Shown here: positions 1 through 64,000 of the stretch, one piece after another
Numbering within the stretch: position 1 is the first letter of the stretch
Layout of the letters: each line of letters begins with the position of its first letter
From: Candidatus Puniceispirillum sp.
GTDB taxonomy: Bacteria; Pseudomonadota; Alphaproteobacteria; Puniceispirillales; Puniceispirillaceae
Direction of reading: 5' to 3'
Length of the DNA: 64,000 bases
Assembly: GCA_016778895.1 (NCBI GenBank)
Contig: JADHOR010000003.1
Coordinates: 62,001-126,000, forward strand
Translations under genes and position numbers: made by a program
Notes under the pieces: generated by a model
Seen by the model: only the letters and a program-made list of their open reading frames with translations
What the model was told of the DNA's origin: nothing
Database searches by the model: none

Positions 1-173
1 CGATGGTGCCGGCGGCTCGGGTGATTGTTCAGGTGCGTAAAGGCATTAATGGCCCGGGTGCAATTTTACCCGGCCTTGTGCTGCATAATGATGATGGCAG
101 CTTTACTGAAACGGCGAGCCGGATTATGAATGGTGATGGTCTCTATATTACGCATCCGGCGCGCAAAGCCTAG
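1..173 (+). CDS. TrmN6-like tRNA (adenine-N6) methyltransferase, C-terminal end only
   Basis: The window opens inside a gene whose frame is open from base 3 and stops at TAG 171-173, leaving about 56 residues. The segment PGLVLHNDDGSFT is the typical end of the small-domain SAM methyltransferases of the TrmN6/YfiC type, which methylate A37 of tRNA1(Val). The SAM-binding and NPPY catalytic motifs would lie upstream of the window, so function rests on the tail and on context: this family often sits just before an S49 peptidase and glyQ in alphaproteobacteria. An ATG at 3-5 is in frame but is very unlikely to be the real start. Confidence 0.6.
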   Translation, partial: MVPAARVIVQVRKGINGPGAILPGLVLHNDDGSFTETASRIMNGDGLYITHPARKA

Positions 174-222
174 ATATCTAACGCTGAAATTTTTAAGGCT
201 AGAACCAATAAAGGGAATTTGA

Positions 223-1059
223 GTGAAAATGGGGCTGTTCTCCAAATTAATGTTCTGGCGCCGGCACAAGCCGATCGTGCCGGTGGTGCGTTTGACGGGT
301 GTGATTGCCCAATCGGGCAGCCTTGGGCGGCGTGGATTATCGCTTGAGTCGATTGAGCCGCAACTGAAAAAGGCCTTTTCGGTCAAACGGGCCAAGGCGG
401 TTGCACTCATTATCAACTCGCCGGGTGGATCGCCGGTGCAATCATCATTGATCGGCCAGCGTATCCGCGATCTTGCCAGTCGTGCTGATGTGCCGGTTCT
501 GGCTTTTTGCGAGGATGTGGCAGCCAGCGGCGGCTATTGGCTGGCCGCATCAGCCGATGAGATTTTCGCCAATCCTGCGTCGGTGATCGGCTCGATCGGG
601 GTGATCTCGGCCGGTTTTGGGTTTGACAAGGCGATCGCCAAGCTGGGCATTGACCGGCGCGTCTACACAGCTGGTGAAGCGAAAATGACGCTTGACCCGT
701 TTCAGGCAGAACGTGATGAAGAGGTGGATCGGCTAAAGGTGCTTCAGGCTGATATTCATCAGCAATTTATCACTCATGTTCAAACAAGACGTGGCTCGCG
801 GCTGAAGGGCGTGCATGATGACCTTTTCAGCGGTGCGTTTTGGACGGGGCAGCGTGCGCTTGATCTTGGGCTGATTGATGGGATTGGCGAATGTCGGCAA
901 ACCCTGTTGCAGCGATTTGGCGAGGATACCGAGATAATGCAAATCGGGCCAAAGCGCAGTTTTCTGTCGCTTGGCTTGCCCGGGATGAGCAGTCATCTGG
1001 TGCAGGAAACCGCAGGTCTGGCGGTTGAACGTGCCTATTTTTCGCGTTTCGGGCTGTAA
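223..1059 (+). CDS. S49 family serine peptidase (SppA/SohB-like)
   Basis: A 278-residue single-domain member of peptidase family S49, which cleaves signal peptides and membrane-protein fragments at the inner membrane. The Ser/Lys dyad is visible: Ser102 in AASGGYW and Lys154 in AGEAKMTLDPF, 52 residues apart as in the short SppA enzymes, followed by the conserved GSIGV stretch near 123-127. There is no obvious N-terminal membrane anchor; the start is basic and weakly hydrophobic. The chosen start is GTG 223, with AAAGGG at 210-215 as ribosome binding site; ATG 229 is an alternative. It lies 49 bases after the methyltransferase and is probably cotranscribed with it. Confidence 0.88.
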   Translation: MKMGLFSKLMFWRRHKPIVPVVRLTGVIAQSGSLGRRGLSLESIEPQLKKAFSVKRAKAVALIINSPGGSPVQSSLIGQRIRDLASRADVPVLAFCEDVAASGGYWLAASADEIFANPASVIGSIGVISAGFGFDKAIAKLGIDRRVYTAGEAKMTLDPFQAERDEEVDRLKVLQADIHQQFITHVQTRRGSRLKGVHDDLFSGAFWTGQRALDLGLIDGIGECRQTLLQRFGEDTEIMQIGPKRSFLSLGLPGMSSHLVQETAGLAVERAYFSRFGL

Positions 1060-1176
1060 AAATGCGCGGGCTTGTGCAAGGGTTATAGGCCTGTCGATGA
1101 TCGAGGGCGCCTAGCGCTTTTCTTGAGTGCTTTTTTGCTGAAACCAATCATCTCAATGATGAAGGATTTTTGAACG

Positions 1177-1419
1177 ATGGTTCTCTCACTCCCGAAACTG
1201 CTTGGTCTTTTTGCCGCGATCTGGCTGGTCTGGACGGCATTTCGTTTTTTTGAGGCGCGTCAGAAAAACATCGCCAATCAGGCGGCAGATAAAAATCAGG
1301 ATACGGGCGGATCAGCAAAACAGAACAATGATGGCGCATCGGTCGATTTGCAGGAATGCACGGTTTGCGTGGCATGGGTCAGCGGCGAGACTTGCGATCG
1401 GGAAAACTGTCCTTATTAG
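1177..1419 (+). CDS. Small membrane protein with a C-terminal Cys4 motif, unknown function
   Basis: An 80-residue protein with one N-terminal hydrophobic segment (about residues 7-22), a polar Gln/Asn/Asp-rich middle, and four cysteines at the end (Cys61, Cys64, Cys73, Cys78 in ECTVC...ETCDRENCPY) that look like a small zinc ribbon. Orientation would place the cysteines on one face of the inner membrane. Short proteins of this build occur between the S49 peptidase and glyQ in other alphaproteobacteria (recalled, not searched). No function can be assigned. It stands 117 bases after the peptidase gene and 75 before glyQ; an overlapping frame at 1202-1459 is judged a shadow because it lacks this organised layout. 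Confidence 0.7.
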   Translation: MVLSLPKLLGLFAAIWLVWTAFRFFEARQKNIANQAADKNQDTGGSAKQNNDGASVDLQECTVCVAWVSGETCDRENCPY

Positions 1420-1494
1420 CGGCAGCGATGGCTTGCCTTTTGGTGCGGTTTCCGGCTAATTTCGGCGCATCTTTTGCAATGGGATGCGTGACGG

Positions 1495-2409
1495 ATGCCA
1501 ACATCACCAAGTGACGAAATTCGAACTGATTTCCAGTCGATTATTTTGAATCTTCAACGCCATTGGGCGCAGCAGGGCGCGGTTGTTCTGCAGCCCTATG
1601 ATATGGAGGTTGGGGCTGGCACATTTCACCCGGCAACGACCTTGCGCGCCTTGGGTCCGGACGAGGTTTGGCGCGCTGCCTATGTGCAGCCATCGCGCCG
1701 TCCATCTGATGGTCGCTATGGTGAAAATCCGAACCGTATGCAGCATTTTTACCAGTTTCAGGTGATCTTCAAGCCGTCGCCCGCAGACTCGCAGGCCCTG
1801 TATCTGGACTCGCTAAAGGCTATTGGGCTTGATCCCGCGAAACATGATATCCGGTTTGTCGAGGATGACTGGGAGTCGCCGACGCTTGGCGCTTGGGGGC
1901 TTGGCTGGGAGGTCTGGTGCGATGGGATGGAAATCTCGCAATTCACCTATTTTCAGCAGGTTGGCGGCATTGAATGCAATCCGGTACCGCTTGAGCTGAC
2001 CTACGGGCTGGAACGATTGGCGATGTATATTCAAGGTGTGGAAAATGTCTATGACCTTGACTGGGACGGTGTGTCAGCCGAAGACGGCGGGAAAACCTAT
2101 GGCGATATTTTTAAACGCGCCGAGGTTGAATTTTCCGGTTGGAACTTTGAGCAGGCCGATACTGATATGCTGCTTGGCCACTTCCGCGATGCCGAGGCCG
2201 AATGTGGCCGCCTGCTTGCTCTGGAAACGCCATTGGCGTTGCCGGCTTATGATCAATGTATGAAAGCTAGCCATCTGTTTAATATGCTGGATGCGCGCGG
2301 GGTAATTTCGGTTACCGAACGCGCCGCCTATATTGGGCGTGTGCGCAGCCTCGCCAAGGGATGCTGTGAAGCATGGATGGGACTAGCGGAGAGTTCGACG
2401 AATGGCTGA
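1495..2409 (+). CDS. glyQ: Glycine-tRNA ligase alpha subunit
   Basis: 304 residues, essentially the length of the E. coli alpha subunit (303). It is the class II catalytic subunit of the alpha2beta2 glycyl-tRNA synthetase that makes Gly-tRNA(Gly) in the cytoplasm. The sequence has the family-typical N-terminal [16 protein letters not shown] and the segment [19 protein letters not shown] (motif 2 region), then [13 protein letters not shown]. The last eight bases overlap glyS (start 2402), which suggests coupled translation of the two subunits. Start ATG 1495. Confidence 0.97.
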
Positions 2410-4471
2410 TCTGGTAATCGAACTGGTTTCGGAAGAAATTCCTGCCCGCATGCAGGCCGCGGCTGGCCGTGATCTGGCGCGTCTTGTTCAGGCGGCGCTA
2501 ACAACGCTTGGCGTCTGGGGTGAAAACAGCACCGCAACCGGCCTTTGTGCGCCGCGTCATCTGCTGGCTTATGTCACAGATATCACCGCATCGCAGCCTG
2601 ACCGGGTGGTCGAAAAACGTGGCCCGCGTGTTGATGCACCAGAGGCGGCAATCAATGGCTTTTTAAGCTCGGCCGGCCTAACCCGTTATGAACTGGTGGA
2701 AGAGGACACGCCGAAGGGCCGATTCTTCTTTGCCCGCAGCGAAATAGCTGGCGTGAACACGGCCCAGTTGCTGGCGCCGGTTATAACCGACATTTTAACC
2801 CATTTCCCATGGCCAAAGAGCCAGCGCTGGGGCGCGGCTAAGTTTCGCTGGGTACGGCCGTTGCACCGGATCAATGTCTTGTTTGACGGCAAGCCAATTG
2901 GCGGCACGCTTGATCTTGGTGGCGGCAGTGCTATCCAATTTGGTGCGACAAGCTGTGGTCATTATTTTGAGGTGCCCGCTGATATCGACCTTATTGGCGT
3001 CCGCAGCCTTGATGATGTGAAGGCCCGCTTACGCGCCGGCTATGTGATGCTTGACCAGGACGAACGGCACGCCGCGATTATCGACGGGGCAAAAGCTCTG
3101 GCAGAAACATATTCCTGTCATATAAATGAGGCTCAGCTTGGCAGTTACCTTCACGATATCTCCGGTCTGGTCGAATGGCCGACGCCGTTGCTGGGCAAGA
3201 TTGAAGATCGCTTTATGCTGTTGCCGCCAGAATTGTTGCAAACCACCATTGCCACGCATCAGAAATACATCACCCTCAGTGATGCTAATGGCGCGTTCTC
3301 GCCCTATTTTATCCTGCTGTCAAACCGGCTTGCTGAGGCTGCACGTGATCAGGTAATCGTGGCAGGTAATCAGCGCGTGCTGCGGGCACGCCTTGCCGAT
3401 GCCGAATTCTTCTGGCAACAGGATCAGACCCGACCGCTCGATAGCTATTTGCCATCGCTTGGCGAGGTCACCTTCTATGAAGGGCTTGGCTCAATCCTTG
3501 ATAAAGCAAACCGTATGGAGGGTTTTGCTAGCGCGATTGCACAGCATATGCCGGCAGTTGATATTGCGGCATCGGTGCGGGCTGCCCGGCTTGCCAAAGC
3601 TGATCTGGTCACCGGCATGGTTGGTGAATTTCCCGAGTTACAAGGTATCATGGGTGGGTATTATGCGGCCGCAGGTGGCGAGGATACGGCGGTCTGTGCC
3701 GCCATTACCGCGCATTACCGGCCGCAAGGCCCAGCCGATGATCTGCCCCCAACGCCTGAGGCTATGGTGGTTGCGCTTGCGGATAAAATTGATACGCTTG
3801 TCGGGTTTTTTGGCATTGGAGCCAAGCCAACCGGATCGAAAGACCCGTTCGCACTGCGCCGTGCGGCCTTGGGCGTTATCCGTATTATTGTTGATGCGAA
3901 GTTAACCATTCCGCTTGGCAAGATCCTTGATGAGGCTGCCAAGGGATATGGTTTTGCTGCGGTTGATGCTGATCTGTTACCCTTTATTCGTGACCGGCTT
4001 CGCGGCTATCTTCGTGATCAGAATATGCGGCATGATGTTGTGGCGGCGGCGCTGGCCGGTGATGATGGTGATGATGTCTGTCTGATGGCGGCCCGTGCGG
4101 TGGCGCTGGCTGGGTTTCTTGAGGCGGCGGATGGCAGTGGATTAATGGCGGGCTGGCGGCGGGTCAGCAGTATTCTTGCTGCCGAAGAGAAAAAGGCTAA
4201 AACGTCTTTTGCGGCGGCGTGTGATCCGGCATTATTCACCCCGATTGAGAAAGACCTTTTCGTCCCATTATCGACAATGCCGGCGAATGCAGGCACTATC
4301 GACGCGCAGCTTGCCGCGCTTGGTGCGTTGCGTTCCCCCATCGATGTGTTTTTTGATAAGATTGTCGTGAATGATGATGATCCGGCGATCCGGCTAAACA
4401 GGCTTGGATTGTTGGCAATGATCCGTGAGAAGATGCTATCCGTGGCTGATTTCACGAAAATAGAGGGCTGA
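2402..4471 (+). CDS. glyS: Glycine-tRNA ligase beta subunit
   Basis: 689 residues, the usual length of the bacterial beta subunit, which carries the tRNA-recognition and anticodon-binding parts of heterotetrameric GlyRS. The N-terminus [17 protein letters not shown] and the block [19 protein letters not shown] are characteristic; an HD-like helical region follows ([19 protein letters not shown]) and a DALR-type anticodon-binding domain ends the protein. It starts at ATG 2402 inside the end of glyQ. ppdK follows 8 bases later, so glyQ-glyS-ppdK probably form one transcription unit. Confidence 0.97.
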
Positions 4472-4479
4472 TTAAAGAC

Positions 4480-7149
4480 ATGACAAAATGGGTTTATAGT
4501 TTTGGCAAAACCGGCACTGATGGTGATGCGTCATTTCGTAATTTGCTGGGCGGTAAGGGTGCCAATCTGGCCGAGATGAGCTCTATTGGCTTGCCGGTTC
4601 CGCCCGGATTCACCATCAGCACCGAAGTTTGCGCCCATTTTTATGACCATGATAAAACCTACCCCGATACGGTAGACGCCGAGGTGCGCAGCGCGATTGC
4701 GAAAATCGAAACAGAAACCGGTACCCGCTTTGCCGATCCGGCGAACCCGTTGCTTGTTTCGGTGCGCTCGGGTGCGCGCGCATCAATGCCCGGCATGATG
4801 GATACGGTGCTTAATCTCGGGCTGAATGATGCCACCGCCGAAGGGTTGGCAACCCGGGCTGATGATGCGCGTTTTGCCTATGACAGCTATCGCCGGTTTA
4901 TCCAGATGTATAGTGATGTCGTGCTTGAGGTTGATCACGGGCTGTTTGAGGACGCGCTTGAAGATATGAAGCTACAGCGCGGTATTTTTGAAGATACCGA
5001 ACTTAGCGGCGATGACCTTAAAACGCTGGTCGCAAGCTACAAGGATATTGTTCTGGACGAGGCGGGTATTGCCTTTCCGCAAGACCCTTGGGAACAGCTT
5101 TGGGGCGCTGTTGGGGCCGTTTTTACCAGCTGGATGAACGCCCGTGCGGTGACGTATCGCCGGTTGAACAATATTCCGGCCGCGTGGGGAACCGCGGTGA
5201 ATGTTCAGGCGATGGTGTTTGGCAATATGGGTGAAGATTGTGTGACCGGCGTTGCCTTCACGCGTGACCCGTCAACCGGTGAAAACAGCTTTTATGGCGA
5301 ATTCCTGATCAATGCGCAGGGCGAAGATGTGGTGGCAGGTATCCGCACGCCATTGCCGCTTACCGCGGCGGCGCGCCAGATTGCGGGCGGCGATGCGCCG
5401 TCAATGCAAGAAACAATGCCCGAAGTGTTTGCCCAGCTTGATGCCGTTCGCAAAACGCTTGAAGCGCATTACCGAGATATGCAGGATCTCGAATTTACCG
5501 TGCAGCAGAACGTGCTTTATATGCTGCAAACGCGCAGCGGCAAACGCACTGCCGAGGCCGCGCTGAGGATGGCTGTTGAGATGGCTGATGAAGGGCTGAT
5601 CACCCGTGATGAGGCGTTATGCCGGGTCGATCCGAATGCGCTTGATCAACTGCTTCACCCGACGCTTGATCCTGCTGCTGAAAAAACCATATTGGCACGC
5701 GGCCTGCCGGCCTCACCCGGGGCTGCTTGTGGAAAGATTGTGTTGAACGCTGACCGTGCCGAGGAACTGGCGGCCGGCGGTGATGATGTGATTCTGGTGC
5801 GTCTTGAAACCAGCCCTGAGGATATTCACGGGATGCACGCCGCCGTTGGTATTTTGACGGCGCGCGGCGGGATGACCAGCCATGCGGCGGTGGTGGCACG
5901 TGGCATGGGGCGGGCGTGTGTTTCGGGTGCCAGTGATGTGCGCTTTGACGAGGTTAGCGGCAAGGTCTTTATCGCTGATCATGTGTTGGTCGAGGGCGAT
6001 ATCATCACCATTGATGGCACTAGCGGCGAGGTTTATGCAGGCAAGGTTGATACAATTCAGCCAAAAATGTCTGGGGCGTTTGCCACTGTTATGGGCTGGG
6101 CTGATGACGTGCGCCGCATGGAAGTGCGCACGAATGCCGAAACCCCGACTGAGGCGCGTGTTGCGCTTGATTTTGGTGCACAGGGCATCGGTCTTTGCCG
6201 CACCGAACACATGTTTTTTGACGCTGACCGGATTATTGCGATGCGCCAGATGATTATGGCCGCTGATACAGCAGGCCGCGAAATAGCACTTGCCAAGCTA
6301 TTGCCGATGCAGCGTCGTGATTTTGAGGAATTATTCACGATCATGGCGGGTTTGCCGGTAACAATAAGGCTGCTTGATCCGCCGTTACATGAGTTTCTGC
6401 CACATTCCGCCGATGAATTGGCCGAAGTTGCGGCGGCGGCAGGGGTGACGATTGAAACGGCACGCCAGCGCGCAGTTAAACTGGCTGAAACAAATCCGAT
6501 GCTTGGCCACCGTGGTTGTCGGCTAGCAGTCACCTATCCAGAAATTTGCCGAATGCAGGCAACGGCAATTTTTGAGGCAGCCTGTGCGGTTGCTCAGAAA
6601 ACTGGCCACGCGCCAATCCCTGAAATTATGGTGCCGCTGGCTGCAACGGCCAAGGAAATCGCGCTTTGTAAGGCGGAAATTGATACAGCTGCAGCGGCGG
6701 TTATGGCGGCAACAGGCATCACCATATTGTATCTTGTTGGAACCATGGTTGAATTGCCACGCGCGTCAATCTGTGCCGCTGATTTGGCCGTTGAGGCGGA
6801 ATTCTTTTCCTTTGGCACAAATGACCTGACGCAAACCTCGCTTGGTATCAGCCGTGATGATGCTAGCTCGTTCCTGCATGACTATGCCGATAAAGATATT
6901 TATCCAGTTGATCCGTTTGTATCGATCGATCTTGAGGGGGTTGGCACGCTTGTCGAAATGGGTGTCGAGCGTGGCCGGATAACGCGGCCCGATATCAAGT
7001 TGGGGATCTGCGGTGAACATGGCGGTGATGCCGATTCAATATTATTCTTTGAAAAGGTTGGTCTTGATTATGTGTCCTGCTCGCCTTACCGGGTGCCGGC
7101 GGCACGCCTTGCCGCGGCGCAGGCAACAATCAAATTACGGCCTAGCTGA
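4480..7149 (+). CDS. ppdK: Pyruvate, phosphate dikinase
   Basis: 889 residues, full length for PPDK, which interconverts ATP + phosphate + pyruvate with AMP + PPi + PEP. The N-terminal half is the ATP-grasp domain (MVFGNMGEDCVTGVAFTRDP), the swivelling phosphohistidine domain has His468 in GGMTSHAAVVARGMG, and the C-terminal PEP/pyruvate barrel has LCRTEHMFF and the catalytic Cys844 in GICGEHGG. The enzyme is reversible; in heterotrophic alphaproteobacteria it can serve either PPi-linked glycolysis or PEP formation. It follows glyS by 8 bases, a common alphaproteobacterial adjacency. The gene ends just before a 14-bp tandem array and a terminator hairpin. Confidence 0.97.
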   Translation: MTKWVYSFGKTGTDGDASFRNLLGGKGANLAEMSSIGLPVPPGFTISTEVCAHFYDHDKTYPDTVDAEVRSAIAKIETETGTRFADPANPLLVSVRSGARASMPGMMDTVLNLGLNDATAEGLATRADDARFAYDSYRRFIQMYSDVVLEVDHGLFEDALEDMKLQRGIFEDTELSGDDLKTLVASYKDIVLDEAGIAFPQDPWEQLWGAVGAVFTSWMNARAVTYRRLNNIPAAWGTAVNVQAMVFGNMGEDCVTGVAFTRDPSTGENSFYGEFLINAQGEDVVAGIRTPLPLTAAARQIAGGDAPSMQETMPEVFAQLDAVRKTLEAHYRDMQDLEFTVQQNVLYMLQTRSGKRTAEAALRMAVEMADEGLITRDEALCRVDPNALDQLLHPTLDPAAEKTILARGLPASPGAACGKIVLNADRAEELAAGGDDVILVRLETSPEDIHGMHAAVGILTARGGMTSHAAVVARGMGRACVSGASDVRFDEVSGKVFIADHVLVEGDIITIDGTSGEVYAGKVDTIQPKMSGAFATVMGWADDVRRMEVRTNAETPTEARVALDFGAQGIGLCRTEHMFFDADRIIAMRQMIMAADTAGREIALAKLLPMQRRDFEELFTIMAGLPVTIRLLDPPLHEFLPHSADELAEVAAAAGVTIETARQRAVKLAETNPMLGHRGCRLAVTYPEICRMQATAIFEAACAVAQKTGHAPIPEIMVPLAATAKEIALCKAEIDTAAAAVMAATGITILYLVGTMVELPRASICAADLAVEAEFFSFGTNDLTQTSLGISRDDASSFLHDYADKDIYPVDPFVSIDLEGVGTLVEMGVERGRITRPDIKLGICGEHGGDADSILFFEKVGLDYVSCSPYRVPAARLAAAQATIKLRPS

Positions 7150-7154
7150 ACCTT

Positions 7155-7210
7155 CATAGCTGGCCCCTTATAATTGACTCCTAATAATTGGCCCCTCATA
7201 GTTGACGTGG
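7155..7210. repeat. Four imperfect 14-bp tandem units after ppdK
   Basis: The units start at 7155, 7169, 7183 and 7197. The first three share the pattern YATARYTGRCYCCT apart from one or two bases; the fourth (catagttgacgtgg) has decayed at its 3' end. The array begins 5 bases after the ppdK stop and lies upstream of the terminator hairpin at 7236. No hairpin potential of its own was seen. Confidence 0.6.
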
Positions 7211-7235
7211 CATGACTAATAGATTCGCTCATGAA

Positions 7236-7260
7236 AAAAGCCAGCGATAAGCTGGCTTTT
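7236..7260. terminator. Bidirectional intrinsic terminator between ppdK and rpmE
   Basis: A 10-bp stem (AAAAGCCAGC / GCTGGCTTTT) with a GATAA loop. Read on the minus strand it is followed by a run of six T (rpmE); on the plus strand it ends in four T (ppdK). It lies between the convergent genes ppdK (+) and rpmE (-). Confidence 0.75.
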
Positions 7261-7302
7261 GTCGCACTGCAAGATTGCTCCTGCGTTATCTTGGCCTCGG
7301 TC

Positions 7303-7524
7303 TTATTTGATGCCGAGTCCACCGAAACGCTTGTTAAAGCGAGCCACCTGGCCGCCAGAATCAAGGATACGGTGCTGACCAGTCCATGCTGGGTGTGTCT
7401 TTGGGTCAATGTCGAGTTTCAACACATCGCCGGGCTTGCCCCAGGTTGAGCGCGTCGTATGTTCGCTGCCATCGGTCATTACAACGGTGATTTCGTGGTA
7501 ATCTGGGTGAATATCTTTTTTCAT
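7303..7524 (-). CDS. rpmE: Large ribosomal subunit protein bL31
   Basis: 73 residues starting [19 protein letters not shown] and ending [12 protein letters not shown], the signature of bL31 at the 50S-30S bridge region. The four cysteines that bind zinc in E. coli L31 are absent, so this is the zinc-free (C-minus) form, as is usual in alphaproteobacteria. ATG at 7524 is preceded by GGAG at a good distance. The gene is monocistronic, bounded by the terminator at 7236-7260, and divergent from the ABC transporter. Confidence 0.95.
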
Positions 7525-7613
7525 GCCGGTCTCCGGTTTTACACTTTACTGCTTGTCTTTAATGCTTGATTTGCCATGCGGCAGAATGATCCTCGCCAAC
7601 AAACAGCGCTGGT

Positions 7614-7642
7614 GGTATATCCCCTGTAGCGACGAGAAGCAA
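7614..7642 (-). promoter_or_regulatory. Candidate sigma70-type promoter for rpmE
   Basis: On the minus strand TTGCTT (7642-7637), a 17-bp spacer, then TATACC (7619-7614), giving a leader of about 85 bases before the rpmE ATG. It was found by eye only. Confidence 0.35.
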
Positions 7643-7703
7643 GCCCTTCCGGTCTAAAAATAGATCGCTGATGGGCTGATCGATGAAAAGTTGGGGTTAG
7701 AAC

Positions 7704-9524
7704 ATGACAACAGGGCAAAAAAGTGATCAGGGAGCAGTATTTAACCATGATCAGGCAGTAGCGCCGGCCCGCAGCTACAGCAGTCGCCAATTATTGGCGG
7801 TGTTCTGGCCCTATCTATTACCGCATCGTTTCCGAATCGCGTTGGCGATTCTGGCCTTGACGATGGTTGCTGGCGCCTTGTTGGGCATGGGGCGCGGGCT
7901 TGCTTATCTTGTTGATGAGGGTCTTGGTAAACGCGATCCGGCCTTGCTGGATCGGGCGGTCTTGGCGACGGCGATGATTGCCGTCGTGCTGGCCTTTGGG
8001 AGTTATCTTCGGACCAGCATGGTGAATAAGATTGGCGAGATGGTTTTGGCTGATATCCGCCGCGCCATCTTTGGTCATGCGATTACGCTGTCGGCGGGTT
8101 GGTTTGAAAATGCCCGAACCGGTGATTTGCTATCACGAATTACAACCGATACGAGCATTGTGCAAACAGTGATGACCTCGACGCTGTCGATGGCGGCGCG
8201 TAATTTCCTGCTGTTAATCGGCGGCTTGGTAATGGTGGTTCTGTCCAGCCCGAAAATGTCGCTTGTTGTTTTGGTGGTGGTGCCGTTGGTGGTGGTGCCC
8301 CTGATTTTCATGGGGCGACGGCTGCGCACTGCATCAAGGCTTGCACAAGACCGGCTTGCCGATGTTGGGGTTGAGGCCGAGGAAACGGTCAGCGCAATCC
8401 GTACGGTTCAGGCCTTTGGCCGCGAACAGTTCGTGAAAGGTAATTTTGAACGGGCGGTTGATCTATCACTGACGGCGGGTCTTGCCAGAGTGCGGCTTCG
8501 CGGTTTGCTGAGTGGCATTGTTATTTTCCTGGTGTTTAGCGGCATTGGCGTCATTTTGTGGATTGGCGGGCAGGATCTGATGGCTGGACGGATCAGCGCT
8601 GGTGATCTGTCTTCCTTTATTTTCTATGCTTTTCTGGTCGCAAGCTCGACCGGCTTTCTCTCCGAGCTTGCTGGTGACCTGCAGCGCGCCGCCGGAGCGG
8701 CCGAACGGATTGCCCAATTGCTGGATACCGAGGCTAGGCTGCCTGAGCCAGCGTGGCCGCAACCGATAGATCTTGCTAGGGAGACGGCGTGTGAGTTTGC
8801 GGTGGTGCATTTTGCTTATCCGGCGGCACTGAACCGGCCCGCAATCAGCGATGTTAGCTTTACCATCAAGGCGGGTGAGCGGGTCGCGATTGTCGGGCCA
8901 AGCGGGGCTGGAAAATCGACCATTTTCCATCTGCTCTTGCGGTTTTATGATCCGCTTGGCGGTGCGGTCCGGCTGGGTGGCGTTGATCTTCGTGATTTGT
9001 CGCTCGCCGATCTTCGCATGCACATCGGTTTAGTTCCGCAAGAATCGACACTTTTTTCTGCATCGATTCGTGACAATATCGCCTTTGGCCAGCCGGCTGC
9101 TGGTGATGCCGCCATTATCGCGGCGGCAAAACAGGCACAGGCGCATGATTTCATCATGACGATTGATGGCGGTTACGATGCGTTTGTTGGCGAAAAAGGT
9201 GTGCGGCTATCAGGTGGGCAGCGTCAGCGTATTGCCATTGCGCGGGCAATTTTGCGCAACCCGCGTCTGCTGCTGCTAGATGAGGCGACAAGCGCGCTTG
9301 ATGCGCAATCTGAGGCGGCGGTCCAACACGCCGTGGAAAATCTGATGACTGACCGCACGAGCTTGGTGATTGCGCACCGGCTGGCGACTGTGGTGCGCGC
9401 CGATAAGATTTTGCTGATGGATCGGGGCAGGCTGATTGCCGAGGGTAACCATGAAACGCTGATGGGTGAGTCGGCGCTCTACCGAACTCTTGCCGAATTG
9501 CAATTTTCTATTCCAAAGGTCTGA
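7704..9524 (+). CDS. ABC exporter, fused transmembrane and ATPase domains (MsbA-like)
   Basis: 606 residues in the half-transporter layout: an N-terminal domain with about six membrane helices (residues 30-330) followed by an ATPase domain. Walker A is GPSGAGKS at 398-405, the ABC signature LSGGQRQR begins at 502, and Walker B LLLLDEATSALD sits near 525. The family forms homodimers in the inner membrane that export lipids or drugs; the substrate cannot be read from sequence. The next-door rpmE is a frequent neighbour in alphaproteobacteria. GGGG about 8 bases before ATG 7704 serves as binding site. It has no partner gene downstream. Confidence 0.9.
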   Translation: MTTGQKSDQGAVFNHDQAVAPARSYSSRQLLAVFWPYLLPHRFRIALAILALTMVAGALLGMGRGLAYLVDEGLGKRDPALLDRAVLATAMIAVVLAFGSYLRTSMVNKIGEMVLADIRRAIFGHAITLSAGWFENARTGDLLSRITTDTSIVQTVMTSTLSMAARNFLLLIGGLVMVVLSSPKMSLVVLVVVPLVVVPLIFMGRRLRTASRLAQDRLADVGVEAEETVSAIRTVQAFGREQFVKGNFERAVDLSLTAGLARVRLRGLLSGIVIFLVFSGIGVILWIGGQDLMAGRISAGDLSSFIFYAFLVASSTGFLSELAGDLQRAAGAAERIAQLLDTEARLPEPAWPQPIDLARETACEFAVVHFAYPAALNRPAISDVSFTIKAGERVAIVGPSGAGKSTIFHLLLRFYDPLGGAVRLGGVDLRDLSLADLRMHIGLVPQESTLFSASIRDNIAFGQPAAGDAAIIAAAKQAQAHDFIMTIDGGYDAFVGEKGVRLSGGQRQRIAIARAILRNPRLLLLDEATSALDAQSEAAVQHAVENLMTDRTSLVIAHRLATVVRADKILLMDRGRLIAEGNHETLMGESALYRTLAELQFSIPKV

Positions 9525-9542
9525 TAAAAGCGGAGCTATACG

Positions 9543-10036
9543 TTACCGCGGTTCAAAGTGCCTAATCATACGCGCATTGTCGCTATCTTTCTGGGCGGTG
9601 AAATGCCCGCTGACCATTGCTTCTATCGAGGTTTGAAAGCCGCCTTTCACTGTGCCCGCCCATTCTTGCCCGGCATCTTTATTCAACCGCAGCCAGATTT
9701 GCGCTTCATCATCTTCAAAGCTGTTAATCTCGTTGCTAATTTAAAATTGACGTTCCCCCAAAGGCTATGCCGTTGGCTGTTTTCAGGGTTGATCTCACGG
9801 ATTTGAGCGGTTTGAGCATTGAAGTCTATGTCGACCAAGCCGCTACCCGAAAAGTGCGCTATTTGCCGATGGTCAAGGCAGTGGCAAAGCACGCTAAGCT
9901 CAATTACGTGGGATAGGCTGGCGGTTATCGGTTTGGTAAATTTTAGTGTCGGCATAATTGTTTGTAGATCATAATAGCCGGGTGCTGACAGACTTCTGTA
10001 ATTGTGCGGAAGTTTGATAACGTGATCAAATTTCAA
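9543..10036 (-). pseudogene. Small frame-disrupted ORF, family not recognised
   Basis: Reading on the minus strand, one frame runs from 10036 to about 9745 with a protein-like end (GSGLVDIDFNAQTAQIREIN), then loses sense; the neighbouring frame is open from 9740 to TAA 9543 and reads naturally (FEDDEAQIWLRLNKDAGQEW ... GHFTAQKDSDNARMIRHFEPR), but has an in-frame stop just upstream and no start codon. One extra base in the T3/A4 run at 9740-9746 joins them into one protein. The upstream half (10036-9900) looks less convincing, so a second lesion or a different start is possible. The gene would be third after the MotA-like and OmpA-like genes. The joined sequence only faintly recalls beta-barrel lipoproteins, too weakly to name. 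Confidence 0.4.
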
Positions 10037-10070
10037 CCGACTTGGCGCGAGGAAAAACGGCAGGGCTGGA

Positions 10071-11408
10071 TCATCTTATCGCCACACGCTGGGTGATCTT
10101 TAGCTCGATCCGGCGGTTCTTGCGGCGCGCATTGTCGCTGTCACTGATGTCAAGCGGCTGATATTCGCCGTAACCGGCAGCCGCCAGCCGGTTGGCAGGC
10201 AAACCCTGTTGATTCAGATAGCGCACCACAGATAGGGCACGTTCGGTAGATAGATCCCAGTTATCGGCATAGCGGCCAGCCCGAATTGGTACATTGTCGG
10301 TATGGCCGTCGACCTGCAGAACCCAATTGATGTCGCTTGGAATTTTCTCAGCGATATCGGCAAGGGTAATTGCCAGTTTGGCAAGCTGTTCCTGGCCTTG
10401 CGGGCCAATCTCGGCCTGACCTTGCGCGAAAAGAACTTCCGACTGGAAGACGAAGCGGTCGCCGACAATCTGCACATCATCACGGCCTTTTAGCACGTCA
10501 CGTAGCCGGCCGAAAAATTCCGAACGGAAGCGCTGTAATTCCTGAACACGGCTTGCCAGCGCATTGTTCAACGACTGACCCAGGTTGGCAATTGCTACTT
10601 TGTCACGCACTGTCTCGCGTTCCTTTTTGGCAAGTAGGCCAGTCAGCTCTTCAATGCGAAGCCTCAAAGCGGCCAAGGCTGCGGTCATTTCGTTGACTTC
10701 GGCGCGTGATGCCTCGGTTTCGGCCTTGGATGTGGTGACCTCTGCTGACAATAGGCTGATTTTATCTGTTGCACTTTGGTTCTTAGCTTGCACCACTGCA
10801 AGCTGCTCCTTAGCAAGCTGTAAGGCGCTGCTCATTTTGGCAACTTCGGTGCGTGATGCGTCGGCATCCGCCTTGGATTCGGCAACCTCTGTCGACAAAA
10901 GCTTGATTTTGTCCGTTGCAGTTTGGTTTTTGGCAATTGCCATTGCCAGCTGTGCTTCGACAAGCTGTAAGGCGCCCAGTCTTTCTTCTATAGTTGCGCG
11001 CGCCGCGGTGAGGCTAGCTTTCATATCTGTCAGTTTTGTAACCAATTCTGCTATCTCATTATTACGCGAGTTGAGTACTGCCCTAACGCTGGTTATTTCT
11101 GCCTGAAGATTGCTGCGATCGGCGTTACTATTATTTAACTGGTTGGTGATTTGCGCGAGGTTGGCGGCAAGGTCGGCGCTTGCGCGTCGTTCGATATTCA
11201 ATAATTCGCTGAGTGAAGCAAGCTGTTGGCGCATTTCGCCAAGGGTAGCATCCTGACCAGAGACGCGATAAGCTAGGTTTATTTGTATTAGCACAAACAC
11301 CATCAGTACAAAAATGATAACCATCAGCAAAGTTGCCAATGCATCAACAAACCCAGGCCAGGTAAAATTATCAACCCGACGTGCATTGCCAATCCGTGCC
11401 AGTGCCAT
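10071..11408 (-). CDS. OmpA/MotB-like protein with long periplasmic coiled coil
   Basis: 445 residues: a cytoplasmic N-terminus, one membrane helix at about 21-46 with an aspartate at its start (Asp22 in GFVDALATLL, placed like the proton-binding Asp of MotB and TolR), a coiled coil from about 55 to 290, and a C-terminal OmpA-type peptidoglycan-binding domain (about 315-440) with VDGHTDNVPI, LSTERALSVVRYL and AGYGEYQP. Residues 147-195 and 196-244 are a tandem duplication of 49 residues. The partner MotA/TolQ-like gene ends 5 bases upstream, so the pair should form a proton-driven stator-like complex anchored to the cell wall. No flagellar gene is nearby. The energised process is unknown. Confidence 0.85.
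   Translation of the reverse strand: MALARIGNARRVDNFTWPGFVDALATLLMVIIFVLMVFVLIQINLAYRVSGQDATLGEMRQQLASLSELLNIERRASADLAANLAQITNQLNNSNADRSNLQAEITSVRAVLNSRNNEIAELVTKLTDMKASLTAARATIEERLGALQLVEAQLAMAIAKNQTATDKIKLLSTEVAESKADADASRTEVAKMSSALQLAKEQLAVVQAKNQSATDKISLLSAEVTTSKAETEASRAEVNEMTAALAALRLRIEELTGLLAKKERETVRDKVAIANLGQSLNNALASRVQELQRFRSEFFGRLRDVLKGRDDVQIVGDRFVFQSEVLFAQGQAEIGPQGQEQLAKLAITLADIAEKIPSDINWVLQVDGHTDNVPIRAGRYADNWDLSTERALSVVRYLNQQGLPANRLAAAGYGEYQPLDISDSDNARRKNRRIELKITQRVAIR
10677..10970 (-). repeat. Tandem 147-bp repeat inside the OmpA/MotB-like gene
   Basis: Two units, 10824-10970 and 10677-10823, encode 49-residue copies that align without gaps (LQLVEAQLAMAIAKNQTATD and LQLAKEQLAVVQAKNQSATD at their starts). 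49 residues are exactly seven heptads, so the duplication lengthens the coiled coil without changing its register. Confidence 0.85.
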
Positions 11409-11413
11409 TACCG

Positions 11414-12469
11414 CTAGTTCCCCTTGGTGTCACGGGTTTTTATATCCATCATCGTGGCAATTGATGATGACAGGCCGCGTAATTCGCTGGCAACAATATC
11501 TGTGCGCTGGTTTCGATCGGTGCGTAAATCGTCAGATAACTGAAGGATATTGGCGTTTAATTGAGCCAGCTGGTCTCGGATCCGCCGCTCGTCAACCAGG
11601 GCTTCATGCATTTGTGCGATCGTACCATTCAAAAGTGATACCTGCTCAAGTACACGCTCGCGGTTGGTCTCGCCCTTTTCGATAGATTTTGACAATGCCA
11701 ATAGGGCGCGTGCAGCTTCTTCACTCATGCCACTTGCAAGTGGGCTTTGTCCTTTTTCTCCTGATGGGCCTCTGTCATTGAAACGAGCAAAGGCTGAAAG
11801 CCAATCCTCTAGTTCGTTAAAAAACCGGCCCATTGCCTGACCAAGCTGGAGGTCAAGAAAGCCCAGTATCAAAGAGCCAGCGAGGCCAAATAATGATGAT
11901 GAAAAAGCTGTTGCCATACCAGAAAGTGGCGCATCAAGGCCAACTCGCAATTGTTTCATCATGGCTTCAAAATTGTCAGTGTTCGTGTCAATTGATCCAA
12001 CAACATTTCCCACCGCACCGATTGTCTGGAGCAATCCCCAAAAGGTTCCAAGAAGCCCAAGAAATATAAGCAATCCGATCATATATCGTGAAATCTCACG
12101 ACCTTCATCAAGGCGGGCAGCGACGCCGTCCAGCACTGACCGCAATGACAATGCCGATAACTGTGCGTCATGGCGCGAGTCTGCCAACATTGCGTAAACC
12201 GTTGCCAAAACAACAGGCCTGTGCTCTGCTAAATCCAGTTTTCCTGTCGATTTGACCACAAGCAACCAATTACGCTCAGGCATAAGCCGTAATGTTTGCC
12301 GCACGATATACAGAACACCAATAGAAAAAGCGCCAAGGATCACTCCATTTAAGGCCGGGTTACCCATAAAGGCAGCTTTTAATGGCACTGCCAGCAAGCC
12401 AGCGATAATACCAACCGAAAGCAGGAATATGAGCATTCTTATAAGATAGCGTCTTGGGTTGGTTTCCAT
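11414..12469 (-). CDS. MotA/TolQ/ExbB-family proton channel protein
   Basis: 351 residues from ATG 12469, chosen because GAGGAG lies 8 bases upstream; the frame stays open to ATG 12592 but nothing there resembles a binding site. Two N-terminal membrane helices (about 9-30 and 38-55) are followed by a cytoplasmic region and the family's channel helices: YMIGLLIFLGLLGTFWGLLQ and GMATAFSSSLFGLAGSLILG. The C-terminal third is charged and coiled. With the OmpA/MotB-like protein encoded 5 bases downstream it should form an inner-membrane ion channel that drives a cell-wall-anchored rod. It belongs to neither the tolQ copy in this window nor an evident flagellar motor. Confidence 0.85.
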   Translation of the reverse strand: METNPRRYLIRMLIFLLSVGIIAGLLAVPLKAAFMGNPALNGVILGAFSIGVLYIVRQTLRLMPERNWLLVVKSTGKLDLAEHRPVVLATVYAMLADSRHDAQLSALSLRSVLDGVAARLDEGREISRYMIGLLIFLGLLGTFWGLLQTIGAVGNVVGSIDTNTDNFEAMMKQLRVGLDAPLSGMATAFSSSLFGLAGSLILGFLDLQLGQAMGRFFNELEDWLSAFARFNDRGPSGEKGQSPLASGMSEEAARALLALSKSIEKGETNRERVLEQVSLLNGTIAQMHEALVDERRIRDQLAQLNANILQLSDDLRTDRNQRTDIVASELRGLSSSIATMMDIKTRDTKGN

Positions 12470-12722
12470 GATTTTATCTCCTCGGCGAAACTGGCAGCGA
12501 ACCTGATGTATAAATCCACTTACCAACAGATTGTAAAACTTCATGGCATAAAACAATGGCAGGATTGTGAACATTCGCAGCTCGTGAGGCAAGCTGCCCT
12601 TATCGAAGATTTCGTTCAGACGGAGTTTGGCAAGCCGCGCCCTGTGCTCCAGCCGCTGGCGTGATTGCGCGCCAAAGGTGGCGGAATATATACTGCAATA
12701 TACTGTTTATATTAGAAAATAT
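12470..12722 (-). other. Gap between suhB and the MotA-like gene, with a coding-like frame
   Basis: On the minus strand the frame of the MotA-like gene is open from TAA just below 12709 and reads in a protein-like way (ARLAKLRLNEIFDKGSLPHE, then MFTILPLFYAMKFYNLLVSG) until the supported ATG 12469. There is no start codon before 12592. It may be a remnant of a lost gene, a real N-terminal extension, or chance. No terminator was seen. Confidence 0.3.
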
Positions 12723-13532
12723 CTAAGTGCGTGCTTTTGCCAGATGTTTTAACAACTCGGCATGGAGCGCCGGATTGGCAGCCACAACGTCGCCGCTTTG
12801 CAAGACCCGGTCGCGTGACGCAAAATCAGATACAAAGCCACCAGACTCGCGCACCAGCAATATGCCGGCAGCAATATCCCAGCTGCGCAGCCCATGTTCC
12901 CAAAACCCGTCAAACCGGCCTGCCGCAACATAGGCAAGATCAAGCGCTGCCGAGCCAAAGCGACGAACACCAGCGCTAACCCCCATAATGTTATATAATT
13001 CACGGGAAAATAGCGCATGATCTTCGTCGTTGCCACGGCCGATGAATGGAATGCCGGTGGAAAAGATTGAGTCTGCCATTTTACGGCGGCCGGAAACGCG
13101 CAGCCGGCGATCGTTCATATAAGCGCCTGATCCGGCTTCGGCAAAGAAATATTCATGGCGCAAAGGGTCAAAAACAAGCCCTGCGGTGATTTTTCCTTTA
13201 CAGAGAACGGCGATTGAGATGGCAAAATGCGGAATGCCGTGCAGATAATTGGTGGTACCGTCCAGCGGGTCAACGATCCAGCAAGGGGCATCAGGATCGG
13301 CGCCAGCGGTAATCCCGCTTTCTTCCATTTCAAAGCCCCAATCTGGCCGTGCCTTTTGCAGCTCTGCCTTGATAATGCGCTCGGCATTGGTGTCAACGCG
13401 TGAGACAAAATCGGCCGGACCTTTCCGGCTAACCTGCAAATTCTCGACCTCGCCAAAATCGCGGAGCATATTGCGGCTGGCGGCAGTTGCCGCCTTGTGC
13501 ATAACATTGATGAGGGCCGAACGGGTTGCCAT
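12723..13532 (-). CDS. suhB: Inositol monophosphatase family protein
   Basis: 269 residues of the Mg-dependent, Li-sensitive phosphatase family. The metal-binding motifs are all present: Glu in FEMEESG (about 72), DPLDGTTNYLHG (about 88-99), and WDIAAG with ESGG near 218-233. The substrate is probably inositol-1-phosphate or another sugar phosphate; E. coli SuhB also acts as an RNA polymerase-associated factor in rRNA transcription. The gene is 23 bases after efp in the same direction, so the two are probably cotranscribed, an arrangement seen in other alphaproteobacteria. Confidence 0.9.
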   Translation of the reverse strand: MATRSALINVMHKAATAASRNMLRDFGEVENLQVSRKGPADFVSRVDTNAERIIKAELQKARPDWGFEMEESGITAGADPDAPCWIVDPLDGTTNYLHGIPHFAISIAVLCKGKITAGLVFDPLRHEYFFAEAGSGAYMNDRRLRVSGRRKMADSIFSTGIPFIGRGNDEDHALFSRELYNIMGVSAGVRRFGSAALDLAYVAAGRFDGFWEHGLRSWDIAAGILLVRESGGFVSDFASRDRVLQSGDVVAANPALHAELLKHLAKART

Positions 13533-13555
13533 GAAAAATCCTGTAACTCTGAATT

Positions 13556-14122
13556 TTAGTTTTTCGCACGCTCTACATAGCTTGCATCTTCGGGGCGCAC
13601 AACAATGCGGGTTCCCGTTTCAATATGGGGTGGTACCATCACCCGTTCACCATTTTCTAGCACTGCAGGCTTGTAGGACGATGATGCGGTCTGTCCCTTG
13701 ACCACGGCATCAGCCTCGACAACTTCCATAATAACAGTATCTGGAAGCTCGACAGAAATCGGATCGCCTTCATGGCTGGACATGGTGACAATCATGCCAT
13801 CTTGCAAATAGGCGGCGCGATCACCAACCATATCCTTGTCGATGCTAATCTGTTCAAAGGTTTCGGAATGCATAAACACCAGATGGTTGCCTTCATCATA
13901 AAGAAAGGTGCATTCAGCCTCGTCGAGGATCACCCGCTCAACCGTTTCTGATGACCGGAACCGCTCATTGAGCTTGGTACCATCCCGGATGTCACGCAGC
14001 TCAATCTGGGCAAATGCACCACCTTTGCCGGGCTTGACATGGGCAACCTTCACTGCAGTCCACAGGCGACCATTATGTTCGATTACATTGCCGGGTTTGA
14101 CGGCGTTTCCATTTAGTTTCAT
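13556..14122 (-). CDS. efp: Elongation factor P
   Basis: 188 residues, the standard length. EF-P binds stalled ribosomes and speeds peptide-bond formation at polyproline stretches. The loop at 29-36, VKPGKGGA, has Lys33 at the position that is beta-lysylated by EpmA in enterobacteria, so a Lys-type modification pathway is expected elsewhere in the genome. The KOW, OB and C-terminal domains all appear intact. AGAAGG lies a suitable distance before ATG 14122. Proline-rich client proteins are encoded in this window (TolA). The leader contains a 9-bp tandem array. Confidence 0.96.
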   Translation of the reverse strand: MKLNGNAVKPGNVIEHNGRLWTAVKVAHVKPGKGGAFAQIELRDIRDGTKLNERFRSSETVERVILDEAECTFLYDEGNHLVFMHSETFEQISIDKDMVGDRAAYLQDGMIVTMSSHEGDPISVELPDTVIMEVVEADAVVKGQTASSSYKPAVLENGERVMVPPHIETGTRIVVRPEDASYVERAKN

Positions 14123-14149
14123 TGCTAAACCTTCTCTACCGTAGCGAAC

Positions 14150-14194
14150 CTCTGGACTCTCTTGACCTTCTGGACTGTCTGAACTCTCTCGACC
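14150..14194. repeat. Five imperfect 9-bp tandem units upstream of efp
   Basis: Plus-strand units start at 14150, 14159, 14168, 14177 and 14186, with consensus CTCTGGACY; the strand is strongly pyrimidine/purine biased. The array is 28 bases upstream of the efp ATG and so lies in its leader or promoter region. Confidence 0.6.
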
Positions 14195-14243
14195 AGATCT
14201 TATTACCAGATTTTACTGTCAGTCGCAGGTCAGGCCCTTATGC

Positions 14244-15251
14244 TCAAATAAATTTGCCGATGGCGGCAGCATTGTCCAGCATCCGACAGGAAAAGCCCCA
14301 CTCATTATCATACCATGCCAACACCCGCACCAAACGTTTGTTCAATACGCTTGTTTGGGTCAGGTCGGCAACTGAAGAATGCGGGTCATGGTTAAAATCA
14401 ATTGAAACAAGCGGACGCTTATTAACGCCAAGAACGCCTTTCATCGGCCCGTTTGCCGCCGCAGTCAATAGCTGGTTGATCTCGTCGACTGATGTATCGC
14501 GGCTTGTTGTCACGACAAGATCGACGACTGATACATTCGCAGTCGGTACCCGAATGGCCGATCCGGTCATCTTGCCCTGTAATTGTGGCAACACCTCGCC
14601 AACTGCCTTGGTGGCTCCGGTTGATGTTGGGATCATCGACATGGCCGCAGCACGGGCGCGACGCAAATCCTTGTGGCTTGAGTCCAGCGTTGGCTGATCG
14701 CCTGTATAGGCGTGAATGGTTGTCATATAGCCAGCCTCAATGCCAACGCTGTCGGCCAGAACCTTGGCAACCGGGGCAAGGCAGTTGGTGGTGCATGATG
14801 CGTTTGATACAATGTCGGCCGCCGCGGTCAGCAGATTGTCATTCACCCCGAACACAATTGTCTGGTCGGCATTTTTACACGGTGCAGACACTAGCACCTT
14901 TTTCGCACCGGCGGCGAGATGTGCGGCCGATGCGTCACGATTGTTGAATTTGCCCGAACATTCCAGAACGATATCAACGCCAAGCTGTGCATGTGGGATA
15001 TTGGCCGGATCACGTTCCCGGCTCATGTGAATTTTACCGCCGCCAACATCCATCCAGTCATCACCATGGTTAATGTTGCCGGTTGCACGACCATGAACGG
15101 AGTCAAATTCATACAGATGCGCCGATGTTTCAACTGGTCCGGGGCTGTTGATCAGCACAACCTCCATATCACTACGCTTCATCTCCTGAACCGCACGAAG
15201 TGTCATCCGGCCGATCCGACCAAACCCGCTGATTGCCAATCGTAATGTCAC
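14244..15251 (-). CDS. gap: Glyceraldehyde-3-phosphate dehydrogenase, type I
   Basis: 335 residues from GTG 15251, chosen because AAGGAG lies 8 bases upstream and the product begins at the family's N-terminus (LRLAISGFGRIGR). A longer frame to 15479 overlaps tkt and is rejected. The catalytic Cys153 (SNASCTTNCLAP) and His180 are present. The loop after the second strand reads VVLINSPGPVETSAH: the Asp that binds the adenosine ribose of NAD is replaced by Ser36, which would relax or switch cofactor preference toward NADP. The gene follows tkt, linking glycolysis/gluconeogenesis to the pentose phosphate pathway. Confidence 0.95.
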   Translation of the reverse strand: MTLRLAISGFGRIGRMTLRAVQEMKRSDMEVVLINSPGPVETSAHLYEFDSVHGRATGNINHGDDWMDVGGGKIHMSRERDPANIPHAQLGVDIVLECSGKFNNRDASAAHLAAGAKKVLVSAPCKNADQTIVFGVNDNLLTAAADIVSNASCTTNCLAPVAKVLADSVGIEAGYMTTIHAYTGDQPTLDSSHKDLRRARAAAMSMIPTSTGATKAVGEVLPQLQGKMTGSAIRVPTANVSVVDLVVTTSRDTSVDEINQLLTAAANGPMKGVLGVNKRPLVSIDFNHDPHSSVADLTQTSVLNKRLVRVLAWYDNEWGFSCRMLDNAAAIGKFI

Positions 15252-15360
15252 GAAAATGTCTCCTTGATGTCTAAGTCTGAGTGTCCAGTGTTGTTGGCCC
15301 TTAATGAAATGGCCATGATGTAAGTGATGATATCCGGGGTAACGGAGATCCTGGCTTTGC

Positions 15361-17337
15361 CTAGGCGATCTGGCTCGTTGCCGCGGCAACAACTGCCGCA
15401 GCAGTAATGCCGAAATGAGTGTAGAGATCGTCAATAGGGGCGGAGGCGCCAAATCCGCGCATGCCGATAAAGCTGTCATTGTCCCTCAGCAACCAGTCCC
15501 AGCTCTGCCGCAGTCCGGCCTCAACTGCAATTCTCGGCGCAGTGCCTAAAACGTCGCTCCGGTAGCGCGCATCTTGCATCGCAAACAAATCAAGGCAGGG
15601 CATTGACACAACAGCCGCTTGGATGCCGCGCTCGGCCAGCGTCTTCTGCGCCGCTATGACAATGCCTACCTCTGATCCTGATGCTATCAAGGTGATCTGG
15701 CGGGGGCCATCGCAATCTACTGCAATATAGCCGCCCTTGGCGGTTTTATTTTCAGTCATATCGCCGCTGCGGAACTGGGCAAGCCCTTGCCGGCTAAGCG
15801 CCAGAATCGATGGGGTTGTTTTGGCTTCAAGTGCGGTTTGCCAAGCCTCGGCAGTCTCTACTGCATCGCCCGGGCGGAATGTCAGCAAGTTCGGGATTGC
15901 ACGCAAAGCTGCCAGGTGCTCAACCGGCTGATGCGTTGGCCCATCCTCGCCAAGCCCGATCGAATCATGCGTCATCACATAGATAACGCGCTGGCCCATG
16001 AGCGCCGACAGGCGAATGGAGGGGCGGCAGTAATCGGCAAATACCATGAATGTGCCACCGTAGGGGGTCGCCCCACCATGCAGCGCGATGCCGTTCATCG
16101 CGGCGGCCATCCCATGTTCGCGAACGCCGTAATGAATGTAGGTGCCGGCATAATTTTCGTGATCAAAAATGCTGTGAGCAGCGACCCGGGTATTGTTTGA
16201 TCCGGTCAGATCGGCCGATCCGCCAAATAGTGTGGGGCAAACCGGTAAAATTGCTTCGATGGCTTTCTGGCTGGCAACGCGGGTTGCCAGTTTTTGCGGC
16301 GTGCTGGCGAGCGCTTCTTTCCATGCGAGAACAGCAGCGGCAACCGGCTGGTCAAAATCATTCTTCATGGCGGCGTCAAAGGCGGCGCGATGCTGGCTTG
16401 CAGCATGACGATCTTGCCAGGCCTTGCGGGCGCTTGCACCAGTCGCACCAACCGACCGCCATGCGCCCAGAATATCGGCCGGAATTTCAAAGGCAGGATG
16501 CGTCCAGCCCAAATTTTCGCGTGCAAGCGCAATTTCGGCATCGCCAAGCGGTGCGCCATGCACCCCGGATGTACCCTGCTTGTTCGGCGCGCCAAGACCA
16601 ATAATGGTTTTGCAACAGATCAGGCTTGGCCGGTCGTCGCCCTTGGCGGCGCTGATCGCGGCAGACACGGCATCCATATCATGCCCATCACAGCCTAATA
16701 CCTGCCAGCCGTAGGCCTCGAAACGGCTAACCGTATCGTCAGATGTGGTAAGGTCAGTGCTGCCGTCAATTGAGATGCTGTTATCATCAAACAGCACGAT
16801 AAGCCGGCCCAGCTTCATATGGCCTGCCATCGATGCGGCTTCATGGCTAACGCCTTCCATAAGGCAACCGTCACCTGCGATCACATAGGTGTGATGATCA
16901 ACCAGATCATCCCCATAGCGCGCCGCCAGATGCCGTTCGGCCATCGCCATCCCAACCGCGTTGGCAATGCCCTGACCAAGTGGGCCAGTGGTGGTTTCAA
17001 TACCGTCAGCATGACCAAATTCCGGATGCCCTGCAGTGCGCGCGCCAAGCTGGCGGAAATTGCGAATTTCCTCGATGGTCATGTCTTGATATCCAGTAAG
17101 GTGCAACAGCGCGTAGATCAGCATTGAGCCATGACCCGCAGACAGAACAAAACGGTCACGATCCGGCCAGTCAGGGCTGGCAGCATCAAACTTCATATGG
17201 TCACAGAATAGTGCGGTCGCCGCATCAGCCATACCCATCGGCATACCCGGATGCCCAGAATTCGCGGCCTGAACAGCGTCCATAGCCAGCGCCCGAATCG
17301 CATTTGCCATAGTTTGACGTTGAGACGAATTCGGCAT
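15361..17337 (-). CDS. tkt: Transketolase
   Basis: 658 residues from ATG 17337; GGAGG lies 6 bases upstream, and the in-frame GTG 17349 overlaps that binding site, so the ATG is preferred. Transketolase moves two-carbon units in the pentose phosphate pathway with thiamine diphosphate. The TPP-binding motif GDGCLMEGVSHEAASMAGH, the central VREHGMAAAMNGIALHGG and the C-terminal transketolase domain are all visible. gap follows 109 bases downstream in the same direction. Confidence 0.96.
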   Translation of the reverse strand: MPNSSQRQTMANAIRALAMDAVQAANSGHPGMPMGMADAATALFCDHMKFDAASPDWPDRDRFVLSAGHGSMLIYALLHLTGYQDMTIEEIRNFRQLGARTAGHPEFGHADGIETTTGPLGQGIANAVGMAMAERHLAARYGDDLVDHHTYVIAGDGCLMEGVSHEAASMAGHMKLGRLIVLFDDNSISIDGSTDLTTSDDTVSRFEAYGWQVLGCDGHDMDAVSAAISAAKGDDRPSLICCKTIIGLGAPNKQGTSGVHGAPLGDAEIALARENLGWTHPAFEIPADILGAWRSVGATGASARKAWQDRHAASQHRAAFDAAMKNDFDQPVAAAVLAWKEALASTPQKLATRVASQKAIEAILPVCPTLFGGSADLTGSNNTRVAAHSIFDHENYAGTYIHYGVREHGMAAAMNGIALHGGATPYGGTFMVFADYCRPSIRLSALMGQRVIYVMTHDSIGLGEDGPTHQPVEHLAALRAIPNLLTFRPGDAVETAEAWQTALEAKTTPSILALSRQGLAQFRSGDMTENKTAKGGYIAVDCDGPRQITLIASGSEVGIVIAAQKTLAERGIQAAVVSMPCLDLFAMQDARYRSDVLGTAPRIAVEAGLRQSWDWLLRDNDSFIGMRGFGASAPIDDLYTHFGITAAAVVAAATSQIA

Positions 17338-17662
17338 CCTAGCCTCCACAGATAGCTGTTTTGAATGTCACCGTGAACGCGCCGGTCTGCAGCCCAGTCA
17401 CGAGGGAAATGGTGAGCCGCAATTTGCCCTTGTTGGGCGCGTTCGTCAATGCACCAACGCCAAGATTGCCACAGGCGCAATGACCATCTTTCTTCGTCAA
17501 GTTGTATTTTGCACTTTATTTCGATTCTTGAATCAGGCAACGTTCATCTTATAACATATTACGTTCAAGAGAAAAAAACGGTCTAGTAGCACGCCCTCTG
17601 ACGGCCTTGGCGAGACTAATTTGTCAGGAGCGTTAGCGGTAGCAAGAGAGATTAGACGGCGA
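17338..17662. other. Divergent control region between tkt and the zapA operon
   Basis: 325 bases without a gene. The half near tkt carries only its binding site. The other half has a good promoter facing right (17528-17555) and a 7-bp direct repeat ACGTTCA at 17540-17546 and 17561-17567. An in-frame TTG at 17621 could lengthen the downstream gene by 14 residues. Confidence 0.5.
17528..17555 (+). promoter_or_regulatory. Candidate promoter of the zapA operon
   Basis: TTGAAT (17528-17533), 16-bp spacer, TATAAC (17550-17555). ACGTTCA is repeated exactly 21 bases apart on either side of the -10 element, a spacing that would put two protein contacts on one face of the helix. Confidence 0.4.
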
Positions 17663-17938
17663 ATGACGCGTTTACAAAATGCTGAAAAACAACTTAGCGA
17701 TGCGCTTGCATCATTGGAATCGGCACTCAAAGCCGCACCACCTGCTTTATCACCTGTTGGCAGTGCGCCGACAAAAGACCTCTCTGGGCTGGTGGATGAG
17801 GTAAGTCAAATCGAGGCCAAGCTTGGAGCAGCCATCGCAATTGTTGCCGCAATTGATGCGGCCCAAAACGACCCCCAGCAAAATAATGACGGCCAAAATA
17901 CCGCAGCTGAGGCCACCTGGAAAGGCGCTAGTGAATGA
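17663..17938 (+). CDS. Small coiled-coil protein upstream of zapA (DUF4164-like)
   Basis: 91 residues from ATG 17663 (TTG 17621 is possible but weak). The protein is mostly helical: LQNAEKQLSDALASLESALK at the start and LVDEVSQIEAKLGAAIAIVAA in the middle, with an Ala/Pro/Ser linker and a polar Gln/Asn tail. This is the build of the DUF4164 proteins encoded between tkt and zapA in many alphaproteobacteria; family membership is inferred from size, coil and position. Its last four bases overlap the zapA start (ATGA), so translation is coupled and a role in division is plausible but unproven. Confidence 0.75.
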   Translation: MTRLQNAEKQLSDALASLESALKAAPPALSPVGSAPTKDLSGLVDEVSQIEAKLGAAIAIVAAIDAAQNDPQQNNDGQNTAAEATWKGASE

Positions 17939-18300
17939 GCCAGTCAGTGGTCACCATCCGGTTAAATGGACACCCCTACCAGATTGGCTGTGGGGCAGGC
18001 GAGGAAGATCATGTCGCCAATCTGGGGGCTGAGGTCGAATCGATTATGCAGTCACTAATCGGTGCTGTTGGCCAGATTGGGGAGGCGCGGTTGCTGGCAA
18101 TGGTGGCGCTTATTCTGGCCGATCGGGCCAGTGCATCAGCATCGGCGAATGATGCGCCGGCCGCACCTGCAGGTGATCAACAATCACCAGCACCGGCTAG
18201 CAGCGAAAGTGAGGATCGTGCTGCCGCCGCATTGGAAGAGGCGGCACAGCGAATTACTCAGCTAACATCAAAGCTTGCATCTGACGCGACAAAACTCTAA
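17935..18300 (+). CDS. zapA: Cell division protein ZapA
   Basis: 121 residues. The N-terminal globular domain (residues 1-60: VTIRLNGHPYQIGCGAGEED) is the ZapA fold that binds and bundles FtsZ filaments, and the C-terminal helix is coiled (about 95-121). A long Ala/Ser/Pro spacer separates them. It overlaps the preceding gene by ATGA. Downstream comes a structured gap with a likely 6S RNA and then the formyl-THF cyclo-ligase, the same order as zapA-ssrS-ygfA in E. coli. Confidence 0.88.
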   Translation: MSQSVVTIRLNGHPYQIGCGAGEEDHVANLGAEVESIMQSLIGAVGQIGEARLLAMVALILADRASASASANDAPAAPAGDQQSPAPASSESEDRAAAALEEAAQRITQLTSKLASDATKL

Positions 18301-18304
18301 ATGA

Positions 18305-18485
18305 ACTGTTAGGCGACGACTGCTTTTTCGCGTTTGGTTTTTCGATCCCTGGGGCCATAAATTTTCTCTCGGGAGCTGCCTCTGGCCGAGCCGTGGTTTG
18401 GTTATGCGGCACCCACCTGCAAAGCAGGTCACAGAGGATGAATACACTGACGGTTACGAGTGGTTCTCGCCGCTTTCTTCTGGAG
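18305..18485 (+). ncRNA. ssrS: Probable 6S RNA
   Basis: The 201-base gap between zapA and the formyl-THF cyclo-ligase is where 6S RNA lies in most proteobacteria. The sequence folds: an outer pairing GGCGA (18312-18316) with TCGCC (18466-18470), an inner stem CTCGG/CCGAG, a hairpin GCCG...CGGC, and the strong hairpin ACCTGC-AAA-GCAGGT near 18414-18428. TCCCTGGGGCC resembles the conserved edge of the central bubble. 6S RNA mimics an open promoter and binds sigma70-RNA polymerase in stationary phase. Ends are approximate and the consensus was not computed; short ORFs over this stretch are ignored. Confidence 0.55.
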
Positions 18486-18501
18486 TTTCCAAGGGGCTTA
18501 A

Positions 18502-19137
18502 ATGTCACTTCCTTCATCTGGTTTTTGCCGCGAAGATCCGGCCGCATCGAAAGCCGCTTTTCGGAAACTGGCAGCCGCGCAGCGGGCAAAACTGGCCGCG
18601 GCTCATCCCGATGCGGCGAGTGCGCTAGCTGATCATTCTGAAGCACTGATAAACCGTTTTGGCCGCGGTATCTATGCCGCGTATTTCCCGATCCGCAGCG
18701 AATTATCGCCGCTTGACCTGCTGCGGCGTCTTGGCGATCTTGGTTGTGCGACATCGCTGCCTATTACACCGGCCGAGGGTCAGCCTTTGCGGTTTCATCG
18801 TTGGGCCGTGAGCGGTCGTCTGGATGATGGCGCCTATGGCACAAAACAGCCGCCGTCAGATTGTGAGCTGTGCCGGCCAGATGTGATTCTGGCGCCGATG
18901 CTGGCCTATGATCAGGCAGGATGGCGGCTGGGTTATGGGGGCGGGTTTTATGATCGCACGATCGCGGTTTTGCGTGGTGCCGGGCATCAGCTAACGGTGA
19001 TAGGGATCGCCTTTGAGGGGCAAAGGCTGGACAGAATACCAGTTGGCCCCTATGACATGCCGCTGGATGCGGTGCTGACGCCGTCGGGCCTGTTGCAGCT
19101 GGTGCCGCATGAAACTGGCGGATTAATGGCCGAATGA
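18502..19137 (+). CDS. 5-formyltetrahydrofolate cyclo-ligase
   Basis: 211 residues. The enzyme converts 5-formyl-THF to 5,10-methenyl-THF with ATP, rescuing a dead-end folate. The signature GWRLGYGGGFYDRT near residue 150 is the phosphate-binding loop, and PIRSELSPLDLLRRL is the family's second block. AAGGGG is 6-8 bases before ATG 18502. Position right after 6S RNA matches ygfA, whose product is linked to persistence and biofilm in E. coli. Confidence 0.92.
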   Translation: MSLPSSGFCREDPAASKAAFRKLAAAQRAKLAAAHPDAASALADHSEALINRFGRGIYAAYFPIRSELSPLDLLRRLGDLGCATSLPITPAEGQPLRFHRWAVSGRLDDGAYGTKQPPSDCELCRPDVILAPMLAYDQAGWRLGYGGGFYDRTIAVLRGAGHQLTVIGIAFEGQRLDRIPVGPYDMPLDAVLTPSGLLQLVPHETGGLMAE

Positions 19138-19180
19138 TATTCGTAGTTTATGCTATTTAAATTATCGAGGAAAAACCAGA

Positions 19181-19978
19181 ATGCGCGTGTTGTTTTTGGG
19201 AGATATTGTTGGCCGGACGGCGCGCAATGAGGTGATCGAGAAATTGCCCAGCCTCCGTGACGAGCTCGGGCTCGATTTCATTGTGGTGAATTGTGAGAAC
19301 GCGGCTGGTGGTTTTGGCATTACGCCAAAAATCTGCGAGGCATTATTTGCGGCTGGCGCGGATGTGCTGACCACTGGCAATCATGTCTGGGATAAGAAAG
19401 AGATCATCGATTATATTGCTGATGAGCCACGCCTGTTGCGGCCGCTGAACATGGCCGAGGGCACGACGGGTAATGGCATTGCAAAGGTCACAAACGCAAA
19501 CGGCCAGAGCCTAGTCGCGGCAAATTTGATGACCAATCTCTTTATGGCACCGAATGACCCGGTGTTTGCCGCATTGAACGATGTGCTGGTTCGCAACAAG
19601 CTGGGCCGTGACGCCGATTTTATTCTGATTGATGTGCATGGCGAGGCAACTTCGGAGAAGATGGCCCTCGGGCATTATGCCGATGGGCGAGCATCGCTCG
19701 TCGTGGGTACCCATACCCACGTGCCAACCGCCGATCATCGCATTCTCGTCGGTGGCACCGCCTATCAGACTGATGCCGGCATGTGTGGCGATTATGACAG
19801 CGTGATCGGCATGGATAAGGCCTCGGCAACTGAGCGGTTTATCGGTCGCGGCAGCAGTCGGCTTTCGGTTGCGCTGGGGCCGGTTACGCTTTGCGGGGTG
19901 ATTGTTGAGACCGGCGAGAGTGGGCTTGCCAGTGCTATCTACCCGTTGCGCCGTGGTGGGGTTTTGGCCGCCGGGTAA
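19181..19978 (+). CDS. YmdB/TIGR00282-type metallophosphoesterase
   Basis: 265 residues. The metal ligands are laid out as in YmdB-type enzymes: Asp8 (LGDIVG), Glu39-Asn40 (NCENAAGGFG), Asn67-His68 (TGNHVWD), then HGEATSEK and GTHTHVPTAD. Characterised members hydrolyse 2',3'-cyclic nucleotides; the real substrate in this lineage is unknown. It sits between the cyclo-ligase (43 bases upstream) and yebC, an order common in alphaproteobacteria. GAGG lies before ATG 19181. Confidence 0.9.
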   Translation: MRVLFLGDIVGRTARNEVIEKLPSLRDELGLDFIVVNCENAAGGFGITPKICEALFAAGADVLTTGNHVWDKKEIIDYIADEPRLLRPLNMAEGTTGNGIAKVTNANGQSLVAANLMTNLFMAPNDPVFAALNDVLVRNKLGRDADFILIDVHGEATSEKMALGHYADGRASLVVGTHTHVPTADHRILVGGTAYQTDAGMCGDYDSVIGMDKASATERFIGRGSSRLSVALGPVTLCGVIVETGESGLASAIYPLRRGGVLAAG

Positions 19979-20174
19979 CCCAGCAGTGAGAGCCATGGCG
20001 ATAAACCCAGTCTGGCATGGCATTACATCTGCGCGAAAAATCAGTTGTCATAATGAAAAATGAGCCGCAAGGCTGGCTCCAAAAGATTTGATCTGCTATA
20101 CCCTTCTCGGGTCGAATGTCGCCGTTGCGCTACGCCCAGAACACTTATCACAGCAGATAAAGCACCAAGAGATC

Positions 20175-20915
20175 ATGGCAGGCCATTCCAAATTCAAAAA
20201 TATCATGCACCGCAAAGGGGCTCAGGACAAAAAACGGGCAAAAGTTTTCGGGCGGTTGATTAAAGAACTGACTGTTGCCGCACGCAGCAGTGCCGATCCT
20301 GATTCTAACCCGCGGTTGCGCTCGGCACTTGCGGCGGCGCGCGCTGCCAATATGCCGAAAGACAACATCGAGCGTGTGTTGAAACGTGCCGAGGGTGGTG
20401 AGGGCGAGAACTATGATGAAATCCGCTATGAGGGCTATGGCCCGGGCGGCACGGCACTGATCGTCGATGCGATGACCGATAACCGTAACCGTACCGCATC
20501 AGAAGTGCGCGCTGCCTTCAGTAAATTCGGCGGTTCGCTGGGTGAAACTGGATCGGTCAGCTTTATGTTTGATCGTGTTGGGCAGATTATCTATCCGGCT
20601 GATGTAGCCGATGCCGACACGATGTTTGAGGCGGTTCTTGAAGCTGGTGCGGATAATGTTGAATCTGATGACGGCAGTCATGAGGTGATCTGCGCGCCGG
20701 ATGATTTCAACGCTGTGCGCGAGGCGCTGGAGACCACCTTTGGTGCTCCGGAGGAATCAGGCCTTACCTGGAAGCCGCAAAATCTCATCGTCGTTGACGA
20801 GGCGCAGGCTGCAACTTTGCTAAAGCTACTGGATGCGCTGGACGATAATGACGATGTGCAGAATGTGTCATCAAATTTTGATATCCCGGACGATGTCATT
20901 GCCAAGCTTACCTAG
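20175..20915 (+). CDS. yebC: YebC/PmpR-family transcription or translation factor
   Basis: 246 residues from ATG 20175, where the family begins ([20 protein letters not shown]) and AAGAGA gives a binding site; the frame opens 29 codons earlier, which is ignored. YebC proteins have been described as DNA-binding regulators and recently as factors that relieve ribosome stalling at proline tracts. Blocks such as [11 protein letters not shown] and [19 protein letters not shown] are intact. It immediately precedes ruvC (9 bases), a conserved arrangement. Confidence 0.94.
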
Positions 20916-20924
20916 GCAGAGCAG

Positions 20925-21503
20925 ATGATGCGGATCCTCGGCATTGACCCTGGATTAAGGTCTACTGGCTGGGGCGTTGTTGCGGTTGATGGTGGGCGGT
21001 TGCAGCACATTGCCAATGGCGCCATCCAGCCGAAACCGGCCCTTGCCGATGCCGCGCGCCTAAAGATTATTTATGACGGGCTATGTGATGTGATTAGCCA
21101 GCAGAACCCGGATCAGGCAGCGATTGAGCAGATTTTTGTGGCAAAGTCAGCCGGATCGGCGTTACGCCTAGGGATGGCGCGCGGGGTTGGTTTGCTGGCG
21201 TGTGGCGTCCATGGCCTTGCTGTTGGCGAGGTTTCGGCCCGCGCTGTTAAAAAAGCCGTTGCCGGCACAGGGGCTGCAGATAAAAAACAAATTCAGGAAA
21301 TGGTCGGACGATTACTGGCGGTGACAGCACAGAACGCCGATGCTGCCGACGCGCTGGCAATTGCGATTGCGGCAAGTAATGATGCTGGCACAGTCGCACC
21401 AGTCGGGGTAGGATTAGCCAAGGGACAAGTGGCACACGGCCTGTCAATGGCGATTGCTGCGGCGCTTGCCCGAGATGGTGTCAACAACGGGGGCAAGAGA
21501 TGA
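20925..21503 (+). CDS. ruvC: Holliday junction endonuclease RuvC
   Basis: 192 residues. RuvC dimers cut Holliday junctions processed by RuvAB. The four acidic catalytic residues are recognisable: Asp8 (LGIDPGLRSTGWG), Glu68 (AAIEQIFVAKSAGSAL), Asp139 and Asp142 (NADAADALAIAI). The C-terminus is about 20 residues longer than in E. coli. The stop overlaps the ruvA start (ATGA at 21500). Confidence 0.96.
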   Translation: MMRILGIDPGLRSTGWGVVAVDGGRLQHIANGAIQPKPALADAARLKIIYDGLCDVISQQNPDQAAIEQIFVAKSAGSALRLGMARGVGLLACGVHGLAVGEVSARAVKKAVAGTGAADKKQIQEMVGRLLAVTAQNADAADALAIAIAASNDAGTVAPVGVGLAKGQVAHGLSMAIAAALARDGVNNGGKR

Positions 21504-22144
21504 TTGCGCAATTGCGCGGTACCATAGTGCGTAGCGGCGACGAGCAGGCGGTTCTTGATGTTCAGGGGGTTGGCTATGCGGTTCATGTTTCTGGCCGAAC
21601 GCAAGGCCAGATTGCCGGCCTGTCAGGTGAGGTCACTCTATTGACCGAAATGCAGGTGCGTGAAGACAGTATGACTCTGTTCGGGTTTCTGGATCTTGCC
21701 GAGCGTGACGCATTCCGGCTGCTCATTACCGTTCAGGGCGTTGGCGCAAAAGCAGCGATGGCGATTTTGTCGGTTCTGGCGCCAGCTGATCTGACCAGTG
21801 CTATTATCGCTGGCGACAAGGCTATGGTGGCGCGTGCCGATGGTGTGGGGCCAAAAATTGCCCAGCGTGTGGTTAATGAACTTGGCGAAAAAATTGGGAA
21901 AATATCCAGTCTTGGTGGTGCTTTGGCGATTGGTGATGCAGCTGGCGTCGGAGGTTCTGGTGCTGGCGGGTCTGGTGCTGGCGGGGCGCAATCGGGCCTG
22001 TTTATGGATGCGGTTTCGGCCCTGGTCAATCTTGGCTATGGACGCGCTGAGGCGCATGGCGCGGTCATGCGGGTGCAGGCGGCAACAGCCAGTGATAATC
22101 TTTCAGATGTGATTGCGGCGGCGCTGCGGGAGATGGGAACATGA
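21500..22144 (+). CDS. ruvA: Holliday junction branch-migration protein RuvA
   Basis: 214 residues: OB domain (1-64), two helix-hairpin-helix motifs ([13 protein letters not shown] at 78-90, [19 protein letters not shown] at 113-131), then a flexible linker unusually rich in glycine (about 139-166, with [12 protein letters not shown]) and the C-terminal domain III that contacts RuvB. RuvA tetramers hold the junction open for the RuvB motors. It overlaps both ruvC and ruvB by ATGA. Confidence 0.95.
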
Positions 22145-23205
22145 CCCGACCGGATGATGCTAGTCGCCTAGTTGGTGCAGAAAATCAGGATCGTCATGAT
22201 AATGCGCTGCGTCCAACCTCGCTTGCCGAATTTATCGGGCAGGGTAATGGGCGGCGTAATCTGGAAACCTTTATCCATGCGGCGCGTGATCGCGGTGATG
22301 CGATGGACCATGGTTTGCTGCATGGACCGCCCGGTCTTGGCAAGACAACATTGGCACAGATTATCGCAGCTGAACTGGGGGTTGGGTTTCGGGCGACATC
22401 AGGGCCGGTGATTGCGCGCGCCGGTGACCTTGCTGCGCTGTTGACTAATTTACGCCCGCGCGACGTTTTGTTCATTGATGAAATTCATCGTCTCGCACCG
22501 GCGGTCGAAGAGGTTCTTTATCCCGCGATGGAGGATTTTCAGCTTGATCTGATTATTGGTGAGGGACCATCGGCGCGGTCGGTGCGGATTGATTTGCCGC
22601 CCTTTACGCTGGTTGGCGCGACCACGCGTTCGGGGTTGTTGACAACGCCGCTTCGTGACCGGTTCGGCATTCAGATGCGGATGCAGTTCTATAACGCCGA
22701 TGAATTGTCGCTGATCCTGACTAAACAGGCGGCAAAGCTGGGGCTTGATCTTGCTGCAGATGGCGCTGCCGAGATTGCCGGACGGGCCCGGGGTACGCCG
22801 CGGGTGGCTGGTCGGCTATTGCGGCGGGTGCGTGATATTGCGGCGGTTGAGGCGGCAGGAACAGTAACGGCGGCAGTGGCGGACGCGGCCTTGCACCGGC
22901 TTGAGGTTGATGCCAGCGGCCTTGATCAGATGGACAGGCGTTATCTCTCTTGCTTGGCGGAATCCTACGCTGGCGGGCCGGTTGGGGTTGAGACTTTGGC
23001 AGCAGTACTGTCCGAACAGCGTGATGTTCTTGAAGAGGTGATTGAACCTTATTTGATGCAAACCGGCCTGTTGATGCGAACGCCGCGCGGACGCTGTCTG
23101 TCGGTTGCAGGGTGGGCTTATCTTGGCATGACGCCACCTGCTGCGGCGACTAAACAGCTTGATCTGCTGACCCAGATCGCCCGTGATGACGCGGATATCG
23201 AATAG
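22141..23205 (+). CDS. ruvB: Holliday junction branch-migration ATPase RuvB
   Basis: 354 residues, the AAA+ hexameric motor of branch migration. Walker A is GPPGLGKTT at 62-70, Walker [11 protein letters not shown] near 108, sensor 1 [10 protein letters not shown], and the C-terminal winged helix has DRRYL and TPRGR. It starts inside the end of ruvA and ends 3 bases before ybgC, so the ruv and tol genes may share transcripts. Confidence 0.97.
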
Positions 23206-23208
23206 GAT

Positions 23209-23748
23209 ATGATGACAGACAAGCGGCAAAATTTCCAGCCGGGTATAGTTGGTAAACTGCGCGCCGAGGTCAATCCAGATTTCATTCTGGATGGCGACCT
23301 TGATCAAGGCTATCACTGCTATTGGCTGCGGGTTCAATATGAAGACACCGACGCTGGTGCGATTGTCTATCATGCACAATATCTGGCCTTTGCCGAGCGC
23401 GCGCGTTCGGCATGGCTGCGCTGTCTCGGGATTGATCAGGTGACGATGCTAGCCACTGACGAGATGGGCTTTGTAGTGCGCCGGATTGAGATTGATTTCC
23501 AGCTACCAGCTCGACTTGGTGACGTGCTTGAGGTCGAAAGCAGTTTATCGCGGCTTGGCGGCGCATCATTGAAATTGCATCAAAAAATCATAAATCGTGA
23601 AAATCGCCATATTCTTGCCCGACTTGTCGTAGACATAGTGCTGGTTACTTTCTCGCGTGGGGCGGGATTGCATCCGGCGAAATCAAAAATCTGCCGACTT
23701 CCGGCGGCGGTGAAAGCCAAATTCTCCGGTCTGGCAAAACCGGGCTGA
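23209..23748 (+). CDS. ybgC: Tol-Pal-associated acyl-CoA thioesterase YbgC
   Basis: 179 residues of the 4-hydroxybenzoyl-CoA thioesterase (hot-dog) fold. The active-site Asp is Asp48 in YEDTDAGAIVYHAQY, equal to Asp18 of E. coli YbgC, so this protein carries about 30 extra N-terminal residues, and the C-terminus is also slightly long. YbgC hydrolyses short or medium acyl-CoA and interacts with phospholipid synthesis; it is cotranscribed with tolQRA in most proteobacteria. An internal start that would remove the extension was not evident. Confidence 0.93.
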   Translation: MMTDKRQNFQPGIVGKLRAEVNPDFILDGDLDQGYHCYWLRVQYEDTDAGAIVYHAQYLAFAERARSAWLRCLGIDQVTMLATDEMGFVVRRIEIDFQLPARLGDVLEVESSLSRLGGASLKLHQKIINRENRHILARLVVDIVLVTFSRGAGLHPAKSKICRLPAAVKAKFSGLAKPG

Positions 23749-23813
23749 TAACAGGCAACGGTTATGTGGGTGAAAAGTTGAATGCTGTTAAGGCGAGAAC
23801 AAAGGGTAAATAA

Positions 23814-24539
23814 ATGAATTCTGTGGAAATGACGGTAACCCATTCAAGTACAGACCTCACCATTATGGGCCTGTTCTGGGCGGCGGATCCTTTTGTCAAA
23901 CTGGTTATGTTGCTGCTGGTTCTGGCATCAGTATGGTGTTGGGCCATTGTGGTTGAAAAAATCACCATCATTCGGCGCGAGCGCCGGTTGGCACAGGCTT
24001 TTGAAGATGCGTTCTGGTCCGGCGGCTCGTTAGACAAGCTCTATGATGATACCGGCGCAAACCCCCGCGATGCGATGTCAATCGTGTTTGTAGCGGCGAT
24101 GCGCGAATGGCGCCGGGCAACTGCGCGCGGGCTTGCAGACTCGGCTCGGGCTGATCTGCGGGCTTCACTGGTTAGCCGGATTGACCGCTCAATGACCTTT
24201 ACCATCACCCGCGAGATGGAACGGATGGAACGGGGGATGAATTTTCTTGCCTCAATCGGCTCGGTATCACCCTTTGTTGGGTTGCTCGGGACAGTCTGGG
24301 GGATCATGAGTTCGTTCCAGTCAATTGCCGAGTCCAAAAATACCAGCCTTGCCGTTGTTGCGCCGGGCATTGCCGAGGCGTTATTCGCTACGGCGCTGGG
24401 TCTGGCGGCGGCAATTCCGGCGGTGATTGCCTATAATAAATTTGCCGGCGATCTGGAACGGTTCGGTGCGAGGCTGGAAACATTCGCGCAGGAATTCAGC
24501 ACGCTGTTGGCGCGCCAGCTTGATGAAGGCGGTAAATAA
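23814..24539 (+). CDS. tolQ: Tol-Pal system proton channel TolQ
   Basis: 241 residues with three membrane helices: about 19-50 (FVKLVMLLLVLASVWCWAIV), about 140-165 (the SVSPFVGLLGTVWGIMSSF block) and about 180-205 (GIAEALFATALGLAAAIPAV). TolQ and TolR form the proton-driven stator that energises TolA during outer-membrane constriction. Its stop and the tolR start share bases (TAATG at 24539). Confidence 0.96.
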   Translation: MNSVEMTVTHSSTDLTIMGLFWAADPFVKLVMLLLVLASVWCWAIVVEKITIIRRERRLAQAFEDAFWSGGSLDKLYDDTGANPRDAMSIVFVAAMREWRRATARGLADSARADLRASLVSRIDRSMTFTITREMERMERGMNFLASIGSVSPFVGLLGTVWGIMSSFQSIAESKNTSLAVVAPGIAEALFATALGLAAAIPAVIAYNKFAGDLERFGARLETFAQEFSTLLARQLDEGGK

Positions 24540-24967
24540 TGGGTGCGGGAATTAAACGTTCGACCAGTGGCAGACGGCACCGCCCAATGGGCGAGATTAA
24601 CGTCACCCCGTTTGTCGATGTGATGCTGGTGCTATTAATCGTGTTTATGGTGACGGCACCACTTTTAACCGTTGGGGTTGAGGTTGATTTGCCAAAAACC
24701 AAAGCTGGAGCGATCAATGCCGACGCAGCACCTTTGGTGGTTTCGATAAAATCTGACGGCAGACTCTATTTGCAGGAAACCGCGGTTGAGGCTGAGGTGT
24801 TGATCCCGCGCCTAAAGGCAATATCCAACGCCAATCCCGATGTCCGTATTTTTGTTCGCGGCGACAGGGCGGTGACTTATGGCGAGGTGCTTGGCGTTAT
24901 GGGGCGGATACAGGCGGCCGGATTTGAAAAGGTTGCCTTGGTGGCCAAGCTTCCCGAAGCAAAATAA
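24539..24967 (+). CDS. tolR: Tol-Pal system protein TolR
   Basis: 142 residues: a basic N-terminus, one membrane helix with the essential Asp27 (INVTPFVDVMLVLLIVF) and a periplasmic domain that binds peptidoglycan when activated. The helix matches the ExbD/TolR family exactly. It overlaps tolQ by one base and precedes tolA by 36 bases. Confidence 0.96.
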   Translation: MGAGIKRSTSGRRHRPMGEINVTPFVDVMLVLLIVFMVTAPLLTVGVEVDLPKTKAGAINADAAPLVVSIKSDGRLYLQETAVEAEVLIPRLKAISNANPDVRIFVRGDRAVTYGEVLGVMGRIQAAGFEKVALVAKLPEAK

Positions 24968-25003
24968 TGGCTTGCTGATGCAGATGCGCGTGGAACGCTA
25001 GAA

Positions 25004-25984
25004 ATGGATCGTCGTTCGCTGTTGATTTCGGTTGGGCTGCATGCCGGTGTTGTGGTGCTGGCGTGGATTGGCCTTCCGTCAATCAAGCGTGATCTGCCCG
25101 ATCAGCAGCCCTTGGTCGTGATGGAAATGGTGCAATCCGTGCCAACGACAAATCTGGATCAGGGCGAAAAGCCAAGTACAGCAAAACAGGAACAAAAAGC
25201 AGCTGCACCCAAAAAGCCACCACCGCCACCGCCGCCGGCCCCGCCGCGCGCCAAGCCGCCAGCACCCCCAAAGCTAGTGCCACCAAAGCCAGTGCCAAAG
25301 GCACCTGATCTGAAAGCTGAGACCCTGCCGCAAAAAGTCGCGCCAAAGCCAAAGCCAAAGCCGGAAATTAAACAACCGCCAGACCCGCCAAAATCCAAGC
25401 CAAAGCAGGTGGCGGCACAACAGGCGCCGGTTCCAGTGCCTCAATCACCGCCGACACGCATCAATAAGCTGGCACGCAAAAAGGCTTTAGACAAAGAGCG
25501 TCAGGATGCGTTAAGTGGGGTGATGCAAAATCTTGCCAAGGCAAGGGCTGTCGCTGAAGAGGCTGAAAAGAAGCGGCGTCAGCAAGAGCGTAAAGATGCG
25601 GCCGAGAAATTAACCTCGAGCCTGACATCGGCGGCTGGCAGTGCGATCCGCGCACCTGCAAAGCAGGCGGTTGGACCGCTTGGCCTGTCTGATATTGATC
25701 GGATCCGCCAGCATGTGTCATCATGCTGGTCGCCGCCAATTGGTACAGCAGGGGCAAACATGCTAAATGTTGACATAATTGTCACGTTAGATAGAGGTGG
25801 AATGGTTTTGACCGCCGAGGTGGACAATAAAATGCGGCTTGCCGTCGACCGGACATTCCGGGTTGCGGCGGACGAGGCCATTCGCACAATGTTTAAATGT
25901 TCGCCGCTACCAGTGCCATTAGACAAGTACGAACAATGGAAAAGCTTTATTTTCGGGTTCGATCCAAAATTCCTGACCCGGTAA
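25004..25984 (+). CDS. tolA: Tol-Pal system protein TolA
   Basis: 326 residues: membrane helix at the N-terminus (about 5-25), a proline/lysine-rich spacer (about 55-155, including the run [19 protein letters not shown]), a charged helical stretch (about 160-210) and a C-terminal TonB-like domain (about 225-326). The long polyproline spacer replaces the Ala/Lys/Glu helix of E. coli TolA, as in other alphaproteobacteria, and makes this protein a likely EF-P client. It links the TolQR motor to TolB and Pal across the periplasm. Confidence 0.92.
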
Positions 25985-26045
25985 CGATAAAAACAGAAAT
26001 CGCGACATCATGATACTTGAAGACGAAAAAATAAATGGGGTTAGG

Positions 26046-27380
26046 ATGAAAATGATGAGGTTTTTTCGACTGATAGCTCTGTTGTTAACTTGTTTGGGCC
26101 TGTTCAGTAATCTTGCCCATGCGCAGCTTCGCATTGATATTACTGAAGGTCAGGTAGTGCCAACGCCGATTGCGATTGCTAATTTTACCGGTCCGGACGG
26201 CAAGGTCACCGAAATTGGAAAGCAGATTGCGCAGATTATCTCAGAAGATCTGGCGAGCTCCGGCCTGTTTGCACCGGTTGATAGCGCCGCCTTTGTCGAG
26301 CCTCCAAAAGCACCGTCGATCCGGCCTAATTTCAATAATTGGACCCCATTGGGCGTCAAGGGCCTGCTTGTTGGGTCGGCCTATATTGACGGTTCGGGGA
26401 TGTTGCAGGTTGAATTTGTCCTGTGGGACGTGGTGATTCAGCGTAATATCACCGGCGGTGGCGGCAATGCCGATCAGACAGCGATCCGGCGCATCTCGCA
26501 TCAGATTGCCGATTTTGTCTATGAAGAATTTACCGGCGATACCGGTTATTTTGACACACGCGTTGTTTATGTCGCTGAATCGGGCTCGCAAAGCCGCCGT
26601 CTGAAACGGTTGGCAATCATGGATCAGGATGGACATAATCATCAATATCTGACCACTGGTGCCGATTTGGTTCTCACCCCGCGCTTTTCGCCAACAGCGA
26701 ATGAGATTGCGTATCTAAACTATTTCAACGATGAGCCAAATGTTTATCTGTTCGAGATTGCTACCGGACGAACCGAACGGCTCGGGTCGTTTCCGGGCAT
26801 GACCTTCGCGCCACGTTTTGCCCCGTCCGGCGATAAGCTGATCATGAGCCTTGCGCAAAATGGCATGACCGACATTTACGAAATGGATATGCGTACGCAG
26901 GCGATCAACCGCCTGACCCAGTCAGCCTCGATTGATACATCGCCATCCTATTCACCAGATGGCAAGCAGATTGTCTTTAACTCGGACCGTGGCGGTAGCC
27001 AGCAGCTATATGTTATGAACGCCGACGGGTCTAATGTGCGGCGAATCAGCTTCAATCAGGGGCGTTACGCAACGCCGGTCTGGTCGCCGCGTGGTGATAT
27101 CATCGCCTTTACCAAAATGGCCAACGGCCAGTTTTATATTGGGGTGATGAATGTTGATGGCAGCGGTGAGCGGCTGCTTGCCAGCGGGTTTCTTGTTGAA
27201 GGACCGACATGGGCACCAAATGGCCGCGTGTTAATGTATTTTAAACAGAAGCCTTTTGAAACTGATGGCAGCGGTGGTGATACTCATGTTTACCGAATCG
27301 ATATTACCGGTTTCAACGAAAAACGGATTATTACGCCGTCGGATGCGTCTGATCCGGCATGGTCACCCGTATTGCGCTAA
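26046..27380 (+). CDS. tolB: Tol-Pal system protein TolB
   Basis: 444 residues from ATG 26046, which gives a normal signal peptide ([18 protein letters not shown], cleavage after ...LAHA) and has GGGGTTAGG upstream; the frame opens 12 codons earlier. The mature periplasmic protein has the N-terminal TolB domain (about 30-165) and a six-bladed beta-propeller built from repeats such as [19 protein letters not shown]. TolB binds Pal and the TolA C-terminus. Unlike in many genomes, 376 bases separate it from pal. Confidence 0.95.
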
Positions 27381-27756
27381 ATACTGTCGCATGTTAATGG
27401 CCGCAGCGCCATTGGCCGAGACGCATGGATCACCGGCAGATCCGGGGTTTTCATACGCCCAAGTCAGAAAACACCATGCGGGCGCGCCTGACAGGTGACT
27501 AATGGCTTTATTGGGCATTAGCGAGAGGGGATTGAAGTTAGCCCTGCTAAAAAATTCTTTTTTCAGTGCTTGTAGACGAACTTTTGGGTTTCATTTCTTT
27601 GGGTTTTGGGCTATGCAGGAATTATATTTCAGACCAGTTTTGGCTGGTCGATGGGTGTGTCTGCGACATAATGATGATGCGTTGTGTATTTGGTCACCTG
27701 ATTACGTGGAAGAAAAACCATCCGGTATGCCGGACAACCAAATAAGGAGCATATAG
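27381..27756 (+). other. tolB-pal intergenic region, no gene recognised
   Basis: 376 bases. Two small hairpins are visible: GACCAG/CTGGTC at 27632-27649 and TCCGG/CCGGA at about 27720-27733. An 84-codon frame (27502-27756) ends exactly at the pal start but has an implausible composition and is not called. The last part contains AAGGAG, the pal binding site. A separate promoter for pal is likely somewhere here. Confidence 0.5.
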
Positions 27757-28305
27757 ATGTTTCAACGACTCCTCGCTCTTTTCGCGGTAGCTTTTCTCTT
27801 TGCTGCTTGTGAAACAGCATCCAACGTCTCGGGAGATAGTGCTTCCGGTAGCTCCTCAGGCAGTGCAACAGGCAGCGCAACAGGCAGTGCAACAAGCAGC
27901 TCAACAGCTAGTACCGCATCGTCGACCAGCGGTTCAACTGTCGCAACCCAAATGAGTGACGCTGAAAAGCTGGCGCAAGTGGGTAACACTGTTTACTTTG
28001 GTTTTGATAGTTCTGAGCTTGATGGTGAAGCGCAGGCCACACTCGACCGCCAAGCCGCATTTCTAAATGTAAACCCGACAGTGGTGGTGATCATCGAAGG
28101 GCACGCTGATGAGCGCGGAACGCGTGAATACAACCTTGCGCTTGGGGACCGTCGTGCAGTTTCTGTGCGGGATTATCTGCTGGCAAAAGGTTTGGATGCG
28201 GCGCGCATCCGCACCGTTTCTTACGGCAAAGAGCGCCCGTCAGTTGCGGGCTCTAACGAAGAAGTCTGGGCAAAAAATCGCCGCGCTGCAACGGTTCTTA
28301 ACTAA
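27757..28305 (+). CDS. pal: Peptidoglycan-associated lipoprotein Pal
   Basis: 182 residues. The signal peptide ends at Cys18 in LFAAC, an acceptable lipobox, so the protein is lipidated and goes to the outer membrane. A flexible Gly/Ser/Ala/Thr linker (about 22-62) contains a 12-bp tandem repeat. The C-terminal OmpA-like domain has VYFGFDSSELDGEA, EGHADERGTREYNLALGDRR and the AKNRRA end, which bind diaminopimelate in peptidoglycan. AAGGAG is 8 bases before ATG 27757, and a strong terminator follows at 28326. Confidence 0.95.
   Translation: MFQRLLALFAVAFLFAACETASNVSGDSASGSSSGSATGSATGSATSSSTASTASSTSGSTVATQMSDAEKLAQVGNTVYFGFDSSELDGEAQATLDRQAAFLNVNPTVVVIIEGHADERGTREYNLALGDRRAVSVRDYLLAKGLDAARIRTVSYGKERPSVAGSNEEVWAKNRRAATVLN
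27859..27906 (+). repeat. Four 12-bp units in the Pal linker
   Basis: GGCAGYGCAACA occurs at 27859, 27871 and 27883, with a diverged copy at 27895, encoding Gly-Ser-Ala-Thr repeats. Such an array can change linker length by slippage without breaking the frame. Confidence 0.8.
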
Positions 28306-28325
28306 ACTGGTCGCGATCAATGACG

Positions 28326-28352
28326 AAGAGGAGCAACGGCTCCTCTTTTTTT
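28326..28352 (+). terminator. Intrinsic terminator after pal
   Basis: Stem AAGAGGAGC / GCTCCTCTT with loop AACG, running into seven T. It separates the tol-pal unit from cpoB, which therefore needs its own promoter or read-through. Confidence 0.85.
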
Positions 28353-28442
28353 GCCTAATTTCTGCCTAAAACCATATTTATTGTTAGAACGAAGGGTGAT
28401 TGTGATCATCCACCTTGATCGTTAGCGTTGGGAACAGGCTTC

Positions 28443-29570
28443 ATGAACAAACGGATAGTCTTTTTGGTGGTGACGAGTTTGATGCTGCCGGGGAATGCTG
28501 TGGCGCAGAGCATTGTTAGTGATGGTGCGGCCTCACCAAACACCAGCGCGCTGTTAACGCGTCACCAGCAACGCATGGACATTCTCGAACAGGGTTTGAA
28601 GGAAATTCGCGGGGTGGTGGAAAAGGATCTTCGCGAGATCAAAATGAAGCTTGAACAGCTTGGTTCAAGCTCTGCGCAGGCCGGAACGGCGCAAGTAGCC
28701 GATTTGAATGCGCTTCGCAACGAGATGGAACGGCTGAGTGATAAATTGGCAACGACAGGCCGCCGGATGGAGCGGACATTAGAGATTACCTCAGATACCG
28801 AGTTTCGCTTGCTTCGTCTGGAAAAGCGTGTGCAAACGCTTATTTCGCTTGGTGGCAGTGACCTTGCCTCAGCTGCTGCCCAGCGGGAAACAATGGCTGC
28901 AGATGCGCCGGCGAATGTTCAAATAACCCGCGAGAGCAATGGTGGTGTGATGAAATGGTCGGTCGAGGAGGGCGCGCTGAACCGTGAGCTTGAAACGCTG
29001 AGTAATAATGGCCAGTCCGAGGGTGTGGTTGCCAAAGCGCCGGGGGCGACAGCTGATCAGGTATCGTCCGGCGGTGATGCAATGCCGCTAACCACGGGCG
29101 CTGACGCCAAGAATGCCGGGGCAGAAGCGGTCGCCGCAGCGCAGCCGGTTGAGCCAGCACAACCTGAAGTCCTGCCTGCGGTCAGCCCAGAAGAACAATA
29201 CCGGTTTGCCCTCGGGCGGGCGTTACAAAATGATCTTGAAACAGCAGAGTTGGCGTTTGCCGAATTCCGCATATTTAACAAGGGGCATGAGCGCGAGGCT
29301 GACGCCACATTCTGGTTAGGTCGAGTTCAGTTCATGCGCGGTGAATATGAAAAGGCGGCAATGACCTTTTCCGAGTTTAACACGGCCTATCCGGCCGATG
29401 CTCGGCTTGTAGATACGACAATGTGGATCGCCGAGTCAGTGTCGAATTTTGCGCCACCGGAACAGGCTTGTGAAATTTATGAGTCCCTGCCAAAGCTGCT
29501 GGATGCACCACCGAAGTCATTCATGACCAAGCTTGCCGCCCTTCGTAATGCTGCAAAGTGTAAAAGCTAG
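28443..29570 (+). CDS. cpoB: Cell division coordinator CpoB (YbgF)
   Basis: 375 residues from ATG 28443; an in-frame TTG 15 bases earlier is ignored because the ATG begins a clean signal peptide (MNKRIVFLVVTSLMLPGNAVA, cut before Gln22). The mature periplasmic protein has an N-terminal coiled coil (about 35-135) that trimerises, a low-complexity linker, and C-terminal tetratricopeptide repeats (about 250-370). CpoB ties Tol-Pal activity to septal peptidoglycan synthesis. The linker is longer than in E. coli. Its end overlaps the start of tilS. Confidence 0.9.
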   Translation: MNKRIVFLVVTSLMLPGNAVAQSIVSDGAASPNTSALLTRHQQRMDILEQGLKEIRGVVEKDLREIKMKLEQLGSSSAQAGTAQVADLNALRNEMERLSDKLATTGRRMERTLEITSDTEFRLLRLEKRVQTLISLGGSDLASAAAQRETMAADAPANVQITRESNGGVMKWSVEEGALNRELETLSNNGQSEGVVAKAPGATADQVSSGGDAMPLTTGADAKNAGAEAVAAAQPVEPAQPEVLPAVSPEEQYRFALGRALQNDLETAELAFAEFRIFNKGHEREADATFWLGRVQFMRGEYEKAAMTFSEFNTAYPADARLVDTTMWIAESVSNFAPPEQACEIYESLPKLLDAPPKSFMTKLAALRNAAKCKS

Positions 29571-30951
29571 TCAACTCAGTGTCTATGACGATAGCTTTGC
29601 TGTGGGGATGGCGCAGCTGGGGCTCGACCGTTGCAATGGTTATGTAACGGCGGTATCGGGCGGGCCCGATAGCACCGCGCTGGCCTTTCTTGTCGGGCGT
29701 TATGCGGCGGCGGTGGGAAAGCCGCATCATGCGGTTATAATCAACCATCAGCTTCGCAATGACGCCGGTGCGGAGGCACGTCGTGTTCAGGCGCGGCTGC
29801 TGCGCTATCAGATTTCTGCCGATATCATCCCGATTACCGCGCGGCGCCCGGCGTCCGGCGTTCAGGAATGGGCGCGTATCAACCGGCATAATCTATTGCT
29901 TTCAGCGGCGCGGCAGCGGCAGTCAGCCCTTTTATTCGCGCATCATGCGGGTGATCAGGCTGAAACTGTGGCAATGCGTCTGTTAAAGGGCTCTGGTCTT
30001 GCCGGTCTTGCGGGAATTCCAGCCTGCCGGATACAGCATGACGTGACAATCGGTCGGCCTGTTCTTGATTGGACGTCTGCTCAGCTTGTCACAATTTGCC
30101 GTCTGCTGGATTGTGATTTTGAGACTGATCCCAGCAATGAAAACGCTGTCTTTGAGCGTGTCCGCACACGCCGATTTCTGGCTAATATTGACCAGCAGAC
30201 CGTATCAGGCGGAGTTTCATCACAGCATCTGCGCCGACTTGGTGATGCAGCGGCCCGGTTGATGATGACTGTCGAGGCGGCAGCTGAACACATTTATGCA
30301 GGCGCTGTTGGCTGGCATGAGGCTGGATATGCGACAACCACGATGGCTGCCCTTGCTGATCTACCGCGACCTATCTGGCGGCTGGTCATGCGCCGGCTGG
30401 TAATGGCGATTGGTGGTGCTGCCTATGGCCCATCTTCCAGCGCTTTGGATCGTTTGTATGATCGCTGCAAGGACGGCCTCTCAGCAACCATTGGCGGCTG
30501 TCACTTTAGTCCGGTGAAACCAGCTAAAACAGACCAATTAGCCCGCTCAGATCAGCCCGTCCGCCCAGATCATCCAGTGACGGAGTATCGCCTGTTTCGC
30601 GAAACTGGTCGCAATCGGCTTGAGTTATCAATTAAAGCGGGTGAGGAGGTGGTTTTTGCCGGCTGTTGGCTGATTCAAAGTGAACAGGCTGGAGTGGTTA
30701 AGGCGCTTGCTGATTCGAACGTTTTGGCTGGTTCAGATCGGTGTTTTACGGGTGAAAGGCTGCCTTTGTCATGGCGTTCAATGCCATATCGCGCCCGACA
30801 GGCAATTCCTGTCCTAACAACCCTTGACGGCAGCTTGATTTATCCCCAATTAGGAAGGGTGGGTCGAACACAATCGTCAGCTGTCACCTCGGCGCGGTTT
30901 TTAGGCTTGGCAAGGCGTCCAATGTTTCTTGCCGGTGCATTGATAGGTTGA
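29548..30951 (+). CDS. tilS: tRNA(Ile)-lysidine synthase
   Basis: 467 residues from ATG 29548, which overlaps cpoB by 23 bases (TTG 29533 is an alternative). The PP-loop SGGPDS is at 37-42. TilS adds lysine to C34 of tRNA(Ile) with CAU anticodon so that it reads AUA; AUA codons do occur in this window. The N-terminal ATPase domain is well conserved (HQLRNDAGAEARRVQ, FAHHAGDQAETVAMRLLKGS); the C-terminal half is more divergent. ftsH follows, the usual alphaproteobacterial order. Confidence 0.9.
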   Translation: MLQSVKASQLSVYDDSFAVGMAQLGLDRCNGYVTAVSGGPDSTALAFLVGRYAAAVGKPHHAVIINHQLRNDAGAEARRVQARLLRYQISADIIPITARRPASGVQEWARINRHNLLLSAARQRQSALLFAHHAGDQAETVAMRLLKGSGLAGLAGIPACRIQHDVTIGRPVLDWTSAQLVTICRLLDCDFETDPSNENAVFERVRTRRFLANIDQQTVSGGVSSQHLRRLGDAAARLMMTVEAAAEHIYAGAVGWHEAGYATTTMAALADLPRPIWRLVMRRLVMAIGGAAYGPSSSALDRLYDRCKDGLSATIGGCHFSPVKPAKTDQLARSDQPVRPDHPVTEYRLFRETGRNRLELSIKAGEEVVFAGCWLIQSEQAGVVKALADSNVLAGSDRCFTGERLPLSWRSMPYRARQAIPVLTTLDGSLIYPQLGRVGRTQSSAVTSARFLGLARRPMFLAGALIG

Positions 30952-30988
30952 GACTGGCATTGGTTAAACCTGAGATAGGATAAATCTA

Positions 30989-32905
<1,917 letters not shown>

Positions 32906-32916
32906 ATTTATGTTCG

Positions 32917-34008
32917 ATGACCGCCACTACCGACCCAAAACTAGCCTATGAGGCGGCATTGAAGCTGCCGCCTTTTTGCCAGCCGACATGGCTGCGCCCG
33001 ATTATTACATCGCGCGGCGACCATCAGATTGCTGGCGGGGGTGCCAGCTTTAACCAGCTTGATGTGGTGATGGCTGACTTTAATGGCGGGTATTGTGCCA
33101 GCCGGATGTCATATGATCAGCTGCTGGCCAGTGCGGATGATCGTAATCTTGCCAGCACTGCCCTTAACCGGATCACTGCCGCGCGCCCGCAATATGCTGG
33201 TCTTGATATGGAACGGGTGCATTTGATGGGCGTGCTGAATGTTACACCCGACAGCTTTTCTGATGGCGGTGTCAATCTTCTGCCGGCAAAGGCTATTGCC
33301 GCTGGCAAGGCGATGGCGGCAGCTGGTGCGTCGATCATTGATATTGGAGGCGAATCTACCCGCCCGGGCGCAAAACCGATCAGCCGCAATCAAGAACTGT
33401 CAAGAATTTTACCGACGCTTACCGGCCTTTCCCGTGAGGCTATCTTAACTTCGGTTGACACGCGCCATGCGGCGGTGATGACACGTGCTGTTTCAGCCGG
33501 TGCAGCGATTATAAATGATGTTGAGAGTCTGCAGGGCGAAGGTGCATTGGAGGCGGCAGCAAAAAGCGGCGCGCCGGTTGCGATGATGCATATGAAGGGT
33601 ACGCCAGAAACAATGCAGCAGGATCCATATTATGATTTTGCACCAGTCGAGATTTATGAATTCCTACGCTTGCGTATCGAGGTGGCCATTGCGGCGGGGA
33701 TTCCGGCAGCATCAATCGCGATTGATCCGGGTTTTGGCTTTGGCAAAACAGTGGCGCATAATCTACAGCTGGTGAATTGGTTGTCGCTGTTTCATGGGCT
33801 GGGGGTTGTGGTGCTTTTTGGTGCCAGCCGCAAATCGTCAATTGCAAAAATATCTGCTGGTGAGCCAGCTGATGCGCGGCTTGCCGGATCATTGGCGCTG
33901 GCAGCCGCGGCATGGCGTCAAGGCGCGCAGATCATTCGGGTGCATGATGTTGGCGAAACGGCACAGGCATTGGCAGTGGAGGCGGCGTTAAGGGCGGCGG
34001 ACAGCTAG
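32917..34008 (+). CDS. folP: Dihydropteroate synthase with N-terminal extension
   Basis: 363 residues. The DHPS barrel begins near residue 101 (HLMGVLNVTPDSFSDGG) and shows GGESTRPGA, DVESLQGEGA and the C-terminal FGASRKSSI. DHPS joins p-aminobenzoate to the pterin in folate synthesis and is the sulfonamide target. The first 100 residues are an extra region of unknown role (LPPFCQPTWLRPIITSRGD, then FNQLDVVMADF). The start ATG 32917 is 11 bases after ftsH. The same ftsH-folP-glmM order is found in E. coli and relatives. Confidence 0.93.
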   Translation: MTATTDPKLAYEAALKLPPFCQPTWLRPIITSRGDHQIAGGGASFNQLDVVMADFNGGYCASRMSYDQLLASADDRNLASTALNRITAARPQYAGLDMERVHLMGVLNVTPDSFSDGGVNLLPAKAIAAGKAMAAAGASIIDIGGESTRPGAKPISRNQELSRILPTLTGLSREAILTSVDTRHAAVMTRAVSAGAAIINDVESLQGEGALEAAAKSGAPVAMMHMKGTPETMQQDPYYDFAPVEIYEFLRLRIEVAIAAGIPAASIAIDPGFGFGKTVAHNLQLVNWLSLFHGLGVVVLFGASRKSSIAKISAGEPADARLAGSLALAAAAWRQGAQIIRVHDVGETAQALAVEAALRAADS

Positions 34009-34129
34009 CTACCGGTTGGTTTTTGTGCGCTTGTGAAATAGGGTCAAGGTATTCTATCCTAAACACTATCGTGACCAGACGGCGCATGGGTAGTTTTTGA
34101 CGTGACCATCTAGATGACAGGAAAGCATT

Positions 34130-35482
34130 ATGGCAGAATTATTCGGCACCGATGGTGTTCGGGCGCGCATTAATACAGGTCCAATGACTGCCGAGGTCGT
34201 TGTCAGGCTAGCTTTGGCCGCCGGGCGATGGTTTGCTGATCATAATGACCGCCCGAGTAACGCCCGCCCTATTGTGGTTATCGGCAAGGATACGCGAATA
34301 TCCGGCTATATGCTGGAATCAGCGATGGTGGCAGGCTTTACCTCAATCGGGCTTGATTGCCGGTTGCTTGGCCCGGTCCCCACGCCGGCGGTGGCGCATC
34401 TGACGCGCTCACTGCGGGCTGAACTTGGCGTGATGATATCTGCCAGTCACAATCCGTACCATGACAATGGTATCAAGCTGTTTGGCCCAGACGGGTTCAA
34501 ACTTGATGATGAAATCGAAGCCGAGATATCGGCATTAGCGGCAGGGTCTATTGAACTTGCTGATGCACCGGACGTTGGTCGTGCCCGCCGGATGCTGGAC
34601 TCGGTTGGTCGCTATGTCGAATTTGCTAAATCTACATTGCCCGGCCGAACGCGTCTCGACGGACTAAAGCTGGTTGTGGATTGTGCCAATGGCGCGGCCT
34701 ATCGCACTGCCCCCGACACACTTTATGAGCTGGGCGCTAAAATTGTGCCGCTTGCAGTGTCGCCAGATGGTTTTAATATCAACGAGAATTGTGGTGCGGT
34801 GCATCCGCAGACGATGGCAACCGCCGTTGTTGCGCATGGCGCGGATGCGGGTATTTGCCTTGATGGTGACGCCGACCGGTTGATCATGGCTGATGAAACC
34901 GGGGCTATCATTGATGGTGATCAAATTCTTGGCTGCCTTGCGCTTGCCATGCAGGAACGTGGCAAGCTTGCCAATGCGGCGGTGGTTGGCACGTTGATGA
35001 GTAATCGCGGCCTTGAAACCCGGCTTGGCGCTGCCGGAATTGCGTTGCGCCGCGCCGCGGTTGGAGACCGCTATATTCTGGAAAAAATGCGTCAAGAGGG
35101 GCTGAACCTCGGCGGCGAGCCGTCGGGCCATGTGCTAATGACCGATTTTGCCCGGTCAGGTGACGGTCTGCTAACCGCATTACAAATGCTGACCTTGTTG
35201 AAAACTAGCGGAAAAAAAGCCAGTGCGCTGTTCAATAGTTTTGTGCCCAGCCCGCAACGTCTGGAAAATCTGCAGGGCATTGATCCGGCGGTTCTTTATG
35301 ATGAAAACCTGCAGCGTGATCTAGCTAAGATCGAAGCGAGTTTGAATGGCAATGGTCGTATTCTGGTTCGTCCGTCTGGCACTGAAACATTGGTCCGGGT
35401 GATGGTTGAGGCTAATAATGAACAGCTTTTGAACGAGGTGATGACAGCTTTAATTTTGCGCATCAAAGCTGAAGTTAAATAA
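34130..35482 (+). CDS. glmM: Phosphoglucosamine mutase
   Basis: 450 residues. GlmM converts glucosamine-6-phosphate to glucosamine-1-phosphate for UDP-GlcNAc, the common precursor of peptidoglycan and lipid A. The phosphorylated serine is Ser106 in GVMISASHNPYHDNGIK; the Mg-binding loop DGDADR lies near 245; the sugar-binding GGEPSGHVLM and C-terminal RPSGTETLVRVM are present. AGGAAA precedes ATG 34130. Confidence 0.97.
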   Translation: MAELFGTDGVRARINTGPMTAEVVVRLALAAGRWFADHNDRPSNARPIVVIGKDTRISGYMLESAMVAGFTSIGLDCRLLGPVPTPAVAHLTRSLRAELGVMISASHNPYHDNGIKLFGPDGFKLDDEIEAEISALAAGSIELADAPDVGRARRMLDSVGRYVEFAKSTLPGRTRLDGLKLVVDCANGAAYRTAPDTLYELGAKIVPLAVSPDGFNINENCGAVHPQTMATAVVAHGADAGICLDGDADRLIMADETGAIIDGDQILGCLALAMQERGKLANAAVVGTLMSNRGLETRLGAAGIALRRAAVGDRYILEKMRQEGLNLGGEPSGHVLMTDFARSGDGLLTALQMLTLLKTSGKKASALFNSFVPSPQRLENLQGIDPAVLYDENLQRDLAKIEASLNGNGRILVRPSGTETLVRVMVEANNEQLLNEVMTALILRIKAEVK

Positions 35483-35580
35483 AATCACAAGAATACAAAA
35501 AGTTAGATTATAGGAATATATTTCCCTTCCGGCTTTATACTGTATGTTGACTTGAGACATGATTTTGTGCGACTTGTTTC

Positions 35581-35632
35581 GACGGGTCGCCGTCCCCCAA
35601 CGGATGGTCAAATTTGAGTGCGAGAATGTGTT
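35581..35632 (+). promoter_or_regulatory. serC leader RNA element (probable)
   Basis: Just upstream of serC lies a hairpin GACGG-GTCG-CCGTC (35581-35594) followed at once by CCCCAACGGA and a short run to the start codon. Alphaproteobacterial serC-serA operons are known to carry a conserved structured leader (Rfam serC). Sequence and placement fit, but I could not run a covariance model. Confidence 0.4.
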
Positions 35633-36805
35633 ATGACAACATATGCCAAGCCGGCAACCCGTCCGGTCATGCCGTATTTTTCATCTGGGCCGACAAAGAA
35701 ACGCCCCGGATGGTCGCCAGCCTCACTGAACGATGCCTGCATCAGCCGGTCGCATCGCTCCAAACCAGCAACAAGCAAAATCAAAGAAGCAATGAAACTC
35801 GCCCGCGAGGTGCTTGGCCTGCCTGTTGATTACCGCATCGGTATTGTGCCCGGGTCTGATACTGGTGCCGTCGAAATGGCGATGTGGTCATTGCTTGGCG
35901 CTCGCGGCGTCGAGGTTTTGGCGTGGGAAGCCTTTGGCAAGGACTGGGTCACCGATGCTGTCAGCCAGCTAAAAATTGATCCGATCACCCGGGTCGCGCC
36001 CTATGGGCAGCTGCCTGATCTCGGCGCAGTTGATTTTAATAATGATGTGATTTTCACATGGAACGGTACAGCCGCTGGCGTCAAGCTACCAAATGGTGAT
36101 TGGATACCGGACGATCGCGCCGGCCTGACCATCGCTGATTCTACGTCGGCCTGTTTTGCCATGGAACTGCCGTGGCACAAGCTTGATGTTGTGACCTTTA
36201 GCTTTCAGAAGTCGCTTGGCGGTGAAGGGGGGCATGGTGTGCTGATTCTTTCGCCGCGCGCGGTTGAGCGGTTGGAAACACATACCCCGCCATGGCCTGT
36301 GCCAAAGCTGTTTCGGCTTACCTCAAAAGGCAAGCTGAATGAGGGTATTTTTTCTGCCTCCACGATCAACACCCCCTCAATGCTGGTAATCGAGGATGCG
36401 ATTGATACATTGGGCTGGGCAAAATCAATTGGCGGTCTGCCAGCGTTGATTGCGCGGTCCGAGGCTAGCCTTGCGGTGGTCAAGGCTTGGGTTGAGACCA
36501 CACCTTATTTTGGCTTTTTGGCTGAAGATCCGGCAACGATCTCAAATACCGGCATAACGTTGTCGATCATTGATCCGTGGTTTGTTGGCCTTGATGACGC
36601 CGAAAAGGTGGCCATTGCAGCGCGCCTTGATCAACGTTTGCAGGACGAGGGCGTTGCTATGGATGCTGCATCTTATCGTGATGCGCCTCCGGGGCTGCGG
36701 ATCTGGGCTGGCCCGACCGTTGAGCCAAGTGACATTGAGGCTTTGTTACCGTGGCTTGATTGGGCCTATGTCGAAATTCGGCAGGTTGCATCGGCTGCAG
36801 CTTAA
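35633..36805 (+). CDS. serC: Phosphoserine aminotransferase
   Basis: 390 residues from ATG 35633; the frame opens five codons earlier with GTG 35618. SerC makes phosphoserine from 3-phosphohydroxypyruvate and glutamate. The pyridoxal phosphate lysine is Lys193 in TFSFQKSLGGEGGHG. The N-terminus (MPYFSSGPTKKRPGWS) and overall build are those of the alphaproteobacterial/archaeal-type SerC, not the E. coli type. serA follows, giving a serine operon. Confidence 0.95.
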   Translation: MTTYAKPATRPVMPYFSSGPTKKRPGWSPASLNDACISRSHRSKPATSKIKEAMKLAREVLGLPVDYRIGIVPGSDTGAVEMAMWSLLGARGVEVLAWEAFGKDWVTDAVSQLKIDPITRVAPYGQLPDLGAVDFNNDVIFTWNGTAAGVKLPNGDWIPDDRAGLTIADSTSACFAMELPWHKLDVVTFSFQKSLGGEGGHGVLILSPRAVERLETHTPPWPVPKLFRLTSKGKLNEGIFSASTINTPSMLVIEDAIDTLGWAKSIGGLPALIARSEASLAVVKAWVETTPYFGFLAEDPATISNTGITLSIIDPWFVGLDDAEKVAIAARLDQRLQDEGVAMDAASYRDAPPGLRIWAGPTVEPSDIEALLPWLDWAYVEIRQVASAAA

Positions 36806-36908
36806 ATCTGTTGACGCAATTTTTAATCCCGCTGCGTGCGTTAGATTATAGTAATCAGCCGCGCGCAGCCTTGCCCTTTCTTGCGGGCGCTTTCCTAAAA
36901 GAGATGAG

Positions 36909-38501
36909 ATGATGCCAAAGGTACTGATCAGCGACAAGCTAAGCCCATATGCCACCAAGATTTTTGAGGATCATGGTATTGATGTGGATGTGAAACATGG
37001 TCTGACACCAGACGAATTAAAAGCCATTATTGGCGATTATGATGGCCTGGCAATTCGGTCTGCAACCAAGGTTACGCCCGAAATTCTGGATGCGGGGACA
37101 AATCTTAAGGTTGTTGGCCGCGCGGGTATTGGGGTCGATAATGTCGATATTGCCGCCGCCACCAAACGCGGCGTGATCGTGCTGAATACGCCGCATGGTA
37201 ATTCGGTCACAACGGCCGAGCACGCGATCACTATGATGCTGGCTTTGGCGCGGCAAATCCCCGATGCAAACGCGTCTACCAAGGCCGGCAAGTGGGAAAA
37301 ATCCCGCTTTATGGGGACAGAAATTACTGGCAAGACACTCGGCCTTATTGGCTGCGGTAATATCGGCACGATTGTTGCCGAGCGTGCGCAAGGGCTGAAA
37401 ATGCGGGTTATCGGTTATGATCCCTATCTAAGCCCAGAAAATGCAACACGACTTGGCATTGAAAAGCTAGAATTGGATGAATTGCTGGCGCGGGCTGATT
37501 TTATCACCCTGCACACGCCGTTAACCGATGCGACCCGTAATATCATAAGCGCTGATGCGTTAAATAAGACGAAAAAAGGGGTGCGGATTATCAATTGTGC
37601 GCGCGGCGGTCTGGTTGATGAATTGGCGTTGGCGGCGGCGTTGACCAGCGGTCATGTTGCCGGTGCCGCTCTTGATGTGTTTGAGGTTGAGCCTGCTGCC
37701 GACAATGTGCTGTTTGGCTTTGATAACGTGATTGCAACACCGCATCTTGGCGCCAGTACGACCGAGGCGCAGGAAAAAGTCGCGCTTCAGGTAGCCGAAC
37801 AAATGTCCGATTATCTAATCAAGGGTGCCGTTACAAATGCGCTAAACATGGCATCAGTCTCGGCCGAAGAAGCGCCAATCCTGAAACCATATATGGCACT
37901 TGGCGGCTTGCTTGGGGCATTTCTGGGGCAGGTGGAATCTGATGGCGTCACCGCCGTGGTGATCGAGCTTGACGGCAAGGCATCATCACTGAATCCGGAA
38001 CCGGTTGTTGCGACAACCTTGGCTGGGTTACTGGGGCCAGCAATGGAATCGGTCAATATGGTGAATGCGGCGGCGGTGGCATCGGCAAATGGCATTGCCG
38101 TATCAACCATACGCCATGATCGGCAATGCGATTACGAAACACTGCTTCGGGTAACGATCTCGCACAAAGCGGGTGATCGCACGATTGCTGGAACGTTGGT
38201 CGGCGGGAACAAGCCGCGTATCGTTGAGGTGCAGCATATTGCGGTCGAGTCTGACTTTCCGTCCAGCCTTTTATATCTGCGCAACTATGATAAACCGGGC
38301 TTTATCGGTGATCTTGGCAGCCTATGCGGCAAGCATGGAGTTAACATTGCGACCTTTCACCTTGGCCGGCGCGAAGCCGGCGGCGAGGCAATTGCGCTGG
38401 TCGAGATTGACGGCGCGTTGCCAGATACGATGTTGCCGGAAATTCGTGCACTTGATCAGGTGGTACGGGCAGATGCGCTGCATTTTGCGCAGGATCAATA
38501 A
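36909..38501 (+). CDS. serA: D-3-phosphoglycerate dehydrogenase
   Basis: 530 residues, the long form with three parts: catalytic/NAD domain (GLIGCGNIG at 146-153, INCARGGLVDE near 235, ATPHLGAST near 285), an inserted allosteric-substrate-binding domain (about 320-450) and a C-terminal ACT domain (about 455-530, LRNYDKPGFIGDLGSL). It opens serine synthesis from 3-phosphoglycerate; the ACT domain usually mediates serine feedback. Two ATG codons precede each other at the start; 36909 is used. Confidence 0.96.
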   Translation: MMPKVLISDKLSPYATKIFEDHGIDVDVKHGLTPDELKAIIGDYDGLAIRSATKVTPEILDAGTNLKVVGRAGIGVDNVDIAAATKRGVIVLNTPHGNSVTTAEHAITMMLALARQIPDANASTKAGKWEKSRFMGTEITGKTLGLIGCGNIGTIVAERAQGLKMRVIGYDPYLSPENATRLGIEKLELDELLARADFITLHTPLTDATRNIISADALNKTKKGVRIINCARGGLVDELALAAALTSGHVAGAALDVFEVEPAADNVLFGFDNVIATPHLGASTTEAQEKVALQVAEQMSDYLIKGAVTNALNMASVSAEEAPILKPYMALGGLLGAFLGQVESDGVTAVVIELDGKASSLNPEPVVATTLAGLLGPAMESVNMVNAAAVASANGIAVSTIRHDRQCDYETLLRVTISHKAGDRTIAGTLVGGNKPRIVEVQHIAVESDFPSSLLYLRNYDKPGFIGDLGSLCGKHGVNIATFHLGRREAGGEAIALVEIDGALPDTMLPEIRALDQVVRADALHFAQDQ

Positions 38502-38614
38502 ACGCCTATTTCCGGCATCGCTTTGCCTGGCGTCACGTCGTATGGCATCATGTCTGATGGGCCTAGCCGGGTGCTGCCGGTCGGAAATTAACCGGCCTAG
38601 CGGGCAAGGTATCG

Positions 38615-38644
38615 TTGCGTTTGTCGCGTGAACTCTGCTATAAC
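38615..38644 (+). promoter_or_regulatory. Candidate promoter for purA
   Basis: TTGCGT (38615-38620), 18-bp spacer, TATAAC (38639-38644), about 140 bases before the purA ATG. The rest of the 286-base serA-purA gap shows no gene; hisZ, which lies here in some alphaproteobacteria, is absent. Confidence 0.35.
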
Positions 38645-38754
38645 CTGCCGCGGTTCATGCGGCCCGTCGGCATGATCTCTGGTTTCACGGTAGACGCGCA
38701 TCCTCTGTTGCAATTACTGCAGCGGTTAGGCGTCTGCCTTGGTTTCGATCTTGA

Positions 38755-40991
<2,237 letters not shown>

Positions 40992-41044
40992 CTTTAGCTC
41001 TCCTCTGTGTTCGAACTCAAATCATTTCAATAACGCTGGAAGCC

Positions 41045-41077
41045 TCAGCCTGCAAGGCTGACGCGGACTACCATCAT
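41045..41077 (-). promoter_or_regulatory. rpoH leader hairpin with a 10-codon upstream ORF
   Basis: On the minus strand a short frame starts at two ATGs (41077, 41074), reads MMVVRVSLAG and stops at TGA 41047-41045, about 55 bases before rpoH. Its last codons form a hairpin TCAGCC-TTGCA-GGCTGA (41061-41045) that encloses the stop. AGG about 6 bases before the second ATG could bind ribosomes. No precedent is known to me. Confidence 0.3.
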
Positions 41078-41174
41078 TCCTAACCTAACCATTTAAACGC
41101 GGCCAGATTAAGGCTGTTTTTTGCAAAAGTCTTTTTCAATAATTCTAATTTTCGCACATATACGTGCTTTAAAA

Positions 41175-41203
41175 AGAATAATTACCTATAAATTTAGCAA
41201 CAA
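41175..41203 (-). promoter_or_regulatory. Candidate promoter for rpoH
   Basis: Minus strand: TTGTTG (41203-41198), 17-bp spacer, TATTCT (41180-41175), in an AT-rich stretch. The near-palindrome GCACATATACGTGC (41154-41167) follows directly and would overlap the transcription start. The resulting leader is about 175 bases. Confidence 0.35.
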
Positions 41204-41209
41204 TAATGC

Positions 41210-42250
41210 CTATTCAGACGGGTGGGTTTTGCCGGTGGCGCGATCCAAGACAATGCGTTCCATAAGTGCTAGAAGCCCTGCCATATCGTCGGGAAGCGGT
41301 GTTTCAAACTTTAGAGGCTCGCCGGTGACCGGGTGGGCAAACCCAAGGTGTGCAGCGTGTAATGCCTGCCGCCCAAAAGCCCGCATTTGCGACAGGCCGG
41401 TGCGTGCTAAATTATCTGGCATCTGACCGGCGCGTGGTGCCCGCCCATAGAGCGCATCGCCAATGACGCCATGACCAATATGCGCCATATGAACACGAAT
41501 TTGATGTGTCCGGCCAGTTTCGAGGTGGCATTCGATATGTGATCCAAACGGTGGAAAGCGGCGAAGCAACTGCCAATGCGTTACCGCATTACGCCCTTTT
41601 GTCGCGATGGCCTGACGTTTGCGGTCATAGCTGGCGCGGCCAATCGGCTGGTCAATAATACCGTCACGTTCAACATTCGTGCCCCAGACAAGCGCTTGAT
41701 AGCGCCGGTCAAGATCATGCGCGGCAAACATTCCGGTTAGGCCGTGATGTGCCGCGTCGGTTTTGGCAACCACCATCGTGCCGGAGGTGTCTTTATCAAG
41801 GCGATGTACGATGCCCGGTCGCATCACCCCGCCAATGCCGGTAAGCGACGATCCGCAATGTGCAATCAGCGCATTAACCAATGTGCCGGTTAGTGAACCG
41901 GGAGCCGGGTGGACTACCAAGCCAGCAGGCTTGTTCAGGACAATCAAATGCGTATCCTCAAAAAGAATATCCAGCGCGATATTTTCGGCTTGTGGCACGG
42001 CGTCAACGGCTGGCGGTAAAATCAACACATAGGTTGCGCCAGGTTTGACCGGTGCCGATGGATCGGTTAGGGTGCGCCCATCTTCGCAGAGCTGTCCATC
42101 AAGGATCAGCGCCTTGATCCGGCTGCGTGACAATGGCTGGCTTGGCGTGCCAAAATGGGCAGTCAGAAACCGGTCAATGCGGTCTGCGGGAACATCGTCA
42201 GCGGCAAGATGAACGAGACGGGTTGATGGATCGTCAGAGGAATAAGTCAT
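41210..42250 (-). CDS. rluD: Ribosomal large subunit pseudouridine synthase RluD-like
   Basis: 346 residues from ATG 42250, where the family start is reached (LVHLAADDVPADRIDRFLTA); the longer frame to 42373 runs antisense through the neighbouring gene and is rejected. An S4 domain (about 22-80) precedes the catalytic domain with Asp152 in VHRLDKDTSGTMVVAK. RluD makes pseudouridines in helix 69 of 23S rRNA. No clear binding site precedes the ATG, which lies in the coding start of the divergent gene. rpoH is next downstream, a common pairing in alphaproteobacteria. Confidence 0.92.
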   Translation of the reverse strand: MTYSSDDPSTRLVHLAADDVPADRIDRFLTAHFGTPSQPLSRSRIKALILDGQLCEDGRTLTDPSAPVKPGATYVLILPPAVDAVPQAENIALDILFEDTHLIVLNKPAGLVVHPAPGSLTGTLVNALIAHCGSSLTGIGGVMRPGIVHRLDKDTSGTMVVAKTDAAHHGLTGMFAAHDLDRRYQALVWGTNVERDGIIDQPIGRASYDRKRQAIATKGRNAVTHWQLLRRFPPFGSHIECHLETGRTHQIRVHMAHIGHGVIGDALYGRAPRAGQMPDNLARTGLSQMRAFGRQALHAAHLGFAHPVTGEPLKFETPLPDDMAGLLALMERIVLDRATGKTHPSE

Positions 42251-42626
42251 GGATAAGAACAATAACGTAAAACCGGCCAATACAACAGTCCCCCAATCGT
42301 CTGAAATGGCAACAGAGGCACCATCCGCGTTGGTTCGCAATCTTGCTCTGATAAAGGCGATGGCAATTATCATGGCAGTGCTGATTGTGGCGGCGCTCGT
42401 GGTAATCGTCGTGACTATTTACAGCCGTCTGACTGCAGCCAATTCGGTCAAGGCAATTCAGCAAACCGAACTGGCCATCCCGGCTAACAGCAGGATTACC
42501 GGCGCCAGTCTAGGCGAAAAAGGGAAAATGCTCGTGATCATCGAGGATCAAACTAGCCAGCAATTGTGGCAGCTTGATGCCGCCGGTAAAATCCAGCGTA
42601 AAACCCGCATTTTTCCCGCCCAATAG
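42249..42626 (+). CDS. Small membrane protein divergent from rluD (DUF6476-like)
   Basis: 125 residues with one strong membrane helix (about 38-58, IIMAVLIVAALVVIVVTIYS), a polar N-terminus and a C-terminal periplasmic-type domain that looks like a few beta strands (ITGASLGEKGKMLVIIED, QQLWQLDAAGKIQ). The build and the place beside an RluA-family gene fit the alphaproteobacterial DUF6476 proteins; this is memory, not a search. AGAGGA precedes ATG 42249. Its start codon overlaps that of rluD on the other strand. Function unknown. Confidence 0.75.
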   Translation: MDKNNNVKPANTTVPQSSEMATEAPSALVRNLALIKAMAIIMAVLIVAALVVIVVTIYSRLTAANSVKAIQQTELAIPANSRITGASLGEKGKMLVIIEDQTSQQLWQLDAAGKIQRKTRIFPAQ

Positions 42627-42648
42627 GTCAATAAAATAATCTGGTAAT

Positions 42649-42673
42649 GGTCGTCAAAAATCTTTGACTGACC
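42649..42673. other. Stem-loop between convergent genes
   Basis: GGTC-GTCAAA / TTTGAC-(T)-GACC with an AATC loop, 23 bases after the small membrane protein and 21 before the end of the YggT-like gene. It has no T-run, so it is a possible but weak terminator. Confidence 0.35.
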
Positions 42674-42693
42674 GGTAGGCGATGGTAACAGAC

Positions 42694-43071
42694 CTAGAGT
42701 CCGAGATCTGATTTTGCGGATAATAGCAGCCGTTCCAGCGGCATATTAGCAAAGCCCCACACATCAAACCCCAGCACCAGCGGCAACAGATAATAGCGCA
42801 GGATGAATAGAATCAGCGCGGCATAAAGCGGCAGCAAACGGCTGATGATAAAATGCGGCTTGATAAGTCTGATCGCTGCATAGATCGGCGCATTGATGCC
42901 GCGTAATATCCGCAATAGGGCAAAGGCGCTATCTTCATTCATCACGATGATAAGCAGAAAATGTGCGGTGCTTGTCCACATCAGAACACCAAAAGGTAGG
43001 TCGATCAAAATGCCGATCGGTGGCGTAGTGGTTATCATGCTAGCAGACCCCAAATTGCTGGTGGCGATCAT
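42694..43071 (-). CDS. YggT-like membrane protein
   Basis: 125 residues with two hydrophobic segments (about 24-45 and 98-118) around an amphipathic stretch LLRILRGINAPIYAAIRLIK, the arrangement of YggT-type proteins (helix, proline-bearing amphipathic link, helix). It then reads LPLYAALILFILRYYLLPLV and ends with a conserved-looking FANMPLERLL. A start at the internal Met12 (GGGG upstream) is possible. Members are linked to osmotic tolerance and cell-division loci but have no clear biochemical role. It is preceded by a frame-disrupted small gene 14 bases upstream. Confidence 0.65.
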   Translation of the reverse strand: MIATSNLGSASMITTTPPIGILIDLPFGVLMWTSTAHFLLIIVMNEDSAFALLRILRGINAPIYAAIRLIKPHFIISRLLPLYAALILFILRYYLLPLVLGFDVWGFANMPLERLLLSAKSDLGL

Positions 43072-43085
43072 GATTTTAGGATGCC

Positions 43086-43357
43086 TTAATAAAAACCCAA
43101 TATCGCATTTCGCGCAAGCCCAAGATATCTGATTTGGCTGGGCGCCTGCCGCCAGATTTTATCGGCGCTAAAACTGATCTGCCGCAAATTTTCCAGAAGA
43201 TAATCCAGCCAGCGTGGCGCGTCCGCCCGATATTCATCAGAATTGATCGGGGGCTGGCATATTGCGGCAAAAAAAGATACACATGGGCGGGATGGATGTT
43301 GGTCGAATGCGGCACCCGATTTTTATCCAGTGCTGCTGTCCAATTATCTGACGCCAA
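43086..43357 (-). pseudogene. Small frame-disrupted gene upstream of the YggT-like gene
   Basis: Minus strand: from TTG 43357 one frame reads MASDNWTAALDKNRVPHSTN... to LFLPQYASP, then becomes basic nonsense. The adjacent frame, open to TAA 43086, reads INSDEYRADAPRWLDYLLEN, then LRQISFSADKIWRQAPSQIR and a short tail, but has no start codon. They join if one C is added to the C5 run (G5 on the plus strand, 43249-43253), giving about 90 residues. Neither half is recognised. The rest of this 331-base gap (43358-43402) holds only the ettA binding site. Sequencing error, real mutation and translational slip are all open. Confidence 0.4.
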
Positions 43358-43402
43358 TCACTACTCGAACTTCGTTGAGAACGGGAAAAGGACGCAAAAA
43401 TC

Positions 43403-45082
43403 ATGGCAAGCCATCAGTATGTTTTTGTAATGAATCGCTTAAGTAAGGCTTGGCCCGGTGGTAAGGAAGTTTTGAAAAACATCAGCCTGTCATTCCTGCC
43501 CGGTTCCAAAATTGGCGTTTTGGGCTTGAACGGTGCCGGTAAGTCGACATTGCTGAAAATCATGGCGGGTATTGAGACCGAATTCCAAGGCGAGGCCTGG
43601 GCCGCCGATGGTATCAAGGTTGGTTATCTGGCGCAGGAGCCGGAACTGGATCCATCATTGGATGTGGCGGGAAATGTGCTGGCCGGTATGGGACGCGCGA
43701 AAGAGCTTGTCGACCGGTTTAACGAAGTCAGCGCGAAATTTGCCGAAGAAATGACTGATGATGAAATGAATGTGGTAATCGCTGAACAGGCGGAACTGCA
43801 GGAAGAAATTGACGCGATTGATGCGTGGGATCTTGAGCGAAAGGCCGAAATCGCCATGAATGCGCTGCGGGTGCCGCCCGGCAACGCCGATGTCACAAAG
43901 CTTTCGGGCGGGGAAAAGCGGCGGGTTGCGCTGTGCCAATTATTGCTGAGCGCGCCTGATATGCTGCTGCTTGACGAGCCGACAAACCATCTGGACGCCG
44001 AGTCTGTGGCCTGGTTGCAGAAGTTTCTGCATGACTTCCCCGGCACGGTCGTGACGATTACCCATGATCGCTATTTCCTTGACGAGGTTGCCGGCTGGAT
44101 TCTCGAGCTTGATCGAGGCGCCGGTATTCCCTATCAGGGCAATTATTCGGGCTGGCTTGAGCAAAAGCAAAAGCGGCTTGAGCAGGAAGGTCGGGCTGAT
44201 GATGCACGGGTTAAATCATTGTCGCGCGAACTGGAATGGGTGCGCTCGGCACCAAAGGCGCGTCAGGCCAAATCAAAGGCGCGGATTAATGCTTATGAAA
44301 AGCTGCTTGCCGATGATCAGCAGCGCCAGGCTGATGTGGCACGAATTTCCATTCCGGCTGGCCCACGTCTTGGCGATGTGGTGATCAATGCGAACGGCCT
44401 TCGCAAGGCCTTCGGCGATAAATTGCTGATTGATGATCTGTCATTCCGCTTGCCGCCGGGCGGTATTGTTGGGGTGATTGGCCCAAACGGTGCCGGTAAA
44501 ACCACATTGTTCCGGATGATTACCGGCGATGAAGCTGCTGATGCCGGTGATTTTGTTGTCGGTGAAACGGTAAAGCTGGGCTATGTCGATCAGTCACGCG
44601 ATGCGCTGGATGACAAACAGACCGTCTGGCAGGTTGTCTCTGACGGGATGGAAGAAATTCAGCTTGGCAAGCGCACGATGCAGTCGCGCGCCTATGTTGG
44701 TCAGTTCAACTTTAAAGGTGGCGACCAGCAAAAGATGGTTGGTCAGCTGTCCGGGGGTGAACGTAACCGCGTGCATTTGGCGCGTATGCTGAAATCGGGG
44801 GCCAACCTACTGTTGCTCGATGAGCCGACCAACGACCTTGATGTTGATACGCTCCGCGCACTTGAGGAGGCGCTATTGGAGTTTGCTGGCTGCGCTGTTG
44901 TGGTCAGCCACGACCGTTGGTTCCTTGACCGGATCGCAACCCATATTCTGGCATTTGAAGGCGACAGCCATGTTGAGTGGTTTGAGGGCAATTACGAAGC
45001 CTATGAGGCCGATAAAAAGCGCCGTCTTGGGGCTGATGCTGACCGGCCAACACGGATTAGATATAAGCCAATTTCACGCTAG
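43403..45082 (+). CDS. ettA: Energy-dependent translational throttle protein EttA
   Basis: 559 residues, an ABC-F protein with two ATPase domains and no membrane part. Walker A motifs are GLNGAGKS at 41-48 and GPNGAGKT from 360; signature motifs [12 protein letters not shown] and [12 protein letters not shown] and Walker [13 protein letters not shown] and [12 protein letters not shown] are present. The arm and linker between the domains are intact. EttA binds the ribosomal E site and gates the first peptide bond according to ATP/ADP. AAAGGA lies before ATG 43403. Confidence 0.95.
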
Positions 45083-45148
45083 TTAAGCGCCGCATCTGAT
45101 CGGTTTATCCGGCTAGCGGCTGTGCGATAAAGTGAGAGGGGCTAACGG

Positions 45149-45808
45149 CTAGTGGGATTGCTGGCGGCTTTTCATTGCCTCAATAAGGGCTGAAAACTGG
45201 CCTCCATTCTTGCGGATGATGGCAATATTTTCCTGTTTCTGGGTCACCAGCATCGAGATGTTTTCGATTTCGATATCCAGAACCTTTGCCGGTGCTGCAC
45301 TAGGGGTAATGACGCGCCAGCCTACCGAAATTGGCGGGCGTTTGCCACTGGCGTCATTGAATGTACCGCGCACTAGAACCATCTTATCGCCCTTTGCCTG
45401 ACTGTCGATGGTGGTAAAATTCAGCCCCGATAATTGGTCGAAATTACGCACCACAGTGCCAACCATTACATCGCGCATGGTCTGGATATAGGTGATGCGT
45501 TCCTGATCAGTGGCGGCTCGCCAGTAAGGACCAGCCGAAAAACGGGCAATGCCTTCCAAATCAAAATGCGTGTCAAAAAGCCGGGCGATATTCTGGGTGC
45601 GCCTCGCAACATCACCAGGATCAGTGGCAAGATATGTTTCCACCTCGCCAATCATCTTGCTGATAACCTCGGTGGCAGCATTGATCTGGCTGTCGGCATG
45701 TGCAGGCAGGCCAGCCAACGCCATCGGTAAACATATTACCATCAGCATTTTTCCAAGCCAGCGCTTTACTATCGCCGATATTGCAGGAGTTTGTGTCAAA
45801 ATCATCAT
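45149..45808 (-). CDS. mlaC: Phospholipid-binding protein MlaC (Ttg2D)
   Basis: 219 residues. A long basic N-terminus and signal peptide (cleavage near AHA-38) precede the MlaC domain, with ARFSAGPYWRAATDQERITY and VDWR-like strands (PPISVGWRVI). MlaC shuttles phospholipids between MlaA in the outer membrane and the MlaFEDB complex, which is not in this window. Start 45808 overlaps the mlaA stop by four bases (ATGA), supporting the long N-terminus; Met21 is the alternative. Confidence 0.9.
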   Translation of the reverse strand: MMILTQTPAISAIVKRWLGKMLMVICLPMALAGLPAHADSQINAATEVISKMIGEVETYLATDPGDVARRTQNIARLFDTHFDLEGIARFSAGPYWRAATDQERITYIQTMRDVMVGTVVRNFDQLSGLNFTTIDSQAKGDKMVLVRGTFNDASGKRPPISVGWRVITPSAAPAKVLDIEIENISMLVTQKQENIAIIRKNGGQFSALIEAMKSRQQSH

Positions 45809-46581
45809 TTTGAGCTCTCCAGGAACGACTCAAATTGATCATTGGTTGCGCGGTTATCGGTTGGTTTACCAATAGTGGCATTAATCCGGCCGGCTCGTCC
45901 CTGATAATAAAGCGAGCGGGTACGCGCGTAAGGGTCAAGTGAGTTATATTTCACATCGTTAAACGGCTCAAACAGGTTTGCGCGCTGGGCAACGACTGCC
46001 ACCGGCGTACGCAGTGACTGCATGGTCTCGATCGAATCACCGGCTTTCAAGAACGACACGGGATTAGTCACCGTATCAACAAACCGTCCGGTCAGGCTAC
46101 GGCTAGTGTTGGGGCCCAGCAGCGGTACCATCAGATAATTGCCTTCCGGCACATCAAATGACGCCAATGTCTGGCCAAAATCCTGTTCCTTGACCGCCTT
46201 CGGATCCTCGGTCAGGTCAATCAAACCCAGTGTCAGGCTGTTGATGGTGAAATGTATCGCCGAGAGTCCGGCATTTTCAAACCGGCCTTGCAGAGTTGAA
46301 TTGAATGTGGTGGCGGGAAGCCCGATCCAGTCAATGTGATTGTCAACGGCACGCCGTCCGGCCAATGGCATGGTCTTTCTATAGCCGCTTGCCGCGGGCT
46401 CCAAAAGATACGTGTCAACCGCCATGTTAAAGGCAAATGCCTTGCGGTTCGAGGCCTCAAAGGGATCGCGCGGGTCGGTGCGTTCGGTTTCGGGAACAGA
46501 ACTGCACGCAACCAAGAAAAGCATTGCCACCAGCGGCAAAAAGTGGGCTTGGCGTGCGATGCGGTCTGTTGATGTCAACAT
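45805..46581 (-). CDS. mlaA: Outer-membrane lipid asymmetry lipoprotein MlaA (VacJ)
   Basis: 258 residues. The signal peptide ends at Cys26 in LFLVAC. The family core is clear: DPFEASNRKAFAFNMAVDTY near the N-terminus, GRFENAGLSAIHFTINS, and DFGQTLASFDVPEGNYLMVP with LLGPNTSR. MlaA forms a ring in the inner leaflet of the outer membrane that removes misplaced phospholipids and hands them to MlaC, encoded next. Promoter region is the 175-base gap shared with divergent uvrD. Confidence 0.93.
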   Translation of the reverse strand: MLTSTDRIARQAHFLPLVAMLFLVACSSVPETERTDPRDPFEASNRKAFAFNMAVDTYLLEPAASGYRKTMPLAGRRAVDNHIDWIGLPATTFNSTLQGRFENAGLSAIHFTINSLTLGLIDLTEDPKAVKEQDFGQTLASFDVPEGNYLMVPLLGPNTSRSLTGRFVDTVTNPVSFLKAGDSIETMQSLRTPVAVVAQRANLFEPFNDVKYNSLDPYARTRSLYYQGRAGRINATIGKPTDNRATNDQFESFLESSK

Positions 46582-46756
46582 ATTAATCTGTCCAGGGTTT
46601 TAGCTAGGTATATGCAACATATCGCAATAAACCCAGAATGCAAAAATGATTCAGCAGCGTTAATCGGCTTATCTGCTAAAACCCGTAAAAATAACTGCCG
46701 CGGATCGCCCTATTGCGATTGACCGAACCAGCCCTATTTGCGAGTTTTAGGGCATC

Positions 46757-48997
46757 ATGATCGAAGTTGCAAAAACACCATCCAGCCCGTGGCTTGACGG
46801 GCTAAACCCGGCGCAAAGTGAGGCGGTGCGAACCCTTGACGGACCGCTTTTAGTTTTATCGGGTGCTGGGACCGGTAAAACCCGTGTTCTGACCGCGCGG
46901 CTGGCCGAGCTAGTGGCAAGTGGTACAGCAAAGCCATGGAATATTCTGGCGGTAACCTTTACCAACAAGGCGGCACGCGAAATGAAAATGCGGGTTACTG
47001 GCCTTGTTGGCCCGATGGCCGAGCAGGTTTGGCTTGGTACGTTTCATGCGCTGGCCGCCAAGATGCTGCGCCGTCATGCCGATCTTGTTGGGCTGCGGTC
47101 TGATTTCACCATTCTTGATACTGATGATCAGATACGCCTGCTCAAACAATTGATGGAAGTTGAAGATATTGATCCAAAACGCTGGCCCGCACGGATGCTT
47201 GGCGGGGTTATCCAGCGCTGGAAAGATCGCGGCTTACCGCCTGAAAAAGTCGGACTTGCCGAGGCGGGGGATATTGCCAATGGGCGGGTGCGGTCGCTGT
47301 ACGAACGTTACCAGATGCGCCTGATCGCCCTAAACGCGGTGGATTTCGGTGATTTGCTGCTGCATATGCTGAGTATTTTTACCGCCCATGCCGATGTGTT
47401 GGCAGAATATCAGAATCGCATCACACATATTATGGTGGATGAGTATCAGGATACTAATGTGGCGCAATATCTATGGCTGCGTCTATTGACTGGCAACCGT
47501 AATAATCTGTGCTGTGTTGGTGATGATGACCAGTCTATCTATGGTTGGCGGGGCGCTGAAGTTGGCAATATTCTGCGCTTTGAGAGTGATTTCAACGGCG
47601 CGAAAACGGTTCGGCTTGAGGAAAATTATCGCTCGACCGGCCATATCCTGGCCGCCGCCTCAAAAATCATTGCGCATAATGAAACGCGGCTTGGAAAAAC
47701 GCTTTTTACCTTGGCAGGCGATGGTGAAAAGCTGCGGGTCAATGGCTATTGGGACGGGCCGGATGAGGCGCGCAATATCGCAAGTCAGATCGAAACCATG
47801 ATGAAGAACGGGGTGCATCTTTCACAAATTGCCGTTCTGGTCAGGGCCGGATTTCAAACGCGTGAATTTGAAGAACGGTTTATCGCTATTGGTCTTCCTT
47901 ATCGGGTGGTTGGAGTGCGGTTTTACGAGCGCGCCGAGATACGTGATGCGGTTGCTTATTTGCGCCTGATTGCCCAGCCATCTGATGACCTTGCTTTCGA
48001 GCGTATTATTAACACGCCAAAGCGTGGTCTTGGTACGGCCAGCCTGCAGGCGGTGCATATTCAGGCGCGGGCATCTGACAAGCCGCTTTTGGCGGCGGCG
48101 ATTGATTTGGTGCAAACCGAGGAATTACGCCCGGCAGCCCGTAATACGCTGCAAAGTTTTGTGCAGGATATCAAACGCTGGCGTGATCTTGCCAGTACGC
48201 TGCATCAGGCTGACCTTGCCAAAATAGTACTTGATGAGTCTGGCTACACGAAAATTTGGCAGCTGGATAAATCTCCCGATGCCGAGGGTAGATTGGAGAA
48301 CCTGACCGAATTAATGAATGCGATGCAGGATTTTGACTCGCTTCAGGGCTTTCTCGAACATATCGCCCTTGTCACAGATGGCGATGCCGACCCTGAACAT
48401 GGCGAGGTGACATTGATGACGTTGCACGCGGCAAAGGGACTGGAATTTGATGTTGTCTTTTTGCCCGGTTGGGAAGAAGGGATTTTCCCCAGCCAGCGCA
48501 CCATGGATGAAAATGGCGCTGTCGGATTGGAAGAAGAACGCCGTCTTGCCTATGTAGGCATCACCCGGGCGCGGCGCAATCTATTTATCAGCTTTGCCAA
48601 TAGCCGCCGGATTCACGGGCAGTGGCAATCCTCGATCCCGTCGCGATTTGTGCAGGAATTGCCCGATGAAAATATAACCGAGGATCTGGCGCAGGGCATG
48701 GGGTTTGGCCGGGTCAGTGCGCCGCGGCTTGGCGACGACGGCAGTAATGGATTTGCCGGCTATGCGGTTGGTGGGTACGGCGCCGGCTGGCGGCGGATGC
48801 AAGCGCGACGCGCAGAGCCGGCCGAAGGCAGCTGGGAACCGGCAAATAACAAAACCGAATTCTGCACCGGCGATCGGGTCTTTCACCAGAAATTCGGCAT
48901 GGGAAATATTTTGACAATTGATGGAGATAAGCTATTGATTGCATTTGATAAAGCTGGACATAAAAAAGTGGTTTCAGGATTTGTGAGCAAACCATGA
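46757..48997 (+). CDS. uvrD: UvrD/PcrA-type DNA helicase
   Basis: 746 residues of helicase superfamily 1A. Q-motif LNPAQSEAV (16-24), Walker A GAGTGKT (36-42), motif II VDEYQDTN (227-234), motif III DDDQSIYGWRGAE, motif VI YVGITRARRNL. The C-terminal tail after about 690 is the Tudor-like RNA polymerase contact domain (GDRVFHQKFGMGNI). UvrD unwinds DNA in excision and mismatch repair. The stop overlaps the prmA start (ATGA 48994). Confidence 0.95.
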   Translation: MIEVAKTPSSPWLDGLNPAQSEAVRTLDGPLLVLSGAGTGKTRVLTARLAELVASGTAKPWNILAVTFTNKAAREMKMRVTGLVGPMAEQVWLGTFHALAAKMLRRHADLVGLRSDFTILDTDDQIRLLKQLMEVEDIDPKRWPARMLGGVIQRWKDRGLPPEKVGLAEAGDIANGRVRSLYERYQMRLIALNAVDFGDLLLHMLSIFTAHADVLAEYQNRITHIMVDEYQDTNVAQYLWLRLLTGNRNNLCCVGDDDQSIYGWRGAEVGNILRFESDFNGAKTVRLEENYRSTGHILAAASKIIAHNETRLGKTLFTLAGDGEKLRVNGYWDGPDEARNIASQIETMMKNGVHLSQIAVLVRAGFQTREFEERFIAIGLPYRVVGVRFYERAEIRDAVAYLRLIAQPSDDLAFERIINTPKRGLGTASLQAVHIQARASDKPLLAAAIDLVQTEELRPAARNTLQSFVQDIKRWRDLASTLHQADLAKIVLDESGYTKIWQLDKSPDAEGRLENLTELMNAMQDFDSLQGFLEHIALVTDGDADPEHGEVTLMTLHAAKGLEFDVVFLPGWEEGIFPSQRTMDENGAVGLEEERRLAYVGITRARRNLFISFANSRRIHGQWQSSIPSRFVQELPDENITEDLAQGMGFGRVSAPRLGDDGSNGFAGYAVGGYGAGWRRMQARRAEPAEGSWEPANNKTEFCTGDRVFHQKFGMGNILTIDGDKLLIAFDKAGHKKVVSGFVSKP

Positions 48998-49923
48998 CAG
49001 CACTTCAATCGGCGGCGCTATTACTGCCGGCACGGCTTGATGACAAGGTAATGGCGGCATTTGAGCTGGTATTCAGCGAGCTTCTGGACAGTGTTGCCAC
49101 CTCGCATCAGCGAGACGATAATGGCGATTGGCAAATTGAGGCATTGTTCGAATATGCCCCGGATGCGGCGGTGATTGATAAGATGCTGGCACCGCTATAT
49201 CGGCAACAGGGGATTACGCCGATGCCAATCACTTTGGTGCCGGTTGCGGCGCGTGACTGGCTGGCCGAAAATCGAGCCGCCTTTCCGCCGTTGCATATTG
49301 GCCGATTCTGGATTTATGGTAGCCATGTAACCCGGCCGCAGCCGCCGGCCAGTCTGCCTCTGCTGATTGATGCGGCGTTGGCGTTCGGATCTGGAACCCA
49401 TCCAACGACCGAGGGCTGCTTGCGGGCACTGCAGATGATCCGCAGCATTGCTCCGCGGCGGGTGCTGGATATGGGGTGTGGCTCGGCGATTTTGGCAATG
49501 GCTGGGGCGCGTCTATGGCCGTCATGCCAGATTGTCGCGGCGGATAATGATCCGGTTGCAGTGCGTGTTGCGGCGCGTAACCGTGCGCTGAATGCGATTG
49601 CGCCAGCTAAAATGCGGCTGGCGGTCTCGCATGGCTTTGGCAGCCGGATCGTGTGCAATCAGGCGCCGTATGATTTGGTGCTAGCGAATATTCTTGCAGG
49701 GCCCCTATGCCGGATGGCGCCCGATCTTGTGCCACGGCTTGCCAATAACAGCTGGTTGATTTTATCCGGTATTCTTCGTCGGCAGGCGCGATCTGTCGAG
49801 ATTGCATACCGGGCGCAAAAGATGCGGTTATGGCACCGGATCTGTCTTGGTGATTGGACCACGATCATCATGCGGCCAGCCGCAGCCAGTACGATGCCCC
49901 GGCTTTGGCGCGGAGGCGTGTAA
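48994..49923 (+). CDS. prmA: Ribosomal protein L11 methyltransferase
   Basis: 309 residues. PrmA trimethylates lysines and the N-terminus of uL11. The C-terminal SAM domain shows AFGSGTHPTTEGCLRAL, VLDMGCGSAILAMAG and AADNDPVAVRVA, with LANILAGPLCRMAPDL as the catalytic-loop block. The N-terminal substrate-recognition domain is more divergent than in E. coli. It lies between uvrD and the M24B peptidase, with a 4-base overlap and a 3-base gap, so all three are likely one operon. Confidence 0.92.
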   Translation: MTALQSAALLLPARLDDKVMAAFELVFSELLDSVATSHQRDDNGDWQIEALFEYAPDAAVIDKMLAPLYRQQGITPMPITLVPVAARDWLAENRAAFPPLHIGRFWIYGSHVTRPQPPASLPLLIDAALAFGSGTHPTTEGCLRALQMIRSIAPRRVLDMGCGSAILAMAGARLWPSCQIVAADNDPVAVRVAARNRALNAIAPAKMRLAVSHGFGSRIVCNQAPYDLVLANILAGPLCRMAPDLVPRLANNSWLILSGILRRQARSVEIAYRAQKMRLWHRICLGDWTTIIMRPAAASTMPRLWRGGV

Positions 49924-49926
49924 GTT

Positions 49927-51699
49927 GTGAGCCAGCAGCATGAAACCCATAACAGGCGGCTCAAATTACTGCGTGCAGCGATGGTGGATGCCGGATTTTA
50001 TGGCTGGATCATTGGCCGTGAGGATATGTATCAGGGCGAGGAGGTTCCGGCTGGCGATGAACGTCTTGCCTTTCTATCCGGCTTTACCGGATCGGCGGGG
50101 TTTGCCGTGGTGCTTGCTGACCGGGCAGCGCTGTTTAGCGATGGCCGTTATAGTCTGCAAATGGCGGCGCAAACCGACTCTGCTATCTGGCAATGCTTTA
50201 CAATTCCCGACACGACTTTTGAAGATTGGTTGAAAACCGCCACTTTGCCCGAAGGTGCGGTGATCGGTGTTGATGGACGCCTGATTACGGTATCCCTGTT
50301 CCGGCGGGTTGAACGCTCGGTGTTGGCTGCCGGGGCGAATTTGGTCTGCCACGGGGAAAATTTGCTTGATCCATTATGGCCCGACAAGCCAGCAATGCCG
50401 CCTGCAGCAACTTGGCAAATGCCGGTCGAGCTTGCCGGTAAGGCGGTTGCCGACAAAATTGATGATCTGGCGGCGCAGATGAGTGCCAAGGATTGCGCTG
50501 CGGTTTTGCTGACCCGGGTGGATGTGGTTAATTGGCTGGTCAATATGCGGGGTGCTGATCTGCCTTGTACGCCGGTCAATCTGTGTTTTGCCTTTTATCA
50601 CAAGGACGAGGGCTTGTGCCTGTTTGGGGAAAGGGCGCGACTGGCACCGGTCATTGGCGCTGATATCAGCGTTGCCCCGTTAAGCGAATTGCCGGAACGG
50701 CTTTGCAGGCTGGGTGAGAGGCGGTTGATGATCGAACCTGATAGCCTGCCGCGAATACTGTTTGATCAGATCGCTGCAAGTGGCGTGAAAACACTTGAGA
50801 CTGATTGCCCGCTTGCACCGACAAAGGCCTGTAAAACGCCAGCGGAACTTGACGGATTTCGTGCTGCACATCGGCGTGATGGTGCGGCTATGGTCGAATT
50901 TCTCTGCTGGCTTGATAAGGCGGTTGCGGCATCACCGGCGACCTATAATGAAACTGAAATTGTCGACAGATTGCTTGTGTTCCGGCAGCAACAGGACGGG
51001 TTTCTGGCTCCCAGTTTTGAGACGATTGCTGGATCAGGCCCAAATGGGGCGATTGTGCATTACCGTGCGGTTGCCGGCGCCGACCGCAGGCTGGCGGCCG
51101 ATGATTTGCTGCTGCTGGATTCGGGCGCACATTACCGCGATGGCACGACCGATATCACCCGTACCATTGCGATTGGCAATCCGCCAGTTGGGGCGGTGGC
51201 GGCCTATAGTCATGTTTTGCGCAGCCATATTCACCTTGCGGCGGCAAAATTCCCGGTCGGCACAAATGGTCAACAGCTGGACGCAATCGCGCGTGCGCCG
51301 CTGTGGTCGGCGCAACTGGATTTTGCGCATGGAACTGGCCACGGCGTTGGTCATGTGCTGTCGGTGCATGAGGGGCCGGCCAGTATTTCCAAGCGCGGTA
51401 AGGTGGCGCTTGAGGTCGGCATGGTGATGTCGAATGAGCCGGGTTATTACCAGACCGGTGACTGGGGAATTCGTACTGAAAATCTGCTTGTTGTAGCCGC
51501 ATCACCGGCCGGGCAGTTTCTACAGTTTGAGACGCTCACCCTATGCCCGTTCGATCGCCGCCTGATTGATAAATCATTGCTGAGCTCCACTGAAATTGAC
51601 TGGATTGATGCGTATCACCGGACCGTATATACGCAGTTACATCCGGCGTTGTCATCGGCGGCAAAAGCATGGCTTGCCTCGGCGTGCCGCCCGTTATAA
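49927..51699 (+). CDS. Xaa-Pro aminopeptidase, M24B family
   Basis: 590 residues from GTG 49927, 3 bases after prmA. Two N-terminal creatinase-like domains (about 1-310) precede the metallopeptidase domain. The two-metal ligands are visible: Asp398 and Asp409 (DSGAHYRDGTTDITRT), His472 (HGTGHGVGHVLSVHEG), and glutamates in SNEPGYYQ and RTENLLV. The long, three-domain build is that of APP1-like enzymes rather than E. coli PepP. It removes N-terminal residues before proline; the cellular role here is unknown. Confidence 0.9.
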   Translation: MSQQHETHNRRLKLLRAAMVDAGFYGWIIGREDMYQGEEVPAGDERLAFLSGFTGSAGFAVVLADRAALFSDGRYSLQMAAQTDSAIWQCFTIPDTTFEDWLKTATLPEGAVIGVDGRLITVSLFRRVERSVLAAGANLVCHGENLLDPLWPDKPAMPPAATWQMPVELAGKAVADKIDDLAAQMSAKDCAAVLLTRVDVVNWLVNMRGADLPCTPVNLCFAFYHKDEGLCLFGERARLAPVIGADISVAPLSELPERLCRLGERRLMIEPDSLPRILFDQIAASGVKTLETDCPLAPTKACKTPAELDGFRAAHRRDGAAMVEFLCWLDKAVAASPATYNETEIVDRLLVFRQQQDGFLAPSFETIAGSGPNGAIVHYRAVAGADRRLAADDLLLLDSGAHYRDGTTDITRTIAIGNPPVGAVAAYSHVLRSHIHLAAAKFPVGTNGQQLDAIARAPLWSAQLDFAHGTGHGVGHVLSVHEGPASISKRGKVALEVGMVMSNEPGYYQTGDWGIRTENLLVVAASPAGQFLQFETLTLCPFDRRLIDKSLLSSTEIDWIDAYHRTVYTQLHPALSSAAKAWLASACRPL

Positions 51700-51765
51700 G
51701 GCTGGCTACTAAAAAACACCTGCCGCAGATCAATCGGGGCTTTTTATCATTGGCTCGTTGTTGGC

Positions 51766-53865
<2,100 letters not shown>

Positions 53866-55527
53866 CTAGCCCCCAATCAGCGCAGCCGCTGCGGCGCGTG
53901 CTTCATCAGTTACCGTCTCGCCCGCCAGCATCCGTGCAATTTCTTCGGTGCGCTCGGCATCGCTCAACGCAACGGTAACGCTGACAACGCCACTGTTGGT
54001 TGTTGTTTTGGCGATGCGCAAATGCTGGCTGGCACGCGCTGCTACCTGCGGTGAATGAGTGATAACAAGGGTCTGGGTCGTCGCGCCAAGCCGGCATAGC
54101 CGTTGGCCAACCGCCGCAGCAACCGCGCCGCCAACTCCGGAATCAACCTCATCGAAAATCAGGCTCCGTGGGTGGCTGCTTTCTTCCAGACAGACTTTTA
54201 ACGCCAGCAAGAACCGCGCCAGCTCGCCGCCTGACGCAATCTGGTCAATCGGACCCGCCTTCATGCCCTGATTGGTACTGGCCTCAAACCGGACTACTGT
54301 GGTGCCGCGTGGCCCCCACTGCGCCTTGGCAAGTGGGCTGACAACGGTGGTGAATTGCGCACCTTCAAGTTTTAGCGGCGGTAATTCGGCGCGTACCGCC
54401 TTATCAAGTTTCGTCGCGGCCTGTTTACGGCTGGTCTCAAGCTGTCCGGCCATATCAATGTAATAATCCTGCCATTTCTGCGCGATCTCACCAAGACTGC
54501 CAAGCGCGCCGGACGAATCCTCGATAGCTGCAAGCCGGTCGGCCAATGTCTGGTGTATTAATGGCAATTCATCGGTGCTGCACCCATGTTTGCGGGCTTG
54601 TTGGCGCAATTCATGCAAGCGGTCATCGAGCTGGTGCAATTCATTCGGATCAGCCTCAAGCGTATTGGCGGCAGAATGGATCGCACTGCTCGCCTCGCCA
54701 AGTTCGGCATCGGCGCGGATCAGCGCGTCTAAAGCCTGATCTAACTGGCCACCGGCAAGCGGTGCGGCTTTTTCCAGTGCCGCCAGCGCTTGGCCAAGGC
54801 TGGCTTGGGCGCCGTCGTCGCCAAAGACCGCTTCTTCAGCCAACGCCAAGCTCTCGCCAATCTTGGTGACGTTGGCAAGCAGGGTTCGTTTGTTCGTGAG
54901 CGCGTCTTCTTCCCCTGTCTCCGGGGCGAGACGGTCAAGTGCATCAACTGCATCACGCAACCAGTCTTCTTCAGCCTTGGCCTGATCCAGCGCGGCACGC
55001 GCCTCGTCGAGCGCCTGGCTAGCGGCATGCCATTGCTGCCAGCCTTGTTTGGTTTGTGCCAAAAGCTGGCGATGGGCTGCGGCGCGGTCAAGAAGCGCCA
55101 TATGGGTTGAAACATCAAGCAAACCGCGGCCTTCAAACTGGCCCTGAATCTCGACCAGCAAATCGCCAACCTGGCGCAATAGTCCGATTGACACAGCAAT
55201 ATCATTAATGCTGGCGGTTGATTTACCATCATTTTTTAACCGGCGGCGAAGGATCATCTCATCTTCAGGCATGATACCGGCATCCTCGACGAGCTGCCAT
55301 GCTGGATGCGTGGCTGGCAGGGCAAAGCTGGCACTGACATGTGCTTGCTCATGACCTTGCCGGATCAGGCCAAAATCGGCGCGACTACCAAGCGCCAGCC
55401 CCAGCGCATCAAGTAGGATTGATTTGCCAGCACCTGTTTCGCCGGTTAAGACCGTCAGCCCGGGTGGGAACTGCAGGGTTAATTGCTCGATCAATACAAT
55501 ATTGGAAACAGTTAGGCTGTGCAGCAT
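53866..55527 (-). CDS. recN: DNA repair protein RecN
   Basis: 553 residues, an SMC-like ATPase used in double-strand break repair. Walker A GETGAGKS is at 29-36; a long coiled coil fills about 155-370; the C-terminal half has the signature block GELARFLLALKVCLEE, Walker B LIFDEVDSGVGG and VITHSPQVAARA. Start 55527 gives the family's usual N-terminus (MLHSLTVSNIVLIEQL). It lies between bamD (2 bases) and ligA (3 bases). Confidence 0.96.
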   Translation of the reverse strand: MLHSLTVSNIVLIEQLTLQFPPGLTVLTGETGAGKSILLDALGLALGSRADFGLIRQGHEQAHVSASFALPATHPAWQLVEDAGIMPEDEMILRRRLKNDGKSTASINDIAVSIGLLRQVGDLLVEIQGQFEGRGLLDVSTHMALLDRAAAHRQLLAQTKQGWQQWHAASQALDEARAALDQAKAEEDWLRDAVDALDRLAPETGEEDALTNKRTLLANVTKIGESLALAEEAVFGDDGAQASLGQALAALEKAAPLAGGQLDQALDALIRADAELGEASSAIHSAANTLEADPNELHQLDDRLHELRQQARKHGCSTDELPLIHQTLADRLAAIEDSSGALGSLGEIAQKWQDYYIDMAGQLETSRKQAATKLDKAVRAELPPLKLEGAQFTTVVSPLAKAQWGPRGTTVVRFEASTNQGMKAGPIDQIASGGELARFLLALKVCLEESSHPRSLIFDEVDSGVGGAVAAAVGQRLCRLGATTQTLVITHSPQVAARASQHLRIAKTTTNSGVVSVTVALSDAERTEEIARMLAGETVTDEARAAAAALIGG

Positions 55528-55529
55528 GG

Positions 55530-56342
55530 TCAGTTAAAAATATTGGAGATCACGTCAACGGATCGCTCAAGTACGTCTTTTTTGCCGGGCTTTTCCGGAT
55601 TGTCGCGCAGGCTGGCTAGCCGTTCGGTCCAGACCGAGTCCGGATAGTTATAGGCGGCAACCTCAAAGATGCGTTCCGACTGATCGGGCAGACCAAGCGC
55701 GTAATAGGCCTCGGCGGTGCGATAAAGGGCCTCGGGCACCTGATTGGTGGTGTCATAGCTCTTGATCACAATGTCAAAGCGGCGGATTGCGGCGGTATAT
55801 TGCTGGCGGGTCAGGTAAAACCGGCCAACTGCCATTTCCTTGCCAGCAAGGTGCGATCTGGTCAGATCAATTTTCAGCTGACTATCACGCGTATAAATAC
55901 CTTTGGGGAAACGGCGCACCAGCTCTTCAAACGCCGCAAGTGCCAATTTGGTCATTTCGGCGTCACGTTCCACATCAACGATCTGTTCGTAATGTGACAG
56001 CGCCTTTAGATAATACGCATATTCCACCAGCGGGTCGGCGGGATTAAGCTCGACAAACCGGTCAAGCGCGGCAATTGCCCGCGAATATTGATTGGCTTGA
56101 TAAAATGACCATGCGGCCATGATCTGGGCGCGAACTGCAAGGCTTGAATAGGGGTGCTGGCGCTCGACTTCCTCAAATTTTGGGGCCGCTGCTTTCGCGT
56201 CGCCGCTCATTGCAGAAGTCATCGCATCGCGATACAGCACCTCAATCGGCTGTTCGACCTGTTCGACAATTTCGGGGCTGGACGAACATCCGGCCACGAA
56301 CCAACAAGCAACAATCATCAGGAGTTTCTTTTGACTGGTCAC
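55530..56342 (-). CDS. bamD: Outer-membrane assembly lipoprotein BamD
   Basis: 270 residues from GTG 56342, chosen because GGAG lies upstream and the product begins with a proper lipoprotein signal (SQKKLLMIVACWFVAGCS, lipid on Cys19); an in-frame ATG at 56390 would put 16 odd residues in front. Five tetratricopeptide repeats follow (AAPKFEEVERQHPYSSLAVR and others). BamD works with BamA to insert beta-barrel proteins. It is followed by recN after 2 bases. Confidence 0.93.
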   Translation of the reverse strand: MTSQKKLLMIVACWFVAGCSSSPEIVEQVEQPIEVLYRDAMTSAMSGDAKAAAPKFEEVERQHPYSSLAVRAQIMAAWSFYQANQYSRAIAALDRFVELNPADPLVEYAYYLKALSHYEQIVDVERDAEMTKLALAAFEELVRRFPKGIYTRDSQLKIDLTRSHLAGKEMAVGRFYLTRQQYTAAIRRFDIVIKSYDTTNQVPEALYRTAEAYYALGLPDQSERIFEVAAYNYPDSVWTERLASLRDNPEKPGKKDVLERSVDVISNIFN

Positions 56343-56520
56343 ATCCGGCTCCGCTGGCGGTTGATAAAAAAGGGAACAGACCGGTTCCAACGGGTTACAA
56401 TAGCTGGATAAAAGCTTACTGAAAAGAGCGCGATGCGCATGGATGCAAATACACCCGCTTTTGATCAGTTATCGGGCTGTTTCGCACGAAAATATAGGTG
56501 GATCAATGATCGCCCGCAGG

Positions 56521-57483
56521 TTAGACCATCAGGGCGGCGGCATATTCCGGCATTGCAAAGCTGTCAGACCGGCTATGCTGGGCTCCAGCTTCAACAACTT
56601 TATAGGCTGTCGGGTCATTTAGTAATGCTTGAACTAGCTTGGCGCTAAGCGCATGACCGGGGCGAAGCACGGTCATCTTGGCCTTGATCGGTATGCCAAC
56701 AAGGAACAGATCACCGAGGCAGTCCAGAACCTTATGGCGGACAAATTCACGCTCAATGCGCAAGCCGCCTTCGTTCAAAATTTTGCCATCATCAACAACC
56801 ACGGCATTATTTAATGACCCACCAAGTGCGCGGCCGGCATTCTGCATTAGTTCGACGTCACGCAGCTGGCAGAATGTGCGTGCTGCGGCCAATTCGGCGG
56901 CGAAAGTGCCATCATGATGGGTATAACAATAGCTTTGGTGACCAATCGCCCGATCATCAAATTCGATTTTGGCGTCGATCTGCAAATGCTCAGCCGGATC
57001 AAGCCGCGCCCAAGCACCGCAGTCAAGTTGTGCCTCAACAGGCTTTGTTGCAATCATGTATTTACGCCGCGCAGGCAGCACTTCGATGCCAGCATTATTC
57101 AGCGCCTCTACAACTGGCTGGCTGCTACCGTCGAGAATGGGTGCCTCGGATGCGTCAATTTCGATAGTGGCATTATCCAGTCCGACACCAGCAAATGCAG
57201 CCATCAGATGCTCGATCGTTTCAAGCCTGATGCCTTCACTATTTACGATGCGGGTACACAGCCGCGCCTGTTCGGCATAGTTGGCATGAGCAACGACAGT
57301 CTGCAATTGCCCGTCAACGTCAATACGGCGGAATTTAATCCCACTATTCGCCGGAGCAGGGCAGATAGATATACGCACAAAACGGCCGGAATGCAGGCCA
57401 ATACCCTCTAGCTGTGCGACTTCGCGAACCGTTGTTTGAAACGGCTGGTCAACAAACTGATTATAGGTAAGTGTGTCAGGCAT
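56521..57483 (-). CDS. lpxC: UDP-3-O-acyl-N-acetylglucosamine deacetylase
   Basis: 320 residues. LpxC performs the committed step of lipid A synthesis. Zinc ligands are His92 (ETIEHLMAA), His250 and Asp254 (RHKVLDCLGDL... His250 plus Asp254 in the HKxxD block), and the general acid is His277 (RPGHALSAKLV). LEGIGLHSGR at 25-34 is the substrate-binding start. It lies between ftsZ and bamD with its own promoter candidate and after the ftsZ terminator. FtsH, encoded at 30989, usually controls its amount. Confidence 0.97.
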   Translation of the reverse strand: MPDTLTYNQFVDQPFQTTVREVAQLEGIGLHSGRFVRISICPAPANSGIKFRRIDVDGQLQTVVAHANYAEQARLCTRIVNSEGIRLETIEHLMAAFAGVGLDNATIEIDASEAPILDGSSQPVVEALNNAGIEVLPARRKYMIATKPVEAQLDCGAWARLDPAEHLQIDAKIEFDDRAIGHQSYCYTHHDGTFAAELAAARTFCQLRDVELMQNAGRALGGSLNNAVVVDDGKILNEGGLRIEREFVRHKVLDCLGDLFLVGIPIKAKMTVLRPGHALSAKLVQALLNDPTAYKVVEAGAQHSRSDSFAMPEYAAALMV

Positions 57484-57534
57484 TGAACTGCTGTAACTTT
57501 CTCGTTTCTGGCTAGTATCGGGGGTGATTTCCCT

Positions 57535-57563
57535 ACACTAGTTTTACGCCTTTTAAGTGTCAG
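57535..57563 (-). promoter_or_regulatory. Candidate promoter for lpxC
   Basis: Minus strand: CTGACA (57563-57558), 17-bp spacer, TAGTGT (57540-57535), about 50 bases before the lpxC ATG and just beyond the ftsZ terminator. Confidence 0.4.
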
Positions 57564-57584
57564 CCTAGCTAAAAATCGCCGGCC

Positions 57585-57621
57585 AAATAAAACCTGAGGA
57601 AAGATTACTCTTTTCCCCAGG
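57585..57621 (-). terminator. Intrinsic terminator after ftsZ
   Basis: On the minus strand the stem CCTG...GGAAAAGA / TCTTTCC...CAGG (57621-57593, one mismatch and one bulge, loop GTAA) runs into TTTTATTT (57592-57585). It would end the murC-to-ftsZ transcript before lpxC. Confidence 0.6.
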
Positions 57622-57684
57622 TCAATCCAAATCACATTTGGTAACAGTTTGTAGCAATGGCCCAGCCGGGCCATTGCCGTGTTT

Positions 57685-59493
57685 CTAGTTGGCTTGTCGG
57701 CGTAGAAATGCCGGAATATCAAGGTCATCTTCATCCGCTTTCGGTGCTGTTTCTGGACCTCTTTCAAGGCCCTTACTGACCGTTTCTGCGCGTGATAAAT
57801 CGAGGATAGACACGCCGACTTCATCCTTGGTCGCAGTCGCTTCTAATGAAGGTTCAGACTGGATTTTCTGAATTTTTTCGGTGGCTTTGGTGACTGGCTT
57901 GCTTGACCATAATCCAGAAATTCTGTTGATCAGGCTTGTCGGGCGCATCACCGGTGTTTCGACCGTTTGCGTAACGCTTTCCTCATCTGGCATGGCGATT
58001 GCCGCGGCTGAGATGAAACGTGCCTGTGTCGGTGCTGTCGTCGCATCTGAGGTGGTTAAAGGCATGGCTTGCGTGTCCCCCATCGCTGGTGCCATCTGGT
58101 CATTCCCGCTGGGTGCATTTTCCTTGCTTGCCTCAGCTGAAACCATCGCATCGATCGCTGCTGCTGCCGGTGCATTGCCAATAGCGTCATTGATGTCCAT
58201 CTGCTGTTCATGGCTGGCATCAGTGCTGATGAATTCGTCTATTGCCGCGCCGGCAAGCTCATTGCTTAACTGATCGTCAAGCAGATCAGCCGGAGTATCG
58301 GCCAGCTGTGATGAACTGACAGTATCGCCTGCATTTTGCGCTTCATCGGTCATGCCAGAGCTAATCGCTTCAAACGTTGCGGCAGGGGTGGCGGTTAAGA
58401 GGCTACTGATCGGATTTGGTATAATGGTGCTTGGCGCGGTACCGTTGGGCGCGGCACTGCTCGGCCGAGCTGCTGAGGGTTGGGTCCGTTGTGGCATGAC
58501 ATTTGGCCGGTGCAGGCTCTGGCTGATACCACTGATGCCGGTTGCAACAACCGAGACGCGCATAACCCCTTCTAGTTTATCGTCAAACGCCGAACCGAAG
58601 ATGATGGTCGCGTCTGGATCAACTTCCTTGCGGATCCGGTTGGCGGCTTCGTCAACTTCAAACAGGGTCATATCAAGACCACCAGTGATGTTGATAAGAA
58701 CCGCATTGGCTCCCTTCATTGTGGTATCATCCAAAAGTGGGTTGTTAATTGCGGCTTCGGCGGCCTGTGTTGCCCGCGCTTCGCCAGACGCTTCGCCGGT
58801 GCCCATCATGGCTTTGCCCATCTCGCCCATAACCGCACGGATATCGGCAAAATCAAGATTAATCTGACCCGGCTTGATCATCAGGTCAGTGACGCCGCAA
58901 ACGCCCTGATGCAGGACCGCATCTGCCATATGGAACGCATCGGCAAAAGTGGTCCGCTCATTTGCCAACCGGAACAGATTCTGGTTTGGAATAACGATCA
59001 GCGTGTCGACATAGGCCTGCAATTCCTCGATACCGTCTTCGGCTTGCTTCATCCGCCGCTGGCCTTCAAATTCAAACGGCTTGGTAATAACGCCAACGGT
59101 AAGGATACCGCGCTCGCGGGCGGCTCGGGCAATTACTGGTGCTGCGCCTGTGCCGGTACCGCCACCCATGCCAGCGGTAATAAAGACCATGTTGCAATCA
59201 GCGAGTTCAGCCATCACATCCTGCAGGCTTTCTTCAGCAGCGGCCCGGCCAATTTCTGGTTTTGAACCCGCGCCAAGCCCTTGCGTAATCGCGCTACCAA
59301 GTTGAATTTTCCGGCTTGATAGAGAATGGGCAAGTGCCTGCCCGTCAGTGTTGGCAACCAGAAAATCGACGCCCTCAAGATTGGCATTGATCATGTTGTT
59401 GACGGCGTTACAGCCAGCGCCACCAACACCAACAACGGTGATCCGTGGACGAAGCTCTTGCATTGTTTGAGGAACGGTGAGGTTGATTGTCAT
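57685..59493 (-). CDS. ftsZ: Cell division GTPase FtsZ
   Basis: 602 residues, far longer than E. coli FtsZ (383). The tubulin-like core (about 10-325) has the GTP loop [10 protein letters not shown] at 110-119 and NxDxD-type T7 region [11 protein letters not shown]; a disordered linker of about 260 residues rich in Ala, Thr, Asp and Ser follows; the last residues [13 protein letters not shown] are the conserved C-terminal peptide that binds FtsA and other membrane anchors. Long linkers are known in alphaproteobacteria. Its start ATG overlaps the stop of a 57-codon frame, and the binding site AAGGGAG lies inside that frame. Confidence 0.97.
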
Positions 59494-59663
59494 GACTGAC
59501 TCCCTTCATTGTGAATAAGGTTATGGTGAATGGATTGTGGTCCGTCTCTGTGCGATAGGCGGTTGATACCGGCAGGGTGTTTCTGCCGGTTACCTTTGGT
59601 TTTCTGCATGGCTTGCCGGGTTGATTGCCAGCTAAAGACAGGGTTTGAACATATGGCCATCAT
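59490..59663 (-). CDS. Possible 57-residue leader ORF between ftsA and ftsZ
   Basis: After the ftsA stop the minus strand has AAGGAG, 4-5 bases later ATG ATG (59663, 59660), and an uninterrupted frame of 57 codons that stops at TGA 59492-59490, overlapping the ftsZ ATG as ATGA. The predicted peptide begins [20 protein letters not shown] and is very basic and polar (many Lys, Arg, His, Gln, Asn), with no signal or membrane segment. Signals are those of a translated gene; codon use (AGA, ATA, CTA, GGA) and composition are unlike the neighbours. It may be a translated leader that couples ftsZ to ftsA, a lineage-specific microprotein, or chance (a random frame of this length stays open about 6% of the time). 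Confidence 0.4.
59568..59590. other. Hairpin in the ftsA-ftsZ gap
   Basis: Perfect 8-bp inverted repeat ACCGGCAG / CTGCCGGT with a 7-base loop, about 75 bases upstream of the ftsZ start. It has no T-run on the minus strand, so it is more likely an RNA structure or operator than a terminator. Confidence 0.5.
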
Positions 59664-59675
59664 TGATCTCCTTGC

Positions 59676-60971
59676 TTAAAGATTGTCACGAAGCCACGCA
59701 CCGATACGTTCAAATGGCCCATGTGGCAGGGTGCGGGTCTGCCGGTCTGTTGGGTCATTTTCTCTAATCCGGCTTACATGGATCAGCGCGCCAATGCTGG
59801 CGGCAAATCCCGGGCCGCTGCTGTCCTCGTCAAGGCCGGCAATGCCGACAGGTTTGCCAATCCCAACCGATTTCTTGGCCTGTTTTGCAAACAGATCAGC
59901 AAGACCGGTTAATTGGCTGGCACCGCCGGTCAGCACATAACGGCTGCCGACGGTATGTTCCATCCGCGCACGCTCCATCCGGGTGTGCAGCAGTTCGAGA
60001 ATCTCCTCAACGCGGGGCCGGATGATGGCGCTAAGCAAATTACGCTCAATGGTCTGGCCCGCTACCTCAGTGGTGCCAAGTGACGGGATGGTGATATTGT
60101 CACTGCGGCCAAGACGAACCACCTGTTGAAGCTGGTCTGGTGCAACGCCTGTGATGTCGGTTGGCATAACCGATCCGTCAATCGCCTTTAGCCGTTCGGC
60201 CTCGGCAATTGGTGTCGACAAAACGCGGGCAATATCGGTGGTGACGCGGTTGCCGCCAATCTTGATCGTGTCGACATAGACCAGCTTGCCCTCCATGAAG
60301 ATAGCAATTGATGTCGTGCCGCCGCCCATATCAACGATCACGCTGCCAAGATCACGCTCCTCAGGACTAAGACAGGCAAGCCCACTGGCATAGGCAGAAT
60401 GGAGAAACCGGTCAGTCTCGAGATGATTTAACGCCAACGCTTCACGTAGATTTGCAAGCGAGGTGCGCAGACCGCATACCAAAGTGTAGTCTACCGACAG
60501 ATTTGTGCCGCGCATACCGCGTGGGTCGGCAATCCCGCGAACATCATCCAGCCCATATTGCAAGGTTTGCAGATGCATTGGCTGATAGTTTTCTGGATAA
60601 TTACCATTATCACTGCGCGCCATAAGGCGGTCGATATCGCGGCGACGAACCACCGCATCGCTGAGCCGAACTGATTTTGTACAGATGCTGGAAAACGGCG
60701 TGCCGCCGGGGGCAACAACGGTTACTGATGTGATGGAAATACCGGCATCGCGTTCGGCCGCCTGAACCGTTTTGCCAATCACCGTGCTCAGCGCTTCAAG
60801 CTCGCTGACGTCGCCGCCACGGATACCTGCCGATGCGTGTGTGCCGTGCCCCAACAGACGGACACCGCCCGACCCATCAGCCTCACCAATCATACAGCAG
60901 ATTTTTGATGAACCGATATCAAGAACGGCAAAGGGGCGCCGCGTAATGACTTTAGTCTTTCCAAGGATCAT
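59676..60971 (-). CDS. ftsA: Cell division protein FtsA
   Basis: 431 residues of the actin-like fold. The first phosphate loop is VLDIGSSKICCMIG near 17-30, the second IVDMGGGTTSIAIF near 211-224, and YVLTGGASQLTGL the adenosine motif. The C-terminus (PFERIGAWLRDNL) is an amphipathic membrane-targeting helix. FtsA tethers FtsZ to the inner membrane. Its ATG overlaps the ftsQ stop by four bases. An AAGGAG for the next frame follows the stop directly. Confidence 0.96.
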   Translation of the reverse strand: MILGKTKVITRRPFAVLDIGSSKICCMIGEADGSGGVRLLGHGTHASAGIRGGDVSELEALSTVIGKTVQAAERDAGISITSVTVVAPGGTPFSSICTKSVRLSDAVVRRRDIDRLMARSDNGNYPENYQPMHLQTLQYGLDDVRGIADPRGMRGTNLSVDYTLVCGLRTSLANLREALALNHLETDRFLHSAYASGLACLSPEERDLGSVIVDMGGGTTSIAIFMEGKLVYVDTIKIGGNRVTTDIARVLSTPIAEAERLKAIDGSVMPTDITGVAPDQLQQVVRLGRSDNITIPSLGTTEVAGQTIERNLLSAIIRPRVEEILELLHTRMERARMEHTVGSRYVLTGGASQLTGLADLFAKQAKKSVGIGKPVGIAGLDEDSSGPGFAASIGALIHVSRIRENDPTDRQTRTLPHGPFERIGAWLRDNL

Positions 60972-61789
60972 GTGCGGCTTCCTTTCCCTCTTACCGGAAT
61001 GTTTGGCTCGACGATCAGTTGTTGCGGCACGCGTAGATCGATGACTGCGAGGTCGCGATTGGTAATGGCTTTTTTGCGATCAATCACCGCGAGACGAGAC
61101 CATGCTGTTACCGGATCGATTTCCGGCAGGCGGACCTCCATGCCGTTTTTCAGATGCACGTCCCAGCGCCGTTGCGAGCGATAGCTGACCGCCCAGACTT
61201 CGCTGAATAATTCAGGTTCGGTTTTTAAAATCGCCAGAATGGCGGCTGCTTTAGGTGCGGCATTTTTACCGGCAACAACCGTAAGATGGGTAAAATGGCT
61301 GGGGTCTGCCCCGTCGATAATCGCGCCGCTGTGATCAATCAATTTATGCTGATCATTAGTCTGTAACAGGGCAATCGGCACGCGCTCACGAAGGGTAATA
61401 TAGATCGTGCTTGGCAGGCGGCGCTCGACAGTTGCATCCTCAACCCAGCCAATCTGGCTGATGTTGCGGTGAAGCTGGCGCAAATCTATGCCAAGAATGG
61501 GCGTGCCAAGTTGCAGGTTCAACGCGGCCAACAGCGTAGCTTGCGGGGTATGGGCGCGCCCTTGAACCTGAATATCATCAAGTACCAGACCAGCATTTGC
61601 GCTTATCGCCAAAAGATCATTACCCAGTTTGCCGCGATCGGTCATTGCAACGCCGATTGTGCTGGCGGCAGCAATCATCACAAGTGACCAAAAGCCGATT
61701 TTAATTTTCTTCCACAGGCTCAACCTTGGCGGCGCGCTGCGCGGCTGCGGCTGCTGTTGCGGTTTAATCCACCCGATCAGTCGTCGCAT
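60968..61789 (-). CDS. ftsQ: Cell division protein FtsQ
   Basis: 273 residues: a basic, glutamine-rich cytoplasmic tail (about 1-30), one membrane helix (about 31-50), a POTRA domain (about 75-145; GLVLDDIQVQGRAHTP, ILGIDLRQLHRNISQIGWVE) and the FtsQ beta domain. FtsQ bridges early and late divisome proteins in the periplasm. Its start overlaps the ddl end by 13 bases and its stop overlaps ftsA. Confidence 0.92.
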   Translation of the reverse strand: MRRLIGWIKPQQQPQPRSAPPRLSLWKKIKIGFWSLVMIAAASTIGVAMTDRGKLGNDLLAISANAGLVLDDIQVQGRAHTPQATLLAALNLQLGTPILGIDLRQLHRNISQIGWVEDATVERRLPSTIYITLRERVPIALLQTNDQHKLIDHSGAIIDGADPSHFTHLTVVAGKNAAPKAAAILAILKTEPELFSEVWAVSYRSQRRWDVHLKNGMEVRLPEIDPVTAWSRLAVIDRKKAITNRDLAVIDLRVPQQLIVEPNIPVRGKGSRT

Positions 61790-62688
61790 TGTGCAATCTC
61801 CAATAGGTGGTTGACCAGCTCTTCGCCTGACATGCCGACAAAACGCGCCTGTTCCGGCACAAGTGATGTGGCGGTCATGCCCGGCTGGGTGTTCACTTCA
61901 AGCATGAACAGCGCATCATTCTTGTCGTCCCAGCGATAATCGGCGCGGATGATGCCGCGACAGCCAAGCTGGCGATAGGCGTGTTCAGCCCAGAGGCAGG
62001 CTTTAAGATTGACCGCTTCGGGGATGTCGGCAGGCAGGATATGGGTCGATCCGCCAACCGCATATTTGGCGTCAAAATCGTAGAACTCGCGTTCTGAAGT
62101 GATCTCAGTTACGCAAAGTGCAGTGCCATCAAGAACGGCAACGGTTAATTCACGACCGGGGATGTACGGCTCGCAGATCAGATTTTTATCAGCCGGCCAC
62201 ATGCTGCGGGCCGGTGGCCCAGTTTGATCATCAGGAATAATCACAACGCCAAAGCTGGAACCGTCATTGCGCGGCTTGATCACATGAGCACCGGTGCTGT
62301 CCTTGGGATAGACATGACTACCCTCGACAATTGGTAGGGTCGGCGGCACCATGATCCCGGTTCCGGCAAGCAGGGTTTTTGCCAATAGTTTATCCATGGC
62401 GATCGCTGATGCCGTCAGCCCGCTGTGGGTATAGGGAATATTCATGACATTCAGCAGACCCTGAATGTTACCATCTTCGCCGATTTGACCATGCAGCGCA
62501 TTGAATACCCGACCCGGGTTGATCTCTTTCAATTTCTGCGCAATGCCGCGATCAACCTCGACTTCGATAGCATCCCAGCCGGCATTGCGCGCGGCCTGCG
62601 CACAAAAGCTTGCAGATACACGGCTAACCGCAGCTTCGGATGTCCAGCCGCCCATTAACACGGCGACGCGATCACGGTTATCGGTCAT
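61777..62688 (-). CDS. ddl: D-alanine-D-alanine ligase
   Basis: 303 residues from ATG 62688, which overlaps the murB stop (ATGA) and has AAGGGG upstream; the longer frame to 62736 lies within murB. The ATP-grasp build is clear: HGQIGEDGNIQGLL, the lysine-bearing VIKPRNDGSSFGV, and the Mg ligands in MLEVNTQPGMTATS. It makes D-Ala-D-Ala for the MurF substrate and matches the DdlB position of dcw clusters. Confidence 0.96.
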   Translation of the reverse strand: MTDNRDRVAVLMGGWTSEAAVSRVSASFCAQAARNAGWDAIEVEVDRGIAQKLKEINPGRVFNALHGQIGEDGNIQGLLNVMNIPYTHSGLTASAIAMDKLLAKTLLAGTGIMVPPTLPIVEGSHVYPKDSTGAHVIKPRNDGSSFGVVIIPDDQTGPPARSMWPADKNLICEPYIPGRELTVAVLDGTALCVTEITSEREFYDFDAKYAVGGSTHILPADIPEAVNLKACLWAEHAYRQLGCRGIIRADYRWDDKNDALFMLEVNTQPGMTATSLVPEQARFVGMSGEELVNHLLEIAQCDD

Positions 62689-63602
62689 TCTGGTGCCCCT
62701 TCGTTCTGGTTGCGCCCAACACGGTGGATTTCCCATCTAAGCGGTGGCCCGCCGCCGGCCAAAACACGGTCACGGACAGTTTCGCCAAGGGTTTCAATAT
62801 CCTTGGCTGTGGCGGTGCCGGTGTTAATCAGGAAGTTGCAATGTTTCTCCGAGACCTGCGCGCCGCCGATTGAAAGCCCACGACAACCGGCCTTGTCGAT
62901 TTCCTGCCAAGCCTTGCTGCCATCCGGGTTGGCAAAGGTGCTGCCCCCGGTGCGGACGCCGCGTGGCTGGGCGTCGCCGCGACTGGCAACAATCGCTTTC
63001 ATCCGCGCCTTGATCGCCGCTGGATCATCTGTTTGGCCCTGTAATTCGGCGATGGTGAAAATCCAGTCTGCCGGTGCCTCACTATGCCGATAGGCCATGC
63101 CCATTGCCGCTGGTGTTGCGCTAAATGGCTCGCCAATTCGATCAATCCCATGTGCCACGACCGTCACATCCTTAAATTCGCTGCCATAGGCTCCAGCATT
63201 CATCCGCAAGCCGCCGCCGATCGTGCCGGGAATACCGATCAGGAATTCCAGTCCGCCAATGCCGGCCTTTTGCGCATAGCGCGCCACATCGGCATCGCTG
63301 GCACCAGTCTCGGCAATGATGCGGGTGCCTTCATGCCGGATTGCCTTCATATGGGTGCTAAGTTTGATCACCACGCCGCTCACCCCACCATCTCGAACCA
63401 ACAGGTTTGATCCAGCCCCGACGGCAAATAGCGGAATATTTGATGGACAGGCAGCCAGAAATTCTGCCAGATCCGCCGTATCAAGTGGGCTGAATAAAAT
63501 TTCTGCGGGTCCGCCGACACCAAACCACGTATGGCGTGCCATTGGGTCATTTGGTGTATAGCTGCCCCGCACTTCGGGAAGCCGGTCACGTATCGAGGTC
63601 AT
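62685..63602 (-). CDS. murB: UDP-N-acetylenolpyruvoylglucosamine reductase
   Basis: 305 residues from ATG 63602 with GGAGGG upstream; the frame to 63653 is inside murC. MurB reduces UDP-GlcNAc-enolpyruvate to UDP-MurNAc with NADPH. FAD-binding blocks: [26 protein letters not shown] and [19 protein letters not shown]; the catalytic serine lies in [12 protein letters not shown]. Both ends overlap neighbours by ATGA (murC upstream, ddl downstream), so translation is coupled along the cluster. Confidence 0.96.
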
Positions 63603-64000
63603 GTCTGCCCTCCTGCCAGCTTGTCCAGCTGTTCTGGAAGGGCGGCAGCCCATGCGGTGATATCACCGGCACCAAGACACATGACAACGTCGCCAGCCTT
63701 GGCTCTTGAAGCAATCTCATTAGCCAGCTTGTCTGGTCCGTCAAGGCCAGCTGCAGCCTTATGACCGTAATCGCGCAATCCGGCGATCAATGCACCCTTG
63801 TCAGCGCCGTCAATCGGGGTCTCACCAGCGGCATAAACATCAGCGACGAGCACTTCATCAGCATCGTTAAAACAGCTGCAGAATTCGGTAAATAAATTGG
63901 CGAGGCGGCTATAGCGATGCGGCTGTACAACGGCAATCAGTTTGTTATTGCTAGATAGCATCCGGCCAGCCTTGAGTGCGGCCTTGATTTCCACCGGATG
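63599..64000 (-). CDS. murC: UDP-N-acetylmuramate-L-alanine ligase, C-terminal part
   Basis: About 133 residues are visible; the gene continues past the right edge. It begins in [13 protein letters not shown], the conserved histidine-glutamate block at the start of the Mur ligase C-terminal domain, and then [17 protein letters not shown] and [10 protein letters not shown], all typical of MurC. The ATP loop and central domain lie outside. MurC adds the first amino acid of the peptidoglycan stem peptide. The stop overlaps murB by four bases. Confidence 0.93.

Follow-up and report, generated by a model that had tools for sequence, protein, structure and literature searches.

What might a gene pair encoding a channel subunit and a wall-binding rod protein drive in a bacterium in whose genome no flagellum gene was found? 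We analysed a 64,000-nucleotide stretch of the genome of Candidatus Puniceispirillum sp. (hereafter the window), in which two such genes, here called A and B, lie on the minus strand with a gap of 5 bp between them, where the initial annotation had placed them (Table 1). That annotation regarded them as an orphan MotA/MotB-like stator pair and held that, as the window has its own TolQR, the pair must energise something else in the envelope. The window does carry TolQ, TolR, TolB and Pal at 23814-28305, about 11 kb from A-B, where the frame occupying the place of TolA (25004-25984) has no Pfam match. TolQ and A are the two PF01618 matches of the source genome, in which no fliF match was obtained. 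The other neighbours of A-B in the window are gap, tkt and the gene for pyruvate phosphate dikinase. As initially stated, no defence gene was evident in a PADLOC scan of ten window neighbours, the sole match past E 1e-10 being the ATPase part of the ABC exporter. A phage origin of A-B was rejected, since A had no PHROG match at E 0.01 and the PHROG matches of B were limited to OmpA-type or coil families.

Table 1. Positions of the A-B locus features in the window (residues refer to the encoded proteins).
Feature	Position	Strand	Description
ABC exporter	7704..9524	plus	PF00664 + PF00005; downstream of A-B, convergent
B gene	10071..11408	minus	445 aa; TM helix, coiled-coil rod, OmpA-type peptidoglycan-binding domain
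B OmpA-type domain	10089..10475	minus	PF00691; with Asp371 and Arg390
B rod	10491..11273	minus	residues ~46-306, about 250 residues
Tandem duplication in B rod	10710..11003	minus	two 49-residue units of 7 heptads each, residues 136-184 and 185-233
B membrane helix	11283..11351	minus	residues ~20-42; with Asp22, candidate ion site
A gene	11414..12469	minus	351 aa, ATG at 12469; four-TM MotA/TolQ/ExbB-type channel subunit
A C-terminal helical tail	11423..11725	minus	residues 249-349; one 101-residue helix (AlphaFold)
A TM3-TM4 core	11849..12091	minus	residues ~127-207; most conserved stretches of A
suhB-type inositol monophosphatase	12723..13532	minus	PF00459; upstream neighbour
efp, elongation factor P	13556..14122	minus	three EF-P domains; upstream neighbour

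The channel protein A matches PF01618 at 29 bits (Pfam cut-off 22.9). Its AlphaFold model (mean pLDDT 85.6) places helices at residues 5-25, 38-75, 106-159 and 167-232, with a single separate short helix (89-98) predicted between the TM2 and TM3 helices. A search of solved structures with the A sequence alone yielded nothing meaningful (best E 0.38), and the structural relatives were recognised by fold comparison, in which the A core scored Z 12.7 with TolQ, 12.6 with ExbB, 10.7 with ZorA and 10.5 with MotA, values of limited weight as unrelated helical proteins can attain Z of about 10-13; the score of a designed HR1 mimic, 10.8, exceeded those of ZorA and MotA. Invariant columns of the TM3-TM4 core were seen in alignments of 44 and 55 A proteins, and the search patterns GLLGTFWG and [TI]AFS[SA]SL[FL]GL were taken from this core. 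The C-terminal tail is presumably cytoplasmic; a KLLARTI-like motif ends 101 of the 151 distinct A proteins, and some members have a short tail (A of 246-312 aa in L058, L105, L046 and L040).

The rod protein B scores 393.8 bits against the NCBIfam model NF006543 (PRK09039; cut-off 305) and 65.2 bits against PF00691 (OmpA, residues 326-432); the ExbD/TolR domain PF02472, present in the TolR of the window, was not matched by B. In a 43-row alignment W17, P18, V21 and D22 are invariant, and D371 and R390 are present in all 43 proteins. In the AlphaFold model of the B monomer (mean pLDDT 80.1), two helices, 21-240 and 259-306, lead up to the OmpA fold; confidence is low at about 236-273, including the break between them at 241-258. 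The model supports the long helix implied by the very long coiled coil initially described for B. Asp22 and Gly316 are 294 residues, i.e. 42 heptads, apart, and the two duplicated rod units share 26 of their 49 residues and, in the DNA, 98 of 147 bases. The pairing of a channel with a peptidoglycan-binding rod, as first annotated, is borne out by PF01618, PF00691, Asp22 and the modelled helices, and an anatomy of TM helix, rod and wall-binding domain suits envelope work.

The length of the rod obeys a rule that, like the gene C described below, the initial annotation overlooked. Among 131 distinct B proteins (154 minus 20 without a recognised anchor and three identical copies), the distance between Asp22 and the OmpA motif (the span) divides evenly by seven in 95 and is shifted by half a heptad (3 or 4 mod 7) in 31, so that 126 fall into the classes 0, 3 or 4 mod 7 and five lie outside all three. 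When moduli 3-15 were tested on the 56 distinct span values, only 7 (p 4e-20) and 14 were uneven. Comparing proteins along separate paths of the tree gave 47 pairs of unequal span, in which the difference was a whole number of heptads in 28, 3 or 4 mod 7 in 16 and neither in three. In later-fetched loci, some of whose genomes may overlap the earlier set, whole heptads were found in 14 of 18 B proteins and the three classes in 17 of 18, four of the 22 without anchors having been left out. Two B proteins among the 20 without an anchor, L096 and L099, seem to lack the membrane helix. As controls, neither the linker of C (p 0.54) nor the tail of A (p 0.98 and 0.83) follows a mod-7 rule. Furthermore, the hydrophobic-core register of the rod follows the phase of the membrane Asp: from Asp+35 to GDRF-35 in the 95 B proteins, LIVMF residues occupy 55% and 68% of phases 2 and 6 counted from the Asp and 8-13% of the other five, the register fading about 35 residues before the OmpA motif. 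These are the same two phases as in E. coli MotB, whose modelled core positions include A31 and M34 around the ion site D32 (PMC10659934). The heptad rule and the Asp-locked phase are new in this analysis, and across a family whose rods vary several-fold, from about 12 to 99 nm, they suggest that rod length evolved almost only by steps preserving the helical register. The rule does not prove a motor, because any uninterrupted coiled coil should change in length by whole heptads.

The pair is far from solitary. A was matched in 189 of 289 genomes of the class, about two thirds of the sampled species, usually in the order efp-suhB-[C]-A-B followed by the convergent ABC exporter. A stands directly before B in all 30 first-fetched loci (the best NF006543 matches), and in 74 of 75 loci with both genes it precedes B on the same strand, separated by at most 100 bp, an adjacency well above chance. 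Upstream of the 75 A-B loci, suhB was found in 65 and efp in 62, and the convergent exporter lies within 5 kb in 41. The same order of inositol monophosphatase, A, B and convergent ABC gene occurs in a Sinorhizobium meliloti record (UIJ94490, UIJ94491), in which, as in NF006543/PRK09039, the family already appears under the names 'peptidoglycan -binding protein' and 'MotA/TolQ/ExbB proton channel family protein'; these names carry no function. The pair is also present in Azospirillum brasilense. The conserved place, the wide occurrence and the score above the NF006543 cut-off make the word orphan misleading. C is a Pro-rich, apparently secreted OmpA-like protein encoded directly upstream of A in 56 of the 75 loci; it was not detected in the other 19, the window included, some of which end near A. 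In 20 loci fetched for C from genomes picked as lacking A, both A and B are absent, and suhB adjoins C in 18. Nineteen of these genomes are without any A match, and G050 has one elsewhere. C was thus rejected as an obligatory partner, being missing in 19 A-B loci and kept without A-B in other lineages. In a cross-table of A and fliF over the 289 genomes, 104 had both, 80 A only, 54 fliF only and 51 neither, with p 0.46 when genomes are treated as independent of kinship and five weak A and nine weak fliF matches are dropped; strong fliF is accordingly missing in 80 of the 184 genomes with strong A.

The family has very probably been handled in the laboratory. In Komagataeibacter hansenii ATCC 23769, which has no flagellum, the neighbouring genes motA and motB encode a four-TM A and an OmpA-type B of 348 and 321 aa, and their overexpression in work of 2018-2019 led to longer, chained cells, with polar GFP fusions (PMC6570709, PMC6315621). 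Transcripts of the chaperone genes groES, groEL and dnaJ rose as well, and E. coli showed no effect (PMC6570709, PMC6315621); the chaperone rise may reflect stress. That these genes belong to the A-B family follows from protein lengths and genome features rather than from a named sequence: genome G361, taken to be of Acetobacteraceae, has A and B of exactly 348 and 321 aa in the order efp-suhB-C-A-B, together with two BcsB and no fliF. The term orphan is undercut here too. The K. hansenii authors treat the pair as MotA/MotB with an unknown target, and both the conserved location and the heptad rule go unmentioned in the excerpts of their papers drawn on here (PMC6570709, PMC6315621). In open-licence PubMed Central full text no other experimental work matchable to the family was found, and more may be in print. 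That A is one of the S. meliloti Rgs proteins which interact with Tol-Pal was rejected, as a term search and an excerpt of PMC7327166 showed no MotA, MotB or OmpA.

In the tree of channel proteins, 13 MotA rows form their own branch (support 100/99) and three TolQ/ExbB rows a separate one (100/100), A being outside both; the TolQ/ExbB models TIGR02796 and TIGR02797 (NCBIfam) did not match A either. The A rows are not one clade in the tree as found and were grouped in 23% of bootstrap trees, and constraining them to one clade gave a better score than the tree as found. These values come from a second tree, built after leaving out A_L262, roughly half of the A rows and three outliers, one of which, Oth_L266, had been placed within A by a very long branch in the first. 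The phylogeny proposed with the initial annotation sets A apart from the MotA and TolQ/ExbB clades; its deep placement is uncertain, and a single clade of A plus Zor was not rejected (AU p 0.55), nor was it demonstrated.

Our main reading, to which we give a probability of roughly 0.55, is that A-B forms an ion motor of the 5:2 type whose coiled-coil axle is anchored in the wall and which acts on the envelope at the poles or division sites. The pair has the two marks of the 5:2 rotary-motor superfamily, a PF01618 channel and a partner with a membrane Asp; the stoichiometry, proton use, rotation and the polar or division role are what we infer. Five A would surround two B in an ion-driven unit distinct from the flagellar stator, TolQR, ExbBD and ZorAB, and protons passing Asp22 would make the ring of A rotate against the B dimer. 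Beyond the channel, the two B chains would join in a single parallel coiled coil spanning the periplasm, with their OmpA-type domains gripping peptidoglycan and the rod acting as the anchoring axle, and only phase-preserving steps of rod length may be allowed in evolution. In many species the motor may work beside C without depending on it. The register-keeping rod lengths in relatives and the source genome, in which no flagellum gene was found, suggest an ion-driven machine on the cell envelope rather than swimming; the initial wording that the pair must energise something else there is inferential.

A displaced or relict flagellar stator serving residual motility is a most improbable alternative. 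Relatives are annotated MotA/MotB, and the pair shares with flagellar MotAB the channel superfamily, the Asp in the membrane helix of B and an OmpA domain resembling that of MotB, but A stands on a separate branch from MotA and its presence is independent of fliF. Moreover, flagellar stators are defined by a torque interface of at least four helices in the cytoplasmic domain (PMC12505986), for which the TM2-TM3 loop of A, with one short helix in the predicted model, is too small. Flagellar stator identity was thus rejected on the tree, the small loop and the independence from fliF, as the initial annotation had anticipated. A-B in fact cuts across the published split into flagellar stators with a large cytoplasmic domain and an OmpA-type B and generic ones with a small domain and a B without OmpA homology (PMC12505986), by pairing a small-domain A with an OmpA-type B. 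The nearest folds to the A core, those of TolQ and ExbB, would suit another alternative, in which A-B energises outer-membrane constriction as a second Tol-like system with some redundancy to TolQR, and the rod and C take the places of TolA and Pal; the frequent position of the OmpA-like C directly upstream of A and the role in outer-membrane invagination discussed by the K. hansenii authors (PMC6315621) fit as well. We consider it quite unlikely, as the TolQ/ExbB branch is separate, other lineages keep C without A-B, and the source genome has TolQ, TolR, TolB and Pal, yet C was not detected at the A-B place. Nor is the pair TolQR or ExbBD itself, in keeping with the initial annotation: A differs from their channel subunits by a tail and an additional first TM helix, and B carries an OmpA domain and a rod in place of the ExbD/TolR domain.

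Likeness to Zorya ZorAB lies in the long C-terminal helix of A, whose best PADLOC match is ZorA1 (45.9 bits), the OmpA-type domain of B and the fold score; a sister grouping of A with ZorA was not rejected. A mechanosensor role has been proposed for Zorya, and A-B could be of this type, with the wall-anchored rod reporting strain or wall damage to the A tail and ion flow only gating the signal, to which long and variable rods would be suited. This is unlikely: the tail is short in some A proteins, overexpression in K. hansenii altered cell length (PMC6570709, PMC6315621), and no effector gene is evident beside A-B. The Zorya effectors are zorC/zorD or zorE, and none was matched among the ten window neighbours (PADLOC, E 1e-10); in relatives' loci, effector genes were sought by listing recurrent neighbours, the PADLOC scan covering the ten window neighbours. 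A also falls far below the NCBIfam cut-offs for ZorA (21 bits versus 100 for NF033915, 17.4 versus 500 for NF033917), and with no defence gene evident among the ten window neighbours a defence system was rejected. ZorAB-like pairs occur apart from A-B in the same class, e.g. L264 and L260.

Returning to the ion motor, we tentatively propose, at somewhat less than even confidence, that nature has produced in this family a graded set of rotary-motor axles, about 12 to 99 nm long, for one kind of ion-driven wheel. Insertions and duplications of whole heptads would have remodelled the coil while leaving it in phase with the channel Asp. If so, a single coil would transmit the torque or tension of a 5:2 motor across the wall or along it for tens of nanometres, in a way that differs from MotAB, Tol and Ton. 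According to a speculation in a review (PMC9389320), the torque of such motors is capped by the coiled coil that anchors them; a family whose rods differ widely in length while keeping their register makes this idea testable. Such a machine would concern about two thirds of the sampled species, many of them without a flagellum, and A-B may also account for the changes in cell length and cellulose network in engineered Komagataeibacter.

The genes of the channel protein A (four membrane helices, MotA/TolQ/ExbB type) and of the rod protein B (membrane Asp22, rod and OmpA-type domain) form a stator-like family that is widely conserved and named but without an assigned function. The initial annotation was right about the pair: the two genes adjoin on one strand, with 5 bp between them. 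Upstream of the pair lie suhB, efp, gap and tkt, and a convergent ABC exporter lies downstream. PADLOC detected no defence gene among ten neighbours of A-B, its sole match being the ATPase part of the ABC exporter. The source genome (2.17 Mb, 61 contigs, 99.6% complete) holds two PF01618 matches (TolQ and A) and three OmpA matches, and the search for fliF gave no match in it. The closest named relatives of A, at 57-71% identity, belong to SAR116 and other uncultured alphaproteobacteria. Between tolR and tolB of the window, in the position of TolA, there is an open reading frame without a Pfam match at E 1e-5.

Coordinates of A, B and further features (window positions; L codes denote loci fetched from relatives).
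Feature	Position	Strand	Description
A	11414-12469	minus	351 aa, channel protein, MotA/TolQ/ExbB superfamily; over Pfam cut-off
B	10071-11408	minus	445 aa; single membrane helix, long helical rod, OmpA-type domain
ORF in TolA position	25004-25984	plus	
ZorA-ZorB-like pair	L264:699-3965	plus	
ZorA-ZorB-like pair	L260:2658-5287	minus	
Second B-like protein	L096:7001-8350	minus	
Second B-like protein	L099:6590-8020	plus	

The description of the pair as an orphan did not hold, since the A profile matches 189 of 289 genomes of the class and the neighbours are conserved across 75 A-B loci. The NCBIfam model for B (NF006543) has a match in 276 of the 289 genomes and exceeds its cut-off in 168, many of the weak matches presumably being other OmpA proteins; in family f27, taken to be Acetobacteraceae because one of its members and the Acidisoma silvae genome share identical match coordinates, the A profile matches 155 of 180 genomes. 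Among 81 loci (80 fetched from 78 genomes chosen from NF006543 matches, plus the window), A and B are both present in 75 and B stands without A in six. A precedes B on the same strand with a gap of at most 100 bp in 74 of the 75 loci, with suhB (65), efp (62) and C (56), an apparently secreted proline-rich OmpA-like protein, upstream and the convergent exporter downstream in 41; seven loci stop within 4 kb upstream of A. A Sinorhizobium meliloti record with the same order names the products ‘MotA/TolQ/ExbB proton channel family protein’ and ‘peptidoglycan -binding protein’.

CP090106.1, a 3.7 Mb S. meliloti record (L256) titled plasmid pSymB, carries purE along with the genes of ribosomal proteins L31 and L36 and is apparently a mislabelled chromosome. 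A-B pairs were also found on contigs titled as Desulfobacula, Gammaproteobacteria, Rhodanobacteraceae and Betaproteobacteria MAGs (L157, L158, L190, L193, L194); L158, where the order efp-suhB-C-A-B is retained, is possibly a wrongly named bin, and L157, L190 and L194, with A-B outside the usual neighbourhood, may represent transfers. In one family, the genomes G131 and G233 each encode a second B-like protein without an adjoining A. Its N-terminus resembles a signal peptide where B has the membrane helix, and the protein may be a secreted, OmpA-bearing rod.

The proposal that the pair is not flagellar was borne out, as A falls outside the flagellar MotA branch (100/99) and strong A and fliF matches are independent across the 289 genomes (both in 104, A only in 80, fliF only in 54, neither in 51; Fisher p 0.46, kinship ignored). 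A also lies outside the TolQ/ExbB branch (100/100); a branch at 96/89 sets the two together apart from the rest of the tree. A single A clade is not rejected (AU p 0.63), is absent from the tree found and appears in 23% of bootstrap trees; a clade of A with ZorA is likewise not rejected (AU p 0.55). AlphaFold predicts for A (mean pLDDT 85.6) four membrane helices, a 101-residue C-terminal helix and one separate short helix in the loop between the second and third membrane helices. The core of this model aligns with TolQ at Z 12.7 (193 residues, 3.5 Å), ExbB at 12.6, ZorA at 10.7 and MotA at 10.5, and with a designed HR1 mimic at 10.8, so that the ZorA and MotA scores alone prove little; the top Foldseek matches are ExbB chains (E 1.9e-4). 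The consulted passages of PMC12505986 split stators into flagellar and generic types, and the mixed A-B architecture, a small-domain A with an OmpA-type B, lies outside that division. ZorA-ZorB-like pairs occur in two genomes of the class, and the ZorB-like protein of L264 has a coil of ~100 residues ahead of its C-terminal part.

In most sampled A-B genomes C is encoded between suhB and A. It consists of an apparent signal peptide (judged by eye), a proline-rich linker and a divergent OmpA domain, and none of five C proteins scanned reached an NCBIfam cut-off. The arginine aligned to B Arg390 is kept in 42 of 42 C proteins; Asp371, kept in 43 of 43 B proteins, gives way in 36 of 42 C proteins to Ser, Ala, Gly or Glu. 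An obligatory partnership of C with A-B is ruled out, because C was not detected at the A-B locus of the window or of the two other members of its family (best profile match in the source genome 9.8e-10), and neither A nor B occurs in any of the 20 loci retrieved around C from genomes selected for lacking A. In 18 of those 20 loci (L196-L215, e.g. L196:6995-8119, minus strand) suhB still adjoins C, and this retention in lineages without an A match indicates that C probably has its own function.

According to the portions of PMC6570709 and PMC6315621 consulted, Komagataeibacter hansenii ATCC 23769, which is without flagella, has adjoining motA (348 aa) and motB (321 aa). Overexpressed motA or motB gave cells of up to 6.1 and 5.1 µm against 3.2 µm, mostly in chains, with a threefold increase in colony spreading and a looser network of cellulose; both together gave a mean of ~3.9 against 1.8 µm. 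GFP fusions of both proteins were polar, chaperone transcripts also rose upon overexpression, and E. coli cells were unchanged. In our set, G361 has the order efp-suhB-C-A-B, with an A of 348 aa and a B of 321 aa, and its congener G430 has 348 aa and, from an alternative start, 321 aa; both carry two BcsB genes, and fliF was not found in either. Another genus examined has 348/320 aa, without fliF in G423 and with fliF in G349. By these lengths and genome features, the K. hansenii pair very probably belongs to the A-B family, and its overexpression, as described in those portions, is weak functional evidence that points to the poles and cell separation.

The length of the B rod obeys a register rule. 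The span was measured between the membrane Asp and the GDRF-type motif with which the OmpA domain opens; both anchors are present in 134 of 154 B proteins (131 distinct). Spans range from 158 to 742 residues and, modulo 7, equal 0 in 95, 4 in 22, 3 in 9 and another value in 5; the 56 distinct values are uneven at modulus 7 (p 4e-20) and, among the other moduli 3-15, only at 14. Because relatives share lengths, proteins were also compared in pairs joined by non-overlapping paths in a tree that excluded the rod; the span differs in 47 pairs, by whole heptads in 28 (p 9e-13 against 1/7), by 3 or 4 modulo 7 in 16 and by other amounts in 3. A later sample (24 loci, 22 B proteins, 18 with both anchors) gave whole heptads in 14 of 18, five of these being close relatives with the same span, and one of the three classes in 17 of 18. 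The rule was not detected in the C linker (p 0.54, 28 distinct values) or the A tail (p 0.98 for 54 values to the stop, p 0.83 for 24 values to the end motif). The window rod contains a 49-residue tandem repeat, i.e. seven heptads, now 53% identical.

In the 95 main-class proteins, from Asp+35 to 35 residues ahead of the motif, LIVMF residues occupy phases 2 and 6 from Asp in 55% and 68% and the other five in 8-13%. By blocks, these core phases reach 47-77% and 52-78% (others 1-21%) 35-174 residues past Asp, and 37-62% and 65-79% (others 3-21%) 35-209 residues ahead of the motif; within the membrane helix, which makes up the first 35 residues, every phase is hydrophobic, and the last 35 before the motif show a different pattern. 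The 3/4 modulo 7 class has the same phase near both rod ends and slips between. E. coli MotB, as far as the consulted part of PMC10659934 describes it, has a modelled core (A31, M34, M38, F41, W45) that falls at phases 6 and 2 from its ion site D32, the same register as the B rod.

Proline is absent from 127 of 131 rods. From Asp+30 to GDRF-45 they comprise 83-667 residues (median 177), which at the coiled-coil rise of 0.1485 nm per residue gives 12, 26 and 99 nm (minimum, median, maximum). The ordinary periplasm is ~20-30 nm wide, so the longer rods would exceed it if straight and would need to run along the wall or be bent. Length change by whole heptads is to be expected in continuous coiled coils of any kind; the novelty is that it links the channel with the anchor in the wall.
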